A stretch of DNA of 64,000 bases, from contig JAHBSZ010000002.1 of assembly GCA_019638845.1 (NCBI GenBank), positions 186,001 through 250,000 on the forward strand, in the 5' to 3' direction. The first letter of the stretch is position 1. The number at the start of each line of letters is the position of its first letter. Source of the DNA: Salinibacterium sp. (GTDB lineage: Bacteria; Actinomycetota; Actinomycetes; Actinomycetales; Microbacteriaceae). Shown here in pieces: positions 1 to 64,000 of this stretch. Made by a program: the position numbers and the translations under genes. The notes under the pieces were generated by a model. It saw only the letters and a program-made list of their open reading frames with translations. It searched no databases and had not been told where the DNA came from.

Positions 1-78
1 CGCGGCAATCCAGGCGTTCGGTTCGCGCGACCACACGCCTGCCGTCTCGTAGCGGGCGTCCCAGTCTGATGCTTTCAT
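1..78 (-). CDS. class I SAM-dependent methyltransferase, N-terminal fragment
   Basis: Only the first 26 codons lie in the window; the gene continues past base 1. It starts with ATG at base 78. The visible pattern WDARYxxxxxxWSREPN is what class I SAM-dependent methyltransferases of the TehB/UbiE-like type usually carry just before the glycine-rich SAM motif. An AAGGA sequence lies about a dozen bases upstream of the ATG. It is divergent from the allantoinase gene. Its substrate cannot be judged from this fragment. Confidence 0.6.
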   Translation of the reverse strand, partial: MKASDWDARYETAGVWSREPNAWIAA

Positions 79-189
79 GGTGCCGACCCTATCCTTCGAA
101 GATTCGGACGGGCGAGGCCGAACGCGACGCGGGCGCACGGGCGCGGGCGGCAATAATGGACAACGAGAGCGACAAGGGGCACTGCGCGC

Positions 190-1497
190 ATGACTGAGCA
201 ATACGACCTGGTGGTGCGTGCGGCATCCGTGCTGATCGATGGAGTGTTCCGGCCAGCGGAGTTGGGAATCAGCGATGGCCGGATCGCCGCTATCGACGCG
301 GGACCGCTGGAGGGCGATGCCTACATGACGCTCGAGAGCGACGAGGTGCTCCTGCCGGGAATCGTCGACACGCATGTGCACATCAACGAGCCCGGCCGCA
401 CCGAGTGGGAGGGCTTCGCGACCGCGACCGCCGCCGCCGCCGCCGGTGGAGTCACCACGGTCATCGACATGCCGCTCAACAGCATCCCCGCGACCACCAC
501 CGTCGAGGCGCTCGCGATCAAGAAGGCGGTCGCGACGGTTGCCGTGGACACCGGATTCTGGGGCGGGGCCGTACCGGAGAATCTCGGCAACCTGAAGCCT
601 CTGCACGAGGCGGGAGTATTCGGCTTCAAAGCCTTTCTCGCACCGTCGGGTGTCGACGAGTTCGGCCACTTGGATGCCGACCAGCTCGGCGCGGCACTGG
701 ACGAGATCGCGGCGCTCGGCAGCCTGCTCATCGTGCACGCGGAAGACCCCGGAGTGCTCGATGCCTACGCAAACGAGGGCGGCACCAACTACCACCGATT
801 CGTCGAATCTCGACCCGAGGCAGCGGAAGTCACTGCCATCGAACGGGTCATCGCTGGCGTGCGTCGCACGGGCGCACGGGCGCACATCCTGCACTTGAGC
901 AGCGCCGCCGCCCTGCCCGCTCTGCGAGCGGCCCGCGCCGACGGTCTTCCGATCACCGTGGAGACCTGCCCGCACTACCTGACCATGGCCGAGGAACAGG
1001 TGCCTGACGGCGCGACCCAATTCAAGTGCTGCCCGCCCATCCGCGACGAGTCCAACCGTGACGCCCTGTGGCAGGCGCTCGTGGACGGCGACATCGACAT
1101 CGTGGTGACCGACCACTCCCCCGCCACTGTCGAGCTCAAGACGCGTGGCGAGGGCGACTTCGGACTCGCCTGGGGTGGGATCGCCGGCCTTCAACTCGGG
1201 CTTGCCGCGGTGTGGACCGAAGCGGCGCGCCGCAGCATCCCCCTCGCTTCGGTGGTGGGTTGGATGTCACGGGGCCCGGCGGATCTCGTCGGACTCGGCC
1301 AGAAGGGCCGCATCGCCGTCGGCGCAGACGCCGACCTCGTGGCGTTCGCCCCCGACACGAGGTTCACGGTGCACAAGGAGGAACTCCTCCACAAGAACCC
1401 CGTGTGCGCGTACGACGGGCGCGAGTTGCGCGGCGTCGTCCGACGCACCTGGGTGCGCGGGCTGCCACCCGGCCACGGGGAGTTGCTCAGCCGATGA
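190..1497 (+). CDS. allB: allantoinase
   Basis: Hydrolyses allantoin to allantoate in the cytoplasm, as part of purine nitrogen salvage. The 435-residue protein has the full metal site of cyclic amidohydrolases: HVH at 62-64 in DTHVHINEPGR, the lysine that becomes carboxylated at 147 (GFKAF), histidines near 183 (VHAEDP) and 235 (HILHLSS), and the catalytic aspartate at 308 (VVTDHSP). AAGGGG lies about ten bases before the ATG. The stop codon overlaps the start of the MFS gene by four bases (ATGA), and uricase and guanine deaminase follow on the same strand, so one transcript is likely. Dihydropyrimidinase is the main alternative, but length, motif spacing and neighbours favour allantoinase. 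Confidence 0.95.
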   Translation: MTEQYDLVVRAASVLIDGVFRPAELGISDGRIAAIDAGPLEGDAYMTLESDEVLLPGIVDTHVHINEPGRTEWEGFATATAAAAAGGVTTVIDMPLNSIPATTTVEALAIKKAVATVAVDTGFWGGAVPENLGNLKPLHEAGVFGFKAFLAPSGVDEFGHLDADQLGAALDEIAALGSLLIVHAEDPGVLDAYANEGGTNYHRFVESRPEAAEVTAIERVIAGVRRTGARAHILHLSSAAALPALRAARADGLPITVETCPHYLTMAEEQVPDGATQFKCCPPIRDESNRDALWQALVDGDIDIVVTDHSPATVELKTRGEGDFGLAWGGIAGLQLGLAAVWTEAARRSIPLASVVGWMSRGPADLVGLGQKGRIAVGADADLVAFAPDTRFTVHKEELLHKNPVCAYDGRELRGVVRRTWVRGLPPGHGELLSR

Positions 1498-2681
1498 CGC
1501 TCACCAGCACCCCGCCTCGGGCGTGGGCGATGCTCGCCGTGGGTGTGCTTGCGCAAGTTGCGGGCACCGTCTTCGTCACGACGCCGGCGTTCCTGATCCC
1601 TCTCCTCCACCTCGAGCGCGGCATGTCGCTCGCGGATGCGGGACTGCTCGCCGCGGCGCCGACGACAGGCCTCGTGCTCACCCTCATTGCGTGGGGGGCA
1701 CTCGCCGACCGCATCGGCGAACGAGTGGTCATTGCTGGTGGCCTCGCGCTCACCGCCCTCGCAGCCCTCGGCGCTGTGTTCTCGAGCGGCTATGTCGCGC
1801 TCGGCATCTTCTTCCTGCTCGGGGGCATGGCTGCGGCAAGCACCAACGCAGCGAGCGGCCGCGTTGTTGTGGGGTGGTTTCCGAAGCACCGACGTGGGCT
1901 CGCGATGGGCATCCGGCAGATGGCTCCGCCCCTGGGGGTCACGATCTCTGCGGTGACGATCCCGGTGCTGGCGTCGGGTTCGGGTATCGCCACGGCCCTG
2001 CTCGTGCCGCTCGTGTTCACGGCGGTGATCGCCATCGTCTGCGCGCTGGTGATCTCCGACCCCCCGCGGGCAGCCCGCGCACCGGATGCCGCGGCTCCCG
2101 CGAACCCGTATCGCACGAGTGCGTTCCTGTGGCGCATCCATGCCGTCTCGGCGCTTCTGGTCTTGCCCCAGTTCTTGCTGTCGACGTTCGGGTTGGTTTG
2201 GCTCGTGTCGGAACAGCACTGGACTCCATTGGCGGCGGGAGTGCTCGTGGGAGCCGCACAGTTCATCGGAGCGATCGGTCGGATTGGCGTGGGGGTGCTG
2301 AGCGACCGGGTGGGCAGTCGCGTGCGGCCGCTCCGCTGGGTCGCCGTTTCGGCTTCAGCGGTCATGCTCGTGCTTGCCGCGGTCGACGCGACGCATTTCG
2401 CGGCGGCGGGGATAGTGTTCGTGATCGCTACTTCCGTGACCGTCGCAGACAACGGCCTCGCCTTCACCTCCGTCGCCGAGATGGCGGGCAGCCGTTGGGC
2501 CGGACGTGCCCTCGGCGCCCAAAACACCGCCCAGTTTCTCACCGCGTCGATCGCGGCGCCCCTGTTCGGCGCGCTCATCGGGCTCCTGGGCTACCCGCTC
2601 ACGTTCCTGATCTCTGCATTCGCGCCGGCTGTCGCGATCCCGCTCGTGCCCTCAATCGAAGCCGAACACGACAAGCTGTAA
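1494..2681 (+). CDS. MFS transporter of the purine catabolism operon
   Basis: A 395-residue major facilitator with about twelve hydrophobic segments. The loop between helices 2 and 3 carries the family signature as GALADRIGER, and a second copy-like motif (GVLSDRVGSR) follows the central loop. The ATG at 1494 is preferred because it overlaps the allantoinase stop by four bases and begins a normal MFS N-terminus; the open frame runs further upstream but in a sequence that is not MFS-like. Translational coupling to allantoinase and the following uricase suggest that it carries a purine breakdown compound such as urate or allantoin. The sequence does not reveal the substrate. Confidence 0.85.
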   Translation: MTLTSTPPRAWAMLAVGVLAQVAGTVFVTTPAFLIPLLHLERGMSLADAGLLAAAPTTGLVLTLIAWGALADRIGERVVIAGGLALTALAALGAVFSSGYVALGIFFLLGGMAAASTNAASGRVVVGWFPKHRRGLAMGIRQMAPPLGVTISAVTIPVLASGSGIATALLVPLVFTAVIAIVCALVISDPPRAARAPDAAAPANPYRTSAFLWRIHAVSALLVLPQFLLSTFGLVWLVSEQHWTPLAAGVLVGAAQFIGAIGRIGVGVLSDRVGSRVRPLRWVAVSASAVMLVLAAVDATHFAAAGIVFVIATSVTVADNGLAFTSVAEMAGSRWAGRALGAQNTAQFLTASIAAPLFGALIGLLGYPLTFLISAFAPAVAIPLVPSIEAEHDKL

Positions 2682-2718
2682 GTAACACCCTTGCAACACT
2701 GGCTGCAATGATCAGAGC

Positions 2719-3612
2719 ATGGCAATCTTCCTGGGCGACAACCAGTACGGCAAGGCCGAGAACCGCGTAGTACGCATCGTGCGGGATTCACCACGGCACG
2801 AGATTCACGACCTCAACGTGAGCACCGCGCTCCGCGGCCCGTTCGGACCCGCATATCTCGAGGGCGACCAGTCGAACGTGCTCCCGACCGACACCCAGAA
2901 AAACACAGCGTTTGCGTTCGCGAAGTTGGTCGGCACCGACTCGATCGAGAATTATGGGCTCGCCCTCGCGCGGCACTTTGTGGGCGATGTCGCACCCGTG
3001 GAGGGCGCGCGCATCGAGATCGAGGAGTACGCGTGGGAGCGTGCGGTGATCGACGGGGTCGAGCACGACCACACGTGGACTCGCGCGGGTCGTGAAACCC
3101 GCACCGCAGCGGTCACCGTCGACGCGACCGGTGAGTACGTGATCGGCGGCTTCAAGTATTTGGTGATCCTCAAGTCGACCGGCTCGGAGTTCGCCGGATT
3201 CCTCGTCGACGAGTTCACCACCCTGCAAGAAACTCACGACCGGGTGATGGCGACCTCATTGGTCGCCAAGTGGCGTTTCGACAGCACCGACGTCGACTGG
3301 AATGCAACCTACGACAAGGTCAAGGCGATCATGATTCGGGAATTCGCCACCCTCCAGTCGCTCGCACTCCAGCAGACGTTGTGGCACATGGGCAAGGCCG
3401 TGATCGAGGAGATCCCGTCGATCGTCGAGGTGCGACTCAGCGCACCGAACAAGCATCACTTCCTCGTAGACCTCTCGCCGTTCGGACTGGAAAACCCCGG
3501 CGAGGTGTTCATCGCCGCTGACCGGCCCTACGGCCTCATCGAAGCGCAGGTGCTCGACGAGAACGCTCCCCCCGCCGGCGACGCCTGGCGAATCGCTGCG
3601 GGACTGGCCTGA
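2719..3612 (+). CDS. pucL: urate oxidase (factor-independent urate hydroxylase)
   Basis: Oxidises urate with O2 to 5-hydroxyisourate, without a cofactor. The 297 residues match the uricase T-fold family. The N-terminal QYGKAENR segment contains the catalytic lysine, and LPTDTQKNT contains the threonine-aspartate pair that completes the active site. It starts 37 bases after the MFS stop, and guanine deaminase follows two bases after its own stop. In Bacillus this domain is fused to OHCU decarboxylase as PucL; here the decarboxylase is a separate gene at 4494-4967 on the other strand. The gene symbol follows the Bacillus name and covers only the uricase half. Confidence 0.95.
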   Translation: MAIFLGDNQYGKAENRVVRIVRDSPRHEIHDLNVSTALRGPFGPAYLEGDQSNVLPTDTQKNTAFAFAKLVGTDSIENYGLALARHFVGDVAPVEGARIEIEEYAWERAVIDGVEHDHTWTRAGRETRTAAVTVDATGEYVIGGFKYLVILKSTGSEFAGFLVDEFTTLQETHDRVMATSLVAKWRFDSTDVDWNATYDKVKAIMIREFATLQSLALQQTLWHMGKAVIEEIPSIVEVRLSAPNKHHFLVDLSPFGLENPGEVFIAADRPYGLIEAQVLDENAPPAGDAWRIAAGLA

Positions 3613-3614
3613 GC

Positions 3615-4085
3615 ATGACCAGCGACGCGGAATGGCTCGAACGCACCATCCGGCTCGCCACAGAGAACGTGGCTGACGGTGGCGGTCCGTTCGGAGCCGT
3701 CATCGTCCGCGACGATGAACTCATTGCTGAAGGGCAGAATCGCGTCACCGCGAGCCTCGACCCGACTGCGCACGCCGAGGTCGTCGCCATCCGTGCCGCC
3801 TGTCAGGTCGTCGGTGACTTCTCCCTCGCAGGCGCAACTCTCTACACGTCGTGCGAACCGTGCCCACTGTGCCTGTCGGCCGCCTTGTGGGCGCGGGTCG
3901 ACCGGGTGGTGTTCGCCGCAGATCGTGACGACGCTGCGCGCGGTGGCTTCGACGACCGGGAGTTCTACGAACTCTTCAGCCGCGACCGCTCGACCTGGGA
4001 CGTCACCATCGACTCCTTGCGACCGGATGACGCGACCGCGCCGTTCGACGCATGGCTCGCGCACGAACACCGCACTGACTACTAG
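3615..4085 (+). CDS. guaD: guanine deaminase (cytidine-deaminase fold)
   Basis: Zinc enzyme that deaminates guanine to xanthine, the entry to oxidative purine breakdown. The 156-residue length equals that of the Bacillus enzyme as I recall it. The zinc and proton-shuttle motif HAE is at residues 53-55, and the second zinc motif reads SCEPC with cysteines at 80 and 83. The C-terminal end (FDAWLAHEHRTDY) resembles the domain-swapped tail of guanine deaminases rather than the tail of tRNA adenosine deaminase. It lies two bases after uricase. The xanthine it makes would need xanthine dehydrogenase, which is not encoded in the window. Confidence 0.88.
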   Translation: MTSDAEWLERTIRLATENVADGGGPFGAVIVRDDELIAEGQNRVTASLDPTAHAEVVAIRAACQVVGDFSLAGATLYTSCEPCPLCLSAALWARVDRVVFAADRDDAARGGFDDREFYELFSRDRSTWDVTIDSLRPDDATAPFDAWLAHEHRTDY

Positions 4086-4170
4086 GCCGGCGCGTACGTC
4101 GACATCCCGGCGGCTGACCAGCGTGACAAACATCGCACGGTCGAGGTCGATGAGTGAAGCAAACGTGGTA

Positions 4171-4497
4171 CTAGCTGCCTCGATAGGTGGAGTACGCGAA
4201 CGGGCTCAGCAGCAGCGGAACGTGGTAATGCGCGGTGGTGTCGGAGAGAACGAAGTCGATGGTCACTCTGGGGTAGAACGACGTCCGGCCCGCGGCCGCG
4301 AAGTAGGGGCCGACCTGAAACTCGAGCCGGTAGTCCCCTGCGGGGAGCAGCTCTGGGCCCAGGTCTTTTACCCGTCCGTCTGCGTCAGTTTGGGCAAGCG
4401 CAATGAGAGCACCGTCGGGCCCGGACAGGGCTACGGGAATTCCCGGCGCAGGCAGACCGAGCGCGGCATCCAGAACGTGCGTCGTGACGTGGCTCAT
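4171..4497 (-). CDS. pucM: 5-hydroxyisourate hydrolase (transthyretin-like)
   Basis: Hydrolyses 5-hydroxyisourate, the uricase product, to OHCU. The 108-residue protein begins SHVTTHVLD, the conserved N-terminal strand with an active-site histidine, and ends in YRGS, the C-terminal tetrapeptide typical of the enzyme and different from vertebrate transthyretin. Its start overlaps the stop of OHCU decarboxylase by four bases (ATGA), so the two consecutive enzymes are translationally coupled. It converges with guanine deaminase across an 85-base gap in which I see no clear terminator. uraH is the other name in use. Confidence 0.95.
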   Translation of the reverse strand: MSHVTTHVLDAALGLPAPGIPVALSGPDGALIALAQTDADGRVKDLGPELLPAGDYRLEFQVGPYFAAAGRTSFYPRVTIDFVLSDTTAHYHVPLLLSPFAYSTYRGS

Positions 4498-4967
4498 GAG
4501 TCTCCGTACAGCTTCTCGAGGCGGAGCAGGGCGATGTCGCGAAGCTGCTCGCCGACCACCTGCAATTCGATGGCGTCGTCGAGGTCGAGGCGACGGGTGA
4601 GTTCGTCGAGGATCTCGCGGCGAGAACGCCCGGCGGCCCGGATGATGAACACGCGACCGAAGCGCTTCTCGTAGGCGAGGTTTCCTGCAGCGATCTCGTC
4701 AGCGAACTCGGTCGAGGCGCCCTGTTCGCTCCGACTCATCTCTTGGGAGGTGCCCTGACCGACAGGCTTCTCACCGATACGCGGGTGGTGGGCAATCGCC
4801 TCGTCGATCTCGTCCGGCGACAGTGGTGACGCCTCGGCGCTCGCCACCGCAAGGAGGTTGTCGAGGGAAGCGAACGGACCGCGGGATGCGACATCCTCGA
4901 CCCAACGGCGCACGGCAAGGCTCGCGAACAAACCCTCGCGAAGCTCTGTGTCGGTGACATCGATCAT
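4494..4967 (-). CDS. uraD: 2-oxo-4-hydroxy-4-carboxy-5-ureidoimidazoline (OHCU) decarboxylase
   Basis: Decarboxylates OHCU to S-allantoin, completing the uricase branch. The 157-residue protein has HHPRIGEKP, with the catalytic histidine, and the family C-terminal stretch FGRVFIIRAAGRS followed by a long helix. The ATG at 4967 is chosen because the protein then starts at the usual place for the family and because a -10-like TGTTAT lies seven bases upstream. An earlier in-frame ATG would lie inside the divergent MocA-like gene. There is no room for a ribosome binding site, so a leaderless mRNA is likely. Confidence 0.92.
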   Translation of the reverse strand: MIDVTDTELREGLFASLAVRRWVEDVASRGPFASLDNLLAVASAEASPLSPDEIDEAIAHHPRIGEKPVGQGTSQEMSRSEQGASTEFADEIAAGNLAYEKRFGRVFIIRAAGRSRREILDELTRRLDLDDAIELQVVGEQLRDIALLRLEKLYGDS

Positions 4968-4986
4968 GTTGGGTATAACAGTACCC
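4968..4986. promoter_or_regulatory. 19-base bidirectional, probably leaderless promoter
   Basis: The two divergent start codons (4967 minus, 4987 plus) are only 19 bases apart. On the plus strand TATAAC (4974-4979) sits seven bases before the ATG. On the minus strand TGTTAT (4980-4975) sits seven bases before its ATG, so the two -10 boxes overlap. An inverted repeat TGGGTA-6-TACCCA (4970-4987) spans the site and could bind a regulator. This is seen in sequence; promoter activity is inferred from the known abundance of leaderless mRNAs in actinobacteria. Confidence 0.6.
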
Positions 4987-5532
4987 ATGGCTGATGTGAC
5001 CGGGATCGTGCTTGCTGCCGGTGCCGGCTCACGCGCGGGCGGTCCGAAGACGCTGCTCCGGATGCCCGACGGTACCCCCTGGATCGAACTCAGCACCACG
5101 GCACTACTCGACGGCGGCTGCTCGCGCGTGATCGTGGTCCTAGGCGCACAAGCCCTCGTTGCGCGGACACTGGTTCCGCTCGACGATCGCGTCACGACAG
5201 TCGTCGCGATGGAATGGGAGAAGGGCATCTCCGAGTCCCTGCGGATCGGGCTCGCCGCGGCGGACGGCGACGCCGCCCTCGTCACTCTCGTGGACCTGCC
5301 GGAGCTTCCGGTCACCGTCGTGCACCGGGTCCTCACCAGCACGGGCCCCTTACGTCAGGCGACATACGACGGGCGGCCCGGGCATCCGGTCTATATCGCT
5401 GCGGAGCACTGGGCGCCGGTCGCCGATACCCTCAGCGGCGACCGGGGTGCGCGCGGATACCTCGTCGAGCACGGAGTCGACGAGATCGAATGTTCCGACC
5501 TGTGGGACGGGCTCGACCGCGACGAGGGCTAG
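4987..5532 (+). CDS. MocA-like molybdenum cofactor cytidylyltransferase (NTP transferase)
   Basis: A 181-residue nucleotidyltransferase of the MobA/MocA fold. The N-terminus has VLAAGAGSRAGGPKTLL, the nucleotide-binding loop with its lysine, and VTLVDLPELP near residue 100 gives the metal-binding aspartate region. MocA adds CMP to molybdopterin for xanthine-dehydrogenase-family enzymes. Placement beside the urate genes points to maturation of a xanthine dehydrogenase that must be encoded elsewhere. MobA (GMP transfer) or another NTP transferase cannot be fully ruled out. The ATG at 4987 lies directly behind a -10 box, implying a leaderless transcript. Confidence 0.78.
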   Translation: MADVTGIVLAAGAGSRAGGPKTLLRMPDGTPWIELSTTALLDGGCSRVIVVLGAQALVARTLVPLDDRVTTVVAMEWEKGISESLRIGLAAADGDAALVTLVDLPELPVTVVHRVLTSTGPLRQATYDGRPGHPVYIAAEHWAPVADTLSGDRGARGYLVEHGVDEIECSDLWDGLDRDEG

Positions 5533-5535
5533 CCA

Positions 5536-5566
5536 TTGACACGCTTGGCCATTTGGAGTTAACTCC
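5536..5566 (+). promoter_or_regulatory. TetR promoter with perfect 12-base palindromic operator
   Basis: TTGACA at 5536-5541 is a consensus -35 box. The perfect palindrome GGAGTTAACTCC covers 5555-5566, ends one base before the TetR ATG at 5568, and contains both the likely -10 region (TTAACT, 17 bases from the -35) and the GGAG ribosome binding site. A repressor bound there would block transcription start, as expected for TetR autoregulation. No protein-binding evidence can be had from sequence alone. Confidence 0.55.
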
Positions 5567-5567
5567 G

Positions 5568-6170
5568 ATGGACATGAATTCCCGCACCTATTCGATGACA
5601 CTGCGCGGCGCCGGCGCTCACGATACGCGCCGGTCGATTCTGAGTGCGGCGTTCGCGCTCGTGGGCGAGAAAGCCACCGTCGAGATCATCCTCGCCGAGG
5701 TGGCGGCGCGGGCCGGGGTGACGGTAAAGACGATCCTTCGGCACTTCGGTTCACGAGAGGGGCTCTTCGACGCCGTGACCGAGTTCGCGATCGCGGAGGT
5801 CGCGGAGGAGCGAGAGGCGCCCGTGGGTGACATCCCGCGTGCCATCCAGGTGATCGTGGACCACTACGAGAAGCGCGGCGATTGGGTGATCCGGATGCTC
5901 GCCCAGGAGCTTTCGGATGACCGAATCCATGCCGTCGTCGAGTACGGCCGCACCGTGCACCAGACCTGGGTCACGACGACCTTTGCCCCTCAACTCGCCC
6001 GAGTCCCCGCGTCGGATCGGGATGCAGCCGTCGACGGCCTGATCGTTGCGCTCGACGTCTACGCGTGGAAGCTGCTACGTCGGGATCGTGGACTTGATCG
6101 CGACCAGTGTGAGCAACGCATGCGAATGCTCGTCGAGGGAGCCCTCGGTGAGAAGAAGGGAGAAGCCTAA
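5568..6170 (+). CDS. TetR/AcrR family transcriptional regulator
   Basis: A 200-residue repressor. The N-terminal DNA-binding domain contains ILAEVAARAGVTVKTILRHF, a standard TetR helix-turn-helix (about residues 40-60), followed by the usual GSREGLFDAV. The C-terminal ligand domain is not recognisable. The ATG at 5568 has GGAG nine bases upstream; an in-frame ATG two codons later is also possible. It is the first gene of a pair with the glycosyltransferase at 6172, starting just after its stop, so it probably controls both through the palindrome at 5555-5566. Confidence 0.88.
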   Translation: MDMNSRTYSMTLRGAGAHDTRRSILSAAFALVGEKATVEIILAEVAARAGVTVKTILRHFGSREGLFDAVTEFAIAEVAEEREAPVGDIPRAIQVIVDHYEKRGDWVIRMLAQELSDDRIHAVVEYGRTVHQTWVTTTFAPQLARVPASDRDAAVDGLIVALDVYAWKLLRRDRGLDRDQCEQRMRMLVEGALGEKKGEA

Positions 6171-6171
6171 T

Positions 6172-7287
6172 ATGGCTGGAATTCTGTTCGTCACTTGGGA
6201 CGGTGGAGGCAACCTCCCGCCGGCCCTGGCTGTCGCCCACGAGCTCGCCCACCGTGGCGAAAATCCACGATTCCTAGGGCACGCGAGCCAACGCTCGGCC
6301 ATCGAATCCGCAGGTTTCGCCTTCGAGGCATACCGTCACGCACGAGAATGGTCCGCACTCACGCGCCACTCCACGCTCAGGGCGCCCCTCGCCTACGCGG
6401 GGGTTTTCACCGACCGCGGCATGGGGCAAGATCTCCTCGAGTCGCTGCAGCGGGAGCCCGCTGATCGGGTCGTGGTCGACGGTCTACTCATCGGCGCGAT
6501 GCACGGGCTCGCGAGCGCCGGCGTCGAGTATCAGGTGCTCGTGCACAGCCTGCGATCAGTAATGATGAGAACGCTCACCGGTGGGCCGCTCGCACTCATC
6601 ATGAAAGTGCGTCGGCTCGACCCCGCGAAGCATTACCGAACTGCCCAGGGCGAGATCGTGACGACTCTCGCCTCGTTCGACCCCGGGTCATCCGAAGCCC
6701 CACCCACGGCCACGTACACGGGGCCGGTCATCCCGGTTGTCGAAAGCGCCGCGCGCCCGTCCACTCCTCCCGTCGTTCTCGTGAGCTTCAGCACCACCTA
6801 TATTCAGGGCCAACGTGAGGTGCTCCAACACGTGCTCGATGCGCTCGCGGACCTCGAGGTGCACGCCATTGTCACGACAGGTCCGGCGGTCGCCGTCGAC
6901 GACCTCCGGGCGACATCAAACGCCGAGATCCATTCGTTCGTTCCCCACAGTGAACTCATGCAGCGCGCCTCTCTCGTGATTGGGCACGGCGGTCACTCGA
7001 CGACGATGCTCGCCCTCGCCCACGGTGTCCCGCTGCTCGTCATTCCCATGAACCTCGGGTTCGACCAACCCGAAATCGGCCGCATCGTCGCCGAACGCGG
7101 TGTAGGACTCACCCTCGACCGTCGCACCGGTACTGCGCGCCTGCGCGAGGCGATCGAAACACTTCTCGACTCGTCGCGCTTCCGCGAGCAGGCCGAACTC
7201 GTCGGCACCGAGCTCAGGGCGCGGCGAGGTGCACGCGAAGCGGCTTCCGTGGTCTTGGCTAACCCCGCGGCACTCAGGAAGCGCTAG
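6172..7287 (+). CDS. GT1-family glycosyltransferase (UDP/MGT type)
   Basis: A 371-residue GT-B enzyme. The N-terminal half begins ILFVTWDGGGNLPPALAVAHE, the acceptor-binding Rossmann domain of GT1 enzymes. The C-terminal half has VIGHGGHSTTMLALAHGVP followed by NLGFDQPEIG, the nucleotide-sugar binding signature with HGG and the DQ pair. AAGGGAG lies about eight bases before the ATG. It is transcribed behind a TetR regulator, an arrangement typical of small-molecule inactivation such as macrolide or rifamycin glycosylation. That role, and the sugar donor, are inferences. Its 3' end overlaps the convergent SufU-like gene by 14 bases. Confidence 0.85.
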   Translation: MAGILFVTWDGGGNLPPALAVAHELAHRGENPRFLGHASQRSAIESAGFAFEAYRHAREWSALTRHSTLRAPLAYAGVFTDRGMGQDLLESLQREPADRVVVDGLLIGAMHGLASAGVEYQVLVHSLRSVMMRTLTGGPLALIMKVRRLDPAKHYRTAQGEIVTTLASFDPGSSEAPPTATYTGPVIPVVESAARPSTPPVVLVSFSTTYIQGQREVLQHVLDALADLEVHAIVTTGPAVAVDDLRATSNAEIHSFVPHSELMQRASLVIGHGGHSTTMLALAHGVPLLVIPMNLGFDQPEIGRIVAERGVGLTLDRRTGTARLREAIETLLDSSRFREQAELVGTELRARRGAREAASVVLANPAALRKR

Positions 7288-7666
7288 CCAGCGCCGTGCG
7301 CGCTGCCCGCCACGCGAGCGTGGCGCAGCGCGCCCGGAGCGGAAATCGCCCGATTCCCGCGAAAGCCGCGAGGTCGCCAGCGACCGGCTCTCCACCAGGG
7401 AATACCGAGGCGAGGTAGGGCTCAATGAGTAGCTCAAAGTCCGCTACCGGAGTTGCCCCCAGGGCGGATGCCGCGGCCATCGACACCGTGCATCCATTGC
7501 CCTGCCAACTGAAGCCGGTGGGCCCGACGCGCACGGTCACGGTATCGCCGCACGCCGGGCTGATCTCGGAGCCTTCGCCCGTGAAGTCGTCCGCGAGTCC
7601 GTAGCCGTGTCGCGCACGGTGCAGGTCTTCGATGACGAGCTGGCGCAGGCGATCATCGTCACCCAT
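7274..7666 (-). CDS. SufU/IscU-like iron-sulfur scaffold protein
   Basis: A 130-residue protein with the four SufU ligand positions: Cys39 and Asp41 in PACGD, Cys59 in GNGCTVSMAAASAL, and Cys114 in RFPLRARCATLAW. The first two cysteines are 20 residues apart, several residues closer than in Bacillus SufU as I recall it. The start overlaps the end of pucG by eight bases, so it is translationally coupled to a purine aminotransferase rather than to a sufBCD-sufS cluster, none of which is in the window. It may serve cluster or sulfur transfer for a purine enzyme such as xanthine dehydrogenase, or it may be a diverged paralogue. Both are inferences. Confidence 0.75.
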   Translation of the reverse strand: MGDDDRLRQLVIEDLHRARHGYGLADDFTGEGSEISPACGDTVTVRVGPTGFSWQGNGCTVSMAAASALGATPVADFELLIEPYLASVFPGGEPVAGDLAAFAGIGRFPLRARCATLAWRAARTALASAS

Positions 7667-8828
7667 AGAAGTCCATTGCAGCGCCTACCCCCGCGCCACC
7701 TGACACGGAAAAACCTCCGCGCCGGAGCACCTGCTCGAACGCCGCGAGAGTCGTGAGCACGGCATCCTTTCGCGCGTTGTAGCCCATCGTGCCGATGCGC
7801 CAGACTTTGCCTTCGAGGGGGCCGAACGAGGTGCCGATCTCAATTCCGAAGTCAGTGAGCATCGTCGCACGGGCGGCATCGCCGTCAATCCCGTCCGGGA
7901 TGCGCACGCCCACCACGTTGTTCATGCGCACGGACTGGTCACCGAACAGGGTGAGGCCGAGCGCTAGGAGCCCCTCGACCATCGCGGCACCGTGAAGGCG
8001 GTGTCGTTCGACAGCGTTCTCCATGCCCTCTTCGACCAACAGCCGCGCGCACTCCCGCGCGGCGTACAGCATGCTCGTGGCCTCGGTGTGGTGGTTCAGT
8101 CGCTTGGGGCCCCAGTACTCGAGAATCTGGCTGAGGTCGAAATAGTTGCTGCGGATCGGGATGTCACGGGAGGTCATCGCGGCCACAGCTTTCGCGCTGA
8201 GGCTGATGGGCGAGCTGCCGGAGGGCCCGGCAAGGCACTTCTGAAGGCCGCTCGTCACCGCGTCGACGCCCCACGTGTCCGCCTCGAAGGAGTTGCCCGC
8301 GAGAGATGCCGTGGCATCGGTGTAGAACAGGGCGCCGTGCTTTTCGGCGAGAGCGCCGAGTTCATCGAGCGGCTGAGCGACCGTCGTCGACGTGTCACCG
8401 TGCACGATCGCGAGCATCGCGGGCTTGTGCTCAGAGAGTGCCGCCTCGATCTCGGCGGGAGTGAACACGGTTCCCCACTCCCTCTCGATGACGCGCACGT
8501 CGGCCTGACAGCGTTCCGCAATGTCCCGGAGGAGGTCGCCGAAGCGACCGAAGACGGGGATCAGTACAACGTCGCCCGGTTGGATGAGGGAGATGAACGC
8601 GGCTTCGATGCCTGCACGGCCCGTTCCATCGATCAGGAAGGTTGCCTCATTCGAGGTCCTGAAGACGCTGCGGTACAACTCCATCGTGTCGTTCATGTAC
8701 CCGGTCATCGCCGGGTCGTACTGGCCGACAAGCTGCGCGGACATCGCGCGCAACACGCGCGGGTCAGCGTTGATCGGGCCGGGGCCCATCAGAAGGCGTC
8801 GCGGCGGGTTGATCGGGTCGGTCGACAT
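7659..8828 (-). CDS. pucG: (S)-ureidoglycine--glyoxylate aminotransferase (class V)
   Basis: PLP enzyme that transaminates S-ureidoglycine with glyoxylate, giving glycine and oxalurate. The 389 residues resemble Bacillus PucG closely, as I recall it, in GPGPINADPRVLR, VGQYDPAMTGYMN, EWGTVF and SNYFDLSQILEYW. The PLP lysine is at about 197 in SGLQKCLAGPSG. The ATG at 8828 is chosen because this N-terminus fits the family; the frame stays open far upstream into the amidase gene without homology. It lies 35 bases after the HpxZ-amidase gene and overlaps the SufU-like gene by eight bases. Serine-glyoxylate and alanine-glyoxylate aminotransferases are alternatives. Confidence 0.88.
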   Translation of the reverse strand: MSTDPINPPRRLLMGPGPINADPRVLRAMSAQLVGQYDPAMTGYMNDTMELYRSVFRTSNEATFLIDGTGRAGIEAAFISLIQPGDVVLIPVFGRFGDLLRDIAERCQADVRVIEREWGTVFTPAEIEAALSEHKPAMLAIVHGDTSTTVAQPLDELGALAEKHGALFYTDATASLAGNSFEADTWGVDAVTSGLQKCLAGPSGSSPISLSAKAVAAMTSRDIPIRSNYFDLSQILEYWGPKRLNHHTEATSMLYAARECARLLVEEGMENAVERHRLHGAAMVEGLLALGLTLFGDQSVRMNNVVGVRIPDGIDGDAARATMLTDFGIEIGTSFGPLEGKVWRIGTMGYNARKDAVLTTLAAFEQVLRRGGFSVSGGAGVGAAMDFYG

Positions 8829-8863
8829 GAGCCAATCGTACGGAGTACGAGCTCCTTGCGGTT

Positions 8864-10375
8864 TTAGCGCACGAGTTGCGTAGCGAGGTTCACGAGGGCG
8901 ACGTCGCTGAACCGCGGCCCGACCAACCCCAGGCCCACCGGCGCGGGCAGGAGCGCTCCCGGCTGTGGCGCGCTCAACAGCGGAGCGGAGAGGGCCGGCC
9001 TTCCGGTGAGGCCCGCGATGCACGTCAATCGCAGCGTGCCCTGTCGGGTGCGCTCGGTGTGCTCTGGGCCGGCGAACACGCTTGGAGCGGTGGACGACGC
9101 GGTCGGGACGAGCAAGACCCGATCACCGAGAACAGAGTCAAGTGTCCGCCGGGCGGCGGAGAGCGCTGTCCGTCCTGCCGCCTCCTGCTCCGCGGTGATG
9201 GTGGCGGCAAACGCGAAGCGTCCGGCGACGTCGTCTCCGAGGGCACCGGGGTGAGCCTCGATCCACGGCCCGTGGGTGCGCCACGCCTCTGCCGATTGCA
9301 CTGTGCGGAACGTGAGAAAAAGCTCGTCGATATCGCCAAGCTCCACGGTGTCGAAGGCGTCCCCGGCGAACGCCTCGAAGGCAGCTCGAACGTCGGGTTC
9401 GCAATGCGCGAGCAGGGCGGGCGCGACGACATAGTCCGGGGCGGCATCGATCTGGCGCGACATGTCCAGGGTCGCCTCGGCCGCCGCGCTCACAGTCGCG
9501 GCCGAACGCGTAAGCCATCCCACGGCATCGAAGGTCGGCGCTAACGCGATCAGCCGTTCCCGACTCACGGCACCGTGGGTACTCCGCAGCCCCCACAGAC
9601 CCTGGTACGAGGCGGGAATGCGAACGGACCCCGCGGTGTCCGTGCCGAGCCCGATCGACGCCTGCCCCAGGGCAACCGCCGACGTGGGACCACTGGACGA
9701 GCCACCAGGTACGCCCCCGAGCACGGCCGGGTTGGGCGGGGTGCCATAGTGCGGGTTGCGCCCCGCGATGCTGTACGCGAACTCGTCGGTCTGCGCGATA
9801 CCGACGATGTCGGCTCCCGCCGCGATGAGCGCCGCGACCGCTGGCGAATGCTCCGTCGCTGGGGCCGCCTCTGCCAGCCACGCCGGAATGCCCGCTCCCA
9901 CCGGGAAGCCTGCGACATCGTACAGATCCTTCACCGCGACCGTCTCGCCCGAAAGCACACCCGCGACGGACGCGGCCACGAGCGGGGTGCCCACGGTGCG
10001 CCAGACCGATCCGTTGACGGCGGGCGCTGGCTGGGACACATGGGTCGCAGCAACTCGCCAGGAGCCGCCGATCAAATTCCAGAGTTGCGTCTGCTGGCCT
10101 CGACCACCCGTGGCAGGGGCGGTGATCGCGACGACCAGAGCCGCGGCATCCGGGATCAGGCGAATCTCGACGGCCTCGACAACGCGACGAGGTACGCCAT
10201 CGCGCGCGTGGCGAAACGCGCGGATCGCATCGTGACCGACAAGGATGCCCGCATCATCGCCGAGCAGTGTGTCCGGCCCTGGGGCGACCAACCGGTCGAG
10301 TACCTCGAGATCATTCGACTGAAGGGCGCGCTCGTACTCCCAGAAAGCGGACTCGACATCGTCGTAACCACTCAC
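8864..10375 (-). CDS. HpxZ-like (DUF3225) domain fused to amidase-signature hydrolase
   Basis: Two domains. Residues about 1-120 form a SnoaL-fold DUF3225 domain like HpxZ/AtzH of oxalurate or cyanurate breakdown. Residues about 125-503 form an amidase-signature enzyme with the Ser-cisSer-Lys triad: Lys149 (TVAVKDLYD), the serines of GGSSSG at 226-228 and Ser250 (DTAGSVRIP). The GTG at 10375 starts exactly at the DUF3225 domain; a TTG at 10426 would add 17 residues. It precedes pucG by 35 bases. In Klebsiella the separate genes hpxY (amidase) and hpxZ sit in an oxalurate cluster, so oxalurate or oxamate is the likely substrate here. The substrate itself is an inference. Confidence 0.8.
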   Translation of the reverse strand: MSGYDDVESAFWEYERALQSNDLEVLDRLVAPGPDTLLGDDAGILVGHDAIRAFRHARDGVPRRVVEAVEIRLIPDAAALVVAITAPATGGRGQQTQLWNLIGGSWRVAATHVSQPAPAVNGSVWRTVGTPLVAASVAGVLSGETVAVKDLYDVAGFPVGAGIPAWLAEAAPATEHSPAVAALIAAGADIVGIAQTDEFAYSIAGRNPHYGTPPNPAVLGGVPGGSSSGPTSAVALGQASIGLGTDTAGSVRIPASYQGLWGLRSTHGAVSRERLIALAPTFDAVGWLTRSAATVSAAAEATLDMSRQIDAAPDYVVAPALLAHCEPDVRAAFEAFAGDAFDTVELGDIDELFLTFRTVQSAEAWRTHGPWIEAHPGALGDDVAGRFAFAATITAEQEAAGRTALSAARRTLDSVLGDRVLLVPTASSTAPSVFAGPEHTERTRQGTLRLTCIAGLTGRPALSAPLLSAPQPGALLPAPVGLGLVGPRFSDVALVNLATQLVR

Positions 10376-10451
10376 CGGTTGCCTGTCGGTCCGGGGCCGA
10401 GCTGCAGGGCATCCATAATGTTTCAAAGCCTACCGAGACACCAGGAGCCAC

Positions 10452-11135
10452 GTGATCGACAGACTGCGACGTAATCCCGAGCGTTTACACCTTGGCCTCA
10501 TGCTCGCCCTGACCTTCTCGACCGGAGTCATCGATGCCGTCGGCTATCTCGGGCTCGATCGCGTTTTCACGGGCAACATGACCGGCAACGTCGTCATTCT
10601 CGGAATGGCCCTCACCGGCGCGAACGGCCTCCCGATCGTCGGCCCGATCATCGCTCTCGCGCTGTTCATGGTGGGGGCAGCCATCGCCGGTCGCACCCTG
10701 TCGCGCGCCAGAGTCGGCTGGTCCGGCCTGAGCACGACGCTCTTCGCGGTGGTGGGCGCTGTTCTGCTCGCGGCAACGATCTCGGTGGTGTTCACGGCAG
10801 ATCCCAGCGAACCCGTAAAGCTGGGTGTCACCGGTGCGCTCGGCCTTGCGATGGGCATGCAGGCCGGTGCTGCACGTCATATCGGCGTCAAGGATGTCAC
10901 CACCGTCGTCGTCACCTCTACCATCGTCGGGCTCGCGTTCGATTCGGTATTCGGAGGCCGCACCAAGGGCCACCCTTGGCCGCGTCGCGCCCTCGCGATC
11001 GTACTCATCGGCGCGGGAGCCGCGGTCGGCGCGCTCCTGCTGCAGATCCACATCGGCGCGGGAATGGGGCTCGCGGCCGTCATCACCCTTGCGGCCGCGC
11101 TGCTCGGGCACCTGGGGCGACCCGGGCGCAGCTAG
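10452..11135 (+). CDS. DUF1275 (YoaK-family) membrane protein
   Basis: A 227-residue protein with about six membrane segments. The first helix contains TFSTGVIDAVGYLGL and the next GNMTGNVVILG, which are the conserved polar positions of DUF1275/YoaK proteins. The family has no established function, although a transport role has been suggested. It starts with GTG at 10452, with AGGAG four bases upstream, and is divergent from the HpxZ-amidase gene across about 75 bases. No functional link to the purine genes can be shown. Confidence 0.82.
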   Translation: MIDRLRRNPERLHLGLMLALTFSTGVIDAVGYLGLDRVFTGNMTGNVVILGMALTGANGLPIVGPIIALALFMVGAAIAGRTLSRARVGWSGLSTTLFAVVGAVLLAATISVVFTADPSEPVKLGVTGALGLAMGMQAGAARHIGVKDVTTVVVTSTIVGLAFDSVFGGRTKGHPWPRRALAIVLIGAGAAVGALLLQIHIGAGMGLAAVITLAAALLGHLGRPGRS

Positions 11136-11192
11136 CCGTCGCGCCCCCACGGCGCCGCGCATCTCGGGCCGCCGCCCCGCTCGTCCCGAACA

Positions 11193-11345
11193 TCCCGAGC
11201 CCCGCGCCCTGCGCCCTGCGCGTCCCGAGCCCGCGCCGGGGCCGCCGCCCCGCTCGTCCCGAGCCCCGGGCCCTGCGCCCTGCGCGTCCCGAGCCCGCGC
11301 GTCCCGAGCCCCGCGCCCTGCGCCCTGCGCCTCCCGAGCCCGCGC
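11193..11345. repeat. three copies of a 44-base GC-rich repeat
   Basis: Copies at 11193-11236, 11257-11300 and 11302-11345. The first and second differ at one base (copy position 13), and the first and third at one base (copy position 30). Each copy begins and nearly ends with TCCCGAGCC. Gaps of 20 and 1 base and the absence of spacer-like unique DNA exclude a CRISPR array. Partial copies continue on both sides up to about 11388. Confidence 0.85.
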
Positions 11346-11392
11346 GTCCCGAGCCCCTGGCCCGAGCCCGCGCCCGCGGCCCCGCTCGTGAA

Positions 11393-11457
11393 ACGATCCA
11401 AAATCCAGATGCGCCGTATCATCGACGCCGAACCGTCACAACTGGATTTTGAATCGT
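11393..11457. repeat. 16-base inverted repeat with 33-base loop
   Basis: The left arm (11393-11408) and right arm (11442-11457) are complementary at 15 of 16 positions; the left arm reads ACGATCCAAAATCCAG. It is the only AT-rich element in the repeat block and lies between the two different kinds of GC-rich repeats. It could form a stem-loop in RNA from either strand. It has no U-run like an intrinsic terminator. Confidence 0.7.
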
Positions 11458-11473
11458 CTCAGACGAACGCGGA

Positions 11474-11650
11474 CCGGGCGGCTAGGCGACCGGGCGACCA
11501 GAAAGCGGCAACCCGAGCAAGGCAACCCCGGGCCGGGCGGCCCCGGGCCAGGCGACCCCGGGCCAGGCGACCCCCGGCCGTGCGGCCCCGGGGCCGGGCA
11601 ACCCGAGCGGGCGACCCCGGGCCGGGCGGCTAGGCAACCGGGCGACCAGA
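11474..11650. repeat. 29-base direct repeat pair bounding a GC-rich block
   Basis: The 29-base sequences at 11474-11502 and 11622-11650 differ at one base; both contain GGGCGGCTAGGC and GGGCGACCAGA. Between them lie irregular CCCCGGGCC(A/G)GGCGA units. The pair brackets the block like a duplication end. Confidence 0.7.
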
Positions 11651-11677
11651 GTGCGACCGCCGGCCCGCCGAGCCGCC

Positions 11678-12379
11678 CTAGTCCTCGCTCCAGGTCGCGA
11701 CGAGCCGGGACACGTACGGCGTGGCGGGCGCCGCCACCAACTCGCGGACCGTGGCCCGTTGGGTAGCGCGACCCTTCTCGAGCACGATCACGTCGTCGGC
11801 GAGAGCGGCAACGTCATCGAGGCTGTGGGTGACGAGAATCGTGAGCCCACCCCATTCCTTCACATGCCGAGCCAGCTCCTCCCGCACTTCAGCACGCACC
11901 TCAACGTCGAGTGCCGACAGCGGTTCGTCGAGCAGCAGGAGTTCGGGCTCGGCGGCGAGAGCGCGCGCTAGTGCCACGCGCTGGGCTTGACCACCCGAGA
12001 GTTCGGCCGGGCGTCGCGCAGCCAGCGCCCCGATGCCGAGGCGGTCAAGCCACTCTCCGGCCACCGACCGGGATGCCGCACGACCTCGCCCCTGCGACCT
12101 CGGCCCGAACGCCACGTTCTCGAGCACCGACAGGTGCGGGAACAGCAGGTAGTCCTGAAAGACGTACCCGACCCGGCGATCCTCCACCTCGGCGTTCTCG
12201 ATCGGGCGACCGCCCAGCGTGATCTGTCCGACGGATGCCACGACTCCGGCAATGGCTCCGAGCACCGTCGACTTCCCCGCGCCGTTGGGCCCGAGTAGGG
12301 CGAGGGTTCGTCCACGGCTGACAGTCAAGTCGAGGTCAACGGAGCGTTCCGGCACCCGCACCGCCGCAGTGAGGCTCAC
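11678..12379 (-). CDS. modC: molybdate ABC transporter ATP-binding protein
   Basis: A 233-residue ABC ATPase. The Walker A motif is GPNGAGKST, the Q-loop region is VFQDYLLFPHLS, the signature is LSGGQAQRVALARAL, and Walker B is ELLLLDEPLSALD, followed by the H-loop VTHS. It lacks the C-terminal TOBE domain of Escherichia coli ModC; that domain is carried instead by the regulator at the head of the operon. Its start overlaps the modB stop by four bases. It powers molybdate import through ModB. Confidence 0.9.
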   Translation of the reverse strand: MSLTAAVRVPERSVDLDLTVSRGRTLALLGPNGAGKSTVLGAIAGVVASVGQITLGGRPIENAEVEDRRVGYVFQDYLLFPHLSVLENVAFGPRSQGRGRAASRSVAGEWLDRLGIGALAARRPAELSGGQAQRVALARALAAEPELLLLDEPLSALDVEVRAEVREELARHVKEWGGLTILVTHSLDDVAALADDVIVLEKGRATQRATVRELVAAPATPYVSRLVATWSED

Positions 12380-13170
12380 GAGGTCAACCCCGGAACCCAG
12401 CGGTCACGCAACGACACGAGCACTCCCACGGACACCGCGAGCAGCACGAGGGAGAGTGCGATCGCGGCATCCGGATTCGTCTGAAGCTGGAGGTAGGTCG
12501 CAATCGGGAGGGTCTGCGTCGTTCCGGGAAAGCTCCCCGCGAAGGTGATGGTCGCTCCGAATTCGCCGAGCGCCCGGCTGAAGCACAGCAGCGCACCGGA
12601 CGCGACGCCCGGGGCGACGAGTGGAAGCGTGATGCGGCGAAACACCGTCCACCGCGAAGCGCCGAGCGTTGCCGCCGCGATCTCGACCCGGCGATCGGTC
12701 GCACGGATCGCCCCCTCCACCGCGAGCACGAGGAACGGCATCGCCACGAAGGTCTGGGCGATCACCACTGCCGCCGTCGTGAACGGGAGCTGGAACGGGA
12801 GGAATTGGCCGAGCAGTCCGCGCCGGCCGAGTAGCAGCAGCAGCGCGACGCCCCCGACCACCGGTGGCAGCACGAGGGGTACGGTCACGAGTGCGCGCAG
12901 CAACCGACGCGGCACGGCCGGCCACTTCGCGGAGCGGGCCAGTACGAGCGCAAGGGGAATCCCGAGCACGAGGCTCACCGCAGTCGACAGCACGGCGGTC
13001 AGCACAGAGAGCCCGAGCGCGGATGTGACAGTCCTGTCGGCGAGCAGAACCGGCAGCTCGGCCCAAGGCGCGCGGACGACGAGGGCGACCAGCGGCAGCG
13101 CGAGCAGACCGAGCGCGAGGCCCGCGGGAATCCACAAGCCCGGCGCTAGGAAGCTCTTACGGCGCGCCAA
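12376..13170 (-). CDS. modB: molybdate ABC transporter permease
   Basis: A 264-residue inner-membrane permease with about six helices. The cytoplasmic coupling loop reads EIAAATLGASRWTVFRRITLPL, the EAA motif that contacts ModC. The start is taken as TTG at 13170 because a perfect AGGAGG lies six bases upstream and the protein then begins a few residues before the first helix. A longer frame exists but would run deep into modA. The gene overlaps the end of modA by 14 bases, so the three transporter genes are translationally coupled. Confidence 0.88.
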   Translation of the reverse strand: MARRKSFLAPGLWIPAGLALGLLALPLVALVVRAPWAELPVLLADRTVTSALGLSVLTAVLSTAVSLVLGIPLALVLARSAKWPAVPRRLLRALVTVPLVLPPVVGGVALLLLLGRRGLLGQFLPFQLPFTTAAVVIAQTFVAMPFLVLAVEGAIRATDRRVEIAAATLGASRWTVFRRITLPLVAPGVASGALLCFSRALGEFGATITFAGSFPGTTQTLPIATYLQLQTNPDAAIALSLVLLAVSVGVLVSLRDRWVPGLTS

Positions 13171-13915
13171 ATCCAGCCTCCTCAAGAATCGCCCGAGCCG
13201 CAGCGGAGTGCACAAACGCGACGAAGGCGGCCGCGGCATCCGGATTCGTTGATGCCGAGAGTCGCGCGATCGGGTAGGCGGTTACGACTGTCGCCGCCTC
13301 AGCAAACTCGATGCCGCGCACTCGGTTCCCCGCAGCAAGCACGTCGGTGCGGTAGACGAGCCCCGCGTCGACCTCGCCCAGTTCGACCTTGGTGAGCACC
13401 GCTCGCACGTCCGGTTCCAGGGTGTCGACGGATGCCACGATGCCTGCGGTATCGAGTACGGAACGAGCCGCGGCTCCGCACGGGACCTCCGGCGCGCACA
13501 GGGCGATGGCGAGGGCGGGGTCGGCGAAGTCCGCAAGCCCGGACACGTGACCGGGGTTGTCCACGGGGACTGCGATCTCAAGGGTGTTGGTCGCGAAGAC
13601 CGTGGGCTCCGTGGCGGTGAGCGCGGCATCCGTGACGACCTTCATCGTTGCAACGGAGGCCGCGGCGAACACATCGGCGGGCGCACCCGCGACAATCTGG
13701 GCGGCAAGACCCGAGCTTCCCCCGGCGTTGATCGTGACGGTGACGCCGGGGTGCTGGGCGCTGAAGGCAGCCGCGATGGTCTGGAACGTGTCGGTGAGGG
13801 ATGCCGCCGCGAAGACAGCAATGGTGCCGTGGAGCGTGTCGTCGTGCTCTGGTGCAGGTGCCGCGCACCCGGTCAGAACGAGCACCGCCGCGACGGCCAC
13901 GGCGGCCTTTCTCAC
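13157..13915 (-). CDS. modA: molybdate-binding lipoprotein
   Basis: A 252-residue extracytoplasmic binding protein. The N-terminus is a lipoprotein signal (hydrophobic stretch, then LTGCAAP with the lipobox cysteine at about 17). The mature part has FAAASLTDTF and GSSGLAAQI, the oxyanion-binding loops of ModA-type proteins, and ends in PDAAAAFVAFVHS. The GTG start overlaps the stop of the TOBE-HTH regulator by four bases (GTGA). It delivers molybdate or tungstate to ModBC. Confidence 0.9.
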   Translation of the reverse strand: MRKAAVAVAAVLVLTGCAAPAPEHDDTLHGTIAVFAAASLTDTFQTIAAAFSAQHPGVTVTINAGGSSGLAAQIVAGAPADVFAAASVATMKVVTDAALTATEPTVFATNTLEIAVPVDNPGHVSGLADFADPALAIALCAPEVPCGAAARSVLDTAGIVASVDTLEPDVRAVLTKVELGEVDAGLVYRTDVLAAGNRVRGIEFAEAATVVTAYPIARLSASTNPDAAAAFVAFVHSAAARAILEEAGFGAP

Positions 13916-14313
13916 GGCAACTCCACCACGACGTTTGTGGCCTTGACGCTGGCGACGGCGAGGGTTCCGGGTTCGAGGCCGAGTTCGTCCGCCGCCTCGG
14001 TGCTCATCAGGGAGACGATCCGGAACGGCCCCGCCTGCAGCTCGACCTGCGCCATAACGGTGTCTTTCGTGACCTTCGTGACGATGCCCGTGATGCGATT
14101 GCGAGCAGAGGCTTTCGAGGTGGGAAACGCCGCCGCGAGGTCGGACTCGGCAGCGACTTCCTGAGCGAGGGCCGCGAGTTCTGCACCCTCAACATGGGAG
14201 CGGCCGTTTACTCCTGCGTGCAGGGTCAGGCGTCCGCCCTCGGCCCACCGCCGAACTGTGTCATCGCTCACCCCGAGCACGGCCGCTGCCTCGCGTACGG
14301 TAAAAGTACTCAC
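13912..14313 (-). CDS. HTH plus TOBE (molbindin) regulator of molybdate uptake
   Basis: A 133-residue protein. An excisionase/MerR-like helix-turn-helix fills the first 45 residues (FTVREAAAVLGVSDDTVRRW), and a TOBE/Mop oxyanion-binding domain fills the last 70 (ASARNRITGIVTKV to the end). In this family molybdate binding to TOBE is thought to control DNA binding. The GTG at 14313 is preferred over a TTG at 14334 because CGGAG lies just upstream of it and TATATT (14349-14344) supplies a -10 box. It is the first gene of the overlapping modABC operon. The 27-base inverted repeat at 14384-14479 lies upstream and may be its target. Confidence 0.82.
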   Translation of the reverse strand: MSTFTVREAAAVLGVSDDTVRRWAEGGRLTLHAGVNGRSHVEGAELAALAQEVAAESDLAAAFPTSKASARNRITGIVTKVTKDTVMAQVELQAGPFRIVSLMSTEAADELGLEPGTLAVASVKATNVVVELP

Positions 14314-14383
14314 TTGACTCCGCTTCTGCGTCAATTAGATCCGAATATACCCGCACACGAGTGTCACGCGTGGTGCGCCGGTG

Positions 14384-14479
14384 GGGAGCACGGTCGTTCC
14401 GGGGCACCGCAGGTCGGGCCTGGCAGCGCCGCCCGAAGGGCCGGCGCCGGAAGCGGTGCCCCGGAACGACCGTGCTCCC
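14384..14479. repeat. perfect 27-base inverted repeat between modABC and moeB
   Basis: The arms at 14384-14410 and 14453-14479 are perfectly complementary over 27 bases (each contains GAGCACGGTCGTTCCGGGG or its complement) and are separated by 42 bases that can fold further. It lies in the intergenic region of two divergent molybdenum operons: the right arm ends 16 bases before the moeB -10 box, and the left arm lies some 35 bases upstream of the regulator's -10 box. It is too long for a typical operator and could act as a cruciform, an RNA hairpin or a mobile palindromic repeat. Confidence 0.85.
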
Positions 14480-14495
14480 GCCGCCACCCCCGAAC

Positions 14496-14501
14496 CATAA
14501 T
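14496..14501 (+). promoter_or_regulatory. -10 box of leaderless moeB transcript
   Basis: CATAAT matches the -10 consensus at five of six positions and lies six bases before the moeB ATG at 14508. This leaves no space for a ribosome binding site, so a leaderless mRNA is the natural reading. Confidence 0.55.
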
Positions 14502-14507
14502 TGACAC

Positions 14508-15545
14508 ATGGACCCCCGCTACGCCCGCCAGATCGCCCTGCCCGGCTTCGGCGTGGCCGCGCAGGAGCGGCTCGCGGCATCCCGGGTTCTGGTCATCGGG
14601 GCTGGCGGTCTCGGCAGCAGCGTGATCCCCGCCCTCGTCGCGGCAGGTGTGGGCACCGTCGGCATCATCGATGACGACCGCGTCGAACTCAGCAACCTGC
14701 ACCGCCAGCACATCCACGGCATGGCTGACCTGGGTCGCTCGAAGGTCGACTCGGCGTCCGCCAGTGCGGCCGCCCTGAACCCGGATGCCAGGGTCACGAC
14801 GTTCGGCACGAGGCTCACCTCCACCAACGCGCTCGCAATGTTCGCCGACTTCGATCTCGTACTCGACGGCTCGGACAACTTCCCCACCCGCTATCTCGCG
14901 AACGACGCGGCGGTGCTCACCGGGATTCCGCTCGTGTGGGGCGCCGTCTCCCAGTACGGCGGGCAACTCGGCGTCTCGTGGGGAACGACCTACCGCGACC
15001 TGTTCCCCACTCCCCCGCCGCCCGGATCAGTGCTGTCGTGCGAAGCGGGCGGGGTGCTTCCCACCACGGTCGGAGTGATCGGGGCACTCATGGCGACCGA
15101 AGCGCTCAAGTTGCTCACGGGCATCGGCGAGCCGCTCGTCGGCCGGGTCACCGTGTTCGACGGACTCAGCGGTGACTTCCGCACGATCGCCTACGAGAAG
15201 GATCCGCTCGCAGAGCCGATCACGGAACTTATCGACTACGAGCTGTTCTGCGGGCTCGCCGGAACGCGCTCGCTCGACGAGGGCGCGACCCTCCTCGATG
15301 TGCGTGAGCCCTGGGAAGTTGACCTTGTCGCCCTTCCCAACGCCGTGCACATCCCGCTCGGAGAACTCGATGGGCGCCTCGACGAGCTCGACGCACAGCG
15401 ACCGGTGATCGCCTATTGCCATCACGGTGTGCGATCGGCGACGGCGCGGGAGATCCTGCTTGCCCACGGATTCGCCGCAACTCACCTCGAAGGCGGCATC
15501 GACGCGTGGGCGCGTGACAGGGACTCCACGATGGCGAGGTACTGA
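14508..15545 (+). CDS. moeB: MoeB/ThiF-type adenylyltransferase with rhodanese domain
   Basis: Activates the C-terminus of MoaD (and possibly ThiS-like proteins) by adenylation and loads it with sulfur. Residues about 1-245 are the E1-like ThiF domain, with the nucleotide loop GAGGLGSS and the arginine motif NLHRQ. Residues about 255-345 are a rhodanese domain with active loop YCHHGVRS (CxxGxR). The CxxC pairs that bind zinc in E. coli MoeB are absent: the region reads PPPPGSVLSCEAGGVLP, the pattern I recall from actinobacterial MoeZ proteins. MoaC-MogA follows 19 bases later. Confidence 0.88.
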   Translation: MDPRYARQIALPGFGVAAQERLAASRVLVIGAGGLGSSVIPALVAAGVGTVGIIDDDRVELSNLHRQHIHGMADLGRSKVDSASASAAALNPDARVTTFGTRLTSTNALAMFADFDLVLDGSDNFPTRYLANDAAVLTGIPLVWGAVSQYGGQLGVSWGTTYRDLFPTPPPPGSVLSCEAGGVLPTTVGVIGALMATEALKLLTGIGEPLVGRVTVFDGLSGDFRTIAYEKDPLAEPITELIDYELFCGLAGTRSLDEGATLLDVREPWEVDLVALPNAVHIPLGELDGRLDELDAQRPVIAYCHHGVRSATAREILLAHGFAATHLEGGIDAWARDRDSTMARY

Positions 15546-15564
15546 TTGTGGAAGTGTGGCACCT

Positions 15565-16494
15565 GTGAATCTCACCCACCTCGACTCGGATGGTCGCGCG
15601 CGCATGGTCGACGTCGGCGACAAGGCGATCACGAAACGTAGCGCGACCGCAGCGGGACTGTTCACCACGACCCCCGAGGTGATCGCGCTCGTGCGTGCCG
15701 ACGACCTCCCCAAGGCAGACGTGCTGGCCACCGCGCGCATCGCCGGAATCGCCGGGGCAAAGCGCACGAGCGAACTCATTCCGCTGTGTCATCAACTTGC
15801 CCTCAGCTCGGTCACCGTCGACTTCGAGATCGGGGACACTGCGATTGGAATCACAGCGACAGCGAAAACTACCGGCAAGACCGGAGTCGAGATGGAAGCC
15901 CTCACCGCAGTGGCGATCGCGGGGCTCACGCTGCACGACATGACCAAGGCTGTCGACCCGCATTCGGTGCTCGGGGAGATCCGGCTCGTCTCGAAGTCGG
16001 GCGGCAAGAGTCGCCCCACCGTGCAGCCCAAGACCGCAGCCGTCATCGTCGCCTCAACTCAGGGCGCGGCCGGGTTGCGGGATGACACCACCGGGCCGCG
16101 TATCACCGAATGGCTCGAGGCCGCGGGTTATGTCACGGAAAAGTCCGTGGTCGCCGACGCCGATATCGCTGCCGAACTGGAGCGGGTTCTCGCCACCGGC
16201 CCCGCCGTCATCATCACGACGGGCGGTACCGGCATGAGCCCGACGGATGCCACGCCCGAAGCCACGCGTGCGCTCCTCGACCGCGAGCTGCCGGGAGTCG
16301 CCGAGGCGATCCGCGCCCGCGGGCTGCCCCACGCCCCGAAGGCCGCACTCAGCCGTGGCCTCGCCGGCACCGCGGGCGGAACCGTCATCGTCAACTTGCC
16401 CGGCTCAACCGGTGGCGTCGCGGACGGCCTCGCTGTGCTCGACGATCTACTCGAGCACCTCGTCGCCCAGGTCGCTGGCGGCGGGCAGCACTAG
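15565..16494 (+). CDS. moaCB: bifunctional MoaC-MogA molybdenum cofactor protein
   Basis: A fusion of two cofactor enzymes, 309 residues. The MoaC half (about 1-155) makes cyclic pyranopterin monophosphate with MoaA; it has KRTSELIPLCHQLALS and GVEMEALTAVAIAGLT. The MogA/MoaB half (about 165-309) adenylates molybdopterin; it has TTGGTGMSPTDATPEATR and NLPGSTGGV. GTG at 15565 is preferred because GGAAG lies ten bases upstream; GTG at 15556 is also possible. The 3' end overlaps the convergent EamA gene by 48 bases. This fusion is a known actinobacterial arrangement. Confidence 0.9.
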   Translation: MNLTHLDSDGRARMVDVGDKAITKRSATAAGLFTTTPEVIALVRADDLPKADVLATARIAGIAGAKRTSELIPLCHQLALSSVTVDFEIGDTAIGITATAKTTGKTGVEMEALTAVAIAGLTLHDMTKAVDPHSVLGEIRLVSKSGGKSRPTVQPKTAAVIVASTQGAAGLRDDTTGPRITEWLEAAGYVTEKSVVADADIAAELERVLATGPAVIITTGGTGMSPTDATPEATRALLDRELPGVAEAIRARGLPHAPKAALSRGLAGTAGGTVIVNLPGSTGGVADGLAVLDDLLEHLVAQVAGGGQH

Positions 16495-17358
16495 AGCGGT
16501 TTTGCGACGCCGCACGATAACCGCGATCGCCAGTCCCGCGAGCATCACCGCGCCGCCCACGACCTCGGAGGTGGTCGGCTGCTCGTTGACCGCCACCCAC
16601 GCGGCGAGGATGCCGATGATCGGTACGAGGAGGGTGAAGGGCACCACCGCGCTCGTCGGGTACTTGGCGAGCAGGGTGTTCCAGATTCCGTAGCCGATGA
16701 GCGAGGCGAAGACTGCCGTGTAGATCGTCGACAGGATGGCAATCCACGACAGATGAGTGAGCGAGTCGATGACCACCGCGGGTGTATCCACGATCAGCGC
16801 GAGAGCTAGAGCGGGTATCGGCACGATCATCCCCGACCACACCACGAGCGACAGCCCAGACGTGGCTTTGGCCCGCCGACTCAACACGTTGCCGACCGCC
16901 CAGGACAGCGCGGCAAGCAGCAGTACGACAATGGGCAACCATGGTGCCGCATAGCTGTGCCCAACGACAACAACGACGAGCCCGGCCATGCCTATCGAGA
17001 TTCCAATCAACTGCTTGCGGGTAGGACGCTCGCGCAACACGATCGCCGACACGATCACCGACAGCACCACCTGTGTCTGTAGCAGTAGCGATGCGAGGCC
17101 CGGAGGCATTCCGAGCGCGAGCGACAAGTAGAGCAACGCGAACTGCCCGAGGCTGAGGAAAGTGCCGATGAGCAGCACATTTTTCCAGCCGATGTTGGGC
17201 GGTTTGAGGAAGAATATCGCCGGAATCGCCACGAGAATGAAGCGCAGCGCGAGGAAGACGAGGGGCGGAACGCCGTCTAGACCGAAGTCGATGACAACGA
17301 AGTTCAGTCCCCAAATCACGACAACGAGGAGTGCGAGAAGGGTATGACGAGGGAGCAC
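16447..17358 (-). CDS. EamA/DMT-family transporter
   Basis: A 303-residue membrane protein with ten predicted helices in two EamA repeats. The first repeat ends in QTQVVLSVIVSAIVLRERPT, and the second contains PFTLLVPIIGILAAWVAVNE, both typical of drug/metabolite exporters of the RarD/YdcZ type. It starts with GTG at 17358. It sits in the middle of the molybdenum cofactor genes but on the opposite strand, and its C-terminus overlaps the end of the MoaC-MogA gene by 48 bases. Substrate unknown. Confidence 0.82.
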   Translation of the reverse strand: MLPRHTLLALLVVVIWGLNFVVIDFGLDGVPPLVFLALRFILVAIPAIFFLKPPNIGWKNVLLIGTFLSLGQFALLYLSLALGMPPGLASLLLQTQVVLSVIVSAIVLRERPTRKQLIGISIGMAGLVVVVVGHSYAAPWLPIVVLLLAALSWAVGNVLSRRAKATSGLSLVVWSGMIVPIPALALALIVDTPAVVIDSLTHLSWIAILSTIYTAVFASLIGYGIWNTLLAKYPTSAVVPFTLLVPIIGILAAWVAVNEQPTTSEVVGGAVMLAGLAIAVIVRRRKTALVLPAASDLGDEVLE

Positions 17359-17390
17359 ATTCCCAGCATCCCACTCTAAGGTGGCAGGCT

Positions 17391-17807
17391 ATGACCATGG
17401 TCGTCTACGCTCTCGTCACTGACGAGCCCATCGACGTCACCCCGATCGAGGAATTCGTGCAGGATCCCGTCAACGGAGCGGTGGTGACATTCAGCGGCGT
17501 CATCCGTGATCACGATGACGGGCGCCCCGTAACCGGGATCGATTATGAGGCTCACCCCGAGGCGCAGCGGTTCCTCGAGGAGTGCTGCGAGATCGTGGCT
17601 GCGGAGACGGGACTGCGGGTCGCGGCGGCACATCGCACGGGGTCGCTGGTCATCGGGGACATCGCGCTCGTGGCATCCGTCGCTGCGCCGCACCGGGCCG
17701 AGGCTTTCACCGCCTGCGCGCGCGTCGTCGAGCTCATCAAGCTCACCGTGCCGATCTGGAAGCGTCAACACCTCGCGGTGGGCGACGCCGAGTGGGTCGG
17801 GATCTAG
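17391..17807 (+). CDS. moaE: molybdopterin synthase catalytic subunit
   Basis: The large subunit of molybdopterin synthase, which adds two sulfurs to the pterin precursor using MoaD thiocarboxylate. The 138-residue protein has GAVVTFSGVIRDHDDG, YEAHPEA with the catalytic region, HRTGSLVIGD and the C-terminal VPIWKRQ with the active-site lysine. ATG 17391 has AAGGTGG upstream; a second ATG two codons later is possible. It converges with moaD (three bases between the stops), so its small partner subunit is encoded tail to tail on the other strand. Confidence 0.93.
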   Translation: MTMVVYALVTDEPIDVTPIEEFVQDPVNGAVVTFSGVIRDHDDGRPVTGIDYEAHPEAQRFLEECCEIVAAETGLRVAAAHRTGSLVIGDIALVASVAAPHRAEAFTACARVVELIKLTVPIWKRQHLAVGDAEWVGI

Positions 17808-17810
17808 GCG

Positions 17811-18056
17811 CTACCCGCCGGCGAACGGTGGCAGCACGTCAGCCACGGCACCCAGTGCTCGCGAATCGTCGCGGCTGACGACGCCGTCGACGAGGAACGA
17901 TCCGGATGCCAGCACTCGCGCCATGGCGTCGCCATAGCGTTCGACGAGCAGCACCCGAAGGGCACCAACGGTTGCGACGTGGGGAAGGATCTCCTCCCGC
18001 ACGCCCGCGGCTTCGGCCGCTGCGGCGAAGTACCGTACCGTCACGACCTCACCCAC
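17811..18056 (-). CDS. moaD: molybdopterin synthase sulfur carrier subunit
   Basis: An 81-residue ubiquitin-fold protein. It ends in the diglycine PFAGG, which is adenylated by MoeB and turned into a thiocarboxylate. The N-terminus [14 protein letters not shown] is typical of MoaD. It starts with GTG, and its first eight bases overlap the end of moaA, so it is coupled to moaA and converges with moaE. Confidence 0.92.
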
Positions 18057-19113
18057 CGATCGCCCCCATGCTTCGCTCCGGGCGCACGAAGTCGGCGAGA
18101 TCCATTCCGTGGCCCTTCTGCTTGCCCCACATCGCCGCGCGCCACCAGTCGGCGATCATCGCGTCGTCCGATCCAGAGCGCAGCAGACCGCGCAGGTCGG
18201 TCTCGTCGTCCCCGAACAAGCACGAGCGCACCGTGCCCTCAGCGGTAATCCGCGTGCGGTCGCAAGCCTCGCAGAAACTGCGGGTGACAGAGGCGATCAC
18301 GCCCACGGTCGACGGGCCTCCGTCGACCAACCATTCTTCGGCGGGTGCTGACGGGTCTTCGCGATGCGGCTCGGTGAGGGTGAATCGTGTGGAGAGCGCG
18401 TCGAGCAGTTCCGCAGCGTCCACCATGTTGTCCCGCGCCCACGCCTCATCGGCGTCGAGCGGCATCTGCTCGATGAAGCGAAGACGCACGCCGTTGGCGA
18501 GCGACCACTCGAGCAGGTCGGCGGCACCGGCGAGCGTGTCGCGCATGAGCACGGCGTTGATCTTGAGCGGGGTGATCCCGGCGCGCTTGGCGGCTTCGAT
18601 CCCCGCGAACACCGACGGCAAGCGGTCGCGGCGGGTGAGGCGGGCGAAGTGGTCGCGGTCGACGGTATCGAGGGAGATGTTGAGGCGGGTGAGCCCCGCG
18701 GCGACGAGCTCGTCGATGCGCTTGTCGAGACCGATCCCGTTGGTCGTCATGCTCACGGATGCCCCGCCCGCAACCGCTGCCGACCGTTCGATGATCTCCG
18801 CCAGATCGTTGCGCATGAGCGGTTCCCCGCCCGTGAACCGAATGTCGGTGATCCCCAGATCGCGAACGCCGATACCGACGAGCCGCGCGATCTCGACGGG
18901 CGTGAGCAGGTCGTCCCGTGGGATTGCCGGCAGCCCGGCCTCGGGCATGCAGTAGGTGCAGCGCAGGGAACACTTCTCGGTGACGGAGATCCTGAGGTCG
19001 TGCGCAGTTCGACCGTGCTGATCGATGAGGCCCACTGAGTCCGGGCGTCCGTCGGTTGCAGGGCGCTCCGACGGTGCTCGGCGCAAGGCCGGCATGCCGA
19101 GAGAAAGGGTCAC
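18049..19113 (-). CDS. moaA: GTP 3',8-cyclase (radical SAM)
   Basis: Converts GTP to 3',8-cyclo-GTP, the first cofactor step. Radical SAM motif: CSLRCTYC (CxxxCxxC) near residue 50. The C-terminal cluster cysteines lie in [11 protein letters not shown] and RSCLFG, and the protein ends in the conserved GG (MGAIGG). GTG at 19113 gives 354 residues; an ATG six codons later (19095) may be the true start because no ribosome binding site precedes either. The divergent molybdopterin oxidoreductase gene starts only 15 bases away at 19129. Confidence 0.93.
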
Positions 19114-19128
19114 ACAGTAAAGTCAACC

Positions 19129-19722
19129 ATGAGCATCTTCACTCGCGGCTTCTCAGGTCGCGGCAGGGACGACAATCCTGCGCTTCCGCCCGGCCAATAC
19201 CTCACAGAGGACTTCCCCGTTCTCTCCGCCGGGCCCACTCCCAACGTCGACACCGACCACTGGGAGTTCACGATCACTACCGAGTCCGGCGCTGTCCACA
19301 AGTGGAACTGGGAGCAGCTCATGGCGCTTCCGAGCGAAGACATCCACACGGACATCCACTGCGTCACCCGCTGGTCAAAGCTCGGCACAACGTGGCGCGG
19401 GGTTTCGCTCGACACTCTGTTCGCGGAGGTGGAGACCGAGTATGACTACGTCATGGAACACTCCTACGGTGGATACACGACCAACCTTCCGTACGAGGAC
19501 ATCCGTGACGGCAAGGCCTGGATCGCGCACACCTTCGAGGGCGAACCCCTCGACCCCGAACACGGTGGGCCTGCGCGGATGCTGGTTCCGCACCTGTACT
19601 TCTGGAAGAGCGCGAAGTGGATCCACGGGCTCACCATGATGAAGGATGACGACCCAGGGTTCTGGGAACAGAACGGCTATCACGCCTATGGCGACCCGTG
19701 GCAAGAGCAGCGCTATTGGTAG
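19129..19722 (+). CDS. molybdopterin-dependent oxidoreductase (sulfite oxidase fold, MsrP-like)
   Basis: A 197-residue protein that is only the catalytic domain of the sulfite oxidase family. Cys78 in IHCVTRWSKLGT is the molybdenum ligand, and DHWEFTITTES to WNWEQLMALP is the usual lead-in. There is no signal peptide, so unlike MsrP/YedY it should stay in the cytoplasm. It is followed with a 25-base overlap by a flavin reductase and then a small zinc-ribbon protein, which probably supply its electrons. This explains the surrounding cofactor genes. Substrate unknown. Confidence 0.85.
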   Translation: MSIFTRGFSGRGRDDNPALPPGQYLTEDFPVLSAGPTPNVDTDHWEFTITTESGAVHKWNWEQLMALPSEDIHTDIHCVTRWSKLGTTWRGVSLDTLFAEVETEYDYVMEHSYGGYTTNLPYEDIRDGKAWIAHTFEGEPLDPEHGGPARMLVPHLYFWKSAKWIHGLTMMKDDDPGFWEQNGYHAYGDPWQEQRYW

Positions 19723-20426
19723 CGACCCCTCGACCTGGATCGTGGACTGTGGGCACCGTCTCGTCGACCCACGCTGAGACCCCTTCGGGCCGCAGCCTCT
19801 GGATCGAGCTGCCCGACTGGCCGGGCAACATCGCCGGCCAGCACGTCGATGTGCGACTGACCGCGCCCGACGGCTATCAGGCGACCCGGTCGTACTCGCT
19901 CGCCTCCTCCGGATCCGCCGCACGCGTACAACTCGCCGTCGACCGACTCCCGGATGGCGAGGTGTCTCCCTACCTTGTCGATGACCTGCAGCCGGGCGAC
20001 ATGCTGGAGGTGCGCGGTCCGCTCGGTGGGTGGTTCGTCTGGAAAGAAGAACAGACCCAGCCCGTACAGCTCATCGCCGGCGGCTCGGGAGTGGTGCCGC
20101 TGGTTGCGATGATCCGGGCCCACGCGGCATCCGGATCGACCGCTCCCATGCAGTTGCTGTACTCGGTGCGCACCCCGGAGGACCGCTTCTTCGCTGACGA
20201 ACTCTCGGCGCTCGAGAATGTCACCTACGCCTATACCCGGTCAGGGCCTACGGATGCCCGCATCGGGCGTCTGACGAAGGAGCACCTCGCCTCCGCCGTG
20301 CTGCCACCGGGCGCCGCCGTGTACGTGTGCGGGCCCACCGGTTTCGTCGAGGCCGTCGCCTCGTGGCTCGTGGAGCTCGGGCACGACGCGGCATCCGTGA
20401 AGACCGAACGTTTCGGAGGTGCGTGA
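19698..20426 (+). CDS. FAD/NAD(P)-binding ferredoxin reductase-like protein
   Basis: A 242-residue flavoprotein. The FAD domain has RSYSLASS (RxYS motif, about residues 57-60). The NAD(P) domain has IAGGSGVVPLVAMIRA (about 132-147) and the C-terminal YVCGPTGFV. There is no iron-sulfur domain. It probably passes electrons from NAD(P)H to the molybdopterin enzyme encoded just upstream. The GTG at 19698 overlaps that gene by 25 bases; a TTG at 19716 is an alternative start. Confidence 0.82.
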   Translation: MARAALLVATPRPGSWTVGTVSSTHAETPSGRSLWIELPDWPGNIAGQHVDVRLTAPDGYQATRSYSLASSGSAARVQLAVDRLPDGEVSPYLVDDLQPGDMLEVRGPLGGWFVWKEEQTQPVQLIAGGSGVVPLVAMIRAHAASGSTAPMQLLYSVRTPEDRFFADELSALENVTYAYTRSGPTDARIGRLTKEHLASAVLPPGAAVYVCGPTGFVEAVASWLVELGHDAASVKTERFGGA

Positions 20427-20701
20427 TGACCGATCATGTTGACGGCAACGCGCTGGCCGGAATTCTGTCGGAGTTGTTTCGCGAAGACATGACGACCGCG
20501 ACGGCGCGCTGCGCCCACTGCGGGGATGTTTCCGTGCTCGCGACCGCGATGGTCTACGACGCCGCACCCGGGTGGTGCGTGCGGTGCCACGTCTGCGAAG
20601 ACGTGCTCATGACCTTCGTACGCGCAGGCGAACGACTGCGGATCGATCTGCGCGGGGTCACCGCGCTTGAGGTGGGGAGCACCAATGCCGTACGAAGTTG
20701 A
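20426..20701 (+). CDS. DUF6510-like small zinc-ribbon protein
   Basis: A 91-residue protein with CAHCG near residue 32 and CVRCHVC near residue 53, four or five cysteines that fit a zinc ribbon or small iron-sulfur site. The ATG shares one base with the stop of the reductase gene (TGATG) and has GGAGG upstream. It is the third gene of the oxidoreductase operon, an arrangement I recall for DUF6510 proteins in actinobacteria. It could be an electron carrier or assembly factor; the function is unknown. Confidence 0.75.
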   Translation: MTDHVDGNALAGILSELFREDMTTATARCAHCGDVSVLATAMVYDAAPGWCVRCHVCEDVLMTFVRAGERLRIDLRGVTALEVGSTNAVRS

Positions 20702-21149
20702 TTTCACGGATGTCTCGACGGTCGGCCTAGAGTCGTCCCCGGTCACGGATGCCCTCGCCGGGCTCCGGGCCAACGAGGCGCGCTACTACCGGAACAAGTA
20801 CGACCACACCTTCACCGTGAGCCCCGCCGAGGAGGTTCCGGAGGTGGTGGAGCGGGTGAGCCGCATCCTGAAGGAGGAGCGCGACATCGTCATCGACTCC
20901 CGCCCTCTCGAGGCGACCGCGTTCGAGGTCGACGGGTTGCGTATGGCGTACGTGTTTTACGAGTCGGGGCTAGCGATCAACGTCATGTACGCCGTCGAAG
21001 ACGGCGGCAAGCGAGCGGTCGGTTTCAAGCTCGCCGAAGGGATGGATGTCCCGGAGGAACTGGCGCCGAAGTTCAAGTTCGCCCGCCAGAAGTCGAAACT
21101 TGCCGGGGTTATCCGCGGTTCGTACTTCGTGATCAAGGGTGCGTACTAG
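20685..21149 (+). CDS. conserved hypothetical protein
   Basis: A 154-residue, soluble, charged protein with no motif that I recognise. It begins MPYEVDFTDVSTVGLESSP and ends VIKGAY. GGGGAG lies seven bases before the ATG at 20685, which overlaps the end of the zinc-ribbon gene by 17 bases, so it may be the fourth gene of that operon. Similar sequences in this bacterial family are sometimes named as phage tail proteins, but there are no phage genes nearby and I do not adopt that name. Confidence 0.75.
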   Translation: MPYEVDFTDVSTVGLESSPVTDALAGLRANEARYYRNKYDHTFTVSPAEEVPEVVERVSRILKEERDIVIDSRPLEATAFEVDGLRMAYVFYESGLAINVMYAVEDGGKRAVGFKLAEGMDVPEELAPKFKFARQKSKLAGVIRGSYFVIKGAY

Positions 21150-21324
21150 GCGGAGGCTTGCGTACCCGGGGGCGTCTAGCCCGCCGCCAGAAGTAGACGG
21201 ATGCGGCCAAGAGCAGCAATCCTATGAAACAGCATAGGGAGCCCGCGAGGACCCCAACGAGCTCGATCACATCACCGAGGATCAGGCCCGCGCCGATGAA
21301 GGCGACTCCGAAAGCCAATATCAC
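21133..21324 (-). CDS. small membrane protein, two helices
   Basis: A 63-residue predicted membrane protein: two hydrophobic segments (about 2-20 and 22-45) followed by a basic tail (WRRARRPRVRKPP) that should face the cytoplasm. It starts with GTG at 21324 or TTG two codons later; GGAG precedes the latter. It overlaps the end of the upstream convergent gene by 17 bases. Function unknown. Confidence 0.5.
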   Translation of the reverse strand: MILAFGVAFIGAGLILGDVIELVGVLAGSLCCFIGLLLLAASVYFWRRARRPRVRKPPPSTHP

Positions 21325-21411
21325 TCCGCCTTGTAACCGAAAGCGTAGAGCGGCTGCTCGATCGCTGGTCGAATTGACGGTTCTAGGTCGATGCGATGCC
21401 TCTGCAACTTG

Positions 21412-21627
21412 TCACATTCGAAGCGCCGTCGTAGCTAACAGCAAACCAAGCCAGGCGACGATTCCAACGACTCCCGCACCAACAAGAACCCAGCGTGCCG
21501 AGTCAATGAATCCCGCCGCCACGAACAGCCCAATCGTGACAAGAAGACAGGCGAATCGGATGAACGTGAGTCGTTGGATTGTGGGCGTCACGACACGACC
21601 TCTCGGCTCAGTGATCTGCTCGAACAT
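21412..21627 (-). CDS. small membrane protein, two helices
   Basis: A 71-residue predicted protein with helices at about 23-40 and 45-65 (LLVTIGLFVAAGFI and WVLVGAGVVGIVAW). ATG 21627 is preferred; an earlier ATG at 21669 would add 14 residues and would put the start directly beside the inverted repeat at 21671-21700. No good ribosome binding site is seen. Not recognised; the call rests on the hydrophobic pattern and codon use. Confidence 0.45.
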   Translation of the reverse strand: MFEQITEPRGRVVTPTIQRLTFIRFACLLVTIGLFVAAGFIDSARWVLVGAGVVGIVAWLGLLLATTALRM

Positions 21628-21648
21628 TACCGGAGGCGGACGTATGAC

Positions 21649-21711
21649 TTGACACAAAGAGGGATACATGGTTGGTTAGTTACTGAACCAACTAACCAAC
21701 ATACAAAGGAG
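21649..21711 (+). promoter_or_regulatory. promoter region with 11-base inverted repeat before the 47-residue gene
   Basis: TTGACA at 21649-21654 is a consensus -35 box. A perfect inverted repeat GTTGGTTAGTT (21671-21681), eight bases, AACTAACCAAC (21690-21700) follows and covers the expected -10 and start region. AAAGGAG at 21705-21711 is a strong ribosome binding site seven bases before the ATG at 21719. The repeat looks like an operator. It could also act on the divergent minus-strand gene. Confidence 0.6.
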
Positions 21712-21718
21712 ATACACA

Positions 21719-21862
21719 ATGTCGAACACCGTAGCAAACACGAAGCCGGTCTACCCCTGGTACGCCGTCCCCACGGTCCTCGCGATCATCATGCTGAGCT
21801 CGGGAGGCTTCGTCCTCCTCCTCGCACACGCGATCTCGATCTTCTCGTCGGTCGGCTACTAA
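21719..21862 (+). CDS. 47-residue single-helix membrane peptide
   Basis: A short gene with its own expression signals: AAAGGAG seven bases upstream, an inverted repeat and -35 box before that, and an intrinsic terminator 24 bases after the TAA. The peptide has a polar N-terminus (MSNTVANTKPVYPWY) and one long hydrophobic stretch of about 25 residues (AVPTVLAIIMLSSGGF and on), ending SSVGY. Codon use is strongly G/C at third positions, as in its neighbours. I do not recognise the family. Possible roles are a small membrane regulator, a holin-like protein or a toxin. Confidence 0.65.
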   Translation: MSNTVANTKPVYPWYAVPTVLAIIMLSSGGFVLLLAHAISIFSSVGY

Positions 21863-21885
21863 GCCCCACTTCGCGTTCACGCCGA

Positions 21886-21918
21886 CGCCCCGCCACCTCT
21901 CGGTGGCCGGGGCGTTTT
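21886..21918 (+). terminator. intrinsic terminator of the 47-residue gene
   Basis: Stem CGCCCCGCCACC (21886-21897), loop TCTC, and complementary arm 21902-21914 with one bulged C, followed by TTTT (21915-21918). It starts 23 bases after the stop codon. A stem this strong with a T run is a standard rho-independent terminator. Confidence 0.88.
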
Positions 21919-21930
21919 GGCGTTACTGGG

Positions 21931-22287
21931 CTAGCGAACCCAACGGCGGTTGCGGAGGCCAGAAACAGCGCGCTGCCTCCATCGATTCCGGATGAGCGCA
22001 GCGACTGCAAGTATCACGATCACCACGGGCACGAACTCAGGCGCAGCCACCATCGACCCGAGCAACACCTCAAGGCCCTCGAACCCGACGAGGGAAGCGG
22101 CCGCAACCCAGCCCCAGCCGGTCAGAACTGACAGGCGATCTGTCATGCTGCGGGCAGCCGCGCGAAGCTCCGCGACGGTCGGGATGCTCGGGCCTTGGAC
22201 CCACGCGGCGCTACTGTGCGGGCGTCCCCCGACCCAGCGCTCAAGCAGTCGATCCTCGACGAGACCCAGTTGCGTCACCGGCGCCAC
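21931..22287 (-). CDS. hypothetical membrane protein downstream of doc
   Basis: A 118-residue protein with a soluble first half and two hydrophobic segments near residues 58-78 and 85-100 (FVPVVIVILAVAALI), then an arginine-rich tail. The GTG at 22287 has GGGGAG eight bases upstream and overlaps the end of doc by 13 bases, so it is probably translated from the same mRNA. Not recognised. A shorter form from ATG 22146 would keep only the membrane part. Confidence 0.5.
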   Translation of the reverse strand: MAPVTQLGLVEDRLLERWVGGRPHSSAAWVQGPSIPTVAELRAAARSMTDRLSVLTGWGWVAAASLVGFEGLEVLLGSMVAAPEFVPVVIVILAVAALIRNRWRQRAVSGLRNRRWVR

Positions 22288-22658
22288 ACTTCGCTCCCCC
22301 GCCGGATCTGCACTGCTATCGGGGCCGTCTCGTCAAGCTCACCCGTCGAGACGGCCATGACCAGCGCGTAAGCCTCGGAGTTGGTCAATGTTAGCCGTCG
22401 CCCGTTCATACCGAGAAAGGCGATGGTTGCGGCCAGCCCGAGCCGTTTGTTGCCATCGAGGAGTGCATGATTGCGGACGATCGAATGCAGCAATGCCGCA
22501 GCCTTTTCCTCCAGAGTCGAGTACGCGTCAGCACCCAGAACCGTTGCCTTTGGCCGGGAGAGTGCCGACTCCAGCAGCCCGTGGTCGCGAACCGGTACCT
22601 CGCCGCCAAGAACTCGCTGCCCGACGTGCATTAGCTCCGGCAGGGTCAGATAGATCAC
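22275..22658 (-). CDS. Doc-like toxin (Fic fold, death on curing)
   Basis: A 127-residue toxin. The Fic motif HALLDGNKR at 64-72 fits the Doc form HxxxDGNKR; Doc kinases phosphorylate elongation factor Tu. The upstream segment LLESALSRPKA and the downstream GRRLTLTNSEAY are typical of Doc. GTG start overlapping the antitoxin stop by four bases (GTGA). Forms a toxin-antitoxin pair with 22655-22858. The target in this organism is inferred from the family. Confidence 0.9.
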   Translation of the reverse strand: MIYLTLPELMHVGQRVLGGEVPVRDHGLLESALSRPKATVLGADAYSTLEEKAAALLHSIVRNHALLDGNKRLGLAATIAFLGMNGRRLTLTNSEAYALVMAVSTGELDETAPIAVQIRRGSEVWRR

Positions 22659-22858
22659 TGTGCGAGGCGCTCCAATGCCTCGGCATAGCGCGGCAGCTCC
22701 TGGTCGAGCACTTGATCGAGCAGTTCAGCGCGACTGTGGTTCTCCACATACTCGCGGACCGCCTGCCGGGCGACGTCCTGCATGGAACGGGACTCCAGCG
22801 CGGCGCGCCGGTTCAGGGCGTCGGCCTCTGCATCGGAAAGGCGAAGTGTCATAGCCAT
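22655..22858 (-). CDS. ribbon-helix-helix antitoxin of the Doc module
   Basis: A 67-residue protein. The N-terminus MAMTLRLSDAEADALNRRA is a ribbon-helix-helix DNA-binding domain (CopG/Arc type), and the acidic C-terminal helix (ELLDQVLDQELPRYAEALERL) should neutralise the toxin. It therefore differs from the Phd-fold antitoxin of phage P1. ATG 22858 or 22852 is the start; the GTG at 22873 lies inside the operator-like repeat. It is likely to repress its own operon through the palindrome at 22862-22887. Confidence 0.8.
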   Translation of the reverse strand: MAMTLRLSDAEADALNRRAALESRSMQDVARQAVREYVENHSRAELLDQVLDQELPRYAEALERLAQ

Positions 22859-22861
22859 ACC

Positions 22862-22887
22862 TGATGGTATCACTCACGATACCAACA
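22862..22887. promoter_or_regulatory. operator-like palindrome of the toxin-antitoxin operon
   Basis: TGGTATC (22865-22871), six bases ACTCAC, and GATACCA (22878-22884) form a perfect 7-base inverted repeat. Two further pairs lie outside one mismatch, giving 9 of 10 positions. It lies four bases upstream of the antitoxin ATG, where an autorepressor would bind. Confidence 0.65.
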
Positions 22888-22931
22888 TTGTGCTTCGTCT
22901 CAGCTAGCAGCTCGTTCATGACCGCTCCCAC

Positions 22932-23789
22932 CTACTTCGTTCCACGCTTCCGGCGCCGACCGCCCAGCAGCCTGTCGCGTGTGCGGTCGGGGAGCCGGGC
23001 GAGCAGCGTCGCGCCGATCTTCGCGTCTGTACCAACTGTGTACCGCGTCTTGGGTCGCTTCGCCGTGAGCGCCTTCTCGATGACCTTCGCGACCTCGATC
23101 GGGGCGATTCCGCTGGACGCCGCGTTCGACGCCATACGCTGAGCGGCTTTGAGTTGTCGGCCGTACAACTCGGTGACTTGCTCGATGACGGGCGCGAGCA
23201 TCCGGTCGGCCGACGCCGCGGACGTCGACCAGATCGGAGTCGCGATCACGCCGGGCTCGATGGCGATGGACTCGATACCCCACGGCGCGAGCTCCTGACG
23301 CAGCACGTGCGTCACCGCTTCGAGCGCGAACTTCGACGCGTTGTACGGGCCGAGCATCTGGCCGGCGATGAGCCCGCCGATCGACGTGACGTTGACGATA
23401 CGACCTTTCGCCAGACGCAGCAGCGGCAAGACGGCCTGAGTGACCGCGACCTGACCCACGACGTTGACCTCGAGTTGGTGACGAAGGTCAGCGATCGGCA
23501 CGAACTCTAGGGGCGCCGCAGAGGCGATCCCCGCATTGTTCACCAGCCCTGCGAGACCCTCGGCGCCGACGGCGGCAGTGATCGCCTCGGCGGCCGCCGC
23601 AATCTGCTCCGTGCTCGTGACGTCGAGAATCAGAGGCACTATCCCGGATGCCTCGGCCACAAGACTCGCGCCGTCGCTCTGCTTGCGCACGCCCGCGAAG
23701 ACGCGAAACCCCCGCTCGGCCAGCAGTACGGCGGTTGCGCGACCGATGCCGGTGGACGCACCAGTGACGAGAACAGAGGGTGAGGTCAT
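22932..23789 (-). CDS. short-chain dehydrogenase/reductase
   Basis: A 285-residue classical SDR. The NAD(P) motif is TGASTGIG (about 9-16), NNAG at about 90, the catalytic serine in VNVTSIGG and YNASK as the YxxxK pair. The basic C-terminus (GGRRRKRGTK) is unusual for a soluble SDR. The N-terminus FAGVRKQSDG resembles retinol-dehydrogenase-like SDRs that act on hydrophobic substrates. Substrate unknown. It begins ten bases after the end of the next gene upstream (23799) on the same strand. Confidence 0.85.
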   Translation of the reverse strand: MTSPSVLVTGASTGIGRATAVLLAERGFRVFAGVRKQSDGASLVAEASGIVPLILDVTSTEQIAAAAEAITAAVGAEGLAGLVNNAGIASAAPLEFVPIADLRHQLEVNVVGQVAVTQAVLPLLRLAKGRIVNVTSIGGLIAGQMLGPYNASKFALEAVTHVLRQELAPWGIESIAIEPGVIATPIWSTSAASADRMLAPVIEQVTELYGRQLKAAQRMASNAASSGIAPIEVAKVIEKALTAKRPKTRYTVGTDAKIGATLLARLPDRTRDRLLGGRRRKRGTK

Positions 23790-23798
23790 GCGACGATC

Positions 23799-24731
23799 CT
23801 AGGCCGCGACGATCTGGGTTCCTCTGGCCCCTGTGCGGCGCACAAGGGCGAACGTTGCGGCGGCGAGAGCCGCAACAGCTATGGCTGCTGCGACGACGAG
23901 GGTCAGGGCATCCGGATGCACGATCGACTGCCCGCGCAGCGCCTGCCACGTGAGCACTCCCCCGGTGAGCACGTAGGCAACAGTCACTATCGCGACGAGA
24001 CGAACGCGTACCGACCCATCGCGCAGACGCGGAATCCGCCGTGACAGCAGCTCGATGGCGATGAGAGCGAGTGGGATTAGCTGGAGGGCGTGCATCCCCA
24101 CGAAGTGCGGAATGCGCAGGTCGCCGCCGACGGTGCTCCACCCCAGCACCGGCAGGCCCGGGCCACCATCAGCGAGACCGACAGCGTGCGCGCCGATGAC
24201 CCCTTGGTAGTTGCTGATCTGGTCGCCCTGCGGGCCGGTCATGAGAAATGCGAGGCCCATTCCGACGAGTGCAACCAGCGCACCAGCACGGATCGCGAAG
24301 CTGCGGGCGCGGTCACCGATCTTCGTGCGGAACAGCAGGATGCTCACGACAAACGTCGCAACCCATACGGCCGTGATCGAGAACGCCATGATCGCCCACA
24401 GGGTGACCGCGAGCGGCGTGGACACATTGAAGTGGCTCGTAGTCCCGGCCGCGGAGGCCCCCACGATGATGACGATCTCCACGAAGATGAGCACCGCGCT
24501 CACCGTTCCCGCCCACCACGCGAGTCGACGTAGCTTCTGCAATTGTCCGATGAGCCACGACCACGTGAATCCGTAGATCGCTGCGGACAACGCGAACTTG
24601 AAGGGCTTCTCCCACGCGCTCACGCCGAGGATCTGGCGCGGGTCGACGAAGATTCCGATGAGGCAGACGACGGCGAGCGCGGCCATCACCGCGCCAAACC
24701 ACAGCAGGGGGCGGTGCCAGGTTGTTGTCAT
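23799..24731 (-). CDS. polytopic membrane protein of the MerR operon
   Basis: A 310-residue protein with eight or nine hydrophobic segments and few charges in between. Its start lies three bases after the stop of the MerR regulator, so the two are co-transcribed. EKPFKFALSAAIYGFTWSW near residue 40 is notable, with conserved-looking charged residues in a helix. I do not recognise a functional family. The MerR context suggests a stress- or ligand-induced membrane protein. Confidence 0.75.
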   Translation of the reverse strand: MTTTWHRPLLWFGAVMAALAVVCLIGIFVDPRQILGVSAWEKPFKFALSAAIYGFTWSWLIGQLQKLRRLAWWAGTVSAVLIFVEIVIIVGASAAGTTSHFNVSTPLAVTLWAIMAFSITAVWVATFVVSILLFRTKIGDRARSFAIRAGALVALVGMGLAFLMTGPQGDQISNYQGVIGAHAVGLADGGPGLPVLGWSTVGGDLRIPHFVGMHALQLIPLALIAIELLSRRIPRLRDGSVRVRLVAIVTVAYVLTGGVLTWQALRGQSIVHPDALTLVVAAAIAVAALAAATFALVRRTGARGTQIVAA

Positions 24732-24734
24732 GAT

Positions 24735-25370
24735 TCACTCCTTGGGGGCGGGAAACTGCAGGTTCGAGATGTGTTCTTGGGCCATGCGGCGTAAGGACGA
24801 GACGAGCGCGTCGCCGAGCACAGTTCCGACGACGACCGTCTCCGCCATCGCTTCGAGCCGCTCATTGCGGGCGACGGTCGCGAGATCTGCCCGCGCGATG
24901 AGCTCGGCAGCCTCGGCGTATCCCTCCCAGATCTGCGCGAGCTCCGGATGCCCGACCCGCGTGTACGTGTCGATAACCCGCGCGGCGCCCTGGATCCCGG
25001 GGTTGTCCGAGGAGACGTGCCACCCCATCCGGTCGATCGTCTCGCGGACCTGCCGCGTGCCGTCGGTCTCCCCCTCGACCGGCTCGTAGAGGCTCGTGTC
25101 GGAGACGGCCCGCTGCGCGATCCCGAACACACACGTGAGCGGCAGGCTCGTGTCGTCGATAGCGCCGAGCACGTCCTTAGCAGTCGCGACCGCCAGCCCG
25201 CCAACGTCGATGAGGGCGCGGATGAGCTTCAACCGTTGCACATGGGAGTCGGCGTAGCTCGCCTGATTCGCACTCGTCAGTTCGCCCTGCGGCAGCAGTC
25301 CCTCGCGCAGGTAGTACTTGATCGACGGCACGGTGACACCGGTCGCTGAGCTGAGTTCAGAGATTCGCAC
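24735..25370 (-). CDS. MerR-family transcriptional regulator
   Basis: A 211-residue regulator. The N-terminal winged helix reads MRISELSSATGVTVPSIKYYLREGLL, the MerR recognition helix-turn-helix, and the wing continues to about residue 75. The C-terminal 130 residues form a helical domain with no metal-binding cysteines, so a small-molecule sensor is more likely than a metal sensor. GTG start at 25370, placed six bases behind a TAGACT -10 box. A palindrome in the promoter spacer is the likely target. First gene of an operon with the membrane protein. Confidence 0.88.
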   Translation of the reverse strand: MRISELSSATGVTVPSIKYYLREGLLPQGELTSANQASYADSHVQRLKLIRALIDVGGLAVATAKDVLGAIDDTSLPLTCVFGIAQRAVSDTSLYEPVEGETDGTRQVRETIDRMGWHVSSDNPGIQGAARVIDTYTRVGHPELAQIWEGYAEAAELIARADLATVARNERLEAMAETVVVGTVLGDALVSSLRRMAQEHISNLQFPAPKE

Positions 25371-25376
25371 ACGGAT

Positions 25377-25406
25377 AGTCTAACTATCGGATAGTTGTGC
25401 TGTCCA
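25377..25406 (-). promoter_or_regulatory. MerR-type promoter with palindrome in the spacer
   Basis: On the minus strand TGGACA (25406-25401), 18 bases, TAGACT (25382-25377), then six bases to the GTG start, implying a leaderless mRNA. The spacer holds the 15-base palindrome AACTATCCGATAGTT (25396-25382), and a third half site ACTATCC follows (25379-25373). Operators in the -35/-10 spacer are the hallmark of MerR regulators. Confidence 0.6.
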
Positions 25407-25418
25407 TACCGCGCGGGT

Positions 25419-25424
25419 TAGGGT
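25419..25424 (+). promoter_or_regulatory. -10 box of leaderless deazaflavin oxidoreductase transcript
   Basis: TAGGGT lies exactly six bases before the ATG at 25431, with no ribosome binding site between. Same TANNNT-6-start arrangement as several other genes in the window. Confidence 0.45.
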
Positions 25425-25430
25425 CGGCAC

Positions 25431-25859
25431 ATGCCCACTGATTTCTCTATGCGCGTCATGAACGGCGTTCACCGCGCCATCATGACGGTGACCGGCGGCC
25501 GGCGGGGTTGGAACCTGGGCGGGATGCCCGTGCTCGAACTCACCACAACCGGCCGGAAGTCGGGCCAGCGCCGGAGCACGATGCTCACGGCTCCGCTCGT
25601 GCTCGGAGACTCCTACGTGGTGGTCGCCTCCCGTGGCGGCGACGACGTTCACCCGGCCTGGTTTCTCAACCTCCGCGACAACCCCGAGGTCGATGTAGTC
25701 ATCGAGGGTCGGCCGAGTGAGCACCGCGTGGCGCGTATCCTCACCGGCGACGAGCGCGCGAAACTGTGGAGCCAGATCGCCGCGACGCACCGCAACTACG
25801 CCCAGTACCAGACCAAGACTGAGCGGGAGATCCCGCTCGTCATGCTCGACCCGTCCTAG
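25431..25859 (+). CDS. deazaflavin (F420)-dependent nitroreductase-family protein
   Basis: A 142-residue split-barrel protein of the Ddn/DUF385 group. LELTTTGRKSGQRRSTML (about 36-53) is the cofactor-binding signature, and GGDDVHPAWFLNLRDNPEV (about 66-84) is the second conserved block. Members use F420H2 to reduce quinones or nitro compounds. It is divergent from the MerR operon and may share its regulator. Its stop overlaps the convergent Pr6Pr gene by four bases. Confidence 0.87.
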   Translation: MPTDFSMRVMNGVHRAIMTVTGGRRGWNLGGMPVLELTTTGRKSGQRRSTMLTAPLVLGDSYVVVASRGGDDVHPAWFLNLRDNPEVDVVIEGRPSEHRVARILTGDERAKLWSQIAATHRNYAQYQTKTEREIPLVMLDPS

Positions 25860-26503
25860 GCCTCAGCGCGAACTCTGGGCCGCAGCATCCGACGTGAATA
25901 CGCGATTCCGAGCGACGCGATCCCGATGATGAAGGCGGCAATCGCCACGATGTAGAGCGCGACGCTCACGAAGCCCGTCGAGAACTCGAGGAACGGGTAC
26001 GGGAACCACGCAGTCGCCGCCCCACGCACCAGGGTGAAGGCCACCCACGCGAGCGGGTAGATCACGACGATCCGCAGCGCGGTCCAGCGCAGCGCAGGTC
26101 GACCCGGCGACAGCAGCCAATCGAGCAGCACGATTAACGGGATCCAGACGTGCATGATCTCCCCCGGCCAGGGCGCGACGACATAGCCTTCGTCGGGAAT
26201 CCCGCGCAGCAGTAGGTTGTACACGCCTGCCGTGACAACCGAGTAGGCAAGCACCGAAACTCGAATTGTGGTGTACAACACCGTGTCGGTGTCACAGCGC
26301 AACGCCATGATCCCGCCGACCGCCAGCACGACAATCGTGATCATTGCCGACTGGATGGTGAAGTAGCTGAAGTACTCCTGGGGAACCATGTCGTTGTTGA
26401 CGACCTTCTCGATGATCTGCGAGACGAGGGCGACCAGGAGAGTGGTCGCGGCCGCAAGGCGCAGTGCGCCGCTTACGCGTCGCGCGGGAACTAGCACCTC
26501 CAT
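25856..26503 (-). CDS. Pr6Pr-family membrane protein
   Basis: A 215-residue membrane protein with six helices, matching the FAR-17a/AIG1-like Pr6Pr group: NDMVPQEYFSYFTIQSAM after helix 1, a central MHVWIPLIVLLDWLLSP and a final IYPLAWVAFTLVRG. The ATG at 26503 shares one base with the upstream stop (TAATG). The longer open frame upstream is out of frame with the real neighbour and is not coding. Function unknown. Confidence 0.8.
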   Translation of the reverse strand: MEVLVPARRVSGALRLAAATTLLVALVSQIIEKVVNNDMVPQEYFSYFTIQSAMITIVVLAVGGIMALRCDTDTVLYTTIRVSVLAYSVVTAGVYNLLLRGIPDEGYVVAPWPGEIMHVWIPLIVLLDWLLSPGRPALRWTALRIVVIYPLAWVAFTLVRGAATAWFPYPFLEFSTGFVSVALYIVAIAAFIIGIASLGIAYSRRMLRPRVRAEA

Positions 26504-26916
26504 TAGCGCGGCAACAGCATGATGAGCAAGTAGACCACCAGCGAGATGCCCGGTGCGGCTACCGCGAGCACGATGGCAATGATTCCGTCGCGCCGCCCGC
26601 GATTGATGCTGATCGCGACAATTCCCTGAACGATCACCCAGACCCCGACAAGAGAACCCAGCACCACATGCAGCGGTCCCAGCAAACCAAGAATGGACAC
26701 CGCGGGGTTCGGGTCCCCGAACTGGAAATTGAAATGGGGGCCGGCCTGGTCGCGGATCACAAAGGGGGCGCCGAGCAGTCCTAGCACTATCGACAGCCCG
26801 AGCGAGACCAGAATCAGCACGGTCCCGGCGATCAGAGCGACCCGGCCCACTGTCGGGCGCGGAGAGGTGACTGCTGGGGGCTCGCCTTGCTGCGCCATCG
26901 CAGGAGTAACTGTCAT
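26503..26916 (-). CDS. small membrane protein, probable DUF4190-like
   Basis: A 137-residue protein with a polar proline-rich N-terminus (to about residue 25) and three hydrophobic segments (about 26-48, 75-102 and 112-134). The last two flank INRGRRDGIIAIVLAVAAPG, a pattern like the small DUF4190 membrane proteins of actinobacteria. It overlaps the Pr6Pr start by one base. The family assignment is tentative. Confidence 0.6.
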   Translation of the reverse strand: MTVTPAMAQQGEPPAVTSPRPTVGRVALIAGTVLILVSLGLSIVLGLLGAPFVIRDQAGPHFNFQFGDPNPAVSILGLLGPLHVVLGSLVGVWVIVQGIVAISINRGRRDGIIAIVLAVAAPGISLVVYLLIMLLPR

Positions 26917-26935
26917 GTACGGATACTAACGACGA

Positions 26936-26963
26936 AACGGCCCGGTCCGAAGACCGAGCCGTT
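26936..26963 (-). terminator. terminator hairpin after ilvC
   Basis: A 12-pair stem (26936-26947 with 26952-26963, one G-T pair) closed by a TTCG tetraloop when read on the minus strand. It begins 17 bases after the ilvC stop. The run after the stem is poor in T, so termination may be less efficient than for a classic site. Confidence 0.75.
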
Positions 26964-26979
26964 CGTGTGAAACCTGTGA

Positions 26980-28041
<1,062 letters not shown>

Positions 28042-28069
28042 TTAGTTCTCTCGTCGCCTGGAGGGCGAG

Positions 28070-28576
28070 CTAGTTCTTAAACACGCGTTCGGTGATGCTC
28101 TTCGACCCACGGCCGATCGCGAGAAGGCCGCTTTGCGCGAGCTCCTTGATGCCGTAGGGCTCCAAGATTCGTAAGAACGCCTGGATCTTGCTCGAGTCGC
28201 CGGTCACCTCGATCACCAGCGCGTCGGTCGCCACATCGACGACCCGCGCACGGAAGAGTGTCACTGCCTCAAGCACTTGCGATCGGGTCGAGTTGTCGAC
28301 GCGCACCTTGATCAGCATGTGCTCACGCGCCACGGATGTCGCGGGGTCGAGCTCGACGATCTTGATGACGTTGATCAGCTTGTTGAGCTGCTTGGTCACC
28401 TGCTCGAGCGGAAGCTCCTCGACGTCGACGACGACGGTGATGCGGCTGAGACCTTCGATCTCGCTCGCACCCACGGCAAGGGACTCGATGTTGAACCCGC
28501 GGCGGGCGAAGAGCCCCGCGACACGGGTCAGCAGCCCGGGCTTGTCCTCCACGAGGAGGGAGAGAATGTGGCTCAT
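28070..28576 (-). CDS. ilvN: acetolactate synthase small (regulatory) subunit
   Basis: A 168-residue regulatory subunit. The N-terminal ACT domain (HILSLLVEDKPGLLTRVAGLF, then NIESLAVGASE) binds valine for feedback inhibition. The C-terminal part (SRSQVLEAVTLFRARVVDV and on) contacts the catalytic subunit. ATG with GAGGAG upstream; four bases separate it from the ilvB stop. The symbol ilvH is also used. Confidence 0.95.
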   Translation of the reverse strand: MSHILSLLVEDKPGLLTRVAGLFARRGFNIESLAVGASEIEGLSRITVVVDVEELPLEQVTKQLNKLINVIKIVELDPATSVAREHMLIKVRVDNSTRSQVLEAVTLFRARVVDVATDALVIEVTGDSSKIQAFLRILEPYGIKELAQSGLLAIGRGSKSITERVFKN

Positions 28577-28580
28577 CGGT

Positions 28581-30365
28581 CTACTCCTCTTCCCACTCGG
28601 GGGCGTGGTCTCTGGCGTACTGGACGCTCGAATTGCTCAGGCCCTGCGGAACCATCGGCCACACCATGGCGTCTCGACTCACGATGAAGTCGATGACGAC
28701 GGGCCGGTCGTTGGTCTCGAGCGCGAGTGTGATGGCGGCGTCGACCTCTTCGGGCTTCGTGACGCGGATGGCGAGACAGCCGTACGCCTCCCCCAGCTTG
28801 ACGAAGTCGGGGACCATGGCGGTGCCGTGACCCGTGTTGAGGTCGGTGAACGAGTGCCTACCCTCGTAGAAGAGGGTCTGCCACTGGCGCACCATACCGA
28901 GAGACGAGTTGTTGATGATCGCGACCTTGATCGGGATGTCGTTGATCGTGCAGGTCGCGAGTTCCTGATTCGTCATCTGGAAACAGCCGTCGCCGTCGAT
29001 CGCCCACACCACGCGGTCGGGGTTGGCAACCTTCGCGCCCATCGCCGCGGGTACGCCGTAACCCATGGTTCCCGCACCACCAGAGTTGAGCCACGCGTTC
29101 GGACGCTCGTACTTGATGAATTGAGCCGCCCACATCTGGTGCTGACCGACACCGGCGGCGTAGATGCCCTCCGGACCAGTGAGCTCACCGATGCGCTGGA
29201 TGATCGCCTGCGGTGAGAGCAGCCCGTCGTCGGGAACGGTGAATCCGAGCGGGTACTGCGCCTTGAGGGTGTCAAGTCGCTTCCACCACGCCACATAATC
29301 AGGCTTCGTGCTCTTCGCGGCGTCTTTGAATGCGGCACTCAGGTCGACGATGACGTCTTTCGCATCGCCCACGATCGGCACGTCGGCTGCGCGGATCTTG
29401 CCGATCTCCGCGGGGTCAATGTCGACGTGCACGATCTTGGCGTGCGGAGCGAACTCGCTCGGCTTGCCCGTCACACGGTCGTCGAACCGGGCGCCGAGAG
29501 AAATGATGAGGTCTGACTCCTGAAGCGCGAGCACGGCGGGCACGGCACCGTGCATTCCGGGCATCCCCAGCATGAGGTGGTTGGAATCGGGGAACGCTCC
29601 CCTCGCCATCAGGGTCGTCACCACGGGAGCACCGACGCGTTCAGCCAGTTCGAGCAGCTCTTTCGAAGCACCCGACCGGATGACGCCTCCACCCACGTAG
29701 AACACGGGGCGCTCAGCCTCGACGAGCAACTGGGCCGCCGCGACAACCTGCTTGCCGTGGGCTTTGACCACGGGGCGATAGCCCGGGAGGTCGACCTTGG
29801 GCGGCCAGATGAACGGCGCACTGTTCTGTTGCGCGTCTTTGGTGACATCCACGAGCACGGGTCCGGGGCGACCGGTTGTTGCGATGTGGTACGCCGCGGC
29901 GAGGGTCGCGGGAACGTCTTCCGGCTTCGTCACGAGGAACGAGTGCTTGGTGATCGGCATCGTCACCCCGACGATGTCTACCTCCTGGAACGCGTCGGTT
30001 CCCATCGAGGTGGAGAACACCTGGCCGGTGATCGCGAGCAGCGGGACCGAGTCCATGTACGCGTCGGCAATGGCAGTCACGAGGTTGGTGGCACCCGGGC
30101 CGGAGGTCGCGATGGCGACACCGACCCTGCCGGTCGAGGATGCATACCCCTCGGCGGCGTGGCCAGCACCCTGTTCGTGCCGAACCAGAATGTGGCGAAT
30201 AGCTGTTGATGCCATCAGCTCGTCGTAGAACGGCATGATCGCGCCACCGGGAAGACCGAAGACATCGGTAATCCCCAAGTGCTCGAGGGAGCGCAAGATT
30301 GCGCCCGACCCCGTGAGCATCTCAGGGGTGGAACTCTTCGGCCGCGGGCTGGGGTCCGTGGACAT
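28581..30365 (-). CDS. ilvB: acetolactate synthase large (catalytic) subunit
   Basis: Thiamine diphosphate enzyme that condenses pyruvate with pyruvate or 2-oxobutyrate. In 594 residues the catalytic glutamate is in [14 protein letters not shown], the FAD-binding middle domain has RFDDRVTGK, and the ThDP/Mg motif is [22 protein letters not shown] lies before the ATG. It follows ilvD after a 53-base gap that holds a short hairpin, and is coupled to ilvN. Confidence 0.96.
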
Positions 30366-30386
30366 ACGTAGATCCTTTGGTAGATC

Positions 30387-30409
30387 GGTGGTCGAGCGAA
30401 GTCGAGACC
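30387..30409. repeat. dispersed GGTCTCGACTTCGCTCGACC-type element
   Basis: A short imperfect palindrome in the 53-base ilvD-ilvB gap; the TCGA arms flank CTTCGC. Sequences of this GTCGAGCGAAGTCGAGACC type recur between genes in many actinobacterial genomes. Only this one good copy is seen in the window, so repeat status rests on general knowledge. Confidence 0.4.
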
Positions 30410-30418
30410 GTTATCCGG

Positions 30419-32116
30419 TCAGCCCGTGACCGCCCCGACAGCTGCCGAGCGCACGAGCTTGGAGTACTTCGCGAGAACACCGCGGGTGTAGCGCGGAGGA
30501 AGGGGAGCCCAGCCGTTTCGGCGAGCTTCGAGCTCAGCCGGCTCGACAAGTAGGTCGAGCGAGCGAGCTGCGATATCGACCCTTATTAGATCACCATCGC
30601 GCACGAAGGCAATAGGACCTGCGTCCACTGCTTCGGGAGCTATATGGCCGATACACAGTCCGGTTGTGCCGCCTGAGAACCTGCCGTCGGTCAAGAGTAG
30701 TACATCTTTACCGAGGCCGGCTCCCTTGATGGCCGCCGTGATCGCGAGCATCTCGCGCATGCCTGGGCCGCCCTTGGGGCCCTCGTACCTGATGACGACG
30801 ATGTCGCCAGCGCTAATCAATCCGTCGGTAAGAGCATCCATCGCCGCGCGCTCACGCTCGAACACCCGCGCAGGGCCCTCGAAGACCTCGGCGTCGAAGC
30901 CCGCGGTCTTGACGACGGCGCCCTCGGGGGCGAGCGAGCCGTGAAGCACTGACAGGCCACCGGTTGCGTGGATGGGGTTGTCCAGTGTGCGGAGCACTTC
31001 ACCGTCGAGCGGCTCGGGGTTCAACTCGGCGAGGTTCTCGGCCATAGTCTTGCCGGTGACCGTGAGCACGTCGCCGTGCATGAGTCCGGCATCCAACAAC
31101 GCCTTCATGAGTACCGGCAGACCGCCCTGTCGGTCGACATCGTTCATGACGTACTTGCCGAAGGGCTTGAGGTCACCGAGGTGGGGAACCTTCGAACCGA
31201 TGCGGTTGAAGTCATCGAGCGTGAGAGGAACCTCTGCCTCGTGCGCGATGGCGAGCAGGTGGAGGATGACGTTTGTCGAACCTCCCAGCGCCATAGCAAC
31301 TGCGATCGCGTTCTCGAAGGCTTTGATGGTGAGGATGTCGCGCACGGTCTGCCCGCGCTCGAGCATCCCGACGACGGCCTCCCCAGATCGGTGCGCGAAG
31401 TAATCACGGCGACGGTCTGCCGCCGCCGGGCTCGCGGAACCCGGAAGTGACATCCCGAGGGCCTCTGCCACGCTCGCCATCGTGTTCGCCGTGTACATGC
31501 CACCGCAAGCACCCTCGCCCGGAGCGAAGGCACACTCGATGCGCTTCGCATCGTCAAGGCTCATCTTGCCCGCCTTGACTGCACCAACCGCCTCGAACGA
31601 GTCGATGATCGTGATGTCTTTCTCGGTCCCGTCTGACAACTTGACCCAGCCGGGCGCGATCGATCCGGCGTAGAGGAAGACCGACGCTAGGTCGAGGCGA
31701 GCCGCAGCCATGAGCATGCCCGGGATGGACTTGTCGCAGCCCGCGAGAAGAACCGATCCATCGAGCCGCTCCGCCTGCATGACGACCTCGACCGAGTCAG
31801 CGATGACCTCACGCGACACGAGCGAAAAATGCATGCCTTCGTGACCCATGCTGATGCCGTCGGAGACGGAGACCGTGCCGAACTGCAGCGGATAGCCACC
31901 TCCCGCGTGCACTCCTTCTTTGGCCGCCTGCGCGAGGCGGTCGAGGCTGAGGTTGCAGGGCGTGATCTCGTTCCAGGAACTCGCAATACCGATCTGAGGC
32001 TTGTCCCAGTCGGCATCCCCCATACCCACAGCGCGGAGCATCCCACGCGACGTGGTTGCTTCAATTCCATCGGTGACCGTGCGCGAGCGCGGCTTCATAT
32101 CGGGCTTCTTCGGCAT
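30419..32116 (-). CDS. ilvD: dihydroxy-acid dehydratase
   Basis: Iron-sulfur lyase giving 2-oxoisovalerate or 2-oxo-3-methylvalerate. The 565-residue protein has [14 protein letters not shown] and [15 protein letters not shown] with cluster cysteines, and [13 protein letters not shown] with the third. The ATG at 32116 lies six bases behind a TACCCT -10 box; the frame is open further upstream but without family similarity. First gene of the ilvD-ilvB-ilvN-ilvC series, all on the minus strand. Confidence 0.95.
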
Positions 32117-32122
32117 GATACG

Positions 32123-32128
32123 AGGGTA
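32123..32128 (-). promoter_or_regulatory. -10 box of leaderless ilvD transcript
   Basis: TACCCT on the minus strand, then CGTATC, then the ilvD ATG at 32116. No ribosome binding site precedes the start. Confidence 0.45.
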
Positions 32129-32154
32129 TCGCCCCGCAGAGGGTCGCGCGTTCG

Positions 32155-32595
32155 CTAGGCCGGGGCTACCACTCGTCGACGACGAGACGCAATCGCCACT
32201 GCAAACGTCAACGCCGAGATGGCGAACGCCCCTGGCACCCAGATCGCACGTTCGAGCACGCTCGGTGATGCTGCGTTGAGAAGGACACCGGTTGCTGAGT
32301 AGCCCGCGATCACCCATACCGCAACCGGTAGAGCACGGCGCGGCAGGGGCGCCCAGACCGGATGCCCCGCCCGCCGCAACACGACGAGCGCCGCCGCACT
32401 CCAGATCAACGCTGCAGCTCCCGCCCCGACCCGCAATCCGGGATCAAGGATCGTCTGCGCTCCGCCGAAAGCCGCCTCACCCCACGGCGCCCCCGCAGCA
32501 AGCGCGGCTTGGAAGACGGCGAGGCCGCCCATTAGGGTTGCCGCCGCGATCGAGCATGTCCGTGCGACGCGCTCTCGTGGGGTTGGGTGGTTCAT
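32155..32595 (-). CDS. four-helix membrane protein beside PadR regulator
   Basis: A 146-residue protein with four hydrophobic segments and short loops, ending in a basic tail ([10 protein letters not shown]). AGGAG lies eight bases before the ATG. It is divergent from a PadR regulator 64 bases away, the usual place for a PadR target gene, so it may be regulated by that protein. Family not recognised. Confidence 0.72.
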
Positions 32596-32623
32596 TCTGG
32601 GCTCCTGTAGTAGTGTTGGATTG

Positions 32624-32636
32624 TATCTAAAAGATA
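32624..32636. promoter_or_regulatory. 13-base palindrome between PadR and its divergent neighbour
   Basis: TATCTAAAAGATA is a perfect palindrome with a three-base centre, in an AT-rich stretch of an otherwise GC-rich region. A further GATA half follows at 32651-32654. It lies 24 bases before the PadR ATG and about 29 bases from the divergent ATG, so it could control both. Confidence 0.5.
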
Positions 32637-32659
32637 TGTCTAGCAGATAGGTTTCACTC

Positions 32660-33214
32660 ATGGCAAGGCAAAAGCAGACCGAACTCGCTGTGTTGTGCAC
32701 CCTCGGCGTGCAACCCATGACCGGCTACGCCGTGCGGGCAGCAATCCGGGATCAGCTGGGCTTCTTCTGGAGCGAGAGTTTCGGGCAGATCTACCCGACC
32801 CTCGCTGCACTCCTCGCGCGCGGCGATGTGGAAAAGCACGAGGGCACTCGGCCCGGGTCGTCCCTCTACTCGCTGACCCATGCGGGCCGTCTCCGGATGA
32901 TCTCACTCCTCGAGCAACCCGACAGCCCCACACCCCGGCGAGACGGCTTCATGCTTCGACTGTTTTTCGGGCGCAGCCTTGGACCGGACGCTTGCCGCGC
33001 TCTCGTCGAACAGGCGCGCGACAGAGCCCGCCAGCAACTCGCCGTTTACGAAGCGCTGCACGCGCAAGTCGAGAGCGAGACTGACTATCTCCAGCACCAG
33101 CCCTATTGGCTGATCACCATCTCGGCGGGCGAACACACGACCCGCGCCGCGATCGCTTGGGCCGACGAGACTCTCGCAAAGCTCGACTCTGATCGGGACG
33201 CCTACGTGCGGTGA
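32660..33214 (+). CDS. PadR-family transcriptional regulator
   Basis: A 184-residue regulator. The N-terminal winged helix has LAVLCTLGVQPMTGYAVRAAI followed by GQIYPTLAALLARGDVEKH, the PadR signature, then a wing with SLYSLTHAGRLRM. The C-terminal helices (about 110-184) form the dimerisation arm. It is divergent from the membrane protein at 32155 and probably controls it and itself through the palindrome at 32624-32636. Confidence 0.88.
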   Translation: MARQKQTELAVLCTLGVQPMTGYAVRAAIRDQLGFFWSESFGQIYPTLAALLARGDVEKHEGTRPGSSLYSLTHAGRLRMISLLEQPDSPTPRRDGFMLRLFFGRSLGPDACRALVEQARDRARQQLAVYEALHAQVESETDYLQHQPYWLITISAGEHTTRAAIAWADETLAKLDSDRDAYVR

Positions 33215-33222
33215 TTCTCGCC

Positions 33223-34038
33223 CTACTGCTCGTGCACGTCGCCTTCGCGCAGGTCAGCCAAGAGCGCGATTACTCGGGCGACTTGGGACGGGCCGGGCAC
33301 GCGGAAGTTGGCGAGCGTGGGCCCCTCGCCACTCTTGAGCCCGACATCGTCGGGATTGAGGGCCGCGAAGGCGTCTTCGTCGGTCACGTCGTCGCCCGCG
33401 TAGAACACGGCGTCAGCGTTGGTATAGCGGCGAAGGTGCTCGACGGCCTCGCCCTTGGTGGTCGATCGCACGGAGAACTCAAGCACGTTCTTGCCCTCGC
33501 GAATCGTGAGCCCCTCCACCTCTGCGGCAGCTTCGCTCCGAGCGACGAGATGTGCCACCCTGCTGTTCCGCTCGGTAGCAAGCCGGGTGTGTAGCGCGAA
33601 TCCGGCGGGTTTGGGCTCGAGCCACACTTGATCGACAGCGTCTACGACCTCACCCAGCACGGTGTTGAGCATGTCGACCCGCTCGAGCTCGGCGGTGTCG
33701 AGGCCCACACTGTCTTCCGGGGAGTCGAGGCGGATCTCAATTCCGTGCGAACCGACGAGCAAGGCGGTTTCGGGCAGGTCACTGACCGCTTCGAGGCTGC
33801 GCAGCGCTCTACCGGAGACGAGCGCAACGCGGGTATTGGGCATCCCGAGCAGTCGCAGCACTGCCGCGCGAGACTCGGGAAGTGCGCGGGCCATTTCGGG
33901 GTCGTCAACCTCGGGCGCGAGGGTGCCATCGAAATCGAGGGCCACGAGCAGACGCTTGACATGGGCCAGTTCGCGTAGCGCTCCGATCAGAGGTTCGGGC
34001 AGCTTGGACCAGGGCGGAGCGGTATCGACGTCAACCAT
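33223..34038 (-). CDS. otsB: trehalose-6-phosphate phosphatase
   Basis: HAD-fold phosphatase that makes trehalose from its 6-phosphate. The 271-residue protein has the nucleophile motif LDFDGTLAPE with Asp35 and Asp37, VALVSGRALRSLE as motif II, and YAGDDVTDEDAF as the metal-binding motif IV. ATG 34038 lies one base after the otsA stop. The frame extends upstream inside otsA but that part is not related to phosphatases. Confidence 0.93.
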   Translation of the reverse strand: MVDVDTAPPWSKLPEPLIGALRELAHVKRLLVALDFDGTLAPEVDDPEMARALPESRAAVLRLLGMPNTRVALVSGRALRSLEAVSDLPETALLVGSHGIEIRLDSPEDSVGLDTAELERVDMLNTVLGEVVDAVDQVWLEPKPAGFALHTRLATERNSRVAHLVARSEAAAEVEGLTIREGKNVLEFSVRSTTKGEAVEHLRRYTNADAVFYAGDDVTDEDAFAALNPDDVGLKSGEGPTLANFRVPGPSQVARVIALLADLREGDVHEQ

Positions 34039-34039
34039 G

Positions 34040-35536
34040 TCAGGTGGTCCACCGACGGTCGACGGTCCACTCGAGCTCGTCCGGGAGTTCCATGGGTTCG
34101 TTTCTGTCGTATCGACCCTTGCGGGCCAGCTCGAGGGTCTCGAGGAAGTTACTGGACCAGCGCTGAACGTCGTTCTCGAGCACGCGCTTGCGCATCGCTC
34201 GCATTCGCGCGGTGCGATCGCGCTGCGGCATCTCGACTGCCTGCACGATCGCATCCTTCAGGCCTTCGATGTCATGCGGGTTGACCAACAACGCACGCTT
34301 GAGCTCGTCTGACGCCCCCGTGAACTCGCTCAACACGAGCACCCCGTCGTCGTCGAATCGGCTGGCGACGTACTCTTTGGCGACGAGGTTCATCCCGTCT
34401 CGCAGCGCGGTGACGAGAAGCACATCGGCAGCGAGATAGAGGGCGACCATCTCATCCCTCGGATACCCGTGGTGGTGGTAGCTCACCGCCTGGTGGCTCA
34501 TCGTGCCGAAGTCGCCATTGATGCGGCCCACCGTCAATTCGATCTCGTCCCGTAGCTGCATGTATGCGGCAACGCGCTCGCGGCTAGGACTCGCGACCTG
34601 CACGAGCGTGACGTCCTCGACGCTAAGTCTGCCCTCCGCCAATAACTCACCGAATGCCTTGAGTCGGTGACCAATGCCCTTCGTGTAATCCAAGCGGTCA
34701 ACGCCGAGCATGACGGTCTTCGGACTGCCGAGACCCTCACGGATCTCCTTCGCGCGCTCCTGAATTCGGGGCTCGCGCGCCAGTTCCTCGAAACTCTTCG
34801 TGTCGATCGAAATCGGAAACGACCGTGCGATCACGCGTCGCGAACGCTGATGGGCAGCCGCGACCTCGATCGACGTGTGCTTGGTGGCGTGGTTCGTCAA
34901 CCGCCGCACCGCACGAGAGAAGTTGCCGGCGTCGGCGATGCGCTGGAACCCGATGACGTCCGCCCCGAGGAGTCCGTCAAGAATCTGGGACCGCCACGGA
35001 AGTTGGGAGTAGATCTCATAGGGCGGGAACGGGATGTGGTTGAAGAATCCGATGGTGAGGTCGGGCCTCGAGTCGCGCAGCATCTGCGGGACGAGTTGGA
35101 GCTGATAGTCCTGCACCCAGACGACCGCATTCTGCGCGGCAACCGCTGCCGTTGCATCCGCGAACCGCTGGTTCACCAATACGTAGTTCTCCCACCACTC
35201 GCGGTGGTAGCTCGGCGGCGCGATGACATCGTGGTAGAGCGGCCACAGGGTGTCGTTGCTGAATCCCTCGTAATAGTTCTGAATGTCGTAATCGCTGAGC
35301 ACGACCGGCACGATGTGGATTCCATCGTTCTCGAAGGGCTCGATAACAACGTCGGCTTGCCCGGCCCAGCCAACCCACGCACCATCGGCTTCACGCATGA
35401 CAGGCTCGAGGGCCGTCACCAATCCCCCAGGAGAACGGGTCCAGCTCTCGTCGCCGTCCGGCCCGATCACGCGGTCAACGGGCAGACGATTGGACACGAC
35501 GACGAAGTCGTAGTCGGCATGCGTCGGGGAGGCCAT
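34040..35536 (-). CDS. otsA: alpha,alpha-trehalose-phosphate synthase (UDP-forming)
   Basis: GT20 enzyme joining UDP-glucose (or GDP-glucose) and glucose-6-phosphate. The 498-residue protein has VVSNRLPV at the N-terminus, VWVQDYQLQLVPQMLR, GVDRLDYTKGIGHRLKAF for the phosphate site and LRDGMNLVAKEY for the sugar nucleotide. It is followed at once by otsB, so the two-step pathway is one transcript. Trehalose serves in osmotic and desiccation protection and in the envelope of actinobacteria. Confidence 0.95.
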   Translation of the reverse strand: MASPTHADYDFVVVSNRLPVDRVIGPDGDESWTRSPGGLVTALEPVMREADGAWVGWAGQADVVIEPFENDGIHIVPVVLSDYDIQNYYEGFSNDTLWPLYHDVIAPPSYHREWWENYVLVNQRFADATAAVAAQNAVVWVQDYQLQLVPQMLRDSRPDLTIGFFNHIPFPPYEIYSQLPWRSQILDGLLGADVIGFQRIADAGNFSRAVRRLTNHATKHTSIEVAAAHQRSRRVIARSFPISIDTKSFEELAREPRIQERAKEIREGLGSPKTVMLGVDRLDYTKGIGHRLKAFGELLAEGRLSVEDVTLVQVASPSRERVAAYMQLRDEIELTVGRINGDFGTMSHQAVSYHHHGYPRDEMVALYLAADVLLVTALRDGMNLVAKEYVASRFDDDGVLVLSEFTGASDELKRALLVNPHDIEGLKDAIVQAVEMPQRDRTARMRAMRKRVLENDVQRWSSNFLETLELARKGRYDRNEPMELPDELEWTVDRRWTT

Positions 35537-35632
35537 TGCCTCTCAAACCTACCAGCGACGCGCAGGATCACTTCACCCGGCGTTCACCTCGAAGGGACCA
35601 ACGGTACAACTCGACGCGACACCCTGAGGTCG

Positions 35633-36454
35633 ATGATTCGGATCGGCATGAGCACCTCGTGCGTCTTCCCGCTGTCAACGGAAGACGCCTTTCGGCTCGC
35701 CGAGCAGGCAGGGTTCGACGGAATCGAAGTCATGGTCACCCAAGACCCGACTACCCGAGATAGCGTCGGGCTCACCCGCCTTGCGCACCGGTTCCGCCTG
35801 CCGATCCTGTCGGTCCACGCTCCCGTTCTCACTCGCTCGCAGTTTGTCTGGAGCACTGATCCAGCTCACAAACTGGAACGATCGGCAGAACTGGCCGCTC
35901 GGCTCGGAGCGACAACGGTTGTGGTGCACCCGCCCTATCGGTGGCAAATGCGGTATGCGCGACGCTTCGTTGATCACGTTGCTGCGGTCTCAGCTCGGTA
36001 TGGGGTCGAGGTAGCTGTCGAGAACATGTTCCCGCTGACCGTGGGCCCGGTGACGCTTCGCGTCTTCTCCCCTGGGCCCGACCCGACCACGAGCGACGCG
36101 CCCGCGGCGGTCACACTCGACTTCTCCCACGCCGCACTCGCTGGTCGCGACTCTCTAGAAATGACGATGGCCGCCGGTGATCGTCTCCGCCACGTCCACC
36201 TGTGCGACGGCACGGGAAGCATGGCAGAGGGTCATCGCGATGAGCATCTCGTTCCGGGTCACGGAACGCAACCCGTCGCGGAGGTTCTGCAGTACCTCGG
36301 ACATCGCCGCTGGCAGGGATCCCTGATCGCCGAAGTCGCCACGGGTGCCGCCGCCACCGACTCGGAGCGTCTCGAGATGCTCGTCGAAACTGTCCAGTTT
36401 GCGCGTCGACAAATGTCAATCGGACGGTCGCGTCGACAGGGCGCCTCTGCATAA
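35633..36454 (+). CDS. sugar phosphate isomerase/epimerase-like TIM barrel
   Basis: A 273-residue protein of the xylose isomerase/AP endonuclease IV fold. Strands carry GFDGIEVMV, LSVHAPVL, VVHPPY, VAVENMFP (metal glutamate), VTLDFSHAAL (metal aspartate and histidine) and HVHLCDG, as expected for a two-metal barrel. Upstream GAGG is five bases before the ATG at 35633. It is divergent from the trehalose genes. Endonuclease IV activity is unlikely because the DNA-binding loops are short. Substrate unknown. Confidence 0.78.
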   Translation: MIRIGMSTSCVFPLSTEDAFRLAEQAGFDGIEVMVTQDPTTRDSVGLTRLAHRFRLPILSVHAPVLTRSQFVWSTDPAHKLERSAELAARLGATTVVVHPPYRWQMRYARRFVDHVAAVSARYGVEVAVENMFPLTVGPVTLRVFSPGPDPTTSDAPAAVTLDFSHAALAGRDSLEMTMAAGDRLRHVHLCDGTGSMAEGHRDEHLVPGHGTQPVAEVLQYLGHRRWQGSLIAEVATGAAATDSERLEMLVETVQFARRQMSIGRSRRQGASA

Positions 36455-36465
36455 CCGCGCGGGCA

Positions 36466-36471
36466 TATCCT
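36466..36471 (+). promoter_or_regulatory. -10 box of leaderless corA transcript
   Basis: TATCCT, then TGCCGC, then the corA ATG at 36478. No ribosome binding site is present. Confidence 0.5.
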
Positions 36472-36477
36472 TGCCGC

Positions 36478-37494
36478 ATGCCCATCGTCGACAACGCGAT
36501 CTACCGTGGCGGCGTGCGCGATGCGCACCCAGTGACCCTCGACCTCACGTTCGAGCAGCTCCGTTCCCACGGCGGCTTTGCGTGGATCGGAATGTACCGT
36601 CCCACGGAGGAGGAACTGCGCACGGTAGCCACCGAATTCGGCCTCCATCCACTCGCAGTCGAAGATGCGTTGCGTGGCCATCAGCGGCCAAAAATGGAGC
36701 GCTACGGCGAGGTGCTTTTCATCGTTCTCCGCTCGGCCCGCTACCTCGACGCACCAGAGGAAGTTGAATTCGGCGAGGTCCACCTCTTCATCGGACAAAA
36801 CTTTGCGATCACCATTCGCCACGCCGAGTCTCCAGACCTCGGTCGCGTGCGCAAGCGTCTGGAACAGTCGCCCGAGCTCCTCACTCTTGGGCCACCCGCT
36901 GTGCTCTATGCAGTATTCGACCAGGTGGTCGACGAGTTTCAGCCCGTCGTGCTCGGACTCGAGAACGATATCGACGAGATCGAGGGGCAGATCTTCGACG
37001 GCGACGCGAAGGTCTCCAAGCGCATCTACAAGCTAGCGAGCGAGGTGATGGCCTTTCAGCGCGCAACCCATCCACTCGTCGACATCTTGCGTGGTCTGGA
37101 TGAAAGCTATGAAGCGCAATCGGTCGACCTAGAACTCCGGCGGAATCTGCGCGATGTCCTAGATCACAGCCTCAAGGCAGTGGAGCGTGCGGATTCTTTC
37201 CGCGCACTACTCCAAAATGCCCTCACTGTGCAGTCGACGCTCGTCACCCACGTTCAGAACGAGGAGATGCGCACCCTCTCGGCAGTGAGCATCGAACAGG
37301 GCGATCAGGTGAAGAAGATCTCCGGATGGGCCGCAATCCTGTTCGCCCCCACCCTTATCGCCGCGATCTATGGGATGAACTTCCGATTCATGCCCGAGCT
37401 GAGCTGGACCTTCGGCTACCCCTTCGCGATCGGACTGATGCTCATCTCGGCGATCGTGCTGTACATCGTGTTCAAGCGGCGCGACTGGCTCTAG
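36478..37494 (+). CDS. corA: magnesium/cobalt transport protein
   Basis: A 338-residue divalent cation channel. A long soluble N-terminal funnel domain is followed by two C-terminal helices. The pore signature GMN is at 299-301 at the end of the first helix (AAIYGMNFRFMPEL), and the protein ends in the basic KRRDWL typical of the family. Expressed from a likely leaderless promoter. Confidence 0.93.
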   Translation: MPIVDNAIYRGGVRDAHPVTLDLTFEQLRSHGGFAWIGMYRPTEEELRTVATEFGLHPLAVEDALRGHQRPKMERYGEVLFIVLRSARYLDAPEEVEFGEVHLFIGQNFAITIRHAESPDLGRVRKRLEQSPELLTLGPPAVLYAVFDQVVDEFQPVVLGLENDIDEIEGQIFDGDAKVSKRIYKLASEVMAFQRATHPLVDILRGLDESYEAQSVDLELRRNLRDVLDHSLKAVERADSFRALLQNALTVQSTLVTHVQNEEMRTLSAVSIEQGDQVKKISGWAAILFAPTLIAAIYGMNFRFMPELSWTFGYPFAIGLMLISAIVLYIVFKRRDWL

Positions 37495-37559
37495 CTGCGC
37501 TGGCCACGTACCGGCGTGTTGTCGACACCGGTAGTGACCCTTCCTCCACACTGGGGACT

Positions 37560-37955
37560 ATGTCTGAGCGCCACACCACCAGCACCGAGGCGGAGCAGCA
37601 GCTCGTCTTCGATCTCATGCGTGAGCGCCTCTTTGAGATGTTTGGTCCGGGTGGAAGCTTCCGTATCACCCTCGGGCGCGCAACCGCTGACGACGCCGTG
37701 TTCGTCTCCACTGTGAGCGACACGATCGCACACCACGTCGCCACCGCATTCAACCCTGAGCGCGAAGCAGGCGGTCGCCGTGTAGCCGCAGCCCGCACGA
37801 TCGCCGAGCACGATGAACTGTGGCAGCAGATCGAAGGCGAATTGCTCGTGCGCCGCACCGGCCCAGACTCGGTCGATGCCGATGTCACGCGCGAGGTTGC
37901 CGCCGCGCGCGACGGAGGTTCGCTCGCCGAGCGGCTCGGCAGCAAGGCCGCCTAA
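37560..37955 (+). CDS. hypothetical protein
   Basis: A 131-residue soluble protein, rich in alanine, glutamate and arginine, with no recognised motif. The ATG at 37560 is chosen because the sequence before it translates to an arginine/histidine-rich shadow of corA. It lies 65 bases after corA on the same strand and ends just before the convergent YhgE/Pip gene. Codon bias supports coding. Confidence 0.6.
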   Translation: MSERHTTSTEAEQQLVFDLMRERLFEMFGPGGSFRITLGRATADDAVFVSTVSDTIAHHVATAFNPEREAGGRRVAAARTIAEHDELWQQIEGELLVRRTGPDSVDADVTREVAAARDGGSLAERLGSKAA

Positions 37956-37978
37956 TCCGCTCCGCGATCCACTAGCCG

Positions 37979-39667
37979 TTAGGCGATCCGCGGGGCTAGG
38001 CCGAGCGCTCCTGCACGTCGAGTTCGCCGGATGGCGACGAGCGCGAGCAGCGCGCTACCCACCCCAAAGGCAAGAAGCGTGAGCGCAGAGACCACCACCG
38101 CGCCGGGATCACCTCCGGAGAGGATGCCCTGCATACCGTCGACCGCATAGGTCAGCGGCAGGAACGGGCTCGCGAGCTGGAACGGGGTCGACAGCAGTTG
38201 GATCGGGTAGATCCCACCGGTCGACGTCACCTGCACCGCGAGCAGGAAGAGCGACACCACGAGACCGGCACGACCGAGACCGATCGTGAGCAGGTAGTGG
38301 AACGCGGTGAACGCGAGAGCGATCAGCAGCGAGAATCCGAGAGTCGCCGGCAACAGATTCCATCCCACGCCGAGCGCACCGTGCAGCAGAGCGGTGAGCA
38401 GAAGCGCCTGGCCTCCGGTCACGAGACTGGCACGAGCGAGCGCGGATGCCACGAGCCGACCGTTGCGCGCCGTCGAGGTCAGGGCACGACGGGTGATCGG
38501 ACGCAGCACAAGGAACACCGCGAGCGCACCGACCCACAGACCCAACGGAACGAAGAACGTCGCGACGATCTGCCCGACCTGAGAAACAGGGTTGTCCGTT
38601 GAGACCGAGAGAGTGACAGGGTCGGCCGCGATCTCCGCCGCCGCTGCCGCATTGGTATCCGTCGCGGGAATCTGGTCAGCACCCGACTGAAGCCCCGTGG
38701 CAAGGCCGGTCGCGCCCGACGCGAGCCCGGTGGCACCGTCGACCAAGGAAGGCCCAGTCTGAGCAAGCTGGTACGCGCCGTCGGCGCTCTGTGAGATGCC
38801 TGTCTGCACCCCTGAGATTCCGCTCGCTGCCTGCGAGCTCAAGGTCGATCCCCCAGCAGCGGTCTGTGCGAGGTTGGCAATGGCACCCTCGAGTTGCGCT
38901 TTGACCGTCGGGTCGGTGACGCTCGTCAGATCGAGCGACGACAGATAGGCGGAGAGCTGCGAGACCCCGCCCGTGTACGTCGCAATGCCCGACGTGAGCT
39001 GGCTGAGTCCCGCGGCACCGTCGTCGAGTTGTGCGAGCCCGTAGGAAAGTGACCCCACCCCGTCGGTGTACTGCGTCAACCCTGACGAGAGCTGGGTCGC
39101 GCCGGACGAGAGCTGCGCTGCGCCATCGGCAGCGGACCCGAGGGAGGCACCGAGCTCGCCGAGGCTCGAGTAGATGCCTCCGATGTACTGCGCCGTGATC
39201 GCATTGCCGAACGTATCGGCCATGGTCTGCCCGACGACCTGGGCGACGGAACCGGTCAGGTAGCTGTGCGCGTCATCGGTACGGATCGAGATGTCCGCCT
39301 TTTGGGGCTTGTCGCTGGAGAGCGACAGAATAGAGGTCGAGAAGTTCGAGGGAACGGTCAGAACGGCATAGACGTCACCGGCCTTGAGGGCCGCCGCGGC
39401 ATCCGTGGCGTTGGTGATTGTCCAGTCGAACCCGGTGGAGCCCGTCAGCTCGGTGACCAGTTGGCGGCCCGCGAAGACGTTCTGCTCTGTGCCGTCTGGG
39501 GACGTCACGGTCTGCAGGGTGTCTTCGTTCACTATCGCGACAGGAATCGAGTCGAGTGCCTTGTCGCCTTGGCCGACAGCCCCGACAAAGAGACCCGCGA
39601 AGGCGAGGGGCACGAGTACGACGGCCGCGAGGCCGCCCCACCGCAACCAGGTGGTGCGCTTGCTCAT
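37979..39667 (-). CDS. YhgE/Pip-domain membrane protein
   Basis: A 562-residue protein in the pattern of YhgE/Pip proteins: an N-terminal helix (WGGLAAVVLVPLAFAGLFVG), a long extracytoplasmic domain with repeated SSGATQLSSGLTQYTDGVG-like heptads, and five or six C-terminal helices. The phage-infection-protein and EsaA-like relatives act at the envelope, in the latter case with type VII secretion. Its ATG overlaps the stop of the MMPL gene by four bases, so the two proteins are probably made together and may form one complex. Confidence 0.85.
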   Translation of the reverse strand: MSKRTTWLRWGGLAAVVLVPLAFAGLFVGAVGQGDKALDSIPVAIVNEDTLQTVTSPDGTEQNVFAGRQLVTELTGSTGFDWTITNATDAAAALKAGDVYAVLTVPSNFSTSILSLSSDKPQKADISIRTDDAHSYLTGSVAQVVGQTMADTFGNAITAQYIGGIYSSLGELGASLGSAADGAAQLSSGATQLSSGLTQYTDGVGSLSYGLAQLDDGAAGLSQLTSGIATYTGGVSQLSAYLSSLDLTSVTDPTVKAQLEGAIANLAQTAAGGSTLSSQAASGISGVQTGISQSADGAYQLAQTGPSLVDGATGLASGATGLATGLQSGADQIPATDTNAAAAAEIAADPVTLSVSTDNPVSQVGQIVATFFVPLGLWVGALAVFLVLRPITRRALTSTARNGRLVASALARASLVTGGQALLLTALLHGALGVGWNLLPATLGFSLLIALAFTAFHYLLTIGLGRAGLVVSLFLLAVQVTSTGGIYPIQLLSTPFQLASPFLPLTYAVDGMQGILSGGDPGAVVVSALTLLAFGVGSALLALVAIRRTRRAGALGLAPRIA

Positions 39668-42549
39668 CGGACGAGTCCTTTCGGAGAGAGGGAGTAGAGG
39701 TCGACGGCGACCACCGCCCGGTCCGCGACAGTGTCGTCATGTGCGGGAATCGGTGTGCCGATCACGAGGGTCGTGGTTGCTGGCGCGAGTTTGGCAATGG
39801 CGGCGAGGAATGTCGCCTGTTCCTCGTCACTCGCGAAGGCGTCGAGCTGGTCGAGCATGACGATGGGCGTGCGCTCGGCGAGTGCCACCGTTGCAAGTGC
39901 TACCGCGCGTTCAAGCTGCGGAAGCTCGACGAGGGTGCTCGACGGCGTCACCCGCATTCTGCCGTCACCCAACACGGCGTTCACCCGATCCAGCCAGCGC
40001 CGCGCACTGCGCGCGGTGGTGAAGAAGCGGTACCAAGGTTGGGTCATCTCGATGCGCTCGCTGAGCAATTCGCCGATCGTGACGCTCGTCTCGGTGCGCT
40101 GCGCTCCGCCGACATCCGCGAGGGCAACCAACGCCCGCACGTCCGAGGCCTCAGAAGGCACCGGATGCCCGGCAATCTGCGCCCGCCCCGAGACCGGATC
40201 CAGCCGTCCGGAGAGCGTGGCCGCCACGAGACGGCGGTCGACGGGGTCGCCGCTCGCTATCACGACGGAGCCACGCGCCACGCTGATCGACAGTGGGCCA
40301 ACAGCATGGTCGCGCGATCCCGCAACGAGGTATTCAGTGCTCAGTGCGATGTCGCCCTCAGCCTTCGCCCACTCGACCGCGTGGCGGTGCTCACGCAACT
40401 GCTCCCCCTCGATGTCGACGTTGGGCAACACGCGAGCGAGCCACTTCGGCATCCACCACGCGGCCTTGCCGAACAGGGTCATGAGCGCGGGAACCAGAGT
40501 CATCCGCACCAAGAAGGCATCGAAGGCGATACCGACCGCGAGCCCCAGGGCGATCGGCTTGATCATGCCGCTGCCCTCCGGAACGAAGGCGAAGAACACG
40601 AAGAACATGATGAGCGCCGCCGCCGTGACCACCCGGGCGCCGTTGGCGAAACCGTGCGACACCGAGTACCGCGCATCCCCGGTCTTGACGAACTCTTCGC
40701 GCATGCCGGAAACGAGGAACACCTCGTAGTCCATGGCGAGGCCGAACAACACGGCCATGAGGATGATCGGCATGAAGCTCAGGATCGGTCCGGGATTTTC
40801 GACGCCCAACAGGCTGCCGAGCCATCCCCACTGGAAGATGGCGACAACCACACCGAACGACGCGACGATGGAAAGCAGGAACCCCAGCGCCGCCTTGATC
40901 GGAACGAGAATCGAGCGGAACACTGCAGTGAGCAGCACGATCGACAGCCCGAGCACGATGAGGCCAAACGGGATCAGCGCGTTTGTGAGACGGTTCGAGA
41001 TGTCGATGCCGACCGCGGTGGTGCCGGTCACGGAGATCGGGGTGTCGTACTTCTTCGCGATCGACGGTGCAAGGTCACGGATGGCCTGCACGAGCTCTTT
41101 TGTCTGCACCGAGTCGGGTGCACTCTTCGGCGTGACTTGGATGATCGCGGTGTCGAGCCCGGCATCGGGGAACCCTTGGGACACGTAGGCAACATCGTCG
41201 AGACCGCGGAGTTGGGTCGCGATTGCGGCGAGGTCTTCTTGAATCGCAATGGTCTGGGTGATGTCGATGGCCACGACGAGTGGCCCGTTGTAGCCGGGGC
41301 CAAAACCTTCCGTGACGAGGTCATACGCCTCGCGCTGAGTGGAACCCTGAGGCTGCGACCCACCATCGGGCAGGTTGAGATCGAGGCTTAGCGCTGGAAT
41401 CGCGAGGGTTCCCAGAATGGCAACCACACCGAGGCTCGCGAGCACCGGGCGTTTCATGACGCCCTTCACCCAACGGATGCCCATCGACTTCTGCTCACCC
41501 TTCTCGGCGGCGACGGCACGCTTCCACGCCCGAGAACCCTCCTTCGGCACGAGCCTGCCCTTGGCGAGGCCGAGCAACGCCGGTAGCAGGGTCGTCGCGA
41601 CACCGATCGCGATCAACACGGCAACGGCGGCTCCCACCCCCATGACGCTCAGGAATGGAATACCGACGACCAGGAGTCCGAGCAACGCGATGATGACGGT
41701 AAGCCCCGCGAACACCACAGCACTACCTGCAGTGCCCACAGCCATGGCCGCGGACTCTTGGGGATCTTCTCCGCGCGCGAGTTGCGATCGATGTCTCGAC
41801 AGGATGAACAGGGCATAGTCGATGCCGACTGCGAGTCCGATCATGAGCGCGAGCAGCGGCGCCGAACTCGACACCGTGGTGAACGCGGAGAGCGCCGTGA
41901 TGGCACCCATCACGATGCCGACGCCCAGGAGTGCGCTCAGAAGCGGCATCCCGGCCGCAAGCAACGATCCGAAGGTGATGACGAGCACCACGCCCGCGAA
42001 GACAACGCCAAAGACTTCGGTGATCGTGATGGCAACTGTGGTGTCCTGGAACACTTGCCCGCCAAACTCGACGCGAAGACCAGCTTTCTCGCCGATGGCG
42101 GCGGTGGCTTTGAGATCCGCGACGGTCTGGTCTGTGACATCCGCAGAAGGACCATCAAATTGCACCCGGATGATCGCCATGGTCGTGTCGGCGCTCACTG
42201 CGTTGCCCGCGTACTCGTCGAACGGACCCACCACCGAGTCGACACCGGGCACGCCCTTGATGGCCGTGACGAGATCGGAAATCGCGGCCTTCTCGTCGTC
42301 AACGGATGCCCCACTCGGTGCTACCACGACGGCAGTCGCGCTTGCGCCCGCAACGGAAGGGAACACTGCCTCGAGCCGATCGAGCGCCGCCTGCGACTCC
42401 GTGCCCGGAATCGCGAACGACTCCTGGCTCTGACCACCGAGAGCGATGCCGCCGCCAAGAGTGGCCACGAGTAGGAGCAGCCACACTCCGATAACGCGCC
42501 AAGAGCGACGGTAGGAGAAGCGGCCAAGACGATAGAGCAGTGTTGCCAT
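39664..42549 (-). CDS. MMPL-family transporter with C-terminal degenerate ABC-ATPase-like domain
   Basis: A 961-residue protein. Residues about 1-705 are an RND/MMPL transporter: 12 helices in two halves, each after a large extracytoplasmic loop, with GIDYALFILSRHRSQL (about 240) and AMDYEVFLVSGMREEF (about 605) as the proton-relay motifs. Residues about 735-961 resemble an ABC ATPase (PLSISVARGSVVIASGD, SGRLDPVSGRAQIAGH, PIVMLDQLDAF as Walker B-like), but the Walker A GKS and the LSGGQ signature are lost. A regulatory or structural domain is inferred. It lies between a TetR regulator and YhgE/Pip. Confidence 0.88.
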   Translation of the reverse strand: MATLLYRLGRFSYRRSWRVIGVWLLLLVATLGGGIALGGQSQESFAIPGTESQAALDRLEAVFPSVAGASATAVVVAPSGASVDDEKAAISDLVTAIKGVPGVDSVVGPFDEYAGNAVSADTTMAIIRVQFDGPSADVTDQTVADLKATAAIGEKAGLRVEFGGQVFQDTTVAITITEVFGVVFAGVVLVITFGSLLAAGMPLLSALLGVGIVMGAITALSAFTTVSSSAPLLALMIGLAVGIDYALFILSRHRSQLARGEDPQESAAMAVGTAGSAVVFAGLTVIIALLGLLVVGIPFLSVMGVGAAVAVLIAIGVATTLLPALLGLAKGRLVPKEGSRAWKRAVAAEKGEQKSMGIRWVKGVMKRPVLASLGVVAILGTLAIPALSLDLNLPDGGSQPQGSTQREAYDLVTEGFGPGYNGPLVVAIDITQTIAIQEDLAAIATQLRGLDDVAYVSQGFPDAGLDTAIIQVTPKSAPDSVQTKELVQAIRDLAPSIAKKYDTPISVTGTTAVGIDISNRLTNALIPFGLIVLGLSIVLLTAVFRSILVPIKAALGFLLSIVASFGVVVAIFQWGWLGSLLGVENPGPILSFMPIILMAVLFGLAMDYEVFLVSGMREEFVKTGDARYSVSHGFANGARVVTAAALIMFFVFFAFVPEGSGMIKPIALGLAVGIAFDAFLVRMTLVPALMTLFGKAAWWMPKWLARVLPNVDIEGEQLREHRHAVEWAKAEGDIALSTEYLVAGSRDHAVGPLSISVARGSVVIASGDPVDRRLVAATLSGRLDPVSGRAQIAGHPVPSEASDVRALVALADVGGAQRTETSVTIGELLSERIEMTQPWYRFFTTARSARRWLDRVNAVLGDGRMRVTPSSTLVELPQLERAVALATVALAERTPIVMLDQLDAFASDEEQATFLAAIAKLAPATTTLVIGTPIPAHDDTVADRAVVAVDLYSLSPKGLVR

Positions 42550-42552
42550 TGT

Positions 42553-43125
42553 TTACCCCAGGGCGGTTGTGGCGGATACGGGTGCGAGCAGGTCGCTCAG
42601 GATGGTGATGAGAACGGCCCTGGTCTCATCGAGGGTTCCGGGCTCCTCAGGGAGCCCGAAGGTCTGGACGGTGCACAGCATGTAGGCCGCCCCGCCGAGA
42701 GCGATGCCGAATCGCATCTTCTCTTCGAGGGAATCCGAGTTCGCGGAGAAGAATCCCGCGAGCCTGCGCACGAGCGCGTTGGCGCGCTCGATGACCGGGA
42801 CGTCGACCAGCGACGGCCCTTGATTGATGAACATGTTGACTTCGAGGCGGTACTGCAGCAGGAAGTCGACGAAAGCCTCGAGAAACGCGGTGCGGTCGCC
42901 CTCGAGCAGGCCGGCACCCTCAAGGGGCGCGAGTACATCCTGCATGCGATCGATGGCAGGGCCGATAGCGGCCTCGAGCAGATGCTCCTTCGAGGCGAAG
43001 TGGTAGAGCACGCTCGACTTGGAGACTCCGGCGAGCTCGGCGATGCGCTGCAAGGAGGTCGCCCCGTACCCGGCCGCCGCGAATTCGGCGAGCGCGATGG
43101 TGCGGAGTTCTTCCTGAGTGGACAT
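42553..43125 (-). CDS. TetR-family regulator of the MMPL/YhgE operon
   Basis: A 190-residue repressor. The helix-turn-helix is at about 24-50 (TSLQRIAELAGVSKSSVLYHF), followed by ASKEHLLEAAI. It lies three bases upstream of the MMPL gene on the same strand and is the first gene of a three-gene operon. Two operator-like palindromes lie 16 to 48 bases upstream of its start, so autoregulation of the whole operon is likely. The inducer is unknown; lipophilic drugs or envelope lipids would fit the target genes. Confidence 0.9.
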   Translation of the reverse strand: MSTQEELRTIALAEFAAAGYGATSLQRIAELAGVSKSSVLYHFASKEHLLEAAIGPAIDRMQDVLAPLEGAGLLEGDRTAFLEAFVDFLLQYRLEVNMFINQGPSLVDVPVIERANALVRRLAGFFSANSDSLEEKMRFGIALGGAAYMLCTVQTFGLPEEPGTLDETRAVLITILSDLLAPVSATTALG

Positions 43126-43140
43126 GACTTCAACGGTAAT

Positions 43141-43173
43141 TGACCGATCGGTCAGACCCTGTCCGATCGGTCA
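43141..43173. promoter_or_regulatory. two TetR operator sites
   Basis: TGACCGATCGGTCA (43141-43154) is a perfect 14-base palindrome. TGTCCGATCGGTCA (43160-43173) repeats it with one mismatch, 19 bases away, close to two helical turns. The spacing and form are typical of TetR/AcrR operators binding two dimers. Confidence 0.8.
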
Positions 43174-43242
43174 GTTTGCCAGTGAATCCTCAGCGATAAC
43201 TCAGCCAACGTGATTCCTCTGGGCCGGATTCACGGCTCGGGG

Positions 43243-43248
43243 TACCCT
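43243..43248 (+). promoter_or_regulatory. -10 box of leaderless small membrane gene
   Basis: TACCCT, then six bases, then the ATG at 43255. Confidence 0.45.
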
Positions 43249-43254
43249 CGGAAC

Positions 43255-43446
43255 ATGCGCAAGTTCATTCTCAACACCACTCTTCTCAGCGCGCTCTTCG
43301 GGGGATGGGGTACCGTGCAGGCCACCCGGAAAGGTCCGCGCGACTGGCGGCTCATCCTCATGTGGGTCAGCTGGGGCCTCACCGTAGCGATCGCGGTCGG
43401 CACCATCATCAAAGACGCTGAAGACCAGAACGAACTGGAGAACTGA
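43255..43446 (+). CDS. small single- or two-helix membrane protein
   Basis: A 63-residue protein with a basic N-terminus (MRKFILNTT), a short hydrophobic segment (about 9-20) and a clearer helix (about 33-50, LILMWVSWGLTVAIAVG), ending acidic (DAEDQNELEN). ATG directly behind a TACCCT -10 box. The next gene starts two bases after its stop. Not recognised. Confidence 0.6.
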   Translation: MRKFILNTTLLSALFGGWGTVQATRKGPRDWRLILMWVSWGLTVAIAVGTIIKDAEDQNELEN

Positions 43447-43447
43447 C

Positions 43448-43723
43448 ATGTACGACAACGGCCCTTACGGACTCCACATTGTGGGACTAGCCGCCTCGGC
43501 GCTCGGCACACTCGTGCTCGTGATCGTCGCGATCGGGCTCATCGTCCTGCTCGTGCGCTTCCTTCTTGTGGCGACCACTGCCGCAAAACTGTATGTCGCG
43601 AAGAACTCGCCAGCGCAGCCCACGACGGCCCCGGTCGCCGCCGCACCCGCTCCGGCAGCCGCCACGACCAAGCCGACAACCACGACCAAGCCGCGCACGC
43701 CAAAGGCTCCGCCCGCTAGCTGA
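43448..43723 (+). CDS. small membrane protein with Ala/Pro/Thr-rich tail
   Basis: A 91-residue protein. One helix (about 10-40, LGTLVLVIVAIGLIVLLVRFLL) is followed by a tail of alanine, proline, threonine and lysine (TTKPTTTTKPRTPKAPP) that looks like a flexible or wall-spanning segment. Coupled to the previous small gene by a two-base gap. Its last eight bases overlap the convergent FadR-type gene. Function unknown. Confidence 0.6.
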   Translation: MYDNGPYGLHIVGLAASALGTLVLVIVAIGLIVLLVRFLLVATTAAKLYVAKNSPAQPTTAPVAAAPAPAAATTKPTTTTKPRTPKAPPAS

Positions 43724-44426
43724 GGAAGCCGCGCAGCAACGCCGCCGACCCGGCGAGATGCTCGGTCATCGCGGACGCCGCCCGTTCCGCATTCCCCGTC
43801 AGGATGGCGACCACGATCGCCTCGTGCTGCTCGTTGGAATGCTCGATGTTGCGCTCGAGGAGCGGGATGTCGTCGAGAAGTCGATTGACGCGCGTGCGGT
43901 TGTCGGCCAGCAATGACACGAGGGACGGGGTGCCCACGAGTTCGCCGATCGACAGGTGCAGCCGGGAGTCATGGCGGCGGTAGTCGGCGGGCGAGGCCGT
44001 CGCGGTCTCCTTGAGTCGGGTCCAGAGCAGCTCACGTTCCGATGCCGAGAGCTCCCGGGCCGCCGCCGCGCGGGCCGCGCCCACCTCGAGGATGTCCCGG
44101 AGCCCGAGAACGTCTTCGATCTCCGCTGCCGTCGGCGCCGCAGCATCCGGACCGACCGGCGTGTGCGGAATCGTGGCGCTCACGAAGGTGCCGCCATACC
44201 GTCCCCGCCGGGCGACAAGATAGCCGGCGTCGCTCAGCGACCGGATGGCGTCACGCACGGTGTCGCGACTCACCGAGAATCGCACCGCGAGATCGCGCTC
44301 CGGCGGGAGCGCCTCCCCTGGTTGCACGATGCCGAGCCGGATGGTCTGGAGGAGGCGCGCGACCGTGTCCTCGAACGCATTCCCGTTGCGAACCGGACCG
44401 AACAGTACCTCCCCCGCGTCAGTCAT
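43716..44426 (-). CDS. FadR/GntR-family transcriptional regulator
   Basis: A 236-residue regulator. The N-terminal GntR winged helix reads LPPERDLAVRFSVSRDTVRDAIRSLSDAGYL, followed by a GRYGGTFV wing. The C-terminal 130 residues are an all-helical FCD domain with ligand histidines (YRRHDSRLH, NEQHEAI), a metal/organic acid sensor. It is the last gene of the minus-strand amine catabolism set, four bases after the SDR start side, and is the likely regulator of it. Confidence 0.88.
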   Translation of the reverse strand: MTDAGEVLFGPVRNGNAFEDTVARLLQTIRLGIVQPGEALPPERDLAVRFSVSRDTVRDAIRSLSDAGYLVARRGRYGGTFVSATIPHTPVGPDAAAPTAAEIEDVLGLRDILEVGAARAAAARELSASERELLWTRLKETATASPADYRRHDSRLHLSIGELVGTPSLVSLLADNRTRVNRLLDDIPLLERNIEHSNEQHEAIVVAILTGNAERAASAMTEHLAGSAALLRGFLS

Positions 44427-44430
44427 GGAA

Positions 44431-45219
44431 TCAGAGGGGGGTCACATAGGCCGAGCTGATACCGCCGTCGACGAGGAACGTCGAGGCGGTGATGAACGAC
44501 GCGTCATCACTAGCGAGGAATGCGACGGCCGCCGCAAGTTCTTCGGGCTCTGCGAACCGTCCCTTCGGAATGTGCACGAGGCGACGCTGAGCGCGCTCCG
44601 GGTCTTTCGCGAAGAGCTCCTGCAGCAACGGGGTGTTCACCGGGCCAGGGCACAGTGCGTTGACCCGGATGCCCTGCCGCGCGAACTGCACGCCGAGCTC
44701 CTTCGTCATCGCGAGCACGCCGCCCTTCGACGCGGTATAGGAGATCTGCGACGTCGCCGACCCCATCACGGCGACGAACGACGCGGTGTTGATGATCGAC
44801 CCGGACTGCTGGGCAACCATGTGCCGCAGGGCCGCGCGCGAGCAGAGGTAGACACTCTTGAGGTTGACGTCCTGCACACGATCCCACGCCGGCAGCTCCG
44901 TCGTCTCGATGGAGTCGTCCTCAGGCGGCGAGATTCCCGCATTGTTGAAGGCGATGTCCACCGAACCGTAGGTCGACTTGGCGGTGTCGAACAGGTTGTT
45001 GACCTGGGCTTCGTCGGTGACATCCACCTTGACGAACAAGCCTCCAACCTCGGCCGCGGCGGCCTCTCCGGTCTCGGCGTTGAAGTCACCGATGACAACG
45101 GTCGCGCCCTCGGCAGCGAAACGCTTGGCCGTCGCAAAACCGATTCCGCTTGCGCCGCCCGTGATGACGGCGACCTTCCCGGCGAGGCGCTGGGTGAGGT
45201 CGATCTTGGTGATTGCCAT
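44431..45219 (-). CDS. SDR oxidoreductase of the gamma-glutamyl amine cluster
   Basis: A 262-residue classical SDR with TGGASGIGFATAKRF as the NAD-binding loop, IAFNNAG, the catalytic serine in NTASFVAV and YTASK. AAAGGA lies eight bases before the ATG at 45219. It is in the same direction as the ligase, hydrolase and aldehyde dehydrogenase genes. If the cluster handles ethanolamine, this enzyme would oxidise the terminal alcohol of gamma-glutamylethanolamide to the aldehyde, a step that the putrescine pathway does with the flavoenzyme PuuB. That role is inferred from context. Confidence 0.85.
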   Translation of the reverse strand: MAITKIDLTQRLAGKVAVITGGASGIGFATAKRFAAEGATVVIGDFNAETGEAAAAEVGGLFVKVDVTDEAQVNNLFDTAKSTYGSVDIAFNNAGISPPEDDSIETTELPAWDRVQDVNLKSVYLCSRAALRHMVAQQSGSIINTASFVAVMGSATSQISYTASKGGVLAMTKELGVQFARQGIRVNALCPGPVNTPLLQELFAKDPERAQRRLVHIPKGRFAEPEELAAAVAFLASDDASFITASTFLVDGGISSAYVTPL

Positions 45220-45285
45220 GCGTGTTCCTTTCGCGGGTCGAGCTAGCGGAGACCTCGGCATGAGATCTCGACGAGCTCTCTCCGC

Positions 45286-46647
45286 CTAGTCGGTGCTGAT
45301 GAAGACGTTCTTGGTTTCCGTGAATGCTGAAGCTGCGTCGGGGCCCAACTCACGGCCGAGGCCGCTCTGCTTGAACCCACCGAAGGGCGTCGAATACCGC
45401 ACGCTCGAATGGGAGTTGACCGAGAGGTTGCCGCTGTCGATCCCGCGCGCGACCCGGATGGCCCGGCCCACGTCGCGCGTCCAGATCGAGCCGCTCAGTC
45501 CGTAGATACTCGAGTTCGCGAGGGCGATCCCGTCCGCTTCGTCGTCGAACGGGAGCACTGTCACGACCGGCCCGAAGATCTCCTCCGTTACGCGACGGTC
45601 GTCGCGACTCTTCGGCAGCACGACGGTGGGCGCGAACCAGTACCCCGGCCCGGTCGGGGCCGTCCCGCGGAATGCGACATCCGCATCATCCGGCTGGAAG
45701 GCAGTCACGGAGTCGAAGTGCGCCTTCGAGACGAGCGGACCCATCTCGGTCGCCTCGTGGGTCGGGTCGCCGACGACGACCCCCTTCACTGCTGGCTCGA
45801 GAAGATGCAGGAACTTTTCCAAGACACTCCGCTCTACGAGGATCCGCGAGCGCGCACAGCAATCTTGTCCTGCGTTTTCGAACACCGCGTAGGGGGCGGA
45901 TGCGGCCGCCTTCTCAAGGTCGGCGTCGGCGAACACGACGTTCGCACTCTTGCCGCCGAGCTCGAGAGTGACCGCTTTGACCTGTGCCGCGCATCCGGCC
46001 ATAACCTGCTTGCCGACCTCGGTCGAGCCGGTGAAGACAATTTTGCGCACGTTCTCGTGGGTGACGAATCGCTCACCGACCACCGACCCCTTGCCGGGAA
46101 GCACTTGGAACAAGCCGTCGGGCAGTCCCGCTTCGAGCGCGAGTTCGCCGAGTCGGATGGCCGTGAGCGGCGTCCACTCCGCGGGCTTGAGCACAACCGC
46201 GTTGCCCGCCGCGAGAGCAGGGGCGAATCCCCAGCTCGCGATGGTCATCGGGAAGTTCCACGGAACGATGATGCCCACGACCCCGAGCGGTTCGAGGAAG
46301 GTAATGTCGAGCCCGCCAGCGACGGGAATCTGGCTGCCGATCATCCGTTCGGGTGCCGCCGCGTAGTAGTTGAGCACGTCGCGGACATGGCCAGCTTCCC
46401 AACGAGCCTGACTGACCGGATGCCCGGAGTTGACGACCTCGAGAAGTGCGAGTTCTTCGATCGCACCCCCGACCGCGGTGGCGAAATCGCGAAGCGCACC
46501 CGCCCGGGCCGCTGGCGCGAGCGCTGACCAAGCCTTCTGCGCCACCAAGGCGCGAGCGACAGCATCGTCAACGCCGTCTAGCGTGGTCTGCTCTACCGTG
46601 CGGAATTCCGCTCCGGTCGCCGGGTTGATGAGGGCGGTGCTAGCCAT
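45286..46647 (-). CDS. aldehyde dehydrogenase (PuuC-like)
   Basis: A 453-residue NAD(P)-dependent dehydrogenase. It has VPWNFPMTIASWGFAPALAAG, the FTGSTEVGK nucleotide loop, the general base in LELGGKSANV, the catalytic cysteine in NAGQDCCARSR and the EEIFGPVV motif. ATG 46647 has GAGGAG upstream and overlaps the PuuD-like gene by eight bases. It should oxidise the gamma-glutamyl aminoaldehyde to the acid. Specificity is inferred from the cluster. Confidence 0.9.
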   Translation of the reverse strand: MASTALINPATGAEFRTVEQTTLDGVDDAVARALVAQKAWSALAPAARAGALRDFATAVGGAIEELALLEVVNSGHPVSQARWEAGHVRDVLNYYAAAPERMIGSQIPVAGGLDITFLEPLGVVGIIVPWNFPMTIASWGFAPALAAGNAVVLKPAEWTPLTAIRLGELALEAGLPDGLFQVLPGKGSVVGERFVTHENVRKIVFTGSTEVGKQVMAGCAAQVKAVTLELGGKSANVVFADADLEKAAASAPYAVFENAGQDCCARSRILVERSVLEKFLHLLEPAVKGVVVGDPTHEATEMGPLVSKAHFDSVTAFQPDDADVAFRGTAPTGPGYWFAPTVVLPKSRDDRRVTEEIFGPVVTVLPFDDEADGIALANSSIYGLSGSIWTRDVGRAIRVARGIDSGNLSVNSHSSVRYSTPFGGFKQSGLGRELGPDAASAFTETKNVFISTD

Positions 46648-47410
46648 TCCTGCTCCTCGACGCGTGGTAGTCGGCCGCAGCACTGACGACTCCCGCGAAC
46701 AGGCGGGCGTCACTGGCGGCGCCCTCCTCTGGATGCCACTGCACGGCAACCCCGAACGGCAGCGCGGGCATCTCGACGGCTTGGATTGTGCCGTCATCGC
46801 TTCGAGCGGACACGACGAGCCCGGGCGCGACTTCGTCGATCGCCTGGTGGTGATGGCTCTTGATTTCGACGGTCTTGTCGCCAGCGAAGAGGCTGCCCAG
46901 CGTGGTGTCGGGCTCGATTCCGGCCTCGTTGTCGCTGAAGTACCCGAGCCGCTCCCGATAGCGATCCGAGCCGAGCGTGTCCGGCAGGTGTTGGGTGAGC
47001 GTGCCGCCGAGTGCGACGTTGAGCATTTGAGCTCCTCGGCAGATCCCAAGGAACGGCATCTCCCTTTCGATCGCCGCCGTCAGGAGGGCGTCCTCCCACG
47101 CGTCACGATCGAGCCGAGGTTCGTCGGTGTCGGGGTGCCGCTCCTGCCCGTAGCGCGCCGGATCGACATCCTTGCCACCGGTGATGATCAGTCCGTCCAA
47201 CGAATCGAGCACACTGTTGGCGATCGTGCTGTCGACAGGCTGGGGTGGGAGCAATATCGCTATGCCACCGGCGTTGGTGACCGCGTCGAAGTACACCTGT
47301 GGCAGGAAGGAGGCGGGCACGTCCCACGCCCCCGTCTGTGCCTGTTCCAGATAGGTGGTCAGACCGATGAGTGGTCGCCTTGCTGATGTATCAGAACCGC
47401 TCAAAACCAC
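46640..47410 (-). CDS. gamma-glutamyl-amide hydrolase, class I amidotransferase (PuuD-like)
   Basis: A 256-residue class I glutamine amidotransferase-like hydrolase with the Cys-His-Glu triad: Cys124 in GICRGAQML, and His226 and Glu228 in VQWHPEE. In E. coli, PuuD frees GABA from gamma-glutamyl-GABA. Here it would release glutamate and the oxidised amine (glycine if the substrate is ethanolamine). GTG start; the ligase gene overlaps its start by 20 bases and the aldehyde dehydrogenase overlaps its end by eight. Confidence 0.9.
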   Translation of the reverse strand: MVLSGSDTSARRPLIGLTTYLEQAQTGAWDVPASFLPQVYFDAVTNAGGIAILLPPQPVDSTIANSVLDSLDGLIITGGKDVDPARYGQERHPDTDEPRLDRDAWEDALLTAAIEREMPFLGICRGAQMLNVALGGTLTQHLPDTLGSDRYRERLGYFSDNEAGIEPDTTLGSLFAGDKTVEIKSHHHQAIDEVAPGLVVSARSDDGTIQAVEMPALPFGVAVQWHPEEGAASDARLFAGVVSAAADYHASRSRNG

Positions 47411-48773
47411 GAACCCGCTCCCAATCGGTAATTGCCGCGTCGAATGCGGCCTGCTCTACGCGCGCATTGTTGAGATAGTGCGCAACTACATCTTCGCCGA
47501 AAGCCTGGCTGGCGACCTCGGAACCGGCAAACAGCTCGGTGGCCTCCCGCAGTGACGACGGAACACGCGGAGCGTCAGACGCGTAGGCGTTCCCTTCGAA
47601 GATCGGCTCGAGTTCGAGTTCGTGCTCGATGCCGTAGAGGCCTCCCGCGATGAGGGCCGCGACCGCGAGGTACTGGTTCACGTCACCACCGGGCACCCGG
47701 TTTTCGACACGCAACGAACGACCGTGGCCGACCACACGGAGGGCGCACGTGCGGTTGTCGAGTCCCCACGCGACGGCGGTGGGAGCGAAACTTCCCTCGA
47801 CGTAGCGCTTGTAGGAGTTGATGTTGGGAGCGAAGAACAGCGTCAGCTCACGGAGGGTAGCCAGTTGACCGGCGATCCAGTGCTCCATGAGTTTCGAGAA
47901 TCCGTACTTGCCGTTCTTGTCGGCCATAACGGGATCACCGCCCTTGCCCACCACAGACAAGTGGATGTGGCACGAGTTGCCCTCGCGCTCGTTGAACTTC
48001 GCCATGAAGGTGAGCGACTTGCCGTGGGCATCCGCGATCTCTTTTGCGCCGTTCTTGTAGATCGAGTGGTTGTCGCACGTCGCGAGCGCATCGGTGTACC
48101 GGAAGGCGATCTCCTGCTGGCCAAGGTTGCATTCACCCTTGACGCCCTCGCTGTACATTCCCGCGCCGTCCATGCTGTTGCGGATGTCGCGCAACAGCGG
48201 CTCCATACGAGTCGACGCCATCAGGGCGTAGTCGATGTTGTAGTCGCTCGCGGGCGTCAGGCCCTCGTACTTCTTCTTCCACGCCTCGCGATAGCTGTCG
48301 TCGAAGACGATGAACTCAAGCTCCGTACCGACAAACGGCTGCAGGCCCTTCTCGGCGAGGCGCGCGATTTGACGCTTGAGTACCTGGCGGGGATCGGGGG
48401 CGACGGGCGTTTCGTCAAGCCACGTGAGGTCTGCGGTCACCATCGCCGTACCGGGCAGCCACGGCGTGAGGCGCAGCGTGTCTAGGTCTGGGATCATCGC
48501 CATGTCGCCATAGCCGCGCTCCCAGGAGGAGATCGCATAGCCGTCAACTGTGTTCATCTCGACGTCAACCGCGAGGAGGTAGTTGCAACACTCGGCGCCG
48601 TGCTCCGCGAGCTCCTCGAGGAATAGTCGAGCCGATGCCCGCTTGCCGACAAGACGACCCTGCATGTCCGTGAACGCGATGATGACGGTGTCGATCTCGT
48701 GGGAAGCGACCAGGGCGGTCAGCTCCTGAACGGTGAGATTCCCGGTCTTCTGCGTGGTGCTCGCGTGTGCCAA
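47391..48773 (-). CDS. glutamine synthetase-like gamma-glutamylamine ligase
   Basis: A 460-residue member of the GlnA fold: an N-terminal beta-grasp domain, then LEFIVFD with the first metal glutamate, NSCHIHLSV, RVVGHGRSLRVENRVPGGDVN and a C-terminal helix bundle. It fits the PuuA/GlnA3/GlnA4 group rather than housekeeping synthetase and lacks an adenylylation loop of NLYDLP type. TTG start with AGGAGG six bases upstream. Likely attaches glutamate to ethanolamine or another amine. It is divergent from the permease at 48948. Confidence 0.88.
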   Translation of the reverse strand: MAHASTTQKTGNLTVQELTALVASHEIDTVIIAFTDMQGRLVGKRASARLFLEELAEHGAECCNYLLAVDVEMNTVDGYAISSWERGYGDMAMIPDLDTLRLTPWLPGTAMVTADLTWLDETPVAPDPRQVLKRQIARLAEKGLQPFVGTELEFIVFDDSYREAWKKKYEGLTPASDYNIDYALMASTRMEPLLRDIRNSMDGAGMYSEGVKGECNLGQQEIAFRYTDALATCDNHSIYKNGAKEIADAHGKSLTFMAKFNEREGNSCHIHLSVVGKGGDPVMADKNGKYGFSKLMEHWIAGQLATLRELTLFFAPNINSYKRYVEGSFAPTAVAWGLDNRTCALRVVGHGRSLRVENRVPGGDVNQYLAVAALIAGGLYGIEHELELEPIFEGNAYASDAPRVPSSLREATELFAGSEVASQAFGEDVVAHYLNNARVEQAAFDAAITDWERVRGFERF

Positions 48774-48947
48774 CTAGCTCCTCCTTGAGTGTTCTGCCGA
48801 CCATTACATCACGCGAGAGTCGCGATTAGCTGGGAAGTCGTAACGCGCAATTTACATCTAAAGGTAGACAACAAGTACCAATAGCCGACAAACTCATGTG
48901 AATTCCGCAGGCGATGGTGCCTGCGTCCGATGTCTCATGGAGGACAA
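48774..48947. promoter_or_regulatory. divergent promoter region of the amine cluster
   Basis: 174 bases between the TTG of the ligase and the ATG of the permease, with an AT-rich centre (48840-48900). GGTAGACAA (48863-48871) resembles half of a FadR-type GntR site (T.GT..AC.A form) but is not a full palindrome. No other clear operator is seen. Confidence 0.35.
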
Positions 48948-50477
48948 ATGGCGGAATCAAAGGGCACGAGCGTGTCCGGCGTTAGGTACACCAAGGCCGA
49001 GGCTGGTTACTTCGAAAAACGGAGCCTCAAACGCACGGCTGGAATCTGGGGCCTCTGGGGCCTCGGCATCGCCGCGGTTATCTCGGGCGACTTCTCAGGC
49101 TGGAACTTCGGTCTCGATTTCGCAGGCTGGGGCGGAATGCTCATCGCATTCCTCATCGTCGTCGTCATGTACTTCGGCATGCTGTTCTCCATCGGTGAGA
49201 TGGCGGCAGCCCAACCACACACAGGTGGGGCTTACTCGTTCGCACGCGCGGCGATGGGGCCGTGGGGCGGTTTCGTCACCGGCCTAGCCGAGACGATCGA
49301 GTACGTCGCGACCACTGGTGTGATCGTGTACTTCTCCGCGTCCTACGCCGACGGAGTCACCTCGGCGCTGTTCGGCTTCAGCATGCCCGGCTGGATCTGG
49401 TGGATCATCCTGTATGCGATCTTCATCCTTCTGAACTCTGCGGGAGCTTCGATTTCGTTCAAGTTCGCCCTCGTGGTGGCCTTGGTCTCGATCGCGATTC
49501 TGGGATTGTTCTTCATCATGTCGCTGGCGTCCGGACAGTTCTCGTTCGACAAGCTGTTCGACATCGCGCCCGACGCCGGCCAGACCGCATTCCTGCCTCA
49601 CGGTTTCGGTGCGATCCTGTTCGCGCTGCCGTTCGCTATGTGGTTCTTCCTCGGGATTGAGGAGCTTCCGCTCGCTGCGGAGGAGTCGACCAACCCGGCA
49701 AAGGACATCCCCAAGGCCGGAATCACCGGCATGGTCACGCTCGTCGTGCTCGGCATCCTGGTGCTCGTGCTCAACCCGGGTGTCACCGGATCCGCTGCAC
49801 TCGCCACCTCGGGCGAGCCGTTGCTCGATGGCTTCCGGGCCTTCCTGCCTGACACGGTGGCCGCGCTGCTTGCTGCATTCGCGCTGCTCGGTCTGCTGGC
49901 ATCCCTGCAGGGAATCATGTTCGCCTACGGGCGCAACATGTACTCGCTGTCACGCGCCGGTTACTACCCGAAGTTCCTGTCCCTGACGGGCAAGCGTCAA
50001 ACCCCGTGGGTCGCGCTTCTGGTGGGTGGTGTGATCGGGTTCGCCGCTCTCCTGCTCGTCGACTTCGGTGGAGCCGTCGCCGGACCGATCGTGTTGAACA
50101 TCGCGGTCTGGGGTGCGGTCATCGCGTACGCCCTGCAGATGGTCTCGTTCATCATTCTGCGCAAGAAGTTCCCGACCGCGAAGCGGCCCTACCTCAGCCC
50201 CACCGGCATCCCCGGTGCGGTCGTCGCAGGTCTCATCGCGGTGTTGATCTTCGTCGGGTTCATCCTGCAGGAAGCGTTCCGTCCTGCGATCATCGCGATC
50301 GCGGTCGTCTACGTCGTGATGCTCGCCCTGTTCGCCCTGTTCGGTCGCACCAAGCTCGTGCTCTCCCCGGAGGAGGAGTACGCGCTCAGCGGCGGAATGC
50401 ACGGCGACCCACAGGCCGAAGGCTATGACGCAATGGAGGGCGAAGTCTTTGGTTCGGACGGGTCCAAGAAGAAGTAG
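48948..50477 (+). CDS. APC-family permease, ethanolamine permease type
   Basis: A 509-residue transporter with 12 or more helices. The N-terminus YTKAEAGYFEKRSLKRTAGIWG and the stretch VISGDFSGWNFGLDFAGWGG match, as I recall, proteins named ethanolamine permease, and AAEESTNPAKDIPKAGI is the conserved cytoplasmic loop. ATG 48948 is chosen because TGGAGG lies just upstream; the frame opens six codons earlier. It is divergent from the gamma-glutamylamine ligase, so uptake and first reaction are controlled together. A terminator follows. Confidence 0.85.
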   Translation: MAESKGTSVSGVRYTKAEAGYFEKRSLKRTAGIWGLWGLGIAAVISGDFSGWNFGLDFAGWGGMLIAFLIVVVMYFGMLFSIGEMAAAQPHTGGAYSFARAAMGPWGGFVTGLAETIEYVATTGVIVYFSASYADGVTSALFGFSMPGWIWWIILYAIFILLNSAGASISFKFALVVALVSIAILGLFFIMSLASGQFSFDKLFDIAPDAGQTAFLPHGFGAILFALPFAMWFFLGIEELPLAAEESTNPAKDIPKAGITGMVTLVVLGILVLVLNPGVTGSAALATSGEPLLDGFRAFLPDTVAALLAAFALLGLLASLQGIMFAYGRNMYSLSRAGYYPKFLSLTGKRQTPWVALLVGGVIGFAALLLVDFGGAVAGPIVLNIAVWGAVIAYALQMVSFIILRKKFPTAKRPYLSPTGIPGAVVAGLIAVLIFVGFILQEAFRPAIIAIAVVYVVMLALFALFGRTKLVLSPEEEYALSGGMHGDPQAEGYDAMEGEVFGSDGSKKK

Positions 50478-50488
50478 TTGATCGAGCC

Positions 50489-50521
50489 GAAGGCCCCGTC
50501 CGCACCGCGGGCGGGGCCTTC
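50489..50521 (+). terminator. terminator hairpin after the permease
   Basis: GAAGGCCCCG (50489-50498) pairs with CGGGGCCTTC (50512-50521), and the inner bases extend the stem by four pairs around a five-base loop. It starts 11 bases after the stop codon. There is no T run, as is common in high-GC genomes. Confidence 0.78.
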
Positions 50522-50555
50522 GTCATCACCGGGGCCGCCTACCCCGCCCGGCCCG

Positions 50556-50635
50556 CCCGGCCCGCCTGCACCGCCCGGCCCGCCCGCACCGCCCGGCCCG
50601 CCTGCACGCCTGCACCGCCCGGCCCGCCCGCACCT
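50556..50635. repeat. 18-base tandem repeat, four copies
   Basis: The unit CCCGGCCCGCCYGCACCG occurs at 50556-50573, 50574-50591, 50592-50617 (with an eight-base internal insertion) and 50618-50635 (last base differs). It lies between the permease terminator and the AbiEi-like gene. Because 18 bases are six codons, one frame reads as glycine-proline-proline repeats, but no gene signals accompany it. Confidence 0.85.
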
Positions 50636-50637
50636 GT

Positions 50638-50654
50638 GGCGCGGGGGTTTCGAC
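50638..50654 (+). repeat. 17-base repeat, left copy flanking the AbiEi-like gene
   Basis: GGCGCGGGGGTTTCGAC is found here and again, identical, at 51730-51746 at the other side of the AbiEi-like gene. GCGGGC follows both copies a few bases later. Confidence 0.7.
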
Positions 50655-50789
50655 TCGACGCGGGCTTGACGCCAAGCGCGCGCCGTCATATCCCCCGCGA
50701 GCGCTCCTCCACCGTCGCCCAAGCAGACCGCTGACCACGGATGCCCAAACTCCCCGCTCGCGCGGGTGCGGCCTTGGCAGCATCCGCGC

Positions 50790-51761
50790 ATGACGAACTT
50801 CACCATTGTCCTGAGTCACGAACTCGCTGCCCTCCGGATGGATCGGGGCCTCCGCCAACAGTTTGCCCGCGGAGAGATGCACCGAGTCGTGCGAGGTGCG
50901 TACATTCGAACGGCGGAGTTCACCGCCTTGGATTCGGACGCCCGCTACCGAGCGCGCGTAGCCGCCGTCTCCCGCCTACTGCCGGACACACAGTTCTCCG
51001 GCGACTCGGCCGCCGCGCTATGGCGGCTTCCCTGCCTCGGCAAATGGCCTGACCTTGTCCATGCCGCATCCCCACGCCAGTCCGGCGGGAGGTCGGGCGC
51101 CCTAGTGCAACGCCACGGCATCGGACTCGACCCCAACGCCACCCAGATCGATGGAATCACCCTGACGTCACTGGCCCGCACGCTGGCCGAGATTGCCTGC
51201 GGGCCCAGTTTCGCACGCGCGGTCGGCATGCTCGATGACGGGTTGAGGCAGCCGGTACCCGGCGAGTTTCGCAGTGGCAGGACCGCGCCGACCCGAGAAC
51301 AGGTGATCGGGGAACTCGAGTCGCTGGGTCGCATCGCCGGCCGTGCGCGAGCCGCACGCGCAATCGACTTCGCCGACCCGGCTTCTGGCTCCCTCGGTGA
51401 GACGGTCAGCCGGGTGCAGATGCTCGCTCTGGGCATCCCCCTGCCCGAAATCCAGGTTCCCTTCTACGACCGACTTGGGCTCATCGGAATCACTGACTTC
51501 TACTGGCGCGAGCTAGGGCTGATCGGAGAGTTCGATGGACACTCCAAGTACGGGGATCGGCGCCGGTTCGACACCCACCTCACTGCCGAAGAGGTCCTCG
51601 TCGCAGAGAAGGAGCGCGAAGATCGTCTGCGGGCGGTGGCCGGTGGCATCGTTCGGTGGGGTTGGCGGGTGGCGATGAACCGACCGGAGTTGGGCGCGCT
51701 ACTCGAGGCTCGTGGGCTCCGCGGTCGTCGGCGCGGGGGTTTCGACCGGAAGCGGGCGTAG
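50790..51761 (+). CDS. AbiEi-like / DUF559-type protein, orphan
   Basis: A 323-residue protein. The N-terminus (about 10-70) resembles the winged-helix domain of AbiEi-type IV antitoxins (RGLRQQFARGEMHRVVRGAY). The C-terminus has a PD-(D/E)XK-like pattern: GEFDGHSKYGD (about 248-258), EKEREDRLRAVAG and a final RWGW strand, like Vsr/DUF559 nucleases. Such proteins are common in Microbacteriaceae and usually occur without the AbiEii toxin, as here. Function is unknown. Identical 17-base repeats flank the gene. Confidence 0.72.
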   Translation: MTNFTIVLSHELAALRMDRGLRQQFARGEMHRVVRGAYIRTAEFTALDSDARYRARVAAVSRLLPDTQFSGDSAAALWRLPCLGKWPDLVHAASPRQSGGRSGALVQRHGIGLDPNATQIDGITLTSLARTLAEIACGPSFARAVGMLDDGLRQPVPGEFRSGRTAPTREQVIGELESLGRIAGRARAARAIDFADPASGSLGETVSRVQMLALGIPLPEIQVPFYDRLGLIGITDFYWRELGLIGEFDGHSKYGDRRRFDTHLTAEEVLVAEKEREDRLRAVAGGIVRWGWRVAMNRPELGALLEARGLRGRRRGGFDRKRA

Positions 51762-51792
51762 CGACCCACGCATGCGGTCGAAACCCCCGCGC
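51731..51792. repeat. perfect 18-base inverted repeat at the end of the AbiEi-like gene
   Basis: GCGCGGGGGTTTCGACCG (51731-51748) is perfectly complementary to 51775-51792, with 26 bases between that include the stop codon. It lies between convergent genes and can act as a transcription stop for both strands. The left arm contains the right copy of the 17-base flanking repeat. Confidence 0.82.
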
Positions 51793-51825
51793 GAGCGGGT
51801 CCGGCGCGAGCTCAGAACGGAATCA

Positions 51826-52605
51826 TCACCGATGCGTGAAGTGTGGCGGTCGCTTCTCGACGAAGGCCGCCATCCCTTCCTTCTGGTCATCGAGTGCGAA
51901 CATCGAGCCGAACAGTCGCTTCTCGAACCGCAGCCCCTCGGCGAGGGTCGACTCGTAAGCGATGCTCACCGCTTCCTTCGCCGCGTAGAGCACAGGCAGC
52001 GACCGCGACGCGATGACCGCGGCAGTCTCGAGGGCGTCATCGAGGAGCCGCTCAGCCGGGACGACGCGCGCGACCAGCCCGGCGGACTCCGCCTCCGCGG
52101 CATCCATCGTTCGCCCAGTGAGTACGAGTTCCATGGCCTTCGCTTTGCCAACGGCGCGCGTGAGTCGCTGACTTCCCCCGAGCCCGGGGATGACGCCGAG
52201 GTTGATCTCGGGTTGGCCGAACTTCGCGCTCTCTGCCGCGATGATGAAGTCGCACATCATCGCGACCTCGCAGCCGCCGCCGAGGGCATAGCCGGCAACC
52301 GCGGCAATCGTCGGAGTGCGTAGCGACGCGAATCGCTCCCAGCCGTCGAGGATCCCCGAGAGGTACATCTCCTGGAAGGTTCGATCCGCCATCTCCTTGA
52401 TATCGGCGCCAGCTGCGAATGCGCGGTCGGATCCGGTCACGACAATGCACCCGACGTCGACCGACGTATCAAACACGGTCGCGGCCTCTACCACCTCCGC
52501 CATGAGTTGCGCGTTGAGCGCGTTGAGCGCCTTCGGTCGATCGAACGTGATGATCCCCACTCGACCACGCTGTTCGACGGTGATGGTCTCGTATGTCATT
52601 GCCAC
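51826..52605 (-). CDS. enoyl-CoA hydratase
   Basis: A 259-residue crotonase. It has [11 protein letters not shown] (oxyanion hole), [19 protein letters not shown] and the two catalytic glutamates in region [17 protein letters not shown]. This is a full short-chain 2-enoyl-CoA hydratase. Its start overlaps the end of the hydroxyisobutyryl-CoA hydrolase gene by ten bases; both steps occur in valine breakdown and in beta-oxidation. Confidence 0.92.
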
Positions 52606-53618
52606 AACTCCCTCTCAAGTGGAGCGAAGAACCCGTCCACGTCGGTCACATCTTGCACCCGCGCCGGGTTCCAGTGCGGGTTCCTGTCTTTGTCGATGAC
52701 CTGAGCACGGATGCCCTCCGCAAAGTCCGGCGTTCGTAGCGCCCGCATCGACACCCGAAACTCCTGCGCAAGTGCCGCCCTCAGGTCCGGGAGCTCGCGC
52801 GCCCTGCGCAGGGACTGGAGAGTCACAGCGAGCGCCGTCGGCGACTTGGCCGCGATGAGCTCGGCGACCTCCACGTCCACGACCACGACCCGGGCGAGGA
52901 TCGTCGCGAGGTCGCTCCCTGCGAACGCAGCGTCGATCCGGTCGAGGTTGGACAGCTGGGTCGGGGGTGGTGGCTGGGCGAACGAGTGCAGCACGTCGGA
53001 GGTCTCGACCGGCTCGACTCGCGAGAGCGCGTCGAGCAACTCCGGCAAGCGCGACGACGGCACGAAGTAGTCGGCGAGCCCGAGCGTGATCGCATCCCCC
53101 GGCCCCACCGATGTTGCCGAGAGCGCGAGGTAGGTGCCGAGTTCCCCCGGCATGCGCGAGAGCAACCAGGTGCCGCCCACGTCGGGGACGAACCCGATGG
53201 TGGTCTCGGGCATCCCGACCTTCGATCGCTCGGTAACCACGCGATGGGAGGCGTGCGCCGCAAGACCTACGCCGCCGCCGAGCGTGACACCGTCCATGAT
53301 CGCGATGAACGGCTTCGGGTAGTCGGCGATGTGAGCGTCGAGCGCGTACTCGTCGCGCCAGAACGCTTCGGCGGAACTCCCGTCACCGGTCGTAGCATCC
53401 CGATAGAGGGAGACGATGTCGCCACCCGCGCACAGGCCTCGATCCCCCGCGCCGCTGAGCACGACCCGCTCAACGGAGTCGTCGGTCGCCCATTTGTCGA
53501 GCATTGAGCGGATAGCGACGACCATCCCGTGAGTGAGCGCGTTAATGGCGCGCGGTCGATTGAGCACGATGTGCCCGAGCGCTCCGCGACACTCGAACCT
53601 GACCTCGTCGTCTTCCAT
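52596..53618 (-). CDS. 3-hydroxyisobutyryl-CoA hydrolase / enoyl-CoA hydratase family
   Basis: A 340-residue crotonase-fold hydrolase with [56 protein letters not shown] and the long C-terminal extension ending NPHWNPARV, the typical end of 3-hydroxyisobutyryl-CoA hydrolases. ATG 53618 is directly preceded by GGGGAGG with no spacer, so the exact start is uncertain. With the hydratase it forms a valine catabolism pair. Confidence 0.9.
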
Positions 53619-53896
53619 CCTCCCCAGTGAACTACACCCCGCGAAACACCGCCATCGGGCCCGGACCCGGACCGCCAACATGCAGGACCTTGTCAGGGGC
53701 GCGCTACCCGGTATCTGGTAGCCTGAAAACGCTTACTTGTGCGCCCGTGAACTTCCGGGTTGCGCTAGTGGTCAGTGTCCGGTCGACGGAGCCCCCGGAT
53801 TCTGGGCCTCGACTGAGGCGAAACCAGGGGGTTTCAACTGACCCGTTTGCCGCGCTGGGATGAACCGCGCACGACCGGAAAGATCCAAAGACTTAC
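53619..53896 (+). promoter_or_regulatory. 278-base leader region with structured RNA before the M23 peptidase
   Basis: A likely -10 (TAGCCT, 53719-53724) with TTGTCA further upstream would start an RNA leader of about 165 bases. In it, CCCCCGG near 53791 pairs with CCAGGGGG near 53825 (one bulged A) around an inner GCCTC-GACT-GAGGC hairpin. Actinobacterial cell-wall hydrolase genes often carry cyclic-di-AMP (ydaO) riboswitches, but I cannot find the ydaO core sequences here. Class unknown. Confidence 0.45.
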
Positions 53897-54553
53897 ATGT
53901 ACCAACCTGTGCTGCCAAGAACCGCATCCCTGAAGAGCGTCGTCACGCTGGGCGCTGTCGCGACCCTTCTCGTCGGTGTGAGCATTCCCGCCGCCGCCGT
54001 CGGTGGCTCGCGGTCGGTGTACCTCTCGGCGCCTGAGACGCCCATCGCCCCCACAGTCGTCGAAACACAAGAGTTCTCGTCCGCCTACCTCGCCGAGGCA
54101 GCGCCCGTCGTACGGGATGCCTTTGGAGTAGAAACCATCGTGGAAGCACCGACGATCTCGTTCTCGTCGATCACCGGCAGCCTCGTCATGTGGCCCGCAA
54201 ATGCTTCTGTCAACGACGGCTTCGGCTATCGCGATGGCAACGAGTTCCACGGCGGCATCGACATCATGGCCGCCTACGGTACGACTATCGTGGCGGCCTC
54301 TCCCGGCACCGTGATCGCCGTCGCGTCCGACAGCGGCTGGGGCTCCTACGTCAAGATCGATCACGGCGGCGGCGTCTACACCCTGTACGCGCACATGATC
54401 TCGGGTACCCAAAGCGTTTCGGTCGGCCAGTTCGTCAATGCCGGCGACGCTCTCGGCCTAGTCGGTCAGACCGGCTACGCGTCGGTCCCCCACCTGCACT
54501 TCGAGGTCTACGCGGGCGGTTCACGTGTCGACCCCATGGGCTGGCTGCCCTGA
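53897..54553 (+). CDS. M23-family peptidoglycan peptidase, secreted
   Basis: A 218-residue exported lysostaphin-type metalloprotease. A signal peptide (about 1-35, hydrophobic LGAVATLLVGVSIPAAA) precedes a linker and the catalytic domain from about 95. Zinc ligands are His118 and Asp122 (FHGGIDIMA) and His201 in HLHFEV, and His166 (YAHM) and His199 are the other active-site residues; all key residues are present, so it should be active in cleaving cell-wall cross-links. It stands alone with a long structured leader. Confidence 0.9.
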   Translation: MYQPVLPRTASLKSVVTLGAVATLLVGVSIPAAAVGGSRSVYLSAPETPIAPTVVETQEFSSAYLAEAAPVVRDAFGVETIVEAPTISFSSITGSLVMWPANASVNDGFGYRDGNEFHGGIDIMAAYGTTIVAASPGTVIAVASDSGWGSYVKIDHGGGVYTLYAHMISGTQSVSVGQFVNAGDALGLVGQTGYASVPHLHFEVYAGGSRVDPMGWLP

Positions 54554-54573
54554 TCGATTAGGGGTCTGATCGA

Positions 54574-55737
54574 CTAGAAGTAGGTCGCGACAAGATCGAC
54601 GACCACCGGGTCGTCGTCGTCGACACTGCTGATCATCGGGATCAGCCGCCACTTGTCGAACGCGGTGCACGGATGCGACAACCCGAGCCGCACGACGTCG
54701 CCGATCTCGGGGCCCGACCCGTCGTAGGGAAGATACCCGTGCTGGTCGTTGAGCTTCGACAGTGAACCGTACGCCGTGGACGGCAGGGCGAGGTCATAGG
54801 GAAAGTCACGCTTCCCGCCGTCGAGGATCGCGAGCCCCGGCGCTGGACGCGAGAGCACCCTTGCCCAACCGTGCATGGCCGAGCGCAGTCCCGGCAGCGG
54901 AGTGATCTGCTGGTAGAACCCCTCATCGTGCACTTGGTATGCACCCGATCGCAGCACTACGGTCGCGCGGTCGACGAGTGGCCCGAGACGGTCAGCCACG
55001 ACGTCGAAGTACGCACTGCCGCCGGCACTAACCAGGGGCGTGTGCTGCCAGTGGATCGCATCATGCACGGCGACGATCCGGTCGAGATGCGAGCGCACGG
55101 CGTCGAGATCCGCTGTCGAACGGGTGTTGCCCGCCGAACCCTCGTAGCCACCCACCCCCACGAGGCGAAGTTCGGGGGCTGATTCGATCGCCGCAGCGAT
55201 GGCCAGGGCATCCGCGACACGTGCAGCCCCGGTGCGCCCGGAACCAAGTTCGACGGCCACATCGACGGGTCGCGCGGCGCCGGAGAGCCCTGCACGCATG
55301 AGGGACACGACCTCAAGGCTGTCGACCCAACAGGTGAGCTCGAACTCGGGGTCTGCAAGTTCGGCGCCCAGCCAACTCAGAGCGCGGGGGTCGATAACCT
55401 CATTGGCCAGAATTATTCGGCGGATACCAAACGACCGCGCCAGTTGCACCTGCCAAGCGGTGGCAAGAGTGATGCCCCATGCACCGGCGTCGAGCAACTG
55501 CTGCCACAACTGCGGAGCCATCGTCGTCTTGCCGTGCGGTGCGATCTCGAAGTCTCGTGCGCCGAGCCAGTCCGCCATCAGGGCGACATTGTGCTGGGTT
55601 GCGGATCGGTCGATCGTGAGCAGCGGAGTAGCGAACGCCGAGAGGCGGGGTTCGGTGGCGAGGAACTCCCGGTGGGTCATCCCCCAACTCTCGACCGGGA
55701 ACGATTTGGCCCACGGCCCGAGCGCGACGTCTTGCAT
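54574..55737 (-). CDS. D-serine dehydratase/D-threonine aldolase-like PLP enzyme
   Basis: A 387-residue fold-type III PLP enzyme. The PLP lysine is in IAPHGKTTMAPQL (about 68-80), phosphate binding in LVSAGGSAYFDV, and the metal-binding C-terminus reads LSHPCTAFDKW (HxC of the DSD1/D-threonine aldolase group). Members are often named amino acid deaminase. Predicted to act on D-serine, D-threonine or related hydroxy amino acids. The ATG lies six bases behind a TAGCCT -10 box that overlaps the -10 box of the divergent gene. Confidence 0.85.
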   Translation of the reverse strand: MQDVALGPWAKSFPVESWGMTHREFLATEPRLSAFATPLLTIDRSATQHNVALMADWLGARDFEIAPHGKTTMAPQLWQQLLDAGAWGITLATAWQVQLARSFGIRRIILANEVIDPRALSWLGAELADPEFELTCWVDSLEVVSLMRAGLSGAARPVDVAVELGSGRTGAARVADALAIAAAIESAPELRLVGVGGYEGSAGNTRSTADLDAVRSHLDRIVAVHDAIHWQHTPLVSAGGSAYFDVVADRLGPLVDRATVVLRSGAYQVHDEGFYQQITPLPGLRSAMHGWARVLSRPAPGLAILDGGKRDFPYDLALPSTAYGSLSKLNDQHGYLPYDGSGPEIGDVVRLGLSHPCTAFDKWRLIPMISSVDDDDPVVVDLVATYF

Positions 55738-55760
55738 GCCTTCAGGCTAGCGTTGGCACC
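55738..55760. promoter_or_regulatory. 23-base bidirectional leaderless promoter
   Basis: Plus strand: TAGCGT (55748-55753), seven bases, ATG 55761. Minus strand: TAGCCT (55749-55744), six bases, ATG 55737. The two -10 boxes share the central TA of CTAG (55747-55750). There is no space for ribosome binding sites on either side. Confidence 0.6.
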
Positions 55761-56801
55761 ATGACTCGTCTCGGGATCACTGTCGACTATTCGGATGACT
55801 TCGCCACCTCGGCCACGGAGGTCGTCGACTTCGAGAGAGCCGGCGTGGATGTGGTCGCCGTCGCCGAGGCCTACTCGTTCGACGCCGTCAGTCGCCTCGG
55901 CTACCTCGCCGCGATCACGGATCGGGTGGCGCTGCTCTCGGCGATTCTGCCGATCTACTCGCGTACACCTGCCCTCCTGGCCATGACGGCCGCGGGGCTC
56001 GACTCAGTCTCAGGCGGGCGATTCGAGCTGGGACTAGGGTCGTCGGGGGCCCAAGTGATCGAGGGATTCCACGGGGTACCGTTCTCCGCTCCCCTCGGCC
56101 ACCTGCGCGAGGTCGTCGAAATCTGTCGGGCCGTGTGGCGCCGCGAGCGGCTCGAGCACGCAGGCCGCCACTACACCATCCCCCTTCCCGCCGATCAGGG
56201 CACGGGGCTCGGCAAACCGCTCAAGCTCATCAACTCGCCGGTGCGGGAGAGCATCCCGATCGCACTCGCCTCTCTGACCGCGAAAGCCGTCGAACAAACT
56301 GCCGAGATCGCAAACGGTTGGCTACCGCTCTTCTACCACCCGACCAAGAGCGAGGATGCTTGGGGGCCGGCGCTGGCCGCCGGAGCCGCGAAGCGCGACC
56401 CCGCCCTCGGCCCGCTCGACATCATCGTGACCGCCCCGTTCCATGTCGGACCGGGAGTCGATCAGGCGCTCGAAGGCCACCGCCACCGCGTTGCTCTATA
56501 CGTCGGCGGTATGGGTGCCGTCGGAGCGAACTTCTACAACGACCTCGCCGCACGTTACGGTTACGTCGACGAAGCCGCTCGCGTGCAGGAGCTCTACCTC
56601 GCGGGCGACAAGGCTGCAGCGGCCGCGGCACTACCCGAAGAACTCGTGCGAGAGACATCCCTCATCGGCACCGAGTCGGAGGTTCGAGCGCGAATCGACG
56701 CCATGGTTGCGTCGGGGGTGACGACTCTCATGATCGCCCCGCTCGCGCCGTCGCGTGAAGGTCGGATCGCAGCGGTGGAGGCCGCCCGCTCGTTGGTCTG
56801 A
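55761..56801 (+). CDS. LLM-class flavin/F420-dependent oxidoreductase
   Basis: A 346-residue TIM-barrel oxidoreductase of the luciferase-like family. Motifs: FERAGVDVVAVAEAYSFDAV near the N-terminus, TDRVALLSAILPIYSRTPALLAM, and SGGRFELGLGSSG (about 84-96), which binds the cofactor phosphate. Most actinobacterial members of this form use F420. Substrate unknown. It shares a bidirectional promoter with the PLP enzyme. Confidence 0.87.
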   Translation: MTRLGITVDYSDDFATSATEVVDFERAGVDVVAVAEAYSFDAVSRLGYLAAITDRVALLSAILPIYSRTPALLAMTAAGLDSVSGGRFELGLGSSGAQVIEGFHGVPFSAPLGHLREVVEICRAVWRRERLEHAGRHYTIPLPADQGTGLGKPLKLINSPVRESIPIALASLTAKAVEQTAEIANGWLPLFYHPTKSEDAWGPALAAGAAKRDPALGPLDIIVTAPFHVGPGVDQALEGHRHRVALYVGGMGAVGANFYNDLAARYGYVDEAARVQELYLAGDKAAAAAALPEELVRETSLIGTESEVRARIDAMVASGVTTLMIAPLAPSREGRIAAVEAARSLV

Positions 56802-56808
56802 ACCCCGG

Positions 56809-57696
56809 CTAGGGTGTGACCACGATTTCTGGCTGCCGACGGTCTGCTGAACGCACCGCGCCGATACTCGCGACGACCACGAGAGCGATCGCGACGGCGT
56901 CGGGCACGGTGAGAGCCTGGTGAAGGATGATCAGGCCCGCGGTTGCCGCAATCGCGGGTGAGAGACTCATGAGAATCGAGAAGGTCGCGGCGGGTAACCT
57001 GCGCAGCGCAAGCAACTCGAGACCATACGGAATCGCGGACGAGAGCACGGCGACCACGACCCCGAGCAACAGGATGTCGATGTGGAAGAGCGGTGGGCCC
57101 GCCGAGATGATCCCGAAGGGGATCGCGCCTAAGGCACCGATGCTCATGGCTATCGCCAGCCCGTCGAGTCGCTCGAACCGCCTGCCGGTTCGGGCCGACA
57201 GCAGGATGTACGCGACCCACATCGTTCCGGCGGCAACCGCGAATGCGACCCCGATCGGGTCGAGGTGATCCCACCCGCCCCACCCGAATATCGCAACGCC
57301 GATGAACGCCAAAACCGCCCACAGCCAGGCTGAGGCCTTTCGACTCACGACGACCGACAGGATGAGCGGGCCGAGCACCTCGATCGTGACCGTGATTCCC
57401 AGCGGAAGACGGGCGATCGCCTCGTAGAAGAGTCCGTTCATGAGGGCGAGAGCAAAGCCGAACGCGATAACGGTCAACCAGTCCGCCCGCGAGCGACCAC
57501 GCAGCCGAGGTCGGAATGCGATGAACAGGATCGCCGCCGAGAAGACCAGCCGCAAGGTGACCATTCCGAGCGCGCCGACGTGCGGGAAGAGCGTCACCGC
57601 AGACGCGGCCCCGATGTCTTGGCAGATGAGCCCGACAAGAACGAGGCCGGCGGCACCGAGCGTGCCTCCCCGCGGCGAGGTCGGCACGTCGGTCAT
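56809..57696 (-). CDS. EamA-family exporter, RhtA-like
   Basis: A 295-residue membrane protein with ten helices in two EamA repeats. The first repeat has SAVTLFPHVGALGMVTLRL, a form close to RhtA threonine/homoserine exporters, and the second LALRRLPAATFSILMSLSPA. It converges with the LLM oxidoreductase (seven bases between stops). An amino-acid exporter is plausible next to a PLP enzyme, but the substrate is inferred. Confidence 0.83.
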   Translation of the reverse strand: MTDVPTSPRGGTLGAAGLVLVGLICQDIGAASAVTLFPHVGALGMVTLRLVFSAAILFIAFRPRLRGRSRADWLTVIAFGFALALMNGLFYEAIARLPLGITVTIEVLGPLILSVVVSRKASAWLWAVLAFIGVAIFGWGGWDHLDPIGVAFAVAAGTMWVAYILLSARTGRRFERLDGLAIAMSIGALGAIPFGIISAGPPLFHIDILLLGVVVAVLSSAIPYGLELLALRRLPAATFSILMSLSPAIAATAGLIILHQALTVPDAVAIALVVVASIGAVRSADRRQPEIVVTP

Positions 57697-57716
57697 GGGA
57701 TGACGTTACCGCTCGG

Positions 57717-59186
57717 CTACGACAGCAAAAACCGCGCACCCTTCTCGCCGATGAGAATCGCGGGCGCGTTGGTGTTTCCGGTCGTGATCGTGGGCATGAT
57801 CGACGCGTCCACGACGCTCAACCCGGCGAGCCCGTGCACGCGAAGTGTGGGGTCGACGACGGCGAGGGCATCCGTACCCATCTTCGCTGTGCCGACTTGA
57901 TGGTGATAGGTGACGACCGTGCGGCGAACGTAATCCTCGAGATCGGTGGTGCCCGGCTCGGGGTAGAGCTCGCGGGCTCCCCACCCGTCGGCGAGCGCAG
58001 ACGCGGCCCCGAGCTCGCGGCACTGTGACACGGATGCCACGAGCGAAGCGACATCGTCGGGGTGTTCGAGCGCGGCCAGATCGATGAGGATGCTGTCGCG
58101 CGGATCGGGCCCGCCGAGGGTCACGGACCCGCGACTCTTGGGGCTGACGATTCCCGCCATCAGGGAAAACCCGCCAGCGGGTCCCACCATCCCGGGCTGA
58201 TACATGGGCACGCTGAAGTTGATCGGTTGAGTATCGGGTACCGGAAGCGAAGGGTCGCTCCTCCAGAACAGATGGGTCTGGGTTGCCGAGACTCCCCGCG
58301 CCGGGGGCGCGACCTCGCGCTTGTCGGTTGCGAAGATGACCGGTGCGAGCAGGTGGTCGTGCAAGTTCTTACCCACTCCCGGCAGATCGAGCACGGGCTC
58401 GATTCCGAGTGCGCGAAGCTCGTCGGCGGGGCCCACCCCCGATCGCAACAGGATGCGCGGCGTGTCGAGGGCACCCGCGGAGAGCACAACCTCGCCCGCA
58501 TGAGCGGTGTGCAACTCTCCCTCCTTCTCATACTCGACACCGATGACCTTGGCGCCGTCGACGAGCAGTCGGTGCACCCAGGCTCCGGTCGTTACCGTGA
58601 GCCTGGACTCGCCGACGAGAGGCCTGACGTAGGCCATGTAGGAGTTGAATCGCGTGCCGTCGCGCACGGTGATGTGCTGTTGGGAGATGCCGTCGAGCTG
58701 GTCGCCGTTGTAGTTCGGGTTGTGTTCGAGACCGATTTCGATCCCCGCATCGAGGATCGACTGCTGGATCGGTGCGAGCGGGTAGTCGGTGACCACATCG
58801 ACGACGGATTCGATCTGTTCGAAGATCGGCTGGACGTCGAACCAGCCCCATCCGGGATTGCCCGCAGCAGCCCACCCGTCGTAGTCGTCCGCGGCACCGC
58901 GCACCCAGATCATGGCGTTGAGCGCATGCGAACCACCAAGCACCTTCCCGCGCGGGAGGTGCAGTCGCCGATTCGCAGCGTGTGCTTGCGGCACCGTGTA
59001 GTAGTCCCAGTCCTCCGGCCCGTGCCACAGGCTTCCCATGCCCGAGAGCTCGTGGATCATCGGGTTGGAGTCCGATCCACCTGCCTCGAGAAGCAGGGTG
59101 CTATGCCCTGCTTCCACCACACGACCGGTGACCACGGATCCCGCTGAACCTGCGCCCACCACAATGACGTCGTACTTCTCGACCAT
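57717..59186 (-). CDS. GMC-family oxidoreductase (choline dehydrogenase-like)
   Basis: A 489-residue flavoprotein. The FAD loop is VVGAGSAGSVVTGRV at the N-terminus, RGKVLGGSHALNAMIW is PROSITE GMC motif 1, and GALDTPRILLRSGVG is motif 2. The C-terminal catalytic pair is in YHHQVGTAKM and NTNAPAIL. It oxidises primary alcohols; choline, aryl alcohols or sugars are possible. It is followed by the RhtA-like gene 20 bases later on the same strand. Confidence 0.88.
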   Translation of the reverse strand: MVEKYDVIVVGAGSAGSVVTGRVVEAGHSTLLLEAGGSDSNPMIHELSGMGSLWHGPEDWDYYTVPQAHAANRRLHLPRGKVLGGSHALNAMIWVRGAADDYDGWAAAGNPGWGWFDVQPIFEQIESVVDVVTDYPLAPIQQSILDAGIEIGLEHNPNYNGDQLDGISQQHITVRDGTRFNSYMAYVRPLVGESRLTVTTGAWVHRLLVDGAKVIGVEYEKEGELHTAHAGEVVLSAGALDTPRILLRSGVGPADELRALGIEPVLDLPGVGKNLHDHLLAPVIFATDKREVAPPARGVSATQTHLFWRSDPSLPVPDTQPINFSVPMYQPGMVGPAGGFSLMAGIVSPKSRGSVTLGGPDPRDSILIDLAALEHPDDVASLVASVSQCRELGAASALADGWGARELYPEPGTTDLEDYVRRTVVTYHHQVGTAKMGTDALAVVDPTLRVHGLAGLSVVDASIMPTITTGNTNAPAILIGEKGARFLLS

Positions 59187-59306
59187 GAGAATGCTCTCCT
59201 TGTTGTGCCAAGGTTCGAGCGTCCCATCTGCGCTCGTGCAGCACTTGACTGTGCGCGCGCAGTTTCGTGGGATGGGGGAACGGGATGGGCTGCGGCACCC
59301 GAAGGC

Positions 59307-60434
59307 TCAGTCGGTCGGTCCGCCTCGGGCGGCGATCCGCCGGGAGTACTCAACGGCGGCCGCGGCACCAGCGACCCGCAACCACCGGTCGGGGTCTGCC
59401 ATCGCAGCGGCGGTCGAGCCTGACAGCCCGACAAGTGATTGCGTCCATCGGTCGGAATGAAGGTCGACCTGACCCGCGACCACGTGGGCCACGATGCCGC
59501 GCGCGCGTGCACGCTCCAACACATTCCCCACGACCTTTCCCGTGAGGGACTGCGCGTCGAACCGCCCCTCTCCCGTGATAAGCACGTCGGCCGCATCGAG
59601 CGCCGGATCAAGTCCGGACAATGTCGCCACGTATTCCGCCCCGGAAACTATCCGGGCGCCCCAGAACTCCGCGAATCCAAACGCGGTGCCGCCCGCGGCC
59701 CCAACGCCGGGCGTCGCGGGGTCGCCGCCGGTGACATCACACAACCTGGCCAGCGCACTGTCGAGCAGGCGCACCTCGTGCGAGCTCGCTCCCTTCTGCG
59801 GCCCGAATACCGCTGCGGCTCCTGCCGGCCCCAGGAGGGGCGCCGTGACATCCGTCAGAAGCGTCACCCCGCCTGCGGGCGGCCGGATGAGCGCAGAAGC
59901 GTCGATGCGAGCTAGCCGGGACAACGCGCCCCCGCCGTCGGGAAGTTCGTTGTCCCCGGCATCGAGCAGGCGGAGACCCAGCGCGGAGAGCGCGCCCATC
60001 CCACCGTCCGTGCTGGCCGACCCACCCAACGCAATGACGAGGGATCGGGCGCCCGACGCGAGCGCGGCGGCGATCACCTCGCCCAGCCCGCGGGAGGTCG
60101 CATGCATCGGGTCGAGATTGCGCATCAGTGCCAGCCCGCTGGTCACGGCGAACTCGACTACGGCGATGCCCTGCGGCAGTACGAGCCATTCCGCATTCGC
60201 CGGACGGCGATCGGGACCGGTTACCGTTCCTGCTGAGCGCCGCACAGCACCACGCACCGAACGCTCGACGGCGTCCAACGTGCCTTCCCCGCCATCGGCC
60301 TGGGGCAAGAGGATCACCGTGTCCTCCGGGCGTTCGGATCGCCAACCCGCACTGATTGCGTCGGCAACCTCAGGAGCCGAAAGGGAGCCTTTGAACGAAT
60401 CCGGGGCGACAACGACCGTGCAAGACTCCTTCAT
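59307..60434 (-). CDS. glycerate 2-kinase family (GarK/GlxK type)
   Basis: A 375-residue glycerate kinase. It begins VVVAPDSFKGSLSA with the first signature, has LPQADGGEGTLDAV, ALGGSASTDGGMGALSALG and TGEGRFDAQSLTGKVVGNV, all hallmarks of the GarK family. ATG 60434 lies six bases behind TACGCT. Glycerate kinase ends the glyoxylate/tartronate semialdehyde route used in allantoin and glycolate breakdown, but glyoxylate carboligase is not in the window, so that link is an inference. Confidence 0.92.
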   Translation of the reverse strand: MKESCTVVVAPDSFKGSLSAPEVADAISAGWRSERPEDTVILLPQADGGEGTLDAVERSVRGAVRRSAGTVTGPDRRPANAEWLVLPQGIAVVEFAVTSGLALMRNLDPMHATSRGLGEVIAAALASGARSLVIALGGSASTDGGMGALSALGLRLLDAGDNELPDGGGALSRLARIDASALIRPPAGGVTLLTDVTAPLLGPAGAAAVFGPQKGASSHEVRLLDSALARLCDVTGGDPATPGVGAAGGTAFGFAEFWGARIVSGAEYVATLSGLDPALDAADVLITGEGRFDAQSLTGKVVGNVLERARARGIVAHVVAGQVDLHSDRWTQSLVGLSGSTAAAMADPDRWLRVAGAAAAVEYSRRIAARGGPTD

Positions 60435-60440
60435 TTTGCT

Positions 60441-60446
60441 AGCGTA
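60441..60446 (-). promoter_or_regulatory. -10 box of leaderless glycerate kinase transcript
   Basis: TACGCT on the minus strand, AGCAAA, then ATG at 60434. Confidence 0.45.
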
Positions 60447-60494
60447 TGGCCAATTTTCGGGTCTGCGGCTCACGGGCCGCGAGACTCGCCTGAC

Positions 60495-61010
60495 ATGTGC
60501 ATCTCTGCAACAATTGTGTGCATGCAGACTTCTGGGCGGCATGAGGACGAGATCGCGGGTGTCGACACCAGTGAGGGACGACACCCGCAGCAGCAGACCG
60601 ACGATCCGGTTTCCGCGGCCCTCACGGCGTCACATGCCCTGGATGACGTCATCAGTCGTTCGGTCGCGGACATCCTCGACATCGTGAGCCTGCCGCAATA
60701 CCGCGCGATGGTGGCCTTGGCGCCGCAGCCGCTACTGCGGAGTGAACTCGGCGCACGCTTGGGAAGTGGCGATGCGCGCCTCGAGGCAATCGTGACGGCG
60801 CTCGCCGACGAAGGATGGGTCGAGCTCCGCGAGGGCGGGATCATCGCCCTCTCCGCGCACGGCGTGCAGCTCGTCGCACATGTCGATGCTCGGCGGTCTG
60901 CCGAGCTCTCCGGAATTCTTGAAGCGCTCCCTCGGGCCGATCGCCGTGCGGTTGCCAGCGCATTCACACTCTTCGCGACGGCTGCGGCAACTCAGGACGA
61001 AGCATCGTAA
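60495..61010 (+). CDS. MarR-like regulator with reduced wing
   Basis: A 171-residue protein (162 if the second ATG at 60522 is used). The middle (about 55-135) follows the MarR fold in step with its downstream neighbour: SLPQYRAMVALAPQPLLRSELGARLGSGDARLEAIVTAL. The wing is short (DEGWVELREGGIIALSAHG) and lacks the basic DxR motif seen in normal MarR proteins. The end SAFTLFATAAATQ matches the neighbour closely, so the two arose by duplication. DNA binding may be weak, or may need the partner. Confidence 0.72.
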   Translation: MCISATIVCMQTSGRHEDEIAGVDTSEGRHPQQQTDDPVSAALTASHALDDVISRSVADILDIVSLPQYRAMVALAPQPLLRSELGARLGSGDARLEAIVTALADEGWVELREGGIIALSAHGVQLVAHVDARRSAELSGILEALPRADRRAVASAFTLFATAAATQDEAS

Positions 61011-61051
61011 CATTTGCACGAGCGCACCTTTCATCAGCAATCGGGGGAACC

Positions 61052-61534
61052 ATGGATACCGCGGAGATTCAGCTACCAAGGCCTGCGGCCAGCCAAGACC
61101 CGACTCTCGTGGCGTCCAGGGCCCTACTGGGGGTCGTCGCCCGGTCCCTAGCCGAAGCGCTCGAGATGGTCACGCTCCCCCAGTTTCGCGTCATGGTGAT
61201 TCTCTCCTCGACGGGACCGTTGCGCATGGGAGCGCTCGCGGCCCGAGCCCACACCGTCCCCTCGACGTTCAGCAGATCGATCGACCGGATGGTAGCGGGC
61301 GGTTGGGTCCGGCGTCGCGAAAGCCCGGACAGTCGACGGGAGATCCTGATTGAGCTCACCACGTCCGGTCAGCACCTTGTGGATCACGTGACGGAACGTC
61401 GCCGCGCAGAAATCGCAGCGATTCTCGCGCGGCTTTCGCCCGCAGCTCAGGCTCAGGTCGGTTCGGCATTTGCGCTATTCGCGGAAGCCGCGGGTGAACC
61501 TCTTGCCGAGGACTTGCTCTCCCTCGGAATCTAA
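61052..61534 (+). CDS. MarR-family transcriptional regulator
   Basis: A 160-residue winged-helix regulator. Recognition helix in RAHTVPSTFSRSIDRMVAGGWV, followed by a complete wing RRRESPDSRREILIELTTSG with the usual DxRR motif. The flanking helices form the dimer. It lies 42 bases after its paralogue and 100 bases before nhaA, all on the plus strand. It may regulate itself, the paralogue and nhaA. Confidence 0.87.
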   Translation: MDTAEIQLPRPAASQDPTLVASRALLGVVARSLAEALEMVTLPQFRVMVILSSTGPLRMGALAARAHTVPSTFSRSIDRMVAGGWVRRRESPDSRREILIELTTSGQHLVDHVTERRRAEIAAILARLSPAAQAQVGSAFALFAEAAGEPLAEDLLSLGI

Positions 61535-61634
61535 GACCGGACACCCGCGCCGGTAGTCTGTAGCTGGTGAGCCGGAAGTCACATCGGCCGGCAGGGATTG
61601 CTGCCCCCACGCCAGAAAAGTCCGGAAGGTCCCC

Positions 61635-62897
61635 ATGAGCCGCCCCCCTCGCCGATTGCCGCAGCCGCTGCATGAGATGTGGCACGGCATCCACCACACG
61701 CTGCAAAAGGATGCCATCGGTGGCGGGATGCTGCTCGGTGCGACGGTGCTTGCCCTCGTGCTGGCGAACACCGCAGCAGCACCGTTGTACGAAAGCGTCC
61801 GCGACTTCACCTTCGGCCCCGCGTCCTTACACCTCGACCTCAGTGTGGGGAAATGGGCATCCGACGGCCTGCTGGCCATTTTCTTCTTCGTGGTGGGCCT
61901 CGAGCTCAAGGAGGAGTTCGTCGTCGGAAAACTCCGACATGTCCGCACGGCGATCCTCCCGATCACCGCGGCCATCGGTGGCGTTGCGATCCCCGCGCTG
62001 ATCTACACCGCGATCAACTTCTCCGCAGGCGGGGCCGCGCTTCGCGGCTGGGCGATTCCCGCAGCGACGGACATCGCTTTTGCGGTCGCCGTACTCGCGG
62101 TCGTGGGCCGCAATCTGCCCACGGCGCTGCGGACCTTCCTGCTGACTCTCGCCGTTGTCGACGACCTGCTGGCGATCTCGATTATTGCGATCTTCTACAC
62201 GGACGAGCTGCAATGGGTTCCACTTCTCCTCGCCATCGTGCCGGTCGGCGTTTTCGCGTTCGCCGTGCGGCGCGGGGTCCGGAGTTTCTGGGTGCTCTTC
62301 CCCCTCGGAGCGATCACGTGGGCACTCGTACACGCTTCCGGCATTCACGCAACCGTCGCGGGAGTGCTTCTCGGATTCATGGTCCCGGTCATCGCCACCA
62401 CCCGCGCGCGGGTCACGATCGGCACGGATGACGACGGCACCCCGATCTACGAAGGCTTCGCCGCTCACTTCGCCGACCGGTGGAGTTCGGTGTCGACCGC
62501 GGTAGCGGTTCCGATCTTCGCCTTCTTCTCGGCGGGAGTTGCCCTCGGCGGTATCGCGGGCCTCTCCGAGTCGTTCCGTGACCCGATCGCCATCGGCATC
62601 ATCGGCGGCCTCGTTGTTGGCAAGGTTGTGGGCATCACCGGGACGACATTCCTCGTCACCCGTTTGCCAGGGCTAAGTCTCGACCCTGCACTGAAGTGGA
62701 TCGATCTGATCGGGATGGCCTTCATCGCGGGGGTCGGCTTCACTGTGTCGCTGCTCATCGGAGAGCTCTCATTCGGCGCGGGCAACGCGTCCGACGGGCA
62801 TGTGAAGGTCGGCGTTATCGCTGGCTCCTTGATTGCCGCGTCAATCGGGGCCATTATCCTCAGCATCCGTAACCGGGCATATCCGCCACACGACTAG
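61635..62897 (+). CDS. nhaA: Na+/H+ antiporter NhaA
   Basis: A 420-residue antiporter with 12 helices. FFFVVGLELKEEFVVGKL is the signature after helix 2, and AATDIAFAVAVLAVVG carries the aspartate of helix 4 while LAVVDDLLAI holds the pair of essential aspartates of helix 5. AAGGTCCCC is upstream of the ATG. Exports sodium and helps pH control. It is followed 22 bases later by a potassium transporter, so monovalent cation balance may be regulated as a unit. Confidence 0.93.
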   Translation: MSRPPRRLPQPLHEMWHGIHHTLQKDAIGGGMLLGATVLALVLANTAAAPLYESVRDFTFGPASLHLDLSVGKWASDGLLAIFFFVVGLELKEEFVVGKLRHVRTAILPITAAIGGVAIPALIYTAINFSAGGAALRGWAIPAATDIAFAVAVLAVVGRNLPTALRTFLLTLAVVDDLLAISIIAIFYTDELQWVPLLLAIVPVGVFAFAVRRGVRSFWVLFPLGAITWALVHASGIHATVAGVLLGFMVPVIATTRARVTIGTDDDGTPIYEGFAAHFADRWSSVSTAVAVPIFAFFSAGVALGGIAGLSESFRDPIAIGIIGGLVVGKVVGITGTTFLVTRLPGLSLDPALKWIDLIGMAFIAGVGFTVSLLIGELSFGAGNASDGHVKVGVIAGSLIAASIGAIILSIRNRAYPPHD

Positions 62898-62918
62898 CGA
62901 GGACGGAACTGACCCTAT

Positions 62919-64000
62919 GAGCCAACTCGGTCGATTTCCGGTGGGTGATCGCCTTTCGCGTCCTTCACATTTCTTCCGTGACGTCGCGCGACACTCACCC
63001 GCGCGCGCCGCCGCACTCGTGTTCGTCTTCGCCGCTGTCGTCTTCAGCGCCCTCCTCACACTTCCTCTCGCTGCCGCTGACGGGCGTCCCACACCCCTGA
63101 GCGACGCCATCTTCACGGGAGTGTCGGCCGTGACAGTGACGGGCCTCACCACCGTGGATACGGCGAGCCACTGGTCCCCGTTTGGTGAGATCATCATCCT
63201 CCTGGCAATCCAGACCGGTGGCCTCGGCATCGTCACGATCGCCCTATTGCTCGCCCGTGCCGTGACCCGCCACCTCGGCGTGCAGACCAAGGTCTTCGCT
63301 CAACAAGGAATGGGGACGTCAAAACTCGGCGAAGTCGGGACCCTGCTGAGAATCGTCGTGCTCACGACGCTCATCGTCGAAGGTGCCCTCTTCTTGGTGC
63401 TGCTCCCACCCTTCCTCTTTGTCGAGGACAAGTGGTGGGACGGCATCTGGAGCGCCCTGTTCTACGCAATCTCCGCGTTCAACAATGCCGGGTTCTCGAT
63501 TCATCCCGGTGGTCTTGCATCCCTCGACACGAACCTGTGGATCCTGGTCCCGATCGGGATCGGCGTGTTCATCGGTAGTTTCGGATTCCCTGTCTTCCTC
63601 ACCCTCATTCTTCACAAGTGGCATCGCAAGCGCTGGACCCTCCACACCAAGCTGACGCTGACCACGACAGTCCTGTTGCTGCTCGCCGGAACGATAGCGT
63701 GGGCAGCGCTCGAATGGAACAATCCCGCGACGGTCGGCGACGAATCCCCGCTGAACAAGGTGCTTCACGCCCTCTTCGCCTCGACGATGATGAGATCGGG
63801 AGGCTTCACGCTCACCGACACCGGCGCATCCCAATCCGCTACGTTGCTGGTTTCCGACGCGCTCATGTTCGTCGGGGGCGGATCGGCCTCGACTGCGGGC
63901 GGGATCAAAGTCACGACCCTCGCTGTACTGTTTCTGGCCATCATTGCCGAAGCGCGTGGTGACAAGGATGTTCGTGCCGCATTCCGCACCATCCCGAACG
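62919..64000 (+). CDS. TrkH/KtrB-family potassium transporter, C-terminus cut by window end
   Basis: Starts at ATG 62919, and the frame stays open to the last base (360 codons visible). The four pore loops of the family are seen in order: GVSAVTVTGLTTVD (about 68-81), ISAFNNAGFSIHP (about 190-202), STMMRSGGFTLTD (about 288-300) and GGGSASTAGGIKVTT (about 319-333). The length and loop style fit KtrB, which works with a KtrA subunit. NhaA lies just upstream on the same strand. Confidence 0.88.

Follow-up and report, generated by a model that had tools for sequence, protein, structure and literature searches.

The window analysed here is a 64,000-nucleotide stretch (positions 186001-250000 of contig 6) of a Salinibacterium sp. 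genome of 2.96 Mb in 13 contigs, 98.5% complete. Between 43716 and 50477 it holds six intact ORFs, encoding a regulator, an SDR, an aldehyde dehydrogenase (ALDH), a C26 hydrolase, a ligase and a divergent APC permease (Table 1). An earlier note on this DNA had described a six-gene cluster with overlapping genes and without PuuB, and it was right on all three points: every ORF is present with Pfam families that agree, the coordinates show overlaps of 20 bases between the ligase and hydrolase genes and of 8 between the hydrolase and ALDH genes, and no FAD oxidase (PuuB-like) is found among the genes of the cluster. The ALDH and SDR genes are separated by 66 bases, the SDR and regulator genes by 4, and 156 bases lie between the ligase start and the permease. 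The order is ligase-C26-ALDH-SDR-regulator in one direction, with the permease facing away.

Table 1. Features of the predicted ethanolamine cluster (positions are those of the window).
Feature	Coordinates	Strand	Basis and remarks
GntR/FadR-type (FCD) regulator	43716-44426	-	Pfam GntR + FCD
SDR, proposed gamma-glutamylethanolamide dehydrogenase	44431-45219	-	Pfam adh_short_C2; likely ATG at 45219
ALDH, proposed gamma-glutamylacetaldehyde dehydrogenase	45286-46647	-	Pfam Aldedh
C26 / PuuD-like hydrolase, proposed gamma-glutamylglycine amidohydrolase	46640-47410	-	Pfam Peptidase_C26, 219.3 bits; GTG start
GlnA4-type ligase, proposed gamma-glutamylethanolamide synthetase	47391-48773	-	Pfam Gln-synt_C, tree, GlnA4 residues; TTG start
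Candidate operator dyad AAAGGT-N11-ACCAAT	48860-48882	no strand	Ligase-permease gap; conservation
APC permease, divergent TIGR00908 relative	48930-50477	+	Pfam AA_permease; TIGR00908 E 1.1e-104

The window ligase passes no NCBIfam cut-off. In a tree of 48 ligase sequences (made without one of the host's own GlnA rows, and with a warning from the program about long branches, those of the outgroup rows), it lies inside a 27-row clade with support of 100/99, whose members include rows from Streptomyces, Kitasatospora, Nocardia, Amycolatopsis, Nonomuraea, Kribbella, Arthrobacter and Mycobacterium. A wider group of 40 rows (100/99) takes in the Paracoccus and Ruegeria ligases and several further rows as well, and leaves IpuC and the host's own paralogue outside. 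The ligase is ~64-66% identical to those of the named Streptomyces loci, and its residues E151, E153, E214, H269 and H271 are invariant in 80/80 aligned sequences. Relatives of known structure are 11zs at 426.7 bits and 5dm3, presumably a chain from Chromohalobacter salexigens, at 407.5 bits.

We also compared the ligases of the window and of 20 Streptomycetaceae-type loci at the 17 published GlnA4 positions, using the published numbering (PMC6529630) with one free offset per row. The window ligase matches 9 of the 17, while 18 of the 20 Streptomycetaceae-type rows match 9 or 10 and the other two (L132 and L149) match 15. Twelve of the positions precede a loop of variable length; the window ligase agrees at 9 of them, missing V189 (where it has L), D69 and D81; D81 is missed by all 20 of the Streptomyces-type rows too, and D69 by 19 of them. 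The remaining five lie beyond the loop and are shifted by its length: three places on, R323, F329, R346, E357 and R359 of the window ligase are of the published kind, as read off the alignment. The unusual GlnA4 pair E269-G270 corresponds to E264-G265 here. By these comparisons the window ligase is a predicted orthologue of GlnA4. The link to S. coelicolor GlnA4 (SCO1613) is indirect, made through Streptomyces relatives, the order of the genes around them and the residue numbers in the paper.

The SDR, ALDH and amidohydrolase encoded with this ligase all have intact catalytic residues. The SDR scores 498.9 bits against NF004713, above the cut-off of 404, is ~71-77% identical to its counterparts in the named Streptomyces loci, and has an NNAG motif and a Tyr and Lys (of YTASK) that are invariant in 71/71 aligned sequences; its closest solved chain is 4wec (456 bits), presumably from Mycobacterium smegmatis. 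An Asp after beta-2 goes with a preference for NAD over NADP in SDRs, and from this residue we infer that the window enzyme probably uses NAD. The catalytic Cys and Glu motifs of the ALDH are invariant in 73/73 aligned sequences, as are C124, H226 and E228 of the C26 hydrolase in 75/75.

A gene set of this kind has been described before. The Streptomyces genes SCO1610-SCO1615, together with that for EpuRI, match the window in the kinds of protein encoded (SDR, ALDH, GlnA4, regulator, ethanolamine transporter and glutamine amidotransferase) and in the proposed chemistry (main text of PMC6529630), and the legend to Fig. 2 of that paper gives the glnA4 gene set as shown in five species. The same source reports a Km of 0.47 mM for ethanolamine for S. 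coelicolor GlnA4 and impaired growth of a glnA4 mutant on ethanolamine; the earlier note had itself named a GlnA4 gamma-glutamylethanolamide synthetase as known in Streptomyces. The note had also taken the SDR step and the complete operon for the newer part, and here it was mistaken: PMC6529630 already proposes that an SDR, an ALDH and a hydrolase lead on to glutamate and glycine, and the scheme is restated in a review (PMC9397018). In the published account the SDR version of these steps is based on bioinformatics and transcription. Since both the Streptomyces set and its steps are published, the window operon is a further example rather than a new pathway. What we add is the spread of the ligase and of EutB across the family, the divergent permease type, and a dyad shared with Streptomyces-type promoters; for ethanolamine glutamylation by an SDR-type route in Microbacteriaceae, our literature search yielded only PMC6529630. 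The Streptomyces-type loci differ from the window in their order, with ligase, ALDH and SDR pointing away from the regulator, the permease (where present) and the C26 gene.

A search of 197 genomes of the phylum found the ligase in 59 (E <= 1e-60). We picked 20 regions around ligase matches of 55-72% identity, and in every one of them relatives of the SDR, ALDH and C26 hydrolase adjoin the ligase; around remoter ligase relatives (33-52% identity), all four genes are kept in 2 of 18 regions (L055 and L065). The named loci are the best 80 ligase matches listed, and 62 of them have at least 5 kb of flank on either side. Ligase, SDR, ALDH and C26 hydrolase occur together in 58 of these 62 (the exceptions being L121, L127, L141 and L142), a relative of the regulator in 50 and one of the permease in 32. 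Because the SDR, ALDH and C26 genes lie by the ligase in 20/20 regions and in 58/62 named loci, the gene set is evidently more than a chance assembly. Its best-conserved member in the closest loci is the SDR, which reaches 96% identity in L075 among the matches listed; the nearest named ligase relative, again among the matches listed, is that of Salinibacterium sp. G-O1 (85% identity). Within the family, 126 of 299 sampled genomes and 49 of 78 genera have the ligase (E <= 1e-120), and G374, a genome of the host's own genus, gave no match at that threshold.

By locus comparison, the regulator is the counterpart of the one at the epuRI position in Streptomyces-type clusters. Its relatives are 46-51% identical in five Streptomyces-type loci (L042, L045, L048, L049 and L054) and, where found, 51-80% identical in the named Microbacteriaceae loci. 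In S. coelicolor, glnA4 is repressed by EpuRI (PMC6529630), which binds eight promoters, including those of glnA4 and epuRI (PMC8998196). We found no operator sequence for EpuRI in the main texts of these two papers or in the other literature searched, and short exact palindromes in the promoter regions were no more frequent than in shuffles. A dyad, WWWGGT-N-ACCWWW with spacers of 8-13, was spotted by eye in eight sequences and then tested on the rest. Of 82 cases examined, 32 (the window and 31 loci) have a divergent permease adjoining the ligase; of their ligase/permease promoter regions, 23 contain an exact dyad and 27 one with no more than a single mismatch, as against means of 0.07 and 1.29 for dinucleotide shuffles; leaving out the eight sequences that gave the pattern, the counts are 17/24 and 20/24. 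In a fresh set, the ligase/regulator promoters of 28 loci (nearly all Streptomyces-type), 25 have an exact dyad, and allowing one mismatch brings in all 28, where shuffles average 0.02 and 0.25. The dyad is common to the window and to Streptomyces-type promoter regions, and its conservation is in part explained by common descent, since the loci are related.

The site in the ligase-permease gap is the only N11 dyad in the window (0.01 expected) and in the whole genome; N10 dyads are absent from the window, and the genome has two elsewhere, on contigs 6 and 7. For a sample of 30 family genomes, 15 with the ligase and 15 without, the places of N11 dyads were compared by hand: an exact one lies directly upstream of the ligase in 10 of the 15 ligase-bearing genomes, and 14 others lie away from it, including 7 spread over 4 of the 15 genomes that lack the ligase. 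As a reversed control pattern gave 29 sites in total in these genomes, the dyad is at background away from the cluster. In 12 further ligase-bearing genomes an exact N10 dyad is present at the ligase in 9, and the cluster accounts for 11 of the 18 N10 dyads overall, the other 7 lying outside it (reversed control, 19). Across 102 cluster loci (1.62 Mb, both promoter sets included), we counted 72 exact dyads in 57 loci; when a site was assigned to a gene if it lay at most 400 bases upstream of the match start, 37 preceded the ligase, 24 the permease, 4 the regulator and 4 the C26 gene, with 3 elsewhere. One of these three strays, in L155, is on an Arthrobacter plasmid, where it separates the genes for a GntR protein and an amidase. 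In L089, the permease lies apart from the ligase, yet the dyad precedes it there as well. We regard the dyad as a candidate operator of the EpuRI-like regulator, which would offer a control-site sequence for an ethanolamine regulator and could help to trace displaced permeases and more members of the regulon, such as the amidase on the Arthrobacter plasmid.

Our preferred reading, to which we give a probability of nearly nine in ten, is that the window cluster is orthologous to the Streptomyces glnA4 cluster and encodes the actinobacterial ethanolamine route by way of gamma-glutamyl intermediates. In such a route, the permease would import ethanolamine and the ligase would couple it to glutamate at the expense of ATP; the SDR would oxidise the alcohol of gamma-glutamylethanolamide, the ALDH would oxidise the resulting aldehyde to gamma-glutamylglycine, and the C26 hydrolase would split this into glutamate, which is thereby recovered, and glycine. 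The glycine may enter the glycine cleavage system, whose P-protein is encoded in the host genome. The GntR-type regulator would repress both the ligase operon and the permease through the dyad between them. Ligase activity, the growth phenotype and repression by EpuRI are established in Streptomyces (PMC6529630); from sequence we infer that the window proteins act like the Streptomyces ones, that the SDR, ALDH and hydrolase catalyse the later steps, and that the dyad serves as operator. Orthology to the glnA4 cluster lends good support to ethanolamine as the likely substrate and to the order of steps given in the earlier note.

Least secure is the identity of the permease. It had been called ethanolamine-type, and it is indeed the host genome's top match to TIGR00908, but its 350.8-351.1 bits fall under the cut-off of 381.75, whereas five permeases from sister clusters (three of them from Streptomyces gardneri, Actinophytocola xanthii and Arthrobacter silvisoli) clear it with 480-538 bits. 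We do not take this shortfall as disqualifying, because the S. coelicolor glnA4 cluster, as described in the main text of PMC6529630, comes without a permease at all; a permease from S. pristinaespiralis improved the growth of S. coelicolor M145 on ethanolamine. Permeases of the window type, in loci of Microbacteriaceae, Nocardioides and some Mycobacterium, are 61-76% identical to that of the window, the other type is ~38-45% identical to it, and its identity to the Streptomyces type is ~40%; on these identities, the window permease is best described as a distinct subtype of the ethanolamine permease relatives. It marks the only point where the substrate could differ. One such variant, which we think improbable, is that Microbacteriaceae combine the same enzymes and control site with the divergent permease to use different or wider primary amino alcohols, for example alaninol, giving glutamate and alanine. 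Slightly less probable again is that another primary amino alcohol (alaninol, serinol or 3-aminopropanol) is the main substrate of these enzymes: the sub-threshold score of the permease next to its five higher-scoring sisters would fit this, but the identities of the ligase and SDR to those of the named Streptomyces loci, the same dyad and the same type of regulator as in Streptomyces all speak for ethanolamine, and both kinds of permease are found within clusters of the same order (67% identity to the window permease in L088, 41% in L092).

A putrescine pathway of the Puu type, with its amine oxidase encoded elsewhere in the genome, is very unlikely. The Puu pathway of E. coli needs the FAD oxidase PuuB; it has its ligase, ALDH and C26 hydrolase classes in common with the window, and the hydrolase has a PuuD-type solved relative (6vtv). 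All three common proteins, however, score far under the Puu cut-offs (ligase 177.1 bits against 650, ALDH 344.8 against 850, hydrolase 108.5 against 266), and the SDR would have no role in that route. Published work moreover describes GlnA4 as ethanolamine-specific and reports growth of the glnA4 mutant of S. coelicolor on polyamines (PMC6529630, PMC8998196). The host genome does have FAD oxidases elsewhere. Among its 23 DAO-family matches, two are about the size of PuuB (447 and 494 aa), both scoring highest with TIGR03329, far under its cut-off. One is on contig 1, near what appear from their translations to be an aminotransferase, a small regulator and an ALDH, an arrangement like a putrescine transamination cluster; the other is on contig 6, ~0.4 Mb from our cluster. 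With both places distant and an exact dyad absent from each, a co-regulated PuuB elsewhere, which had been named as evidence against the ethanolamine route, finds no apparent support.

We give no greater chance to an alkylamine route of the IpuC kind, in which isopropylamine is converted to alaninol. As annotated, the Paenarthrobacter aurescens TC1 ipuC clusters likewise combine a related GS-like ligase (36-37% identity) with an SDR, an ALDH (50-52% identical to that of the window) and a hydrolase of the C26 type, so the substrate cannot be read from gene content alone. In contrast to the window cluster, which has neither cytochrome P450 nor ferredoxin, they encode both as well as a reductase; their ligase is on a separate branch of the tree, with the window ligase outside it, and the window permease is nearest to the ethanolamine family. 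We reject a B12-dependent Eut route, in agreement with the earlier claim of a route without ethanolamine ammonia-lyase, as EutB has no match in the host genome (an E. coli control genome was matched).

With EutB in only 1 of the 299 sampled family genomes, the spread of the ligase suggests that the preferred reading, a B12-free and compartment-free ethanolamine route, would describe the usual one in Microbacteriaceae. A proteobacterial counterpart is the ethanolamine operon of Phaeobacter MED193 and Chromohalobacter salexigens (PMC10132767), which has a related ligase and ALDH and the same proposed intermediates, and whose gene order recurs on a Paracoccus denitrificans plasmid. Ligase identity, taken from the Paracoccus and Ruegeria relatives, is ~50% and 43%, respectively, to the window ligase. 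In place of the SDR and C26 hydrolase of the window, Paracoccus and Ruegeria have an iron-containing alcohol dehydrogenase (PF00465) and an N-formylglutamate amidohydrolase (PF05013), and where the window has an APC permease, Paracoccus and Phaeobacter (PMC10132767) have a TRAP transporter. Table 2 of PMC9397018 gives SCO1611 and SCO1615 as orthologues of the C. salexigens PF00465 and PF05013 proteins; in the loci that we scanned, the actinobacterial SDR and Peptidase_C26 proteins and the proteobacterial Fe-ADH and FGase belong to unrelated families. For two of the four steps, the actinobacterial and proteobacterial versions would rely on enzymes of unrelated families.

The proteobacterial and actinobacterial clusters for the proposed gamma-glutamyl ethanolamine route use unrelated enzyme families for the same two steps: in the proteobacterial loci L156 and L157, alcohol oxidation is assigned to an Fe-ADH and hydrolysis to an FGase, whereas the actinobacteria, including the window, have an SDR and a C26 hydrolase. 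Even so, a table in a review (PMC9397018) enters proteins of the two types as orthologues.

A copy of the ligase–C26–ALDH–SDR operon is also carried on a conjugative plasmid of Arthrobacter sp. U41 (L155). On its upstream side are genes for a GntR protein, an amidase and a member of the inositol-monophosphatase family, with a choline-kinase-family gene farther out. Between the amidase and GntR genes is an exact copy of the candidate operator dyad, a hint that the operon's regulon may also include the freeing of ethanolamine from amides or phospholipid headgroups.

Ethanolamine ammonia-lyase (EutB) was found in only one of the 299 sampled Microbacteriaceae genomes, G351 (listed contamination, 5%). 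Because this genome also encodes the ligase, with a dyad adjoining it, the EutB and gamma-glutamyl routes may coexist there.

Within the Salinibacterium genome itself, a 448-residue GS-like paralogue (32% identical to the window ligase) is found in L073. Around it are a divergent gene of the glutamine amidotransferase type, an ALDH and an APC permease, as well as a regulator whose translation reads as AsnC-like. From this gene content, L073 is perhaps a second gamma-glutamyl amine route. The L176 group resembles a putrescine transamination cluster; all its members except the FAD oxidase were identified by reading translations.

Elsewhere in the window, the MMPL-like ORF appears to carry an additional C-terminal domain resembling an ABC ATPase.

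Locations of the operon copy, dyads and other loci discussed
Feature	Location	Remarks
Plasmid region with operon copy	L155:3615-11281	Arthrobacter sp. U41
Exact N10 dyad	C6:146554-146575 (contig 6)	Own genome, away from cluster
Exact N10 dyad	C7:456564-456585 (contig 7)	Own genome, away from cluster
L073, locus of GS-like paralogue	Contig 1, 372597-389556	Own genome
ALDH, small regulator, aminotransferase, FAD oxidase, grouped	L176:5218-9999 (contig 1, ~216-221 kb)	Own genome
MMPL-like membrane transporter ORF, 961 aa	Window 39664-42549 (-)	Reading of translation only
TetR-like gene	Window 42553-43125	Adjoins MMPL-like ORF; reading of translation only
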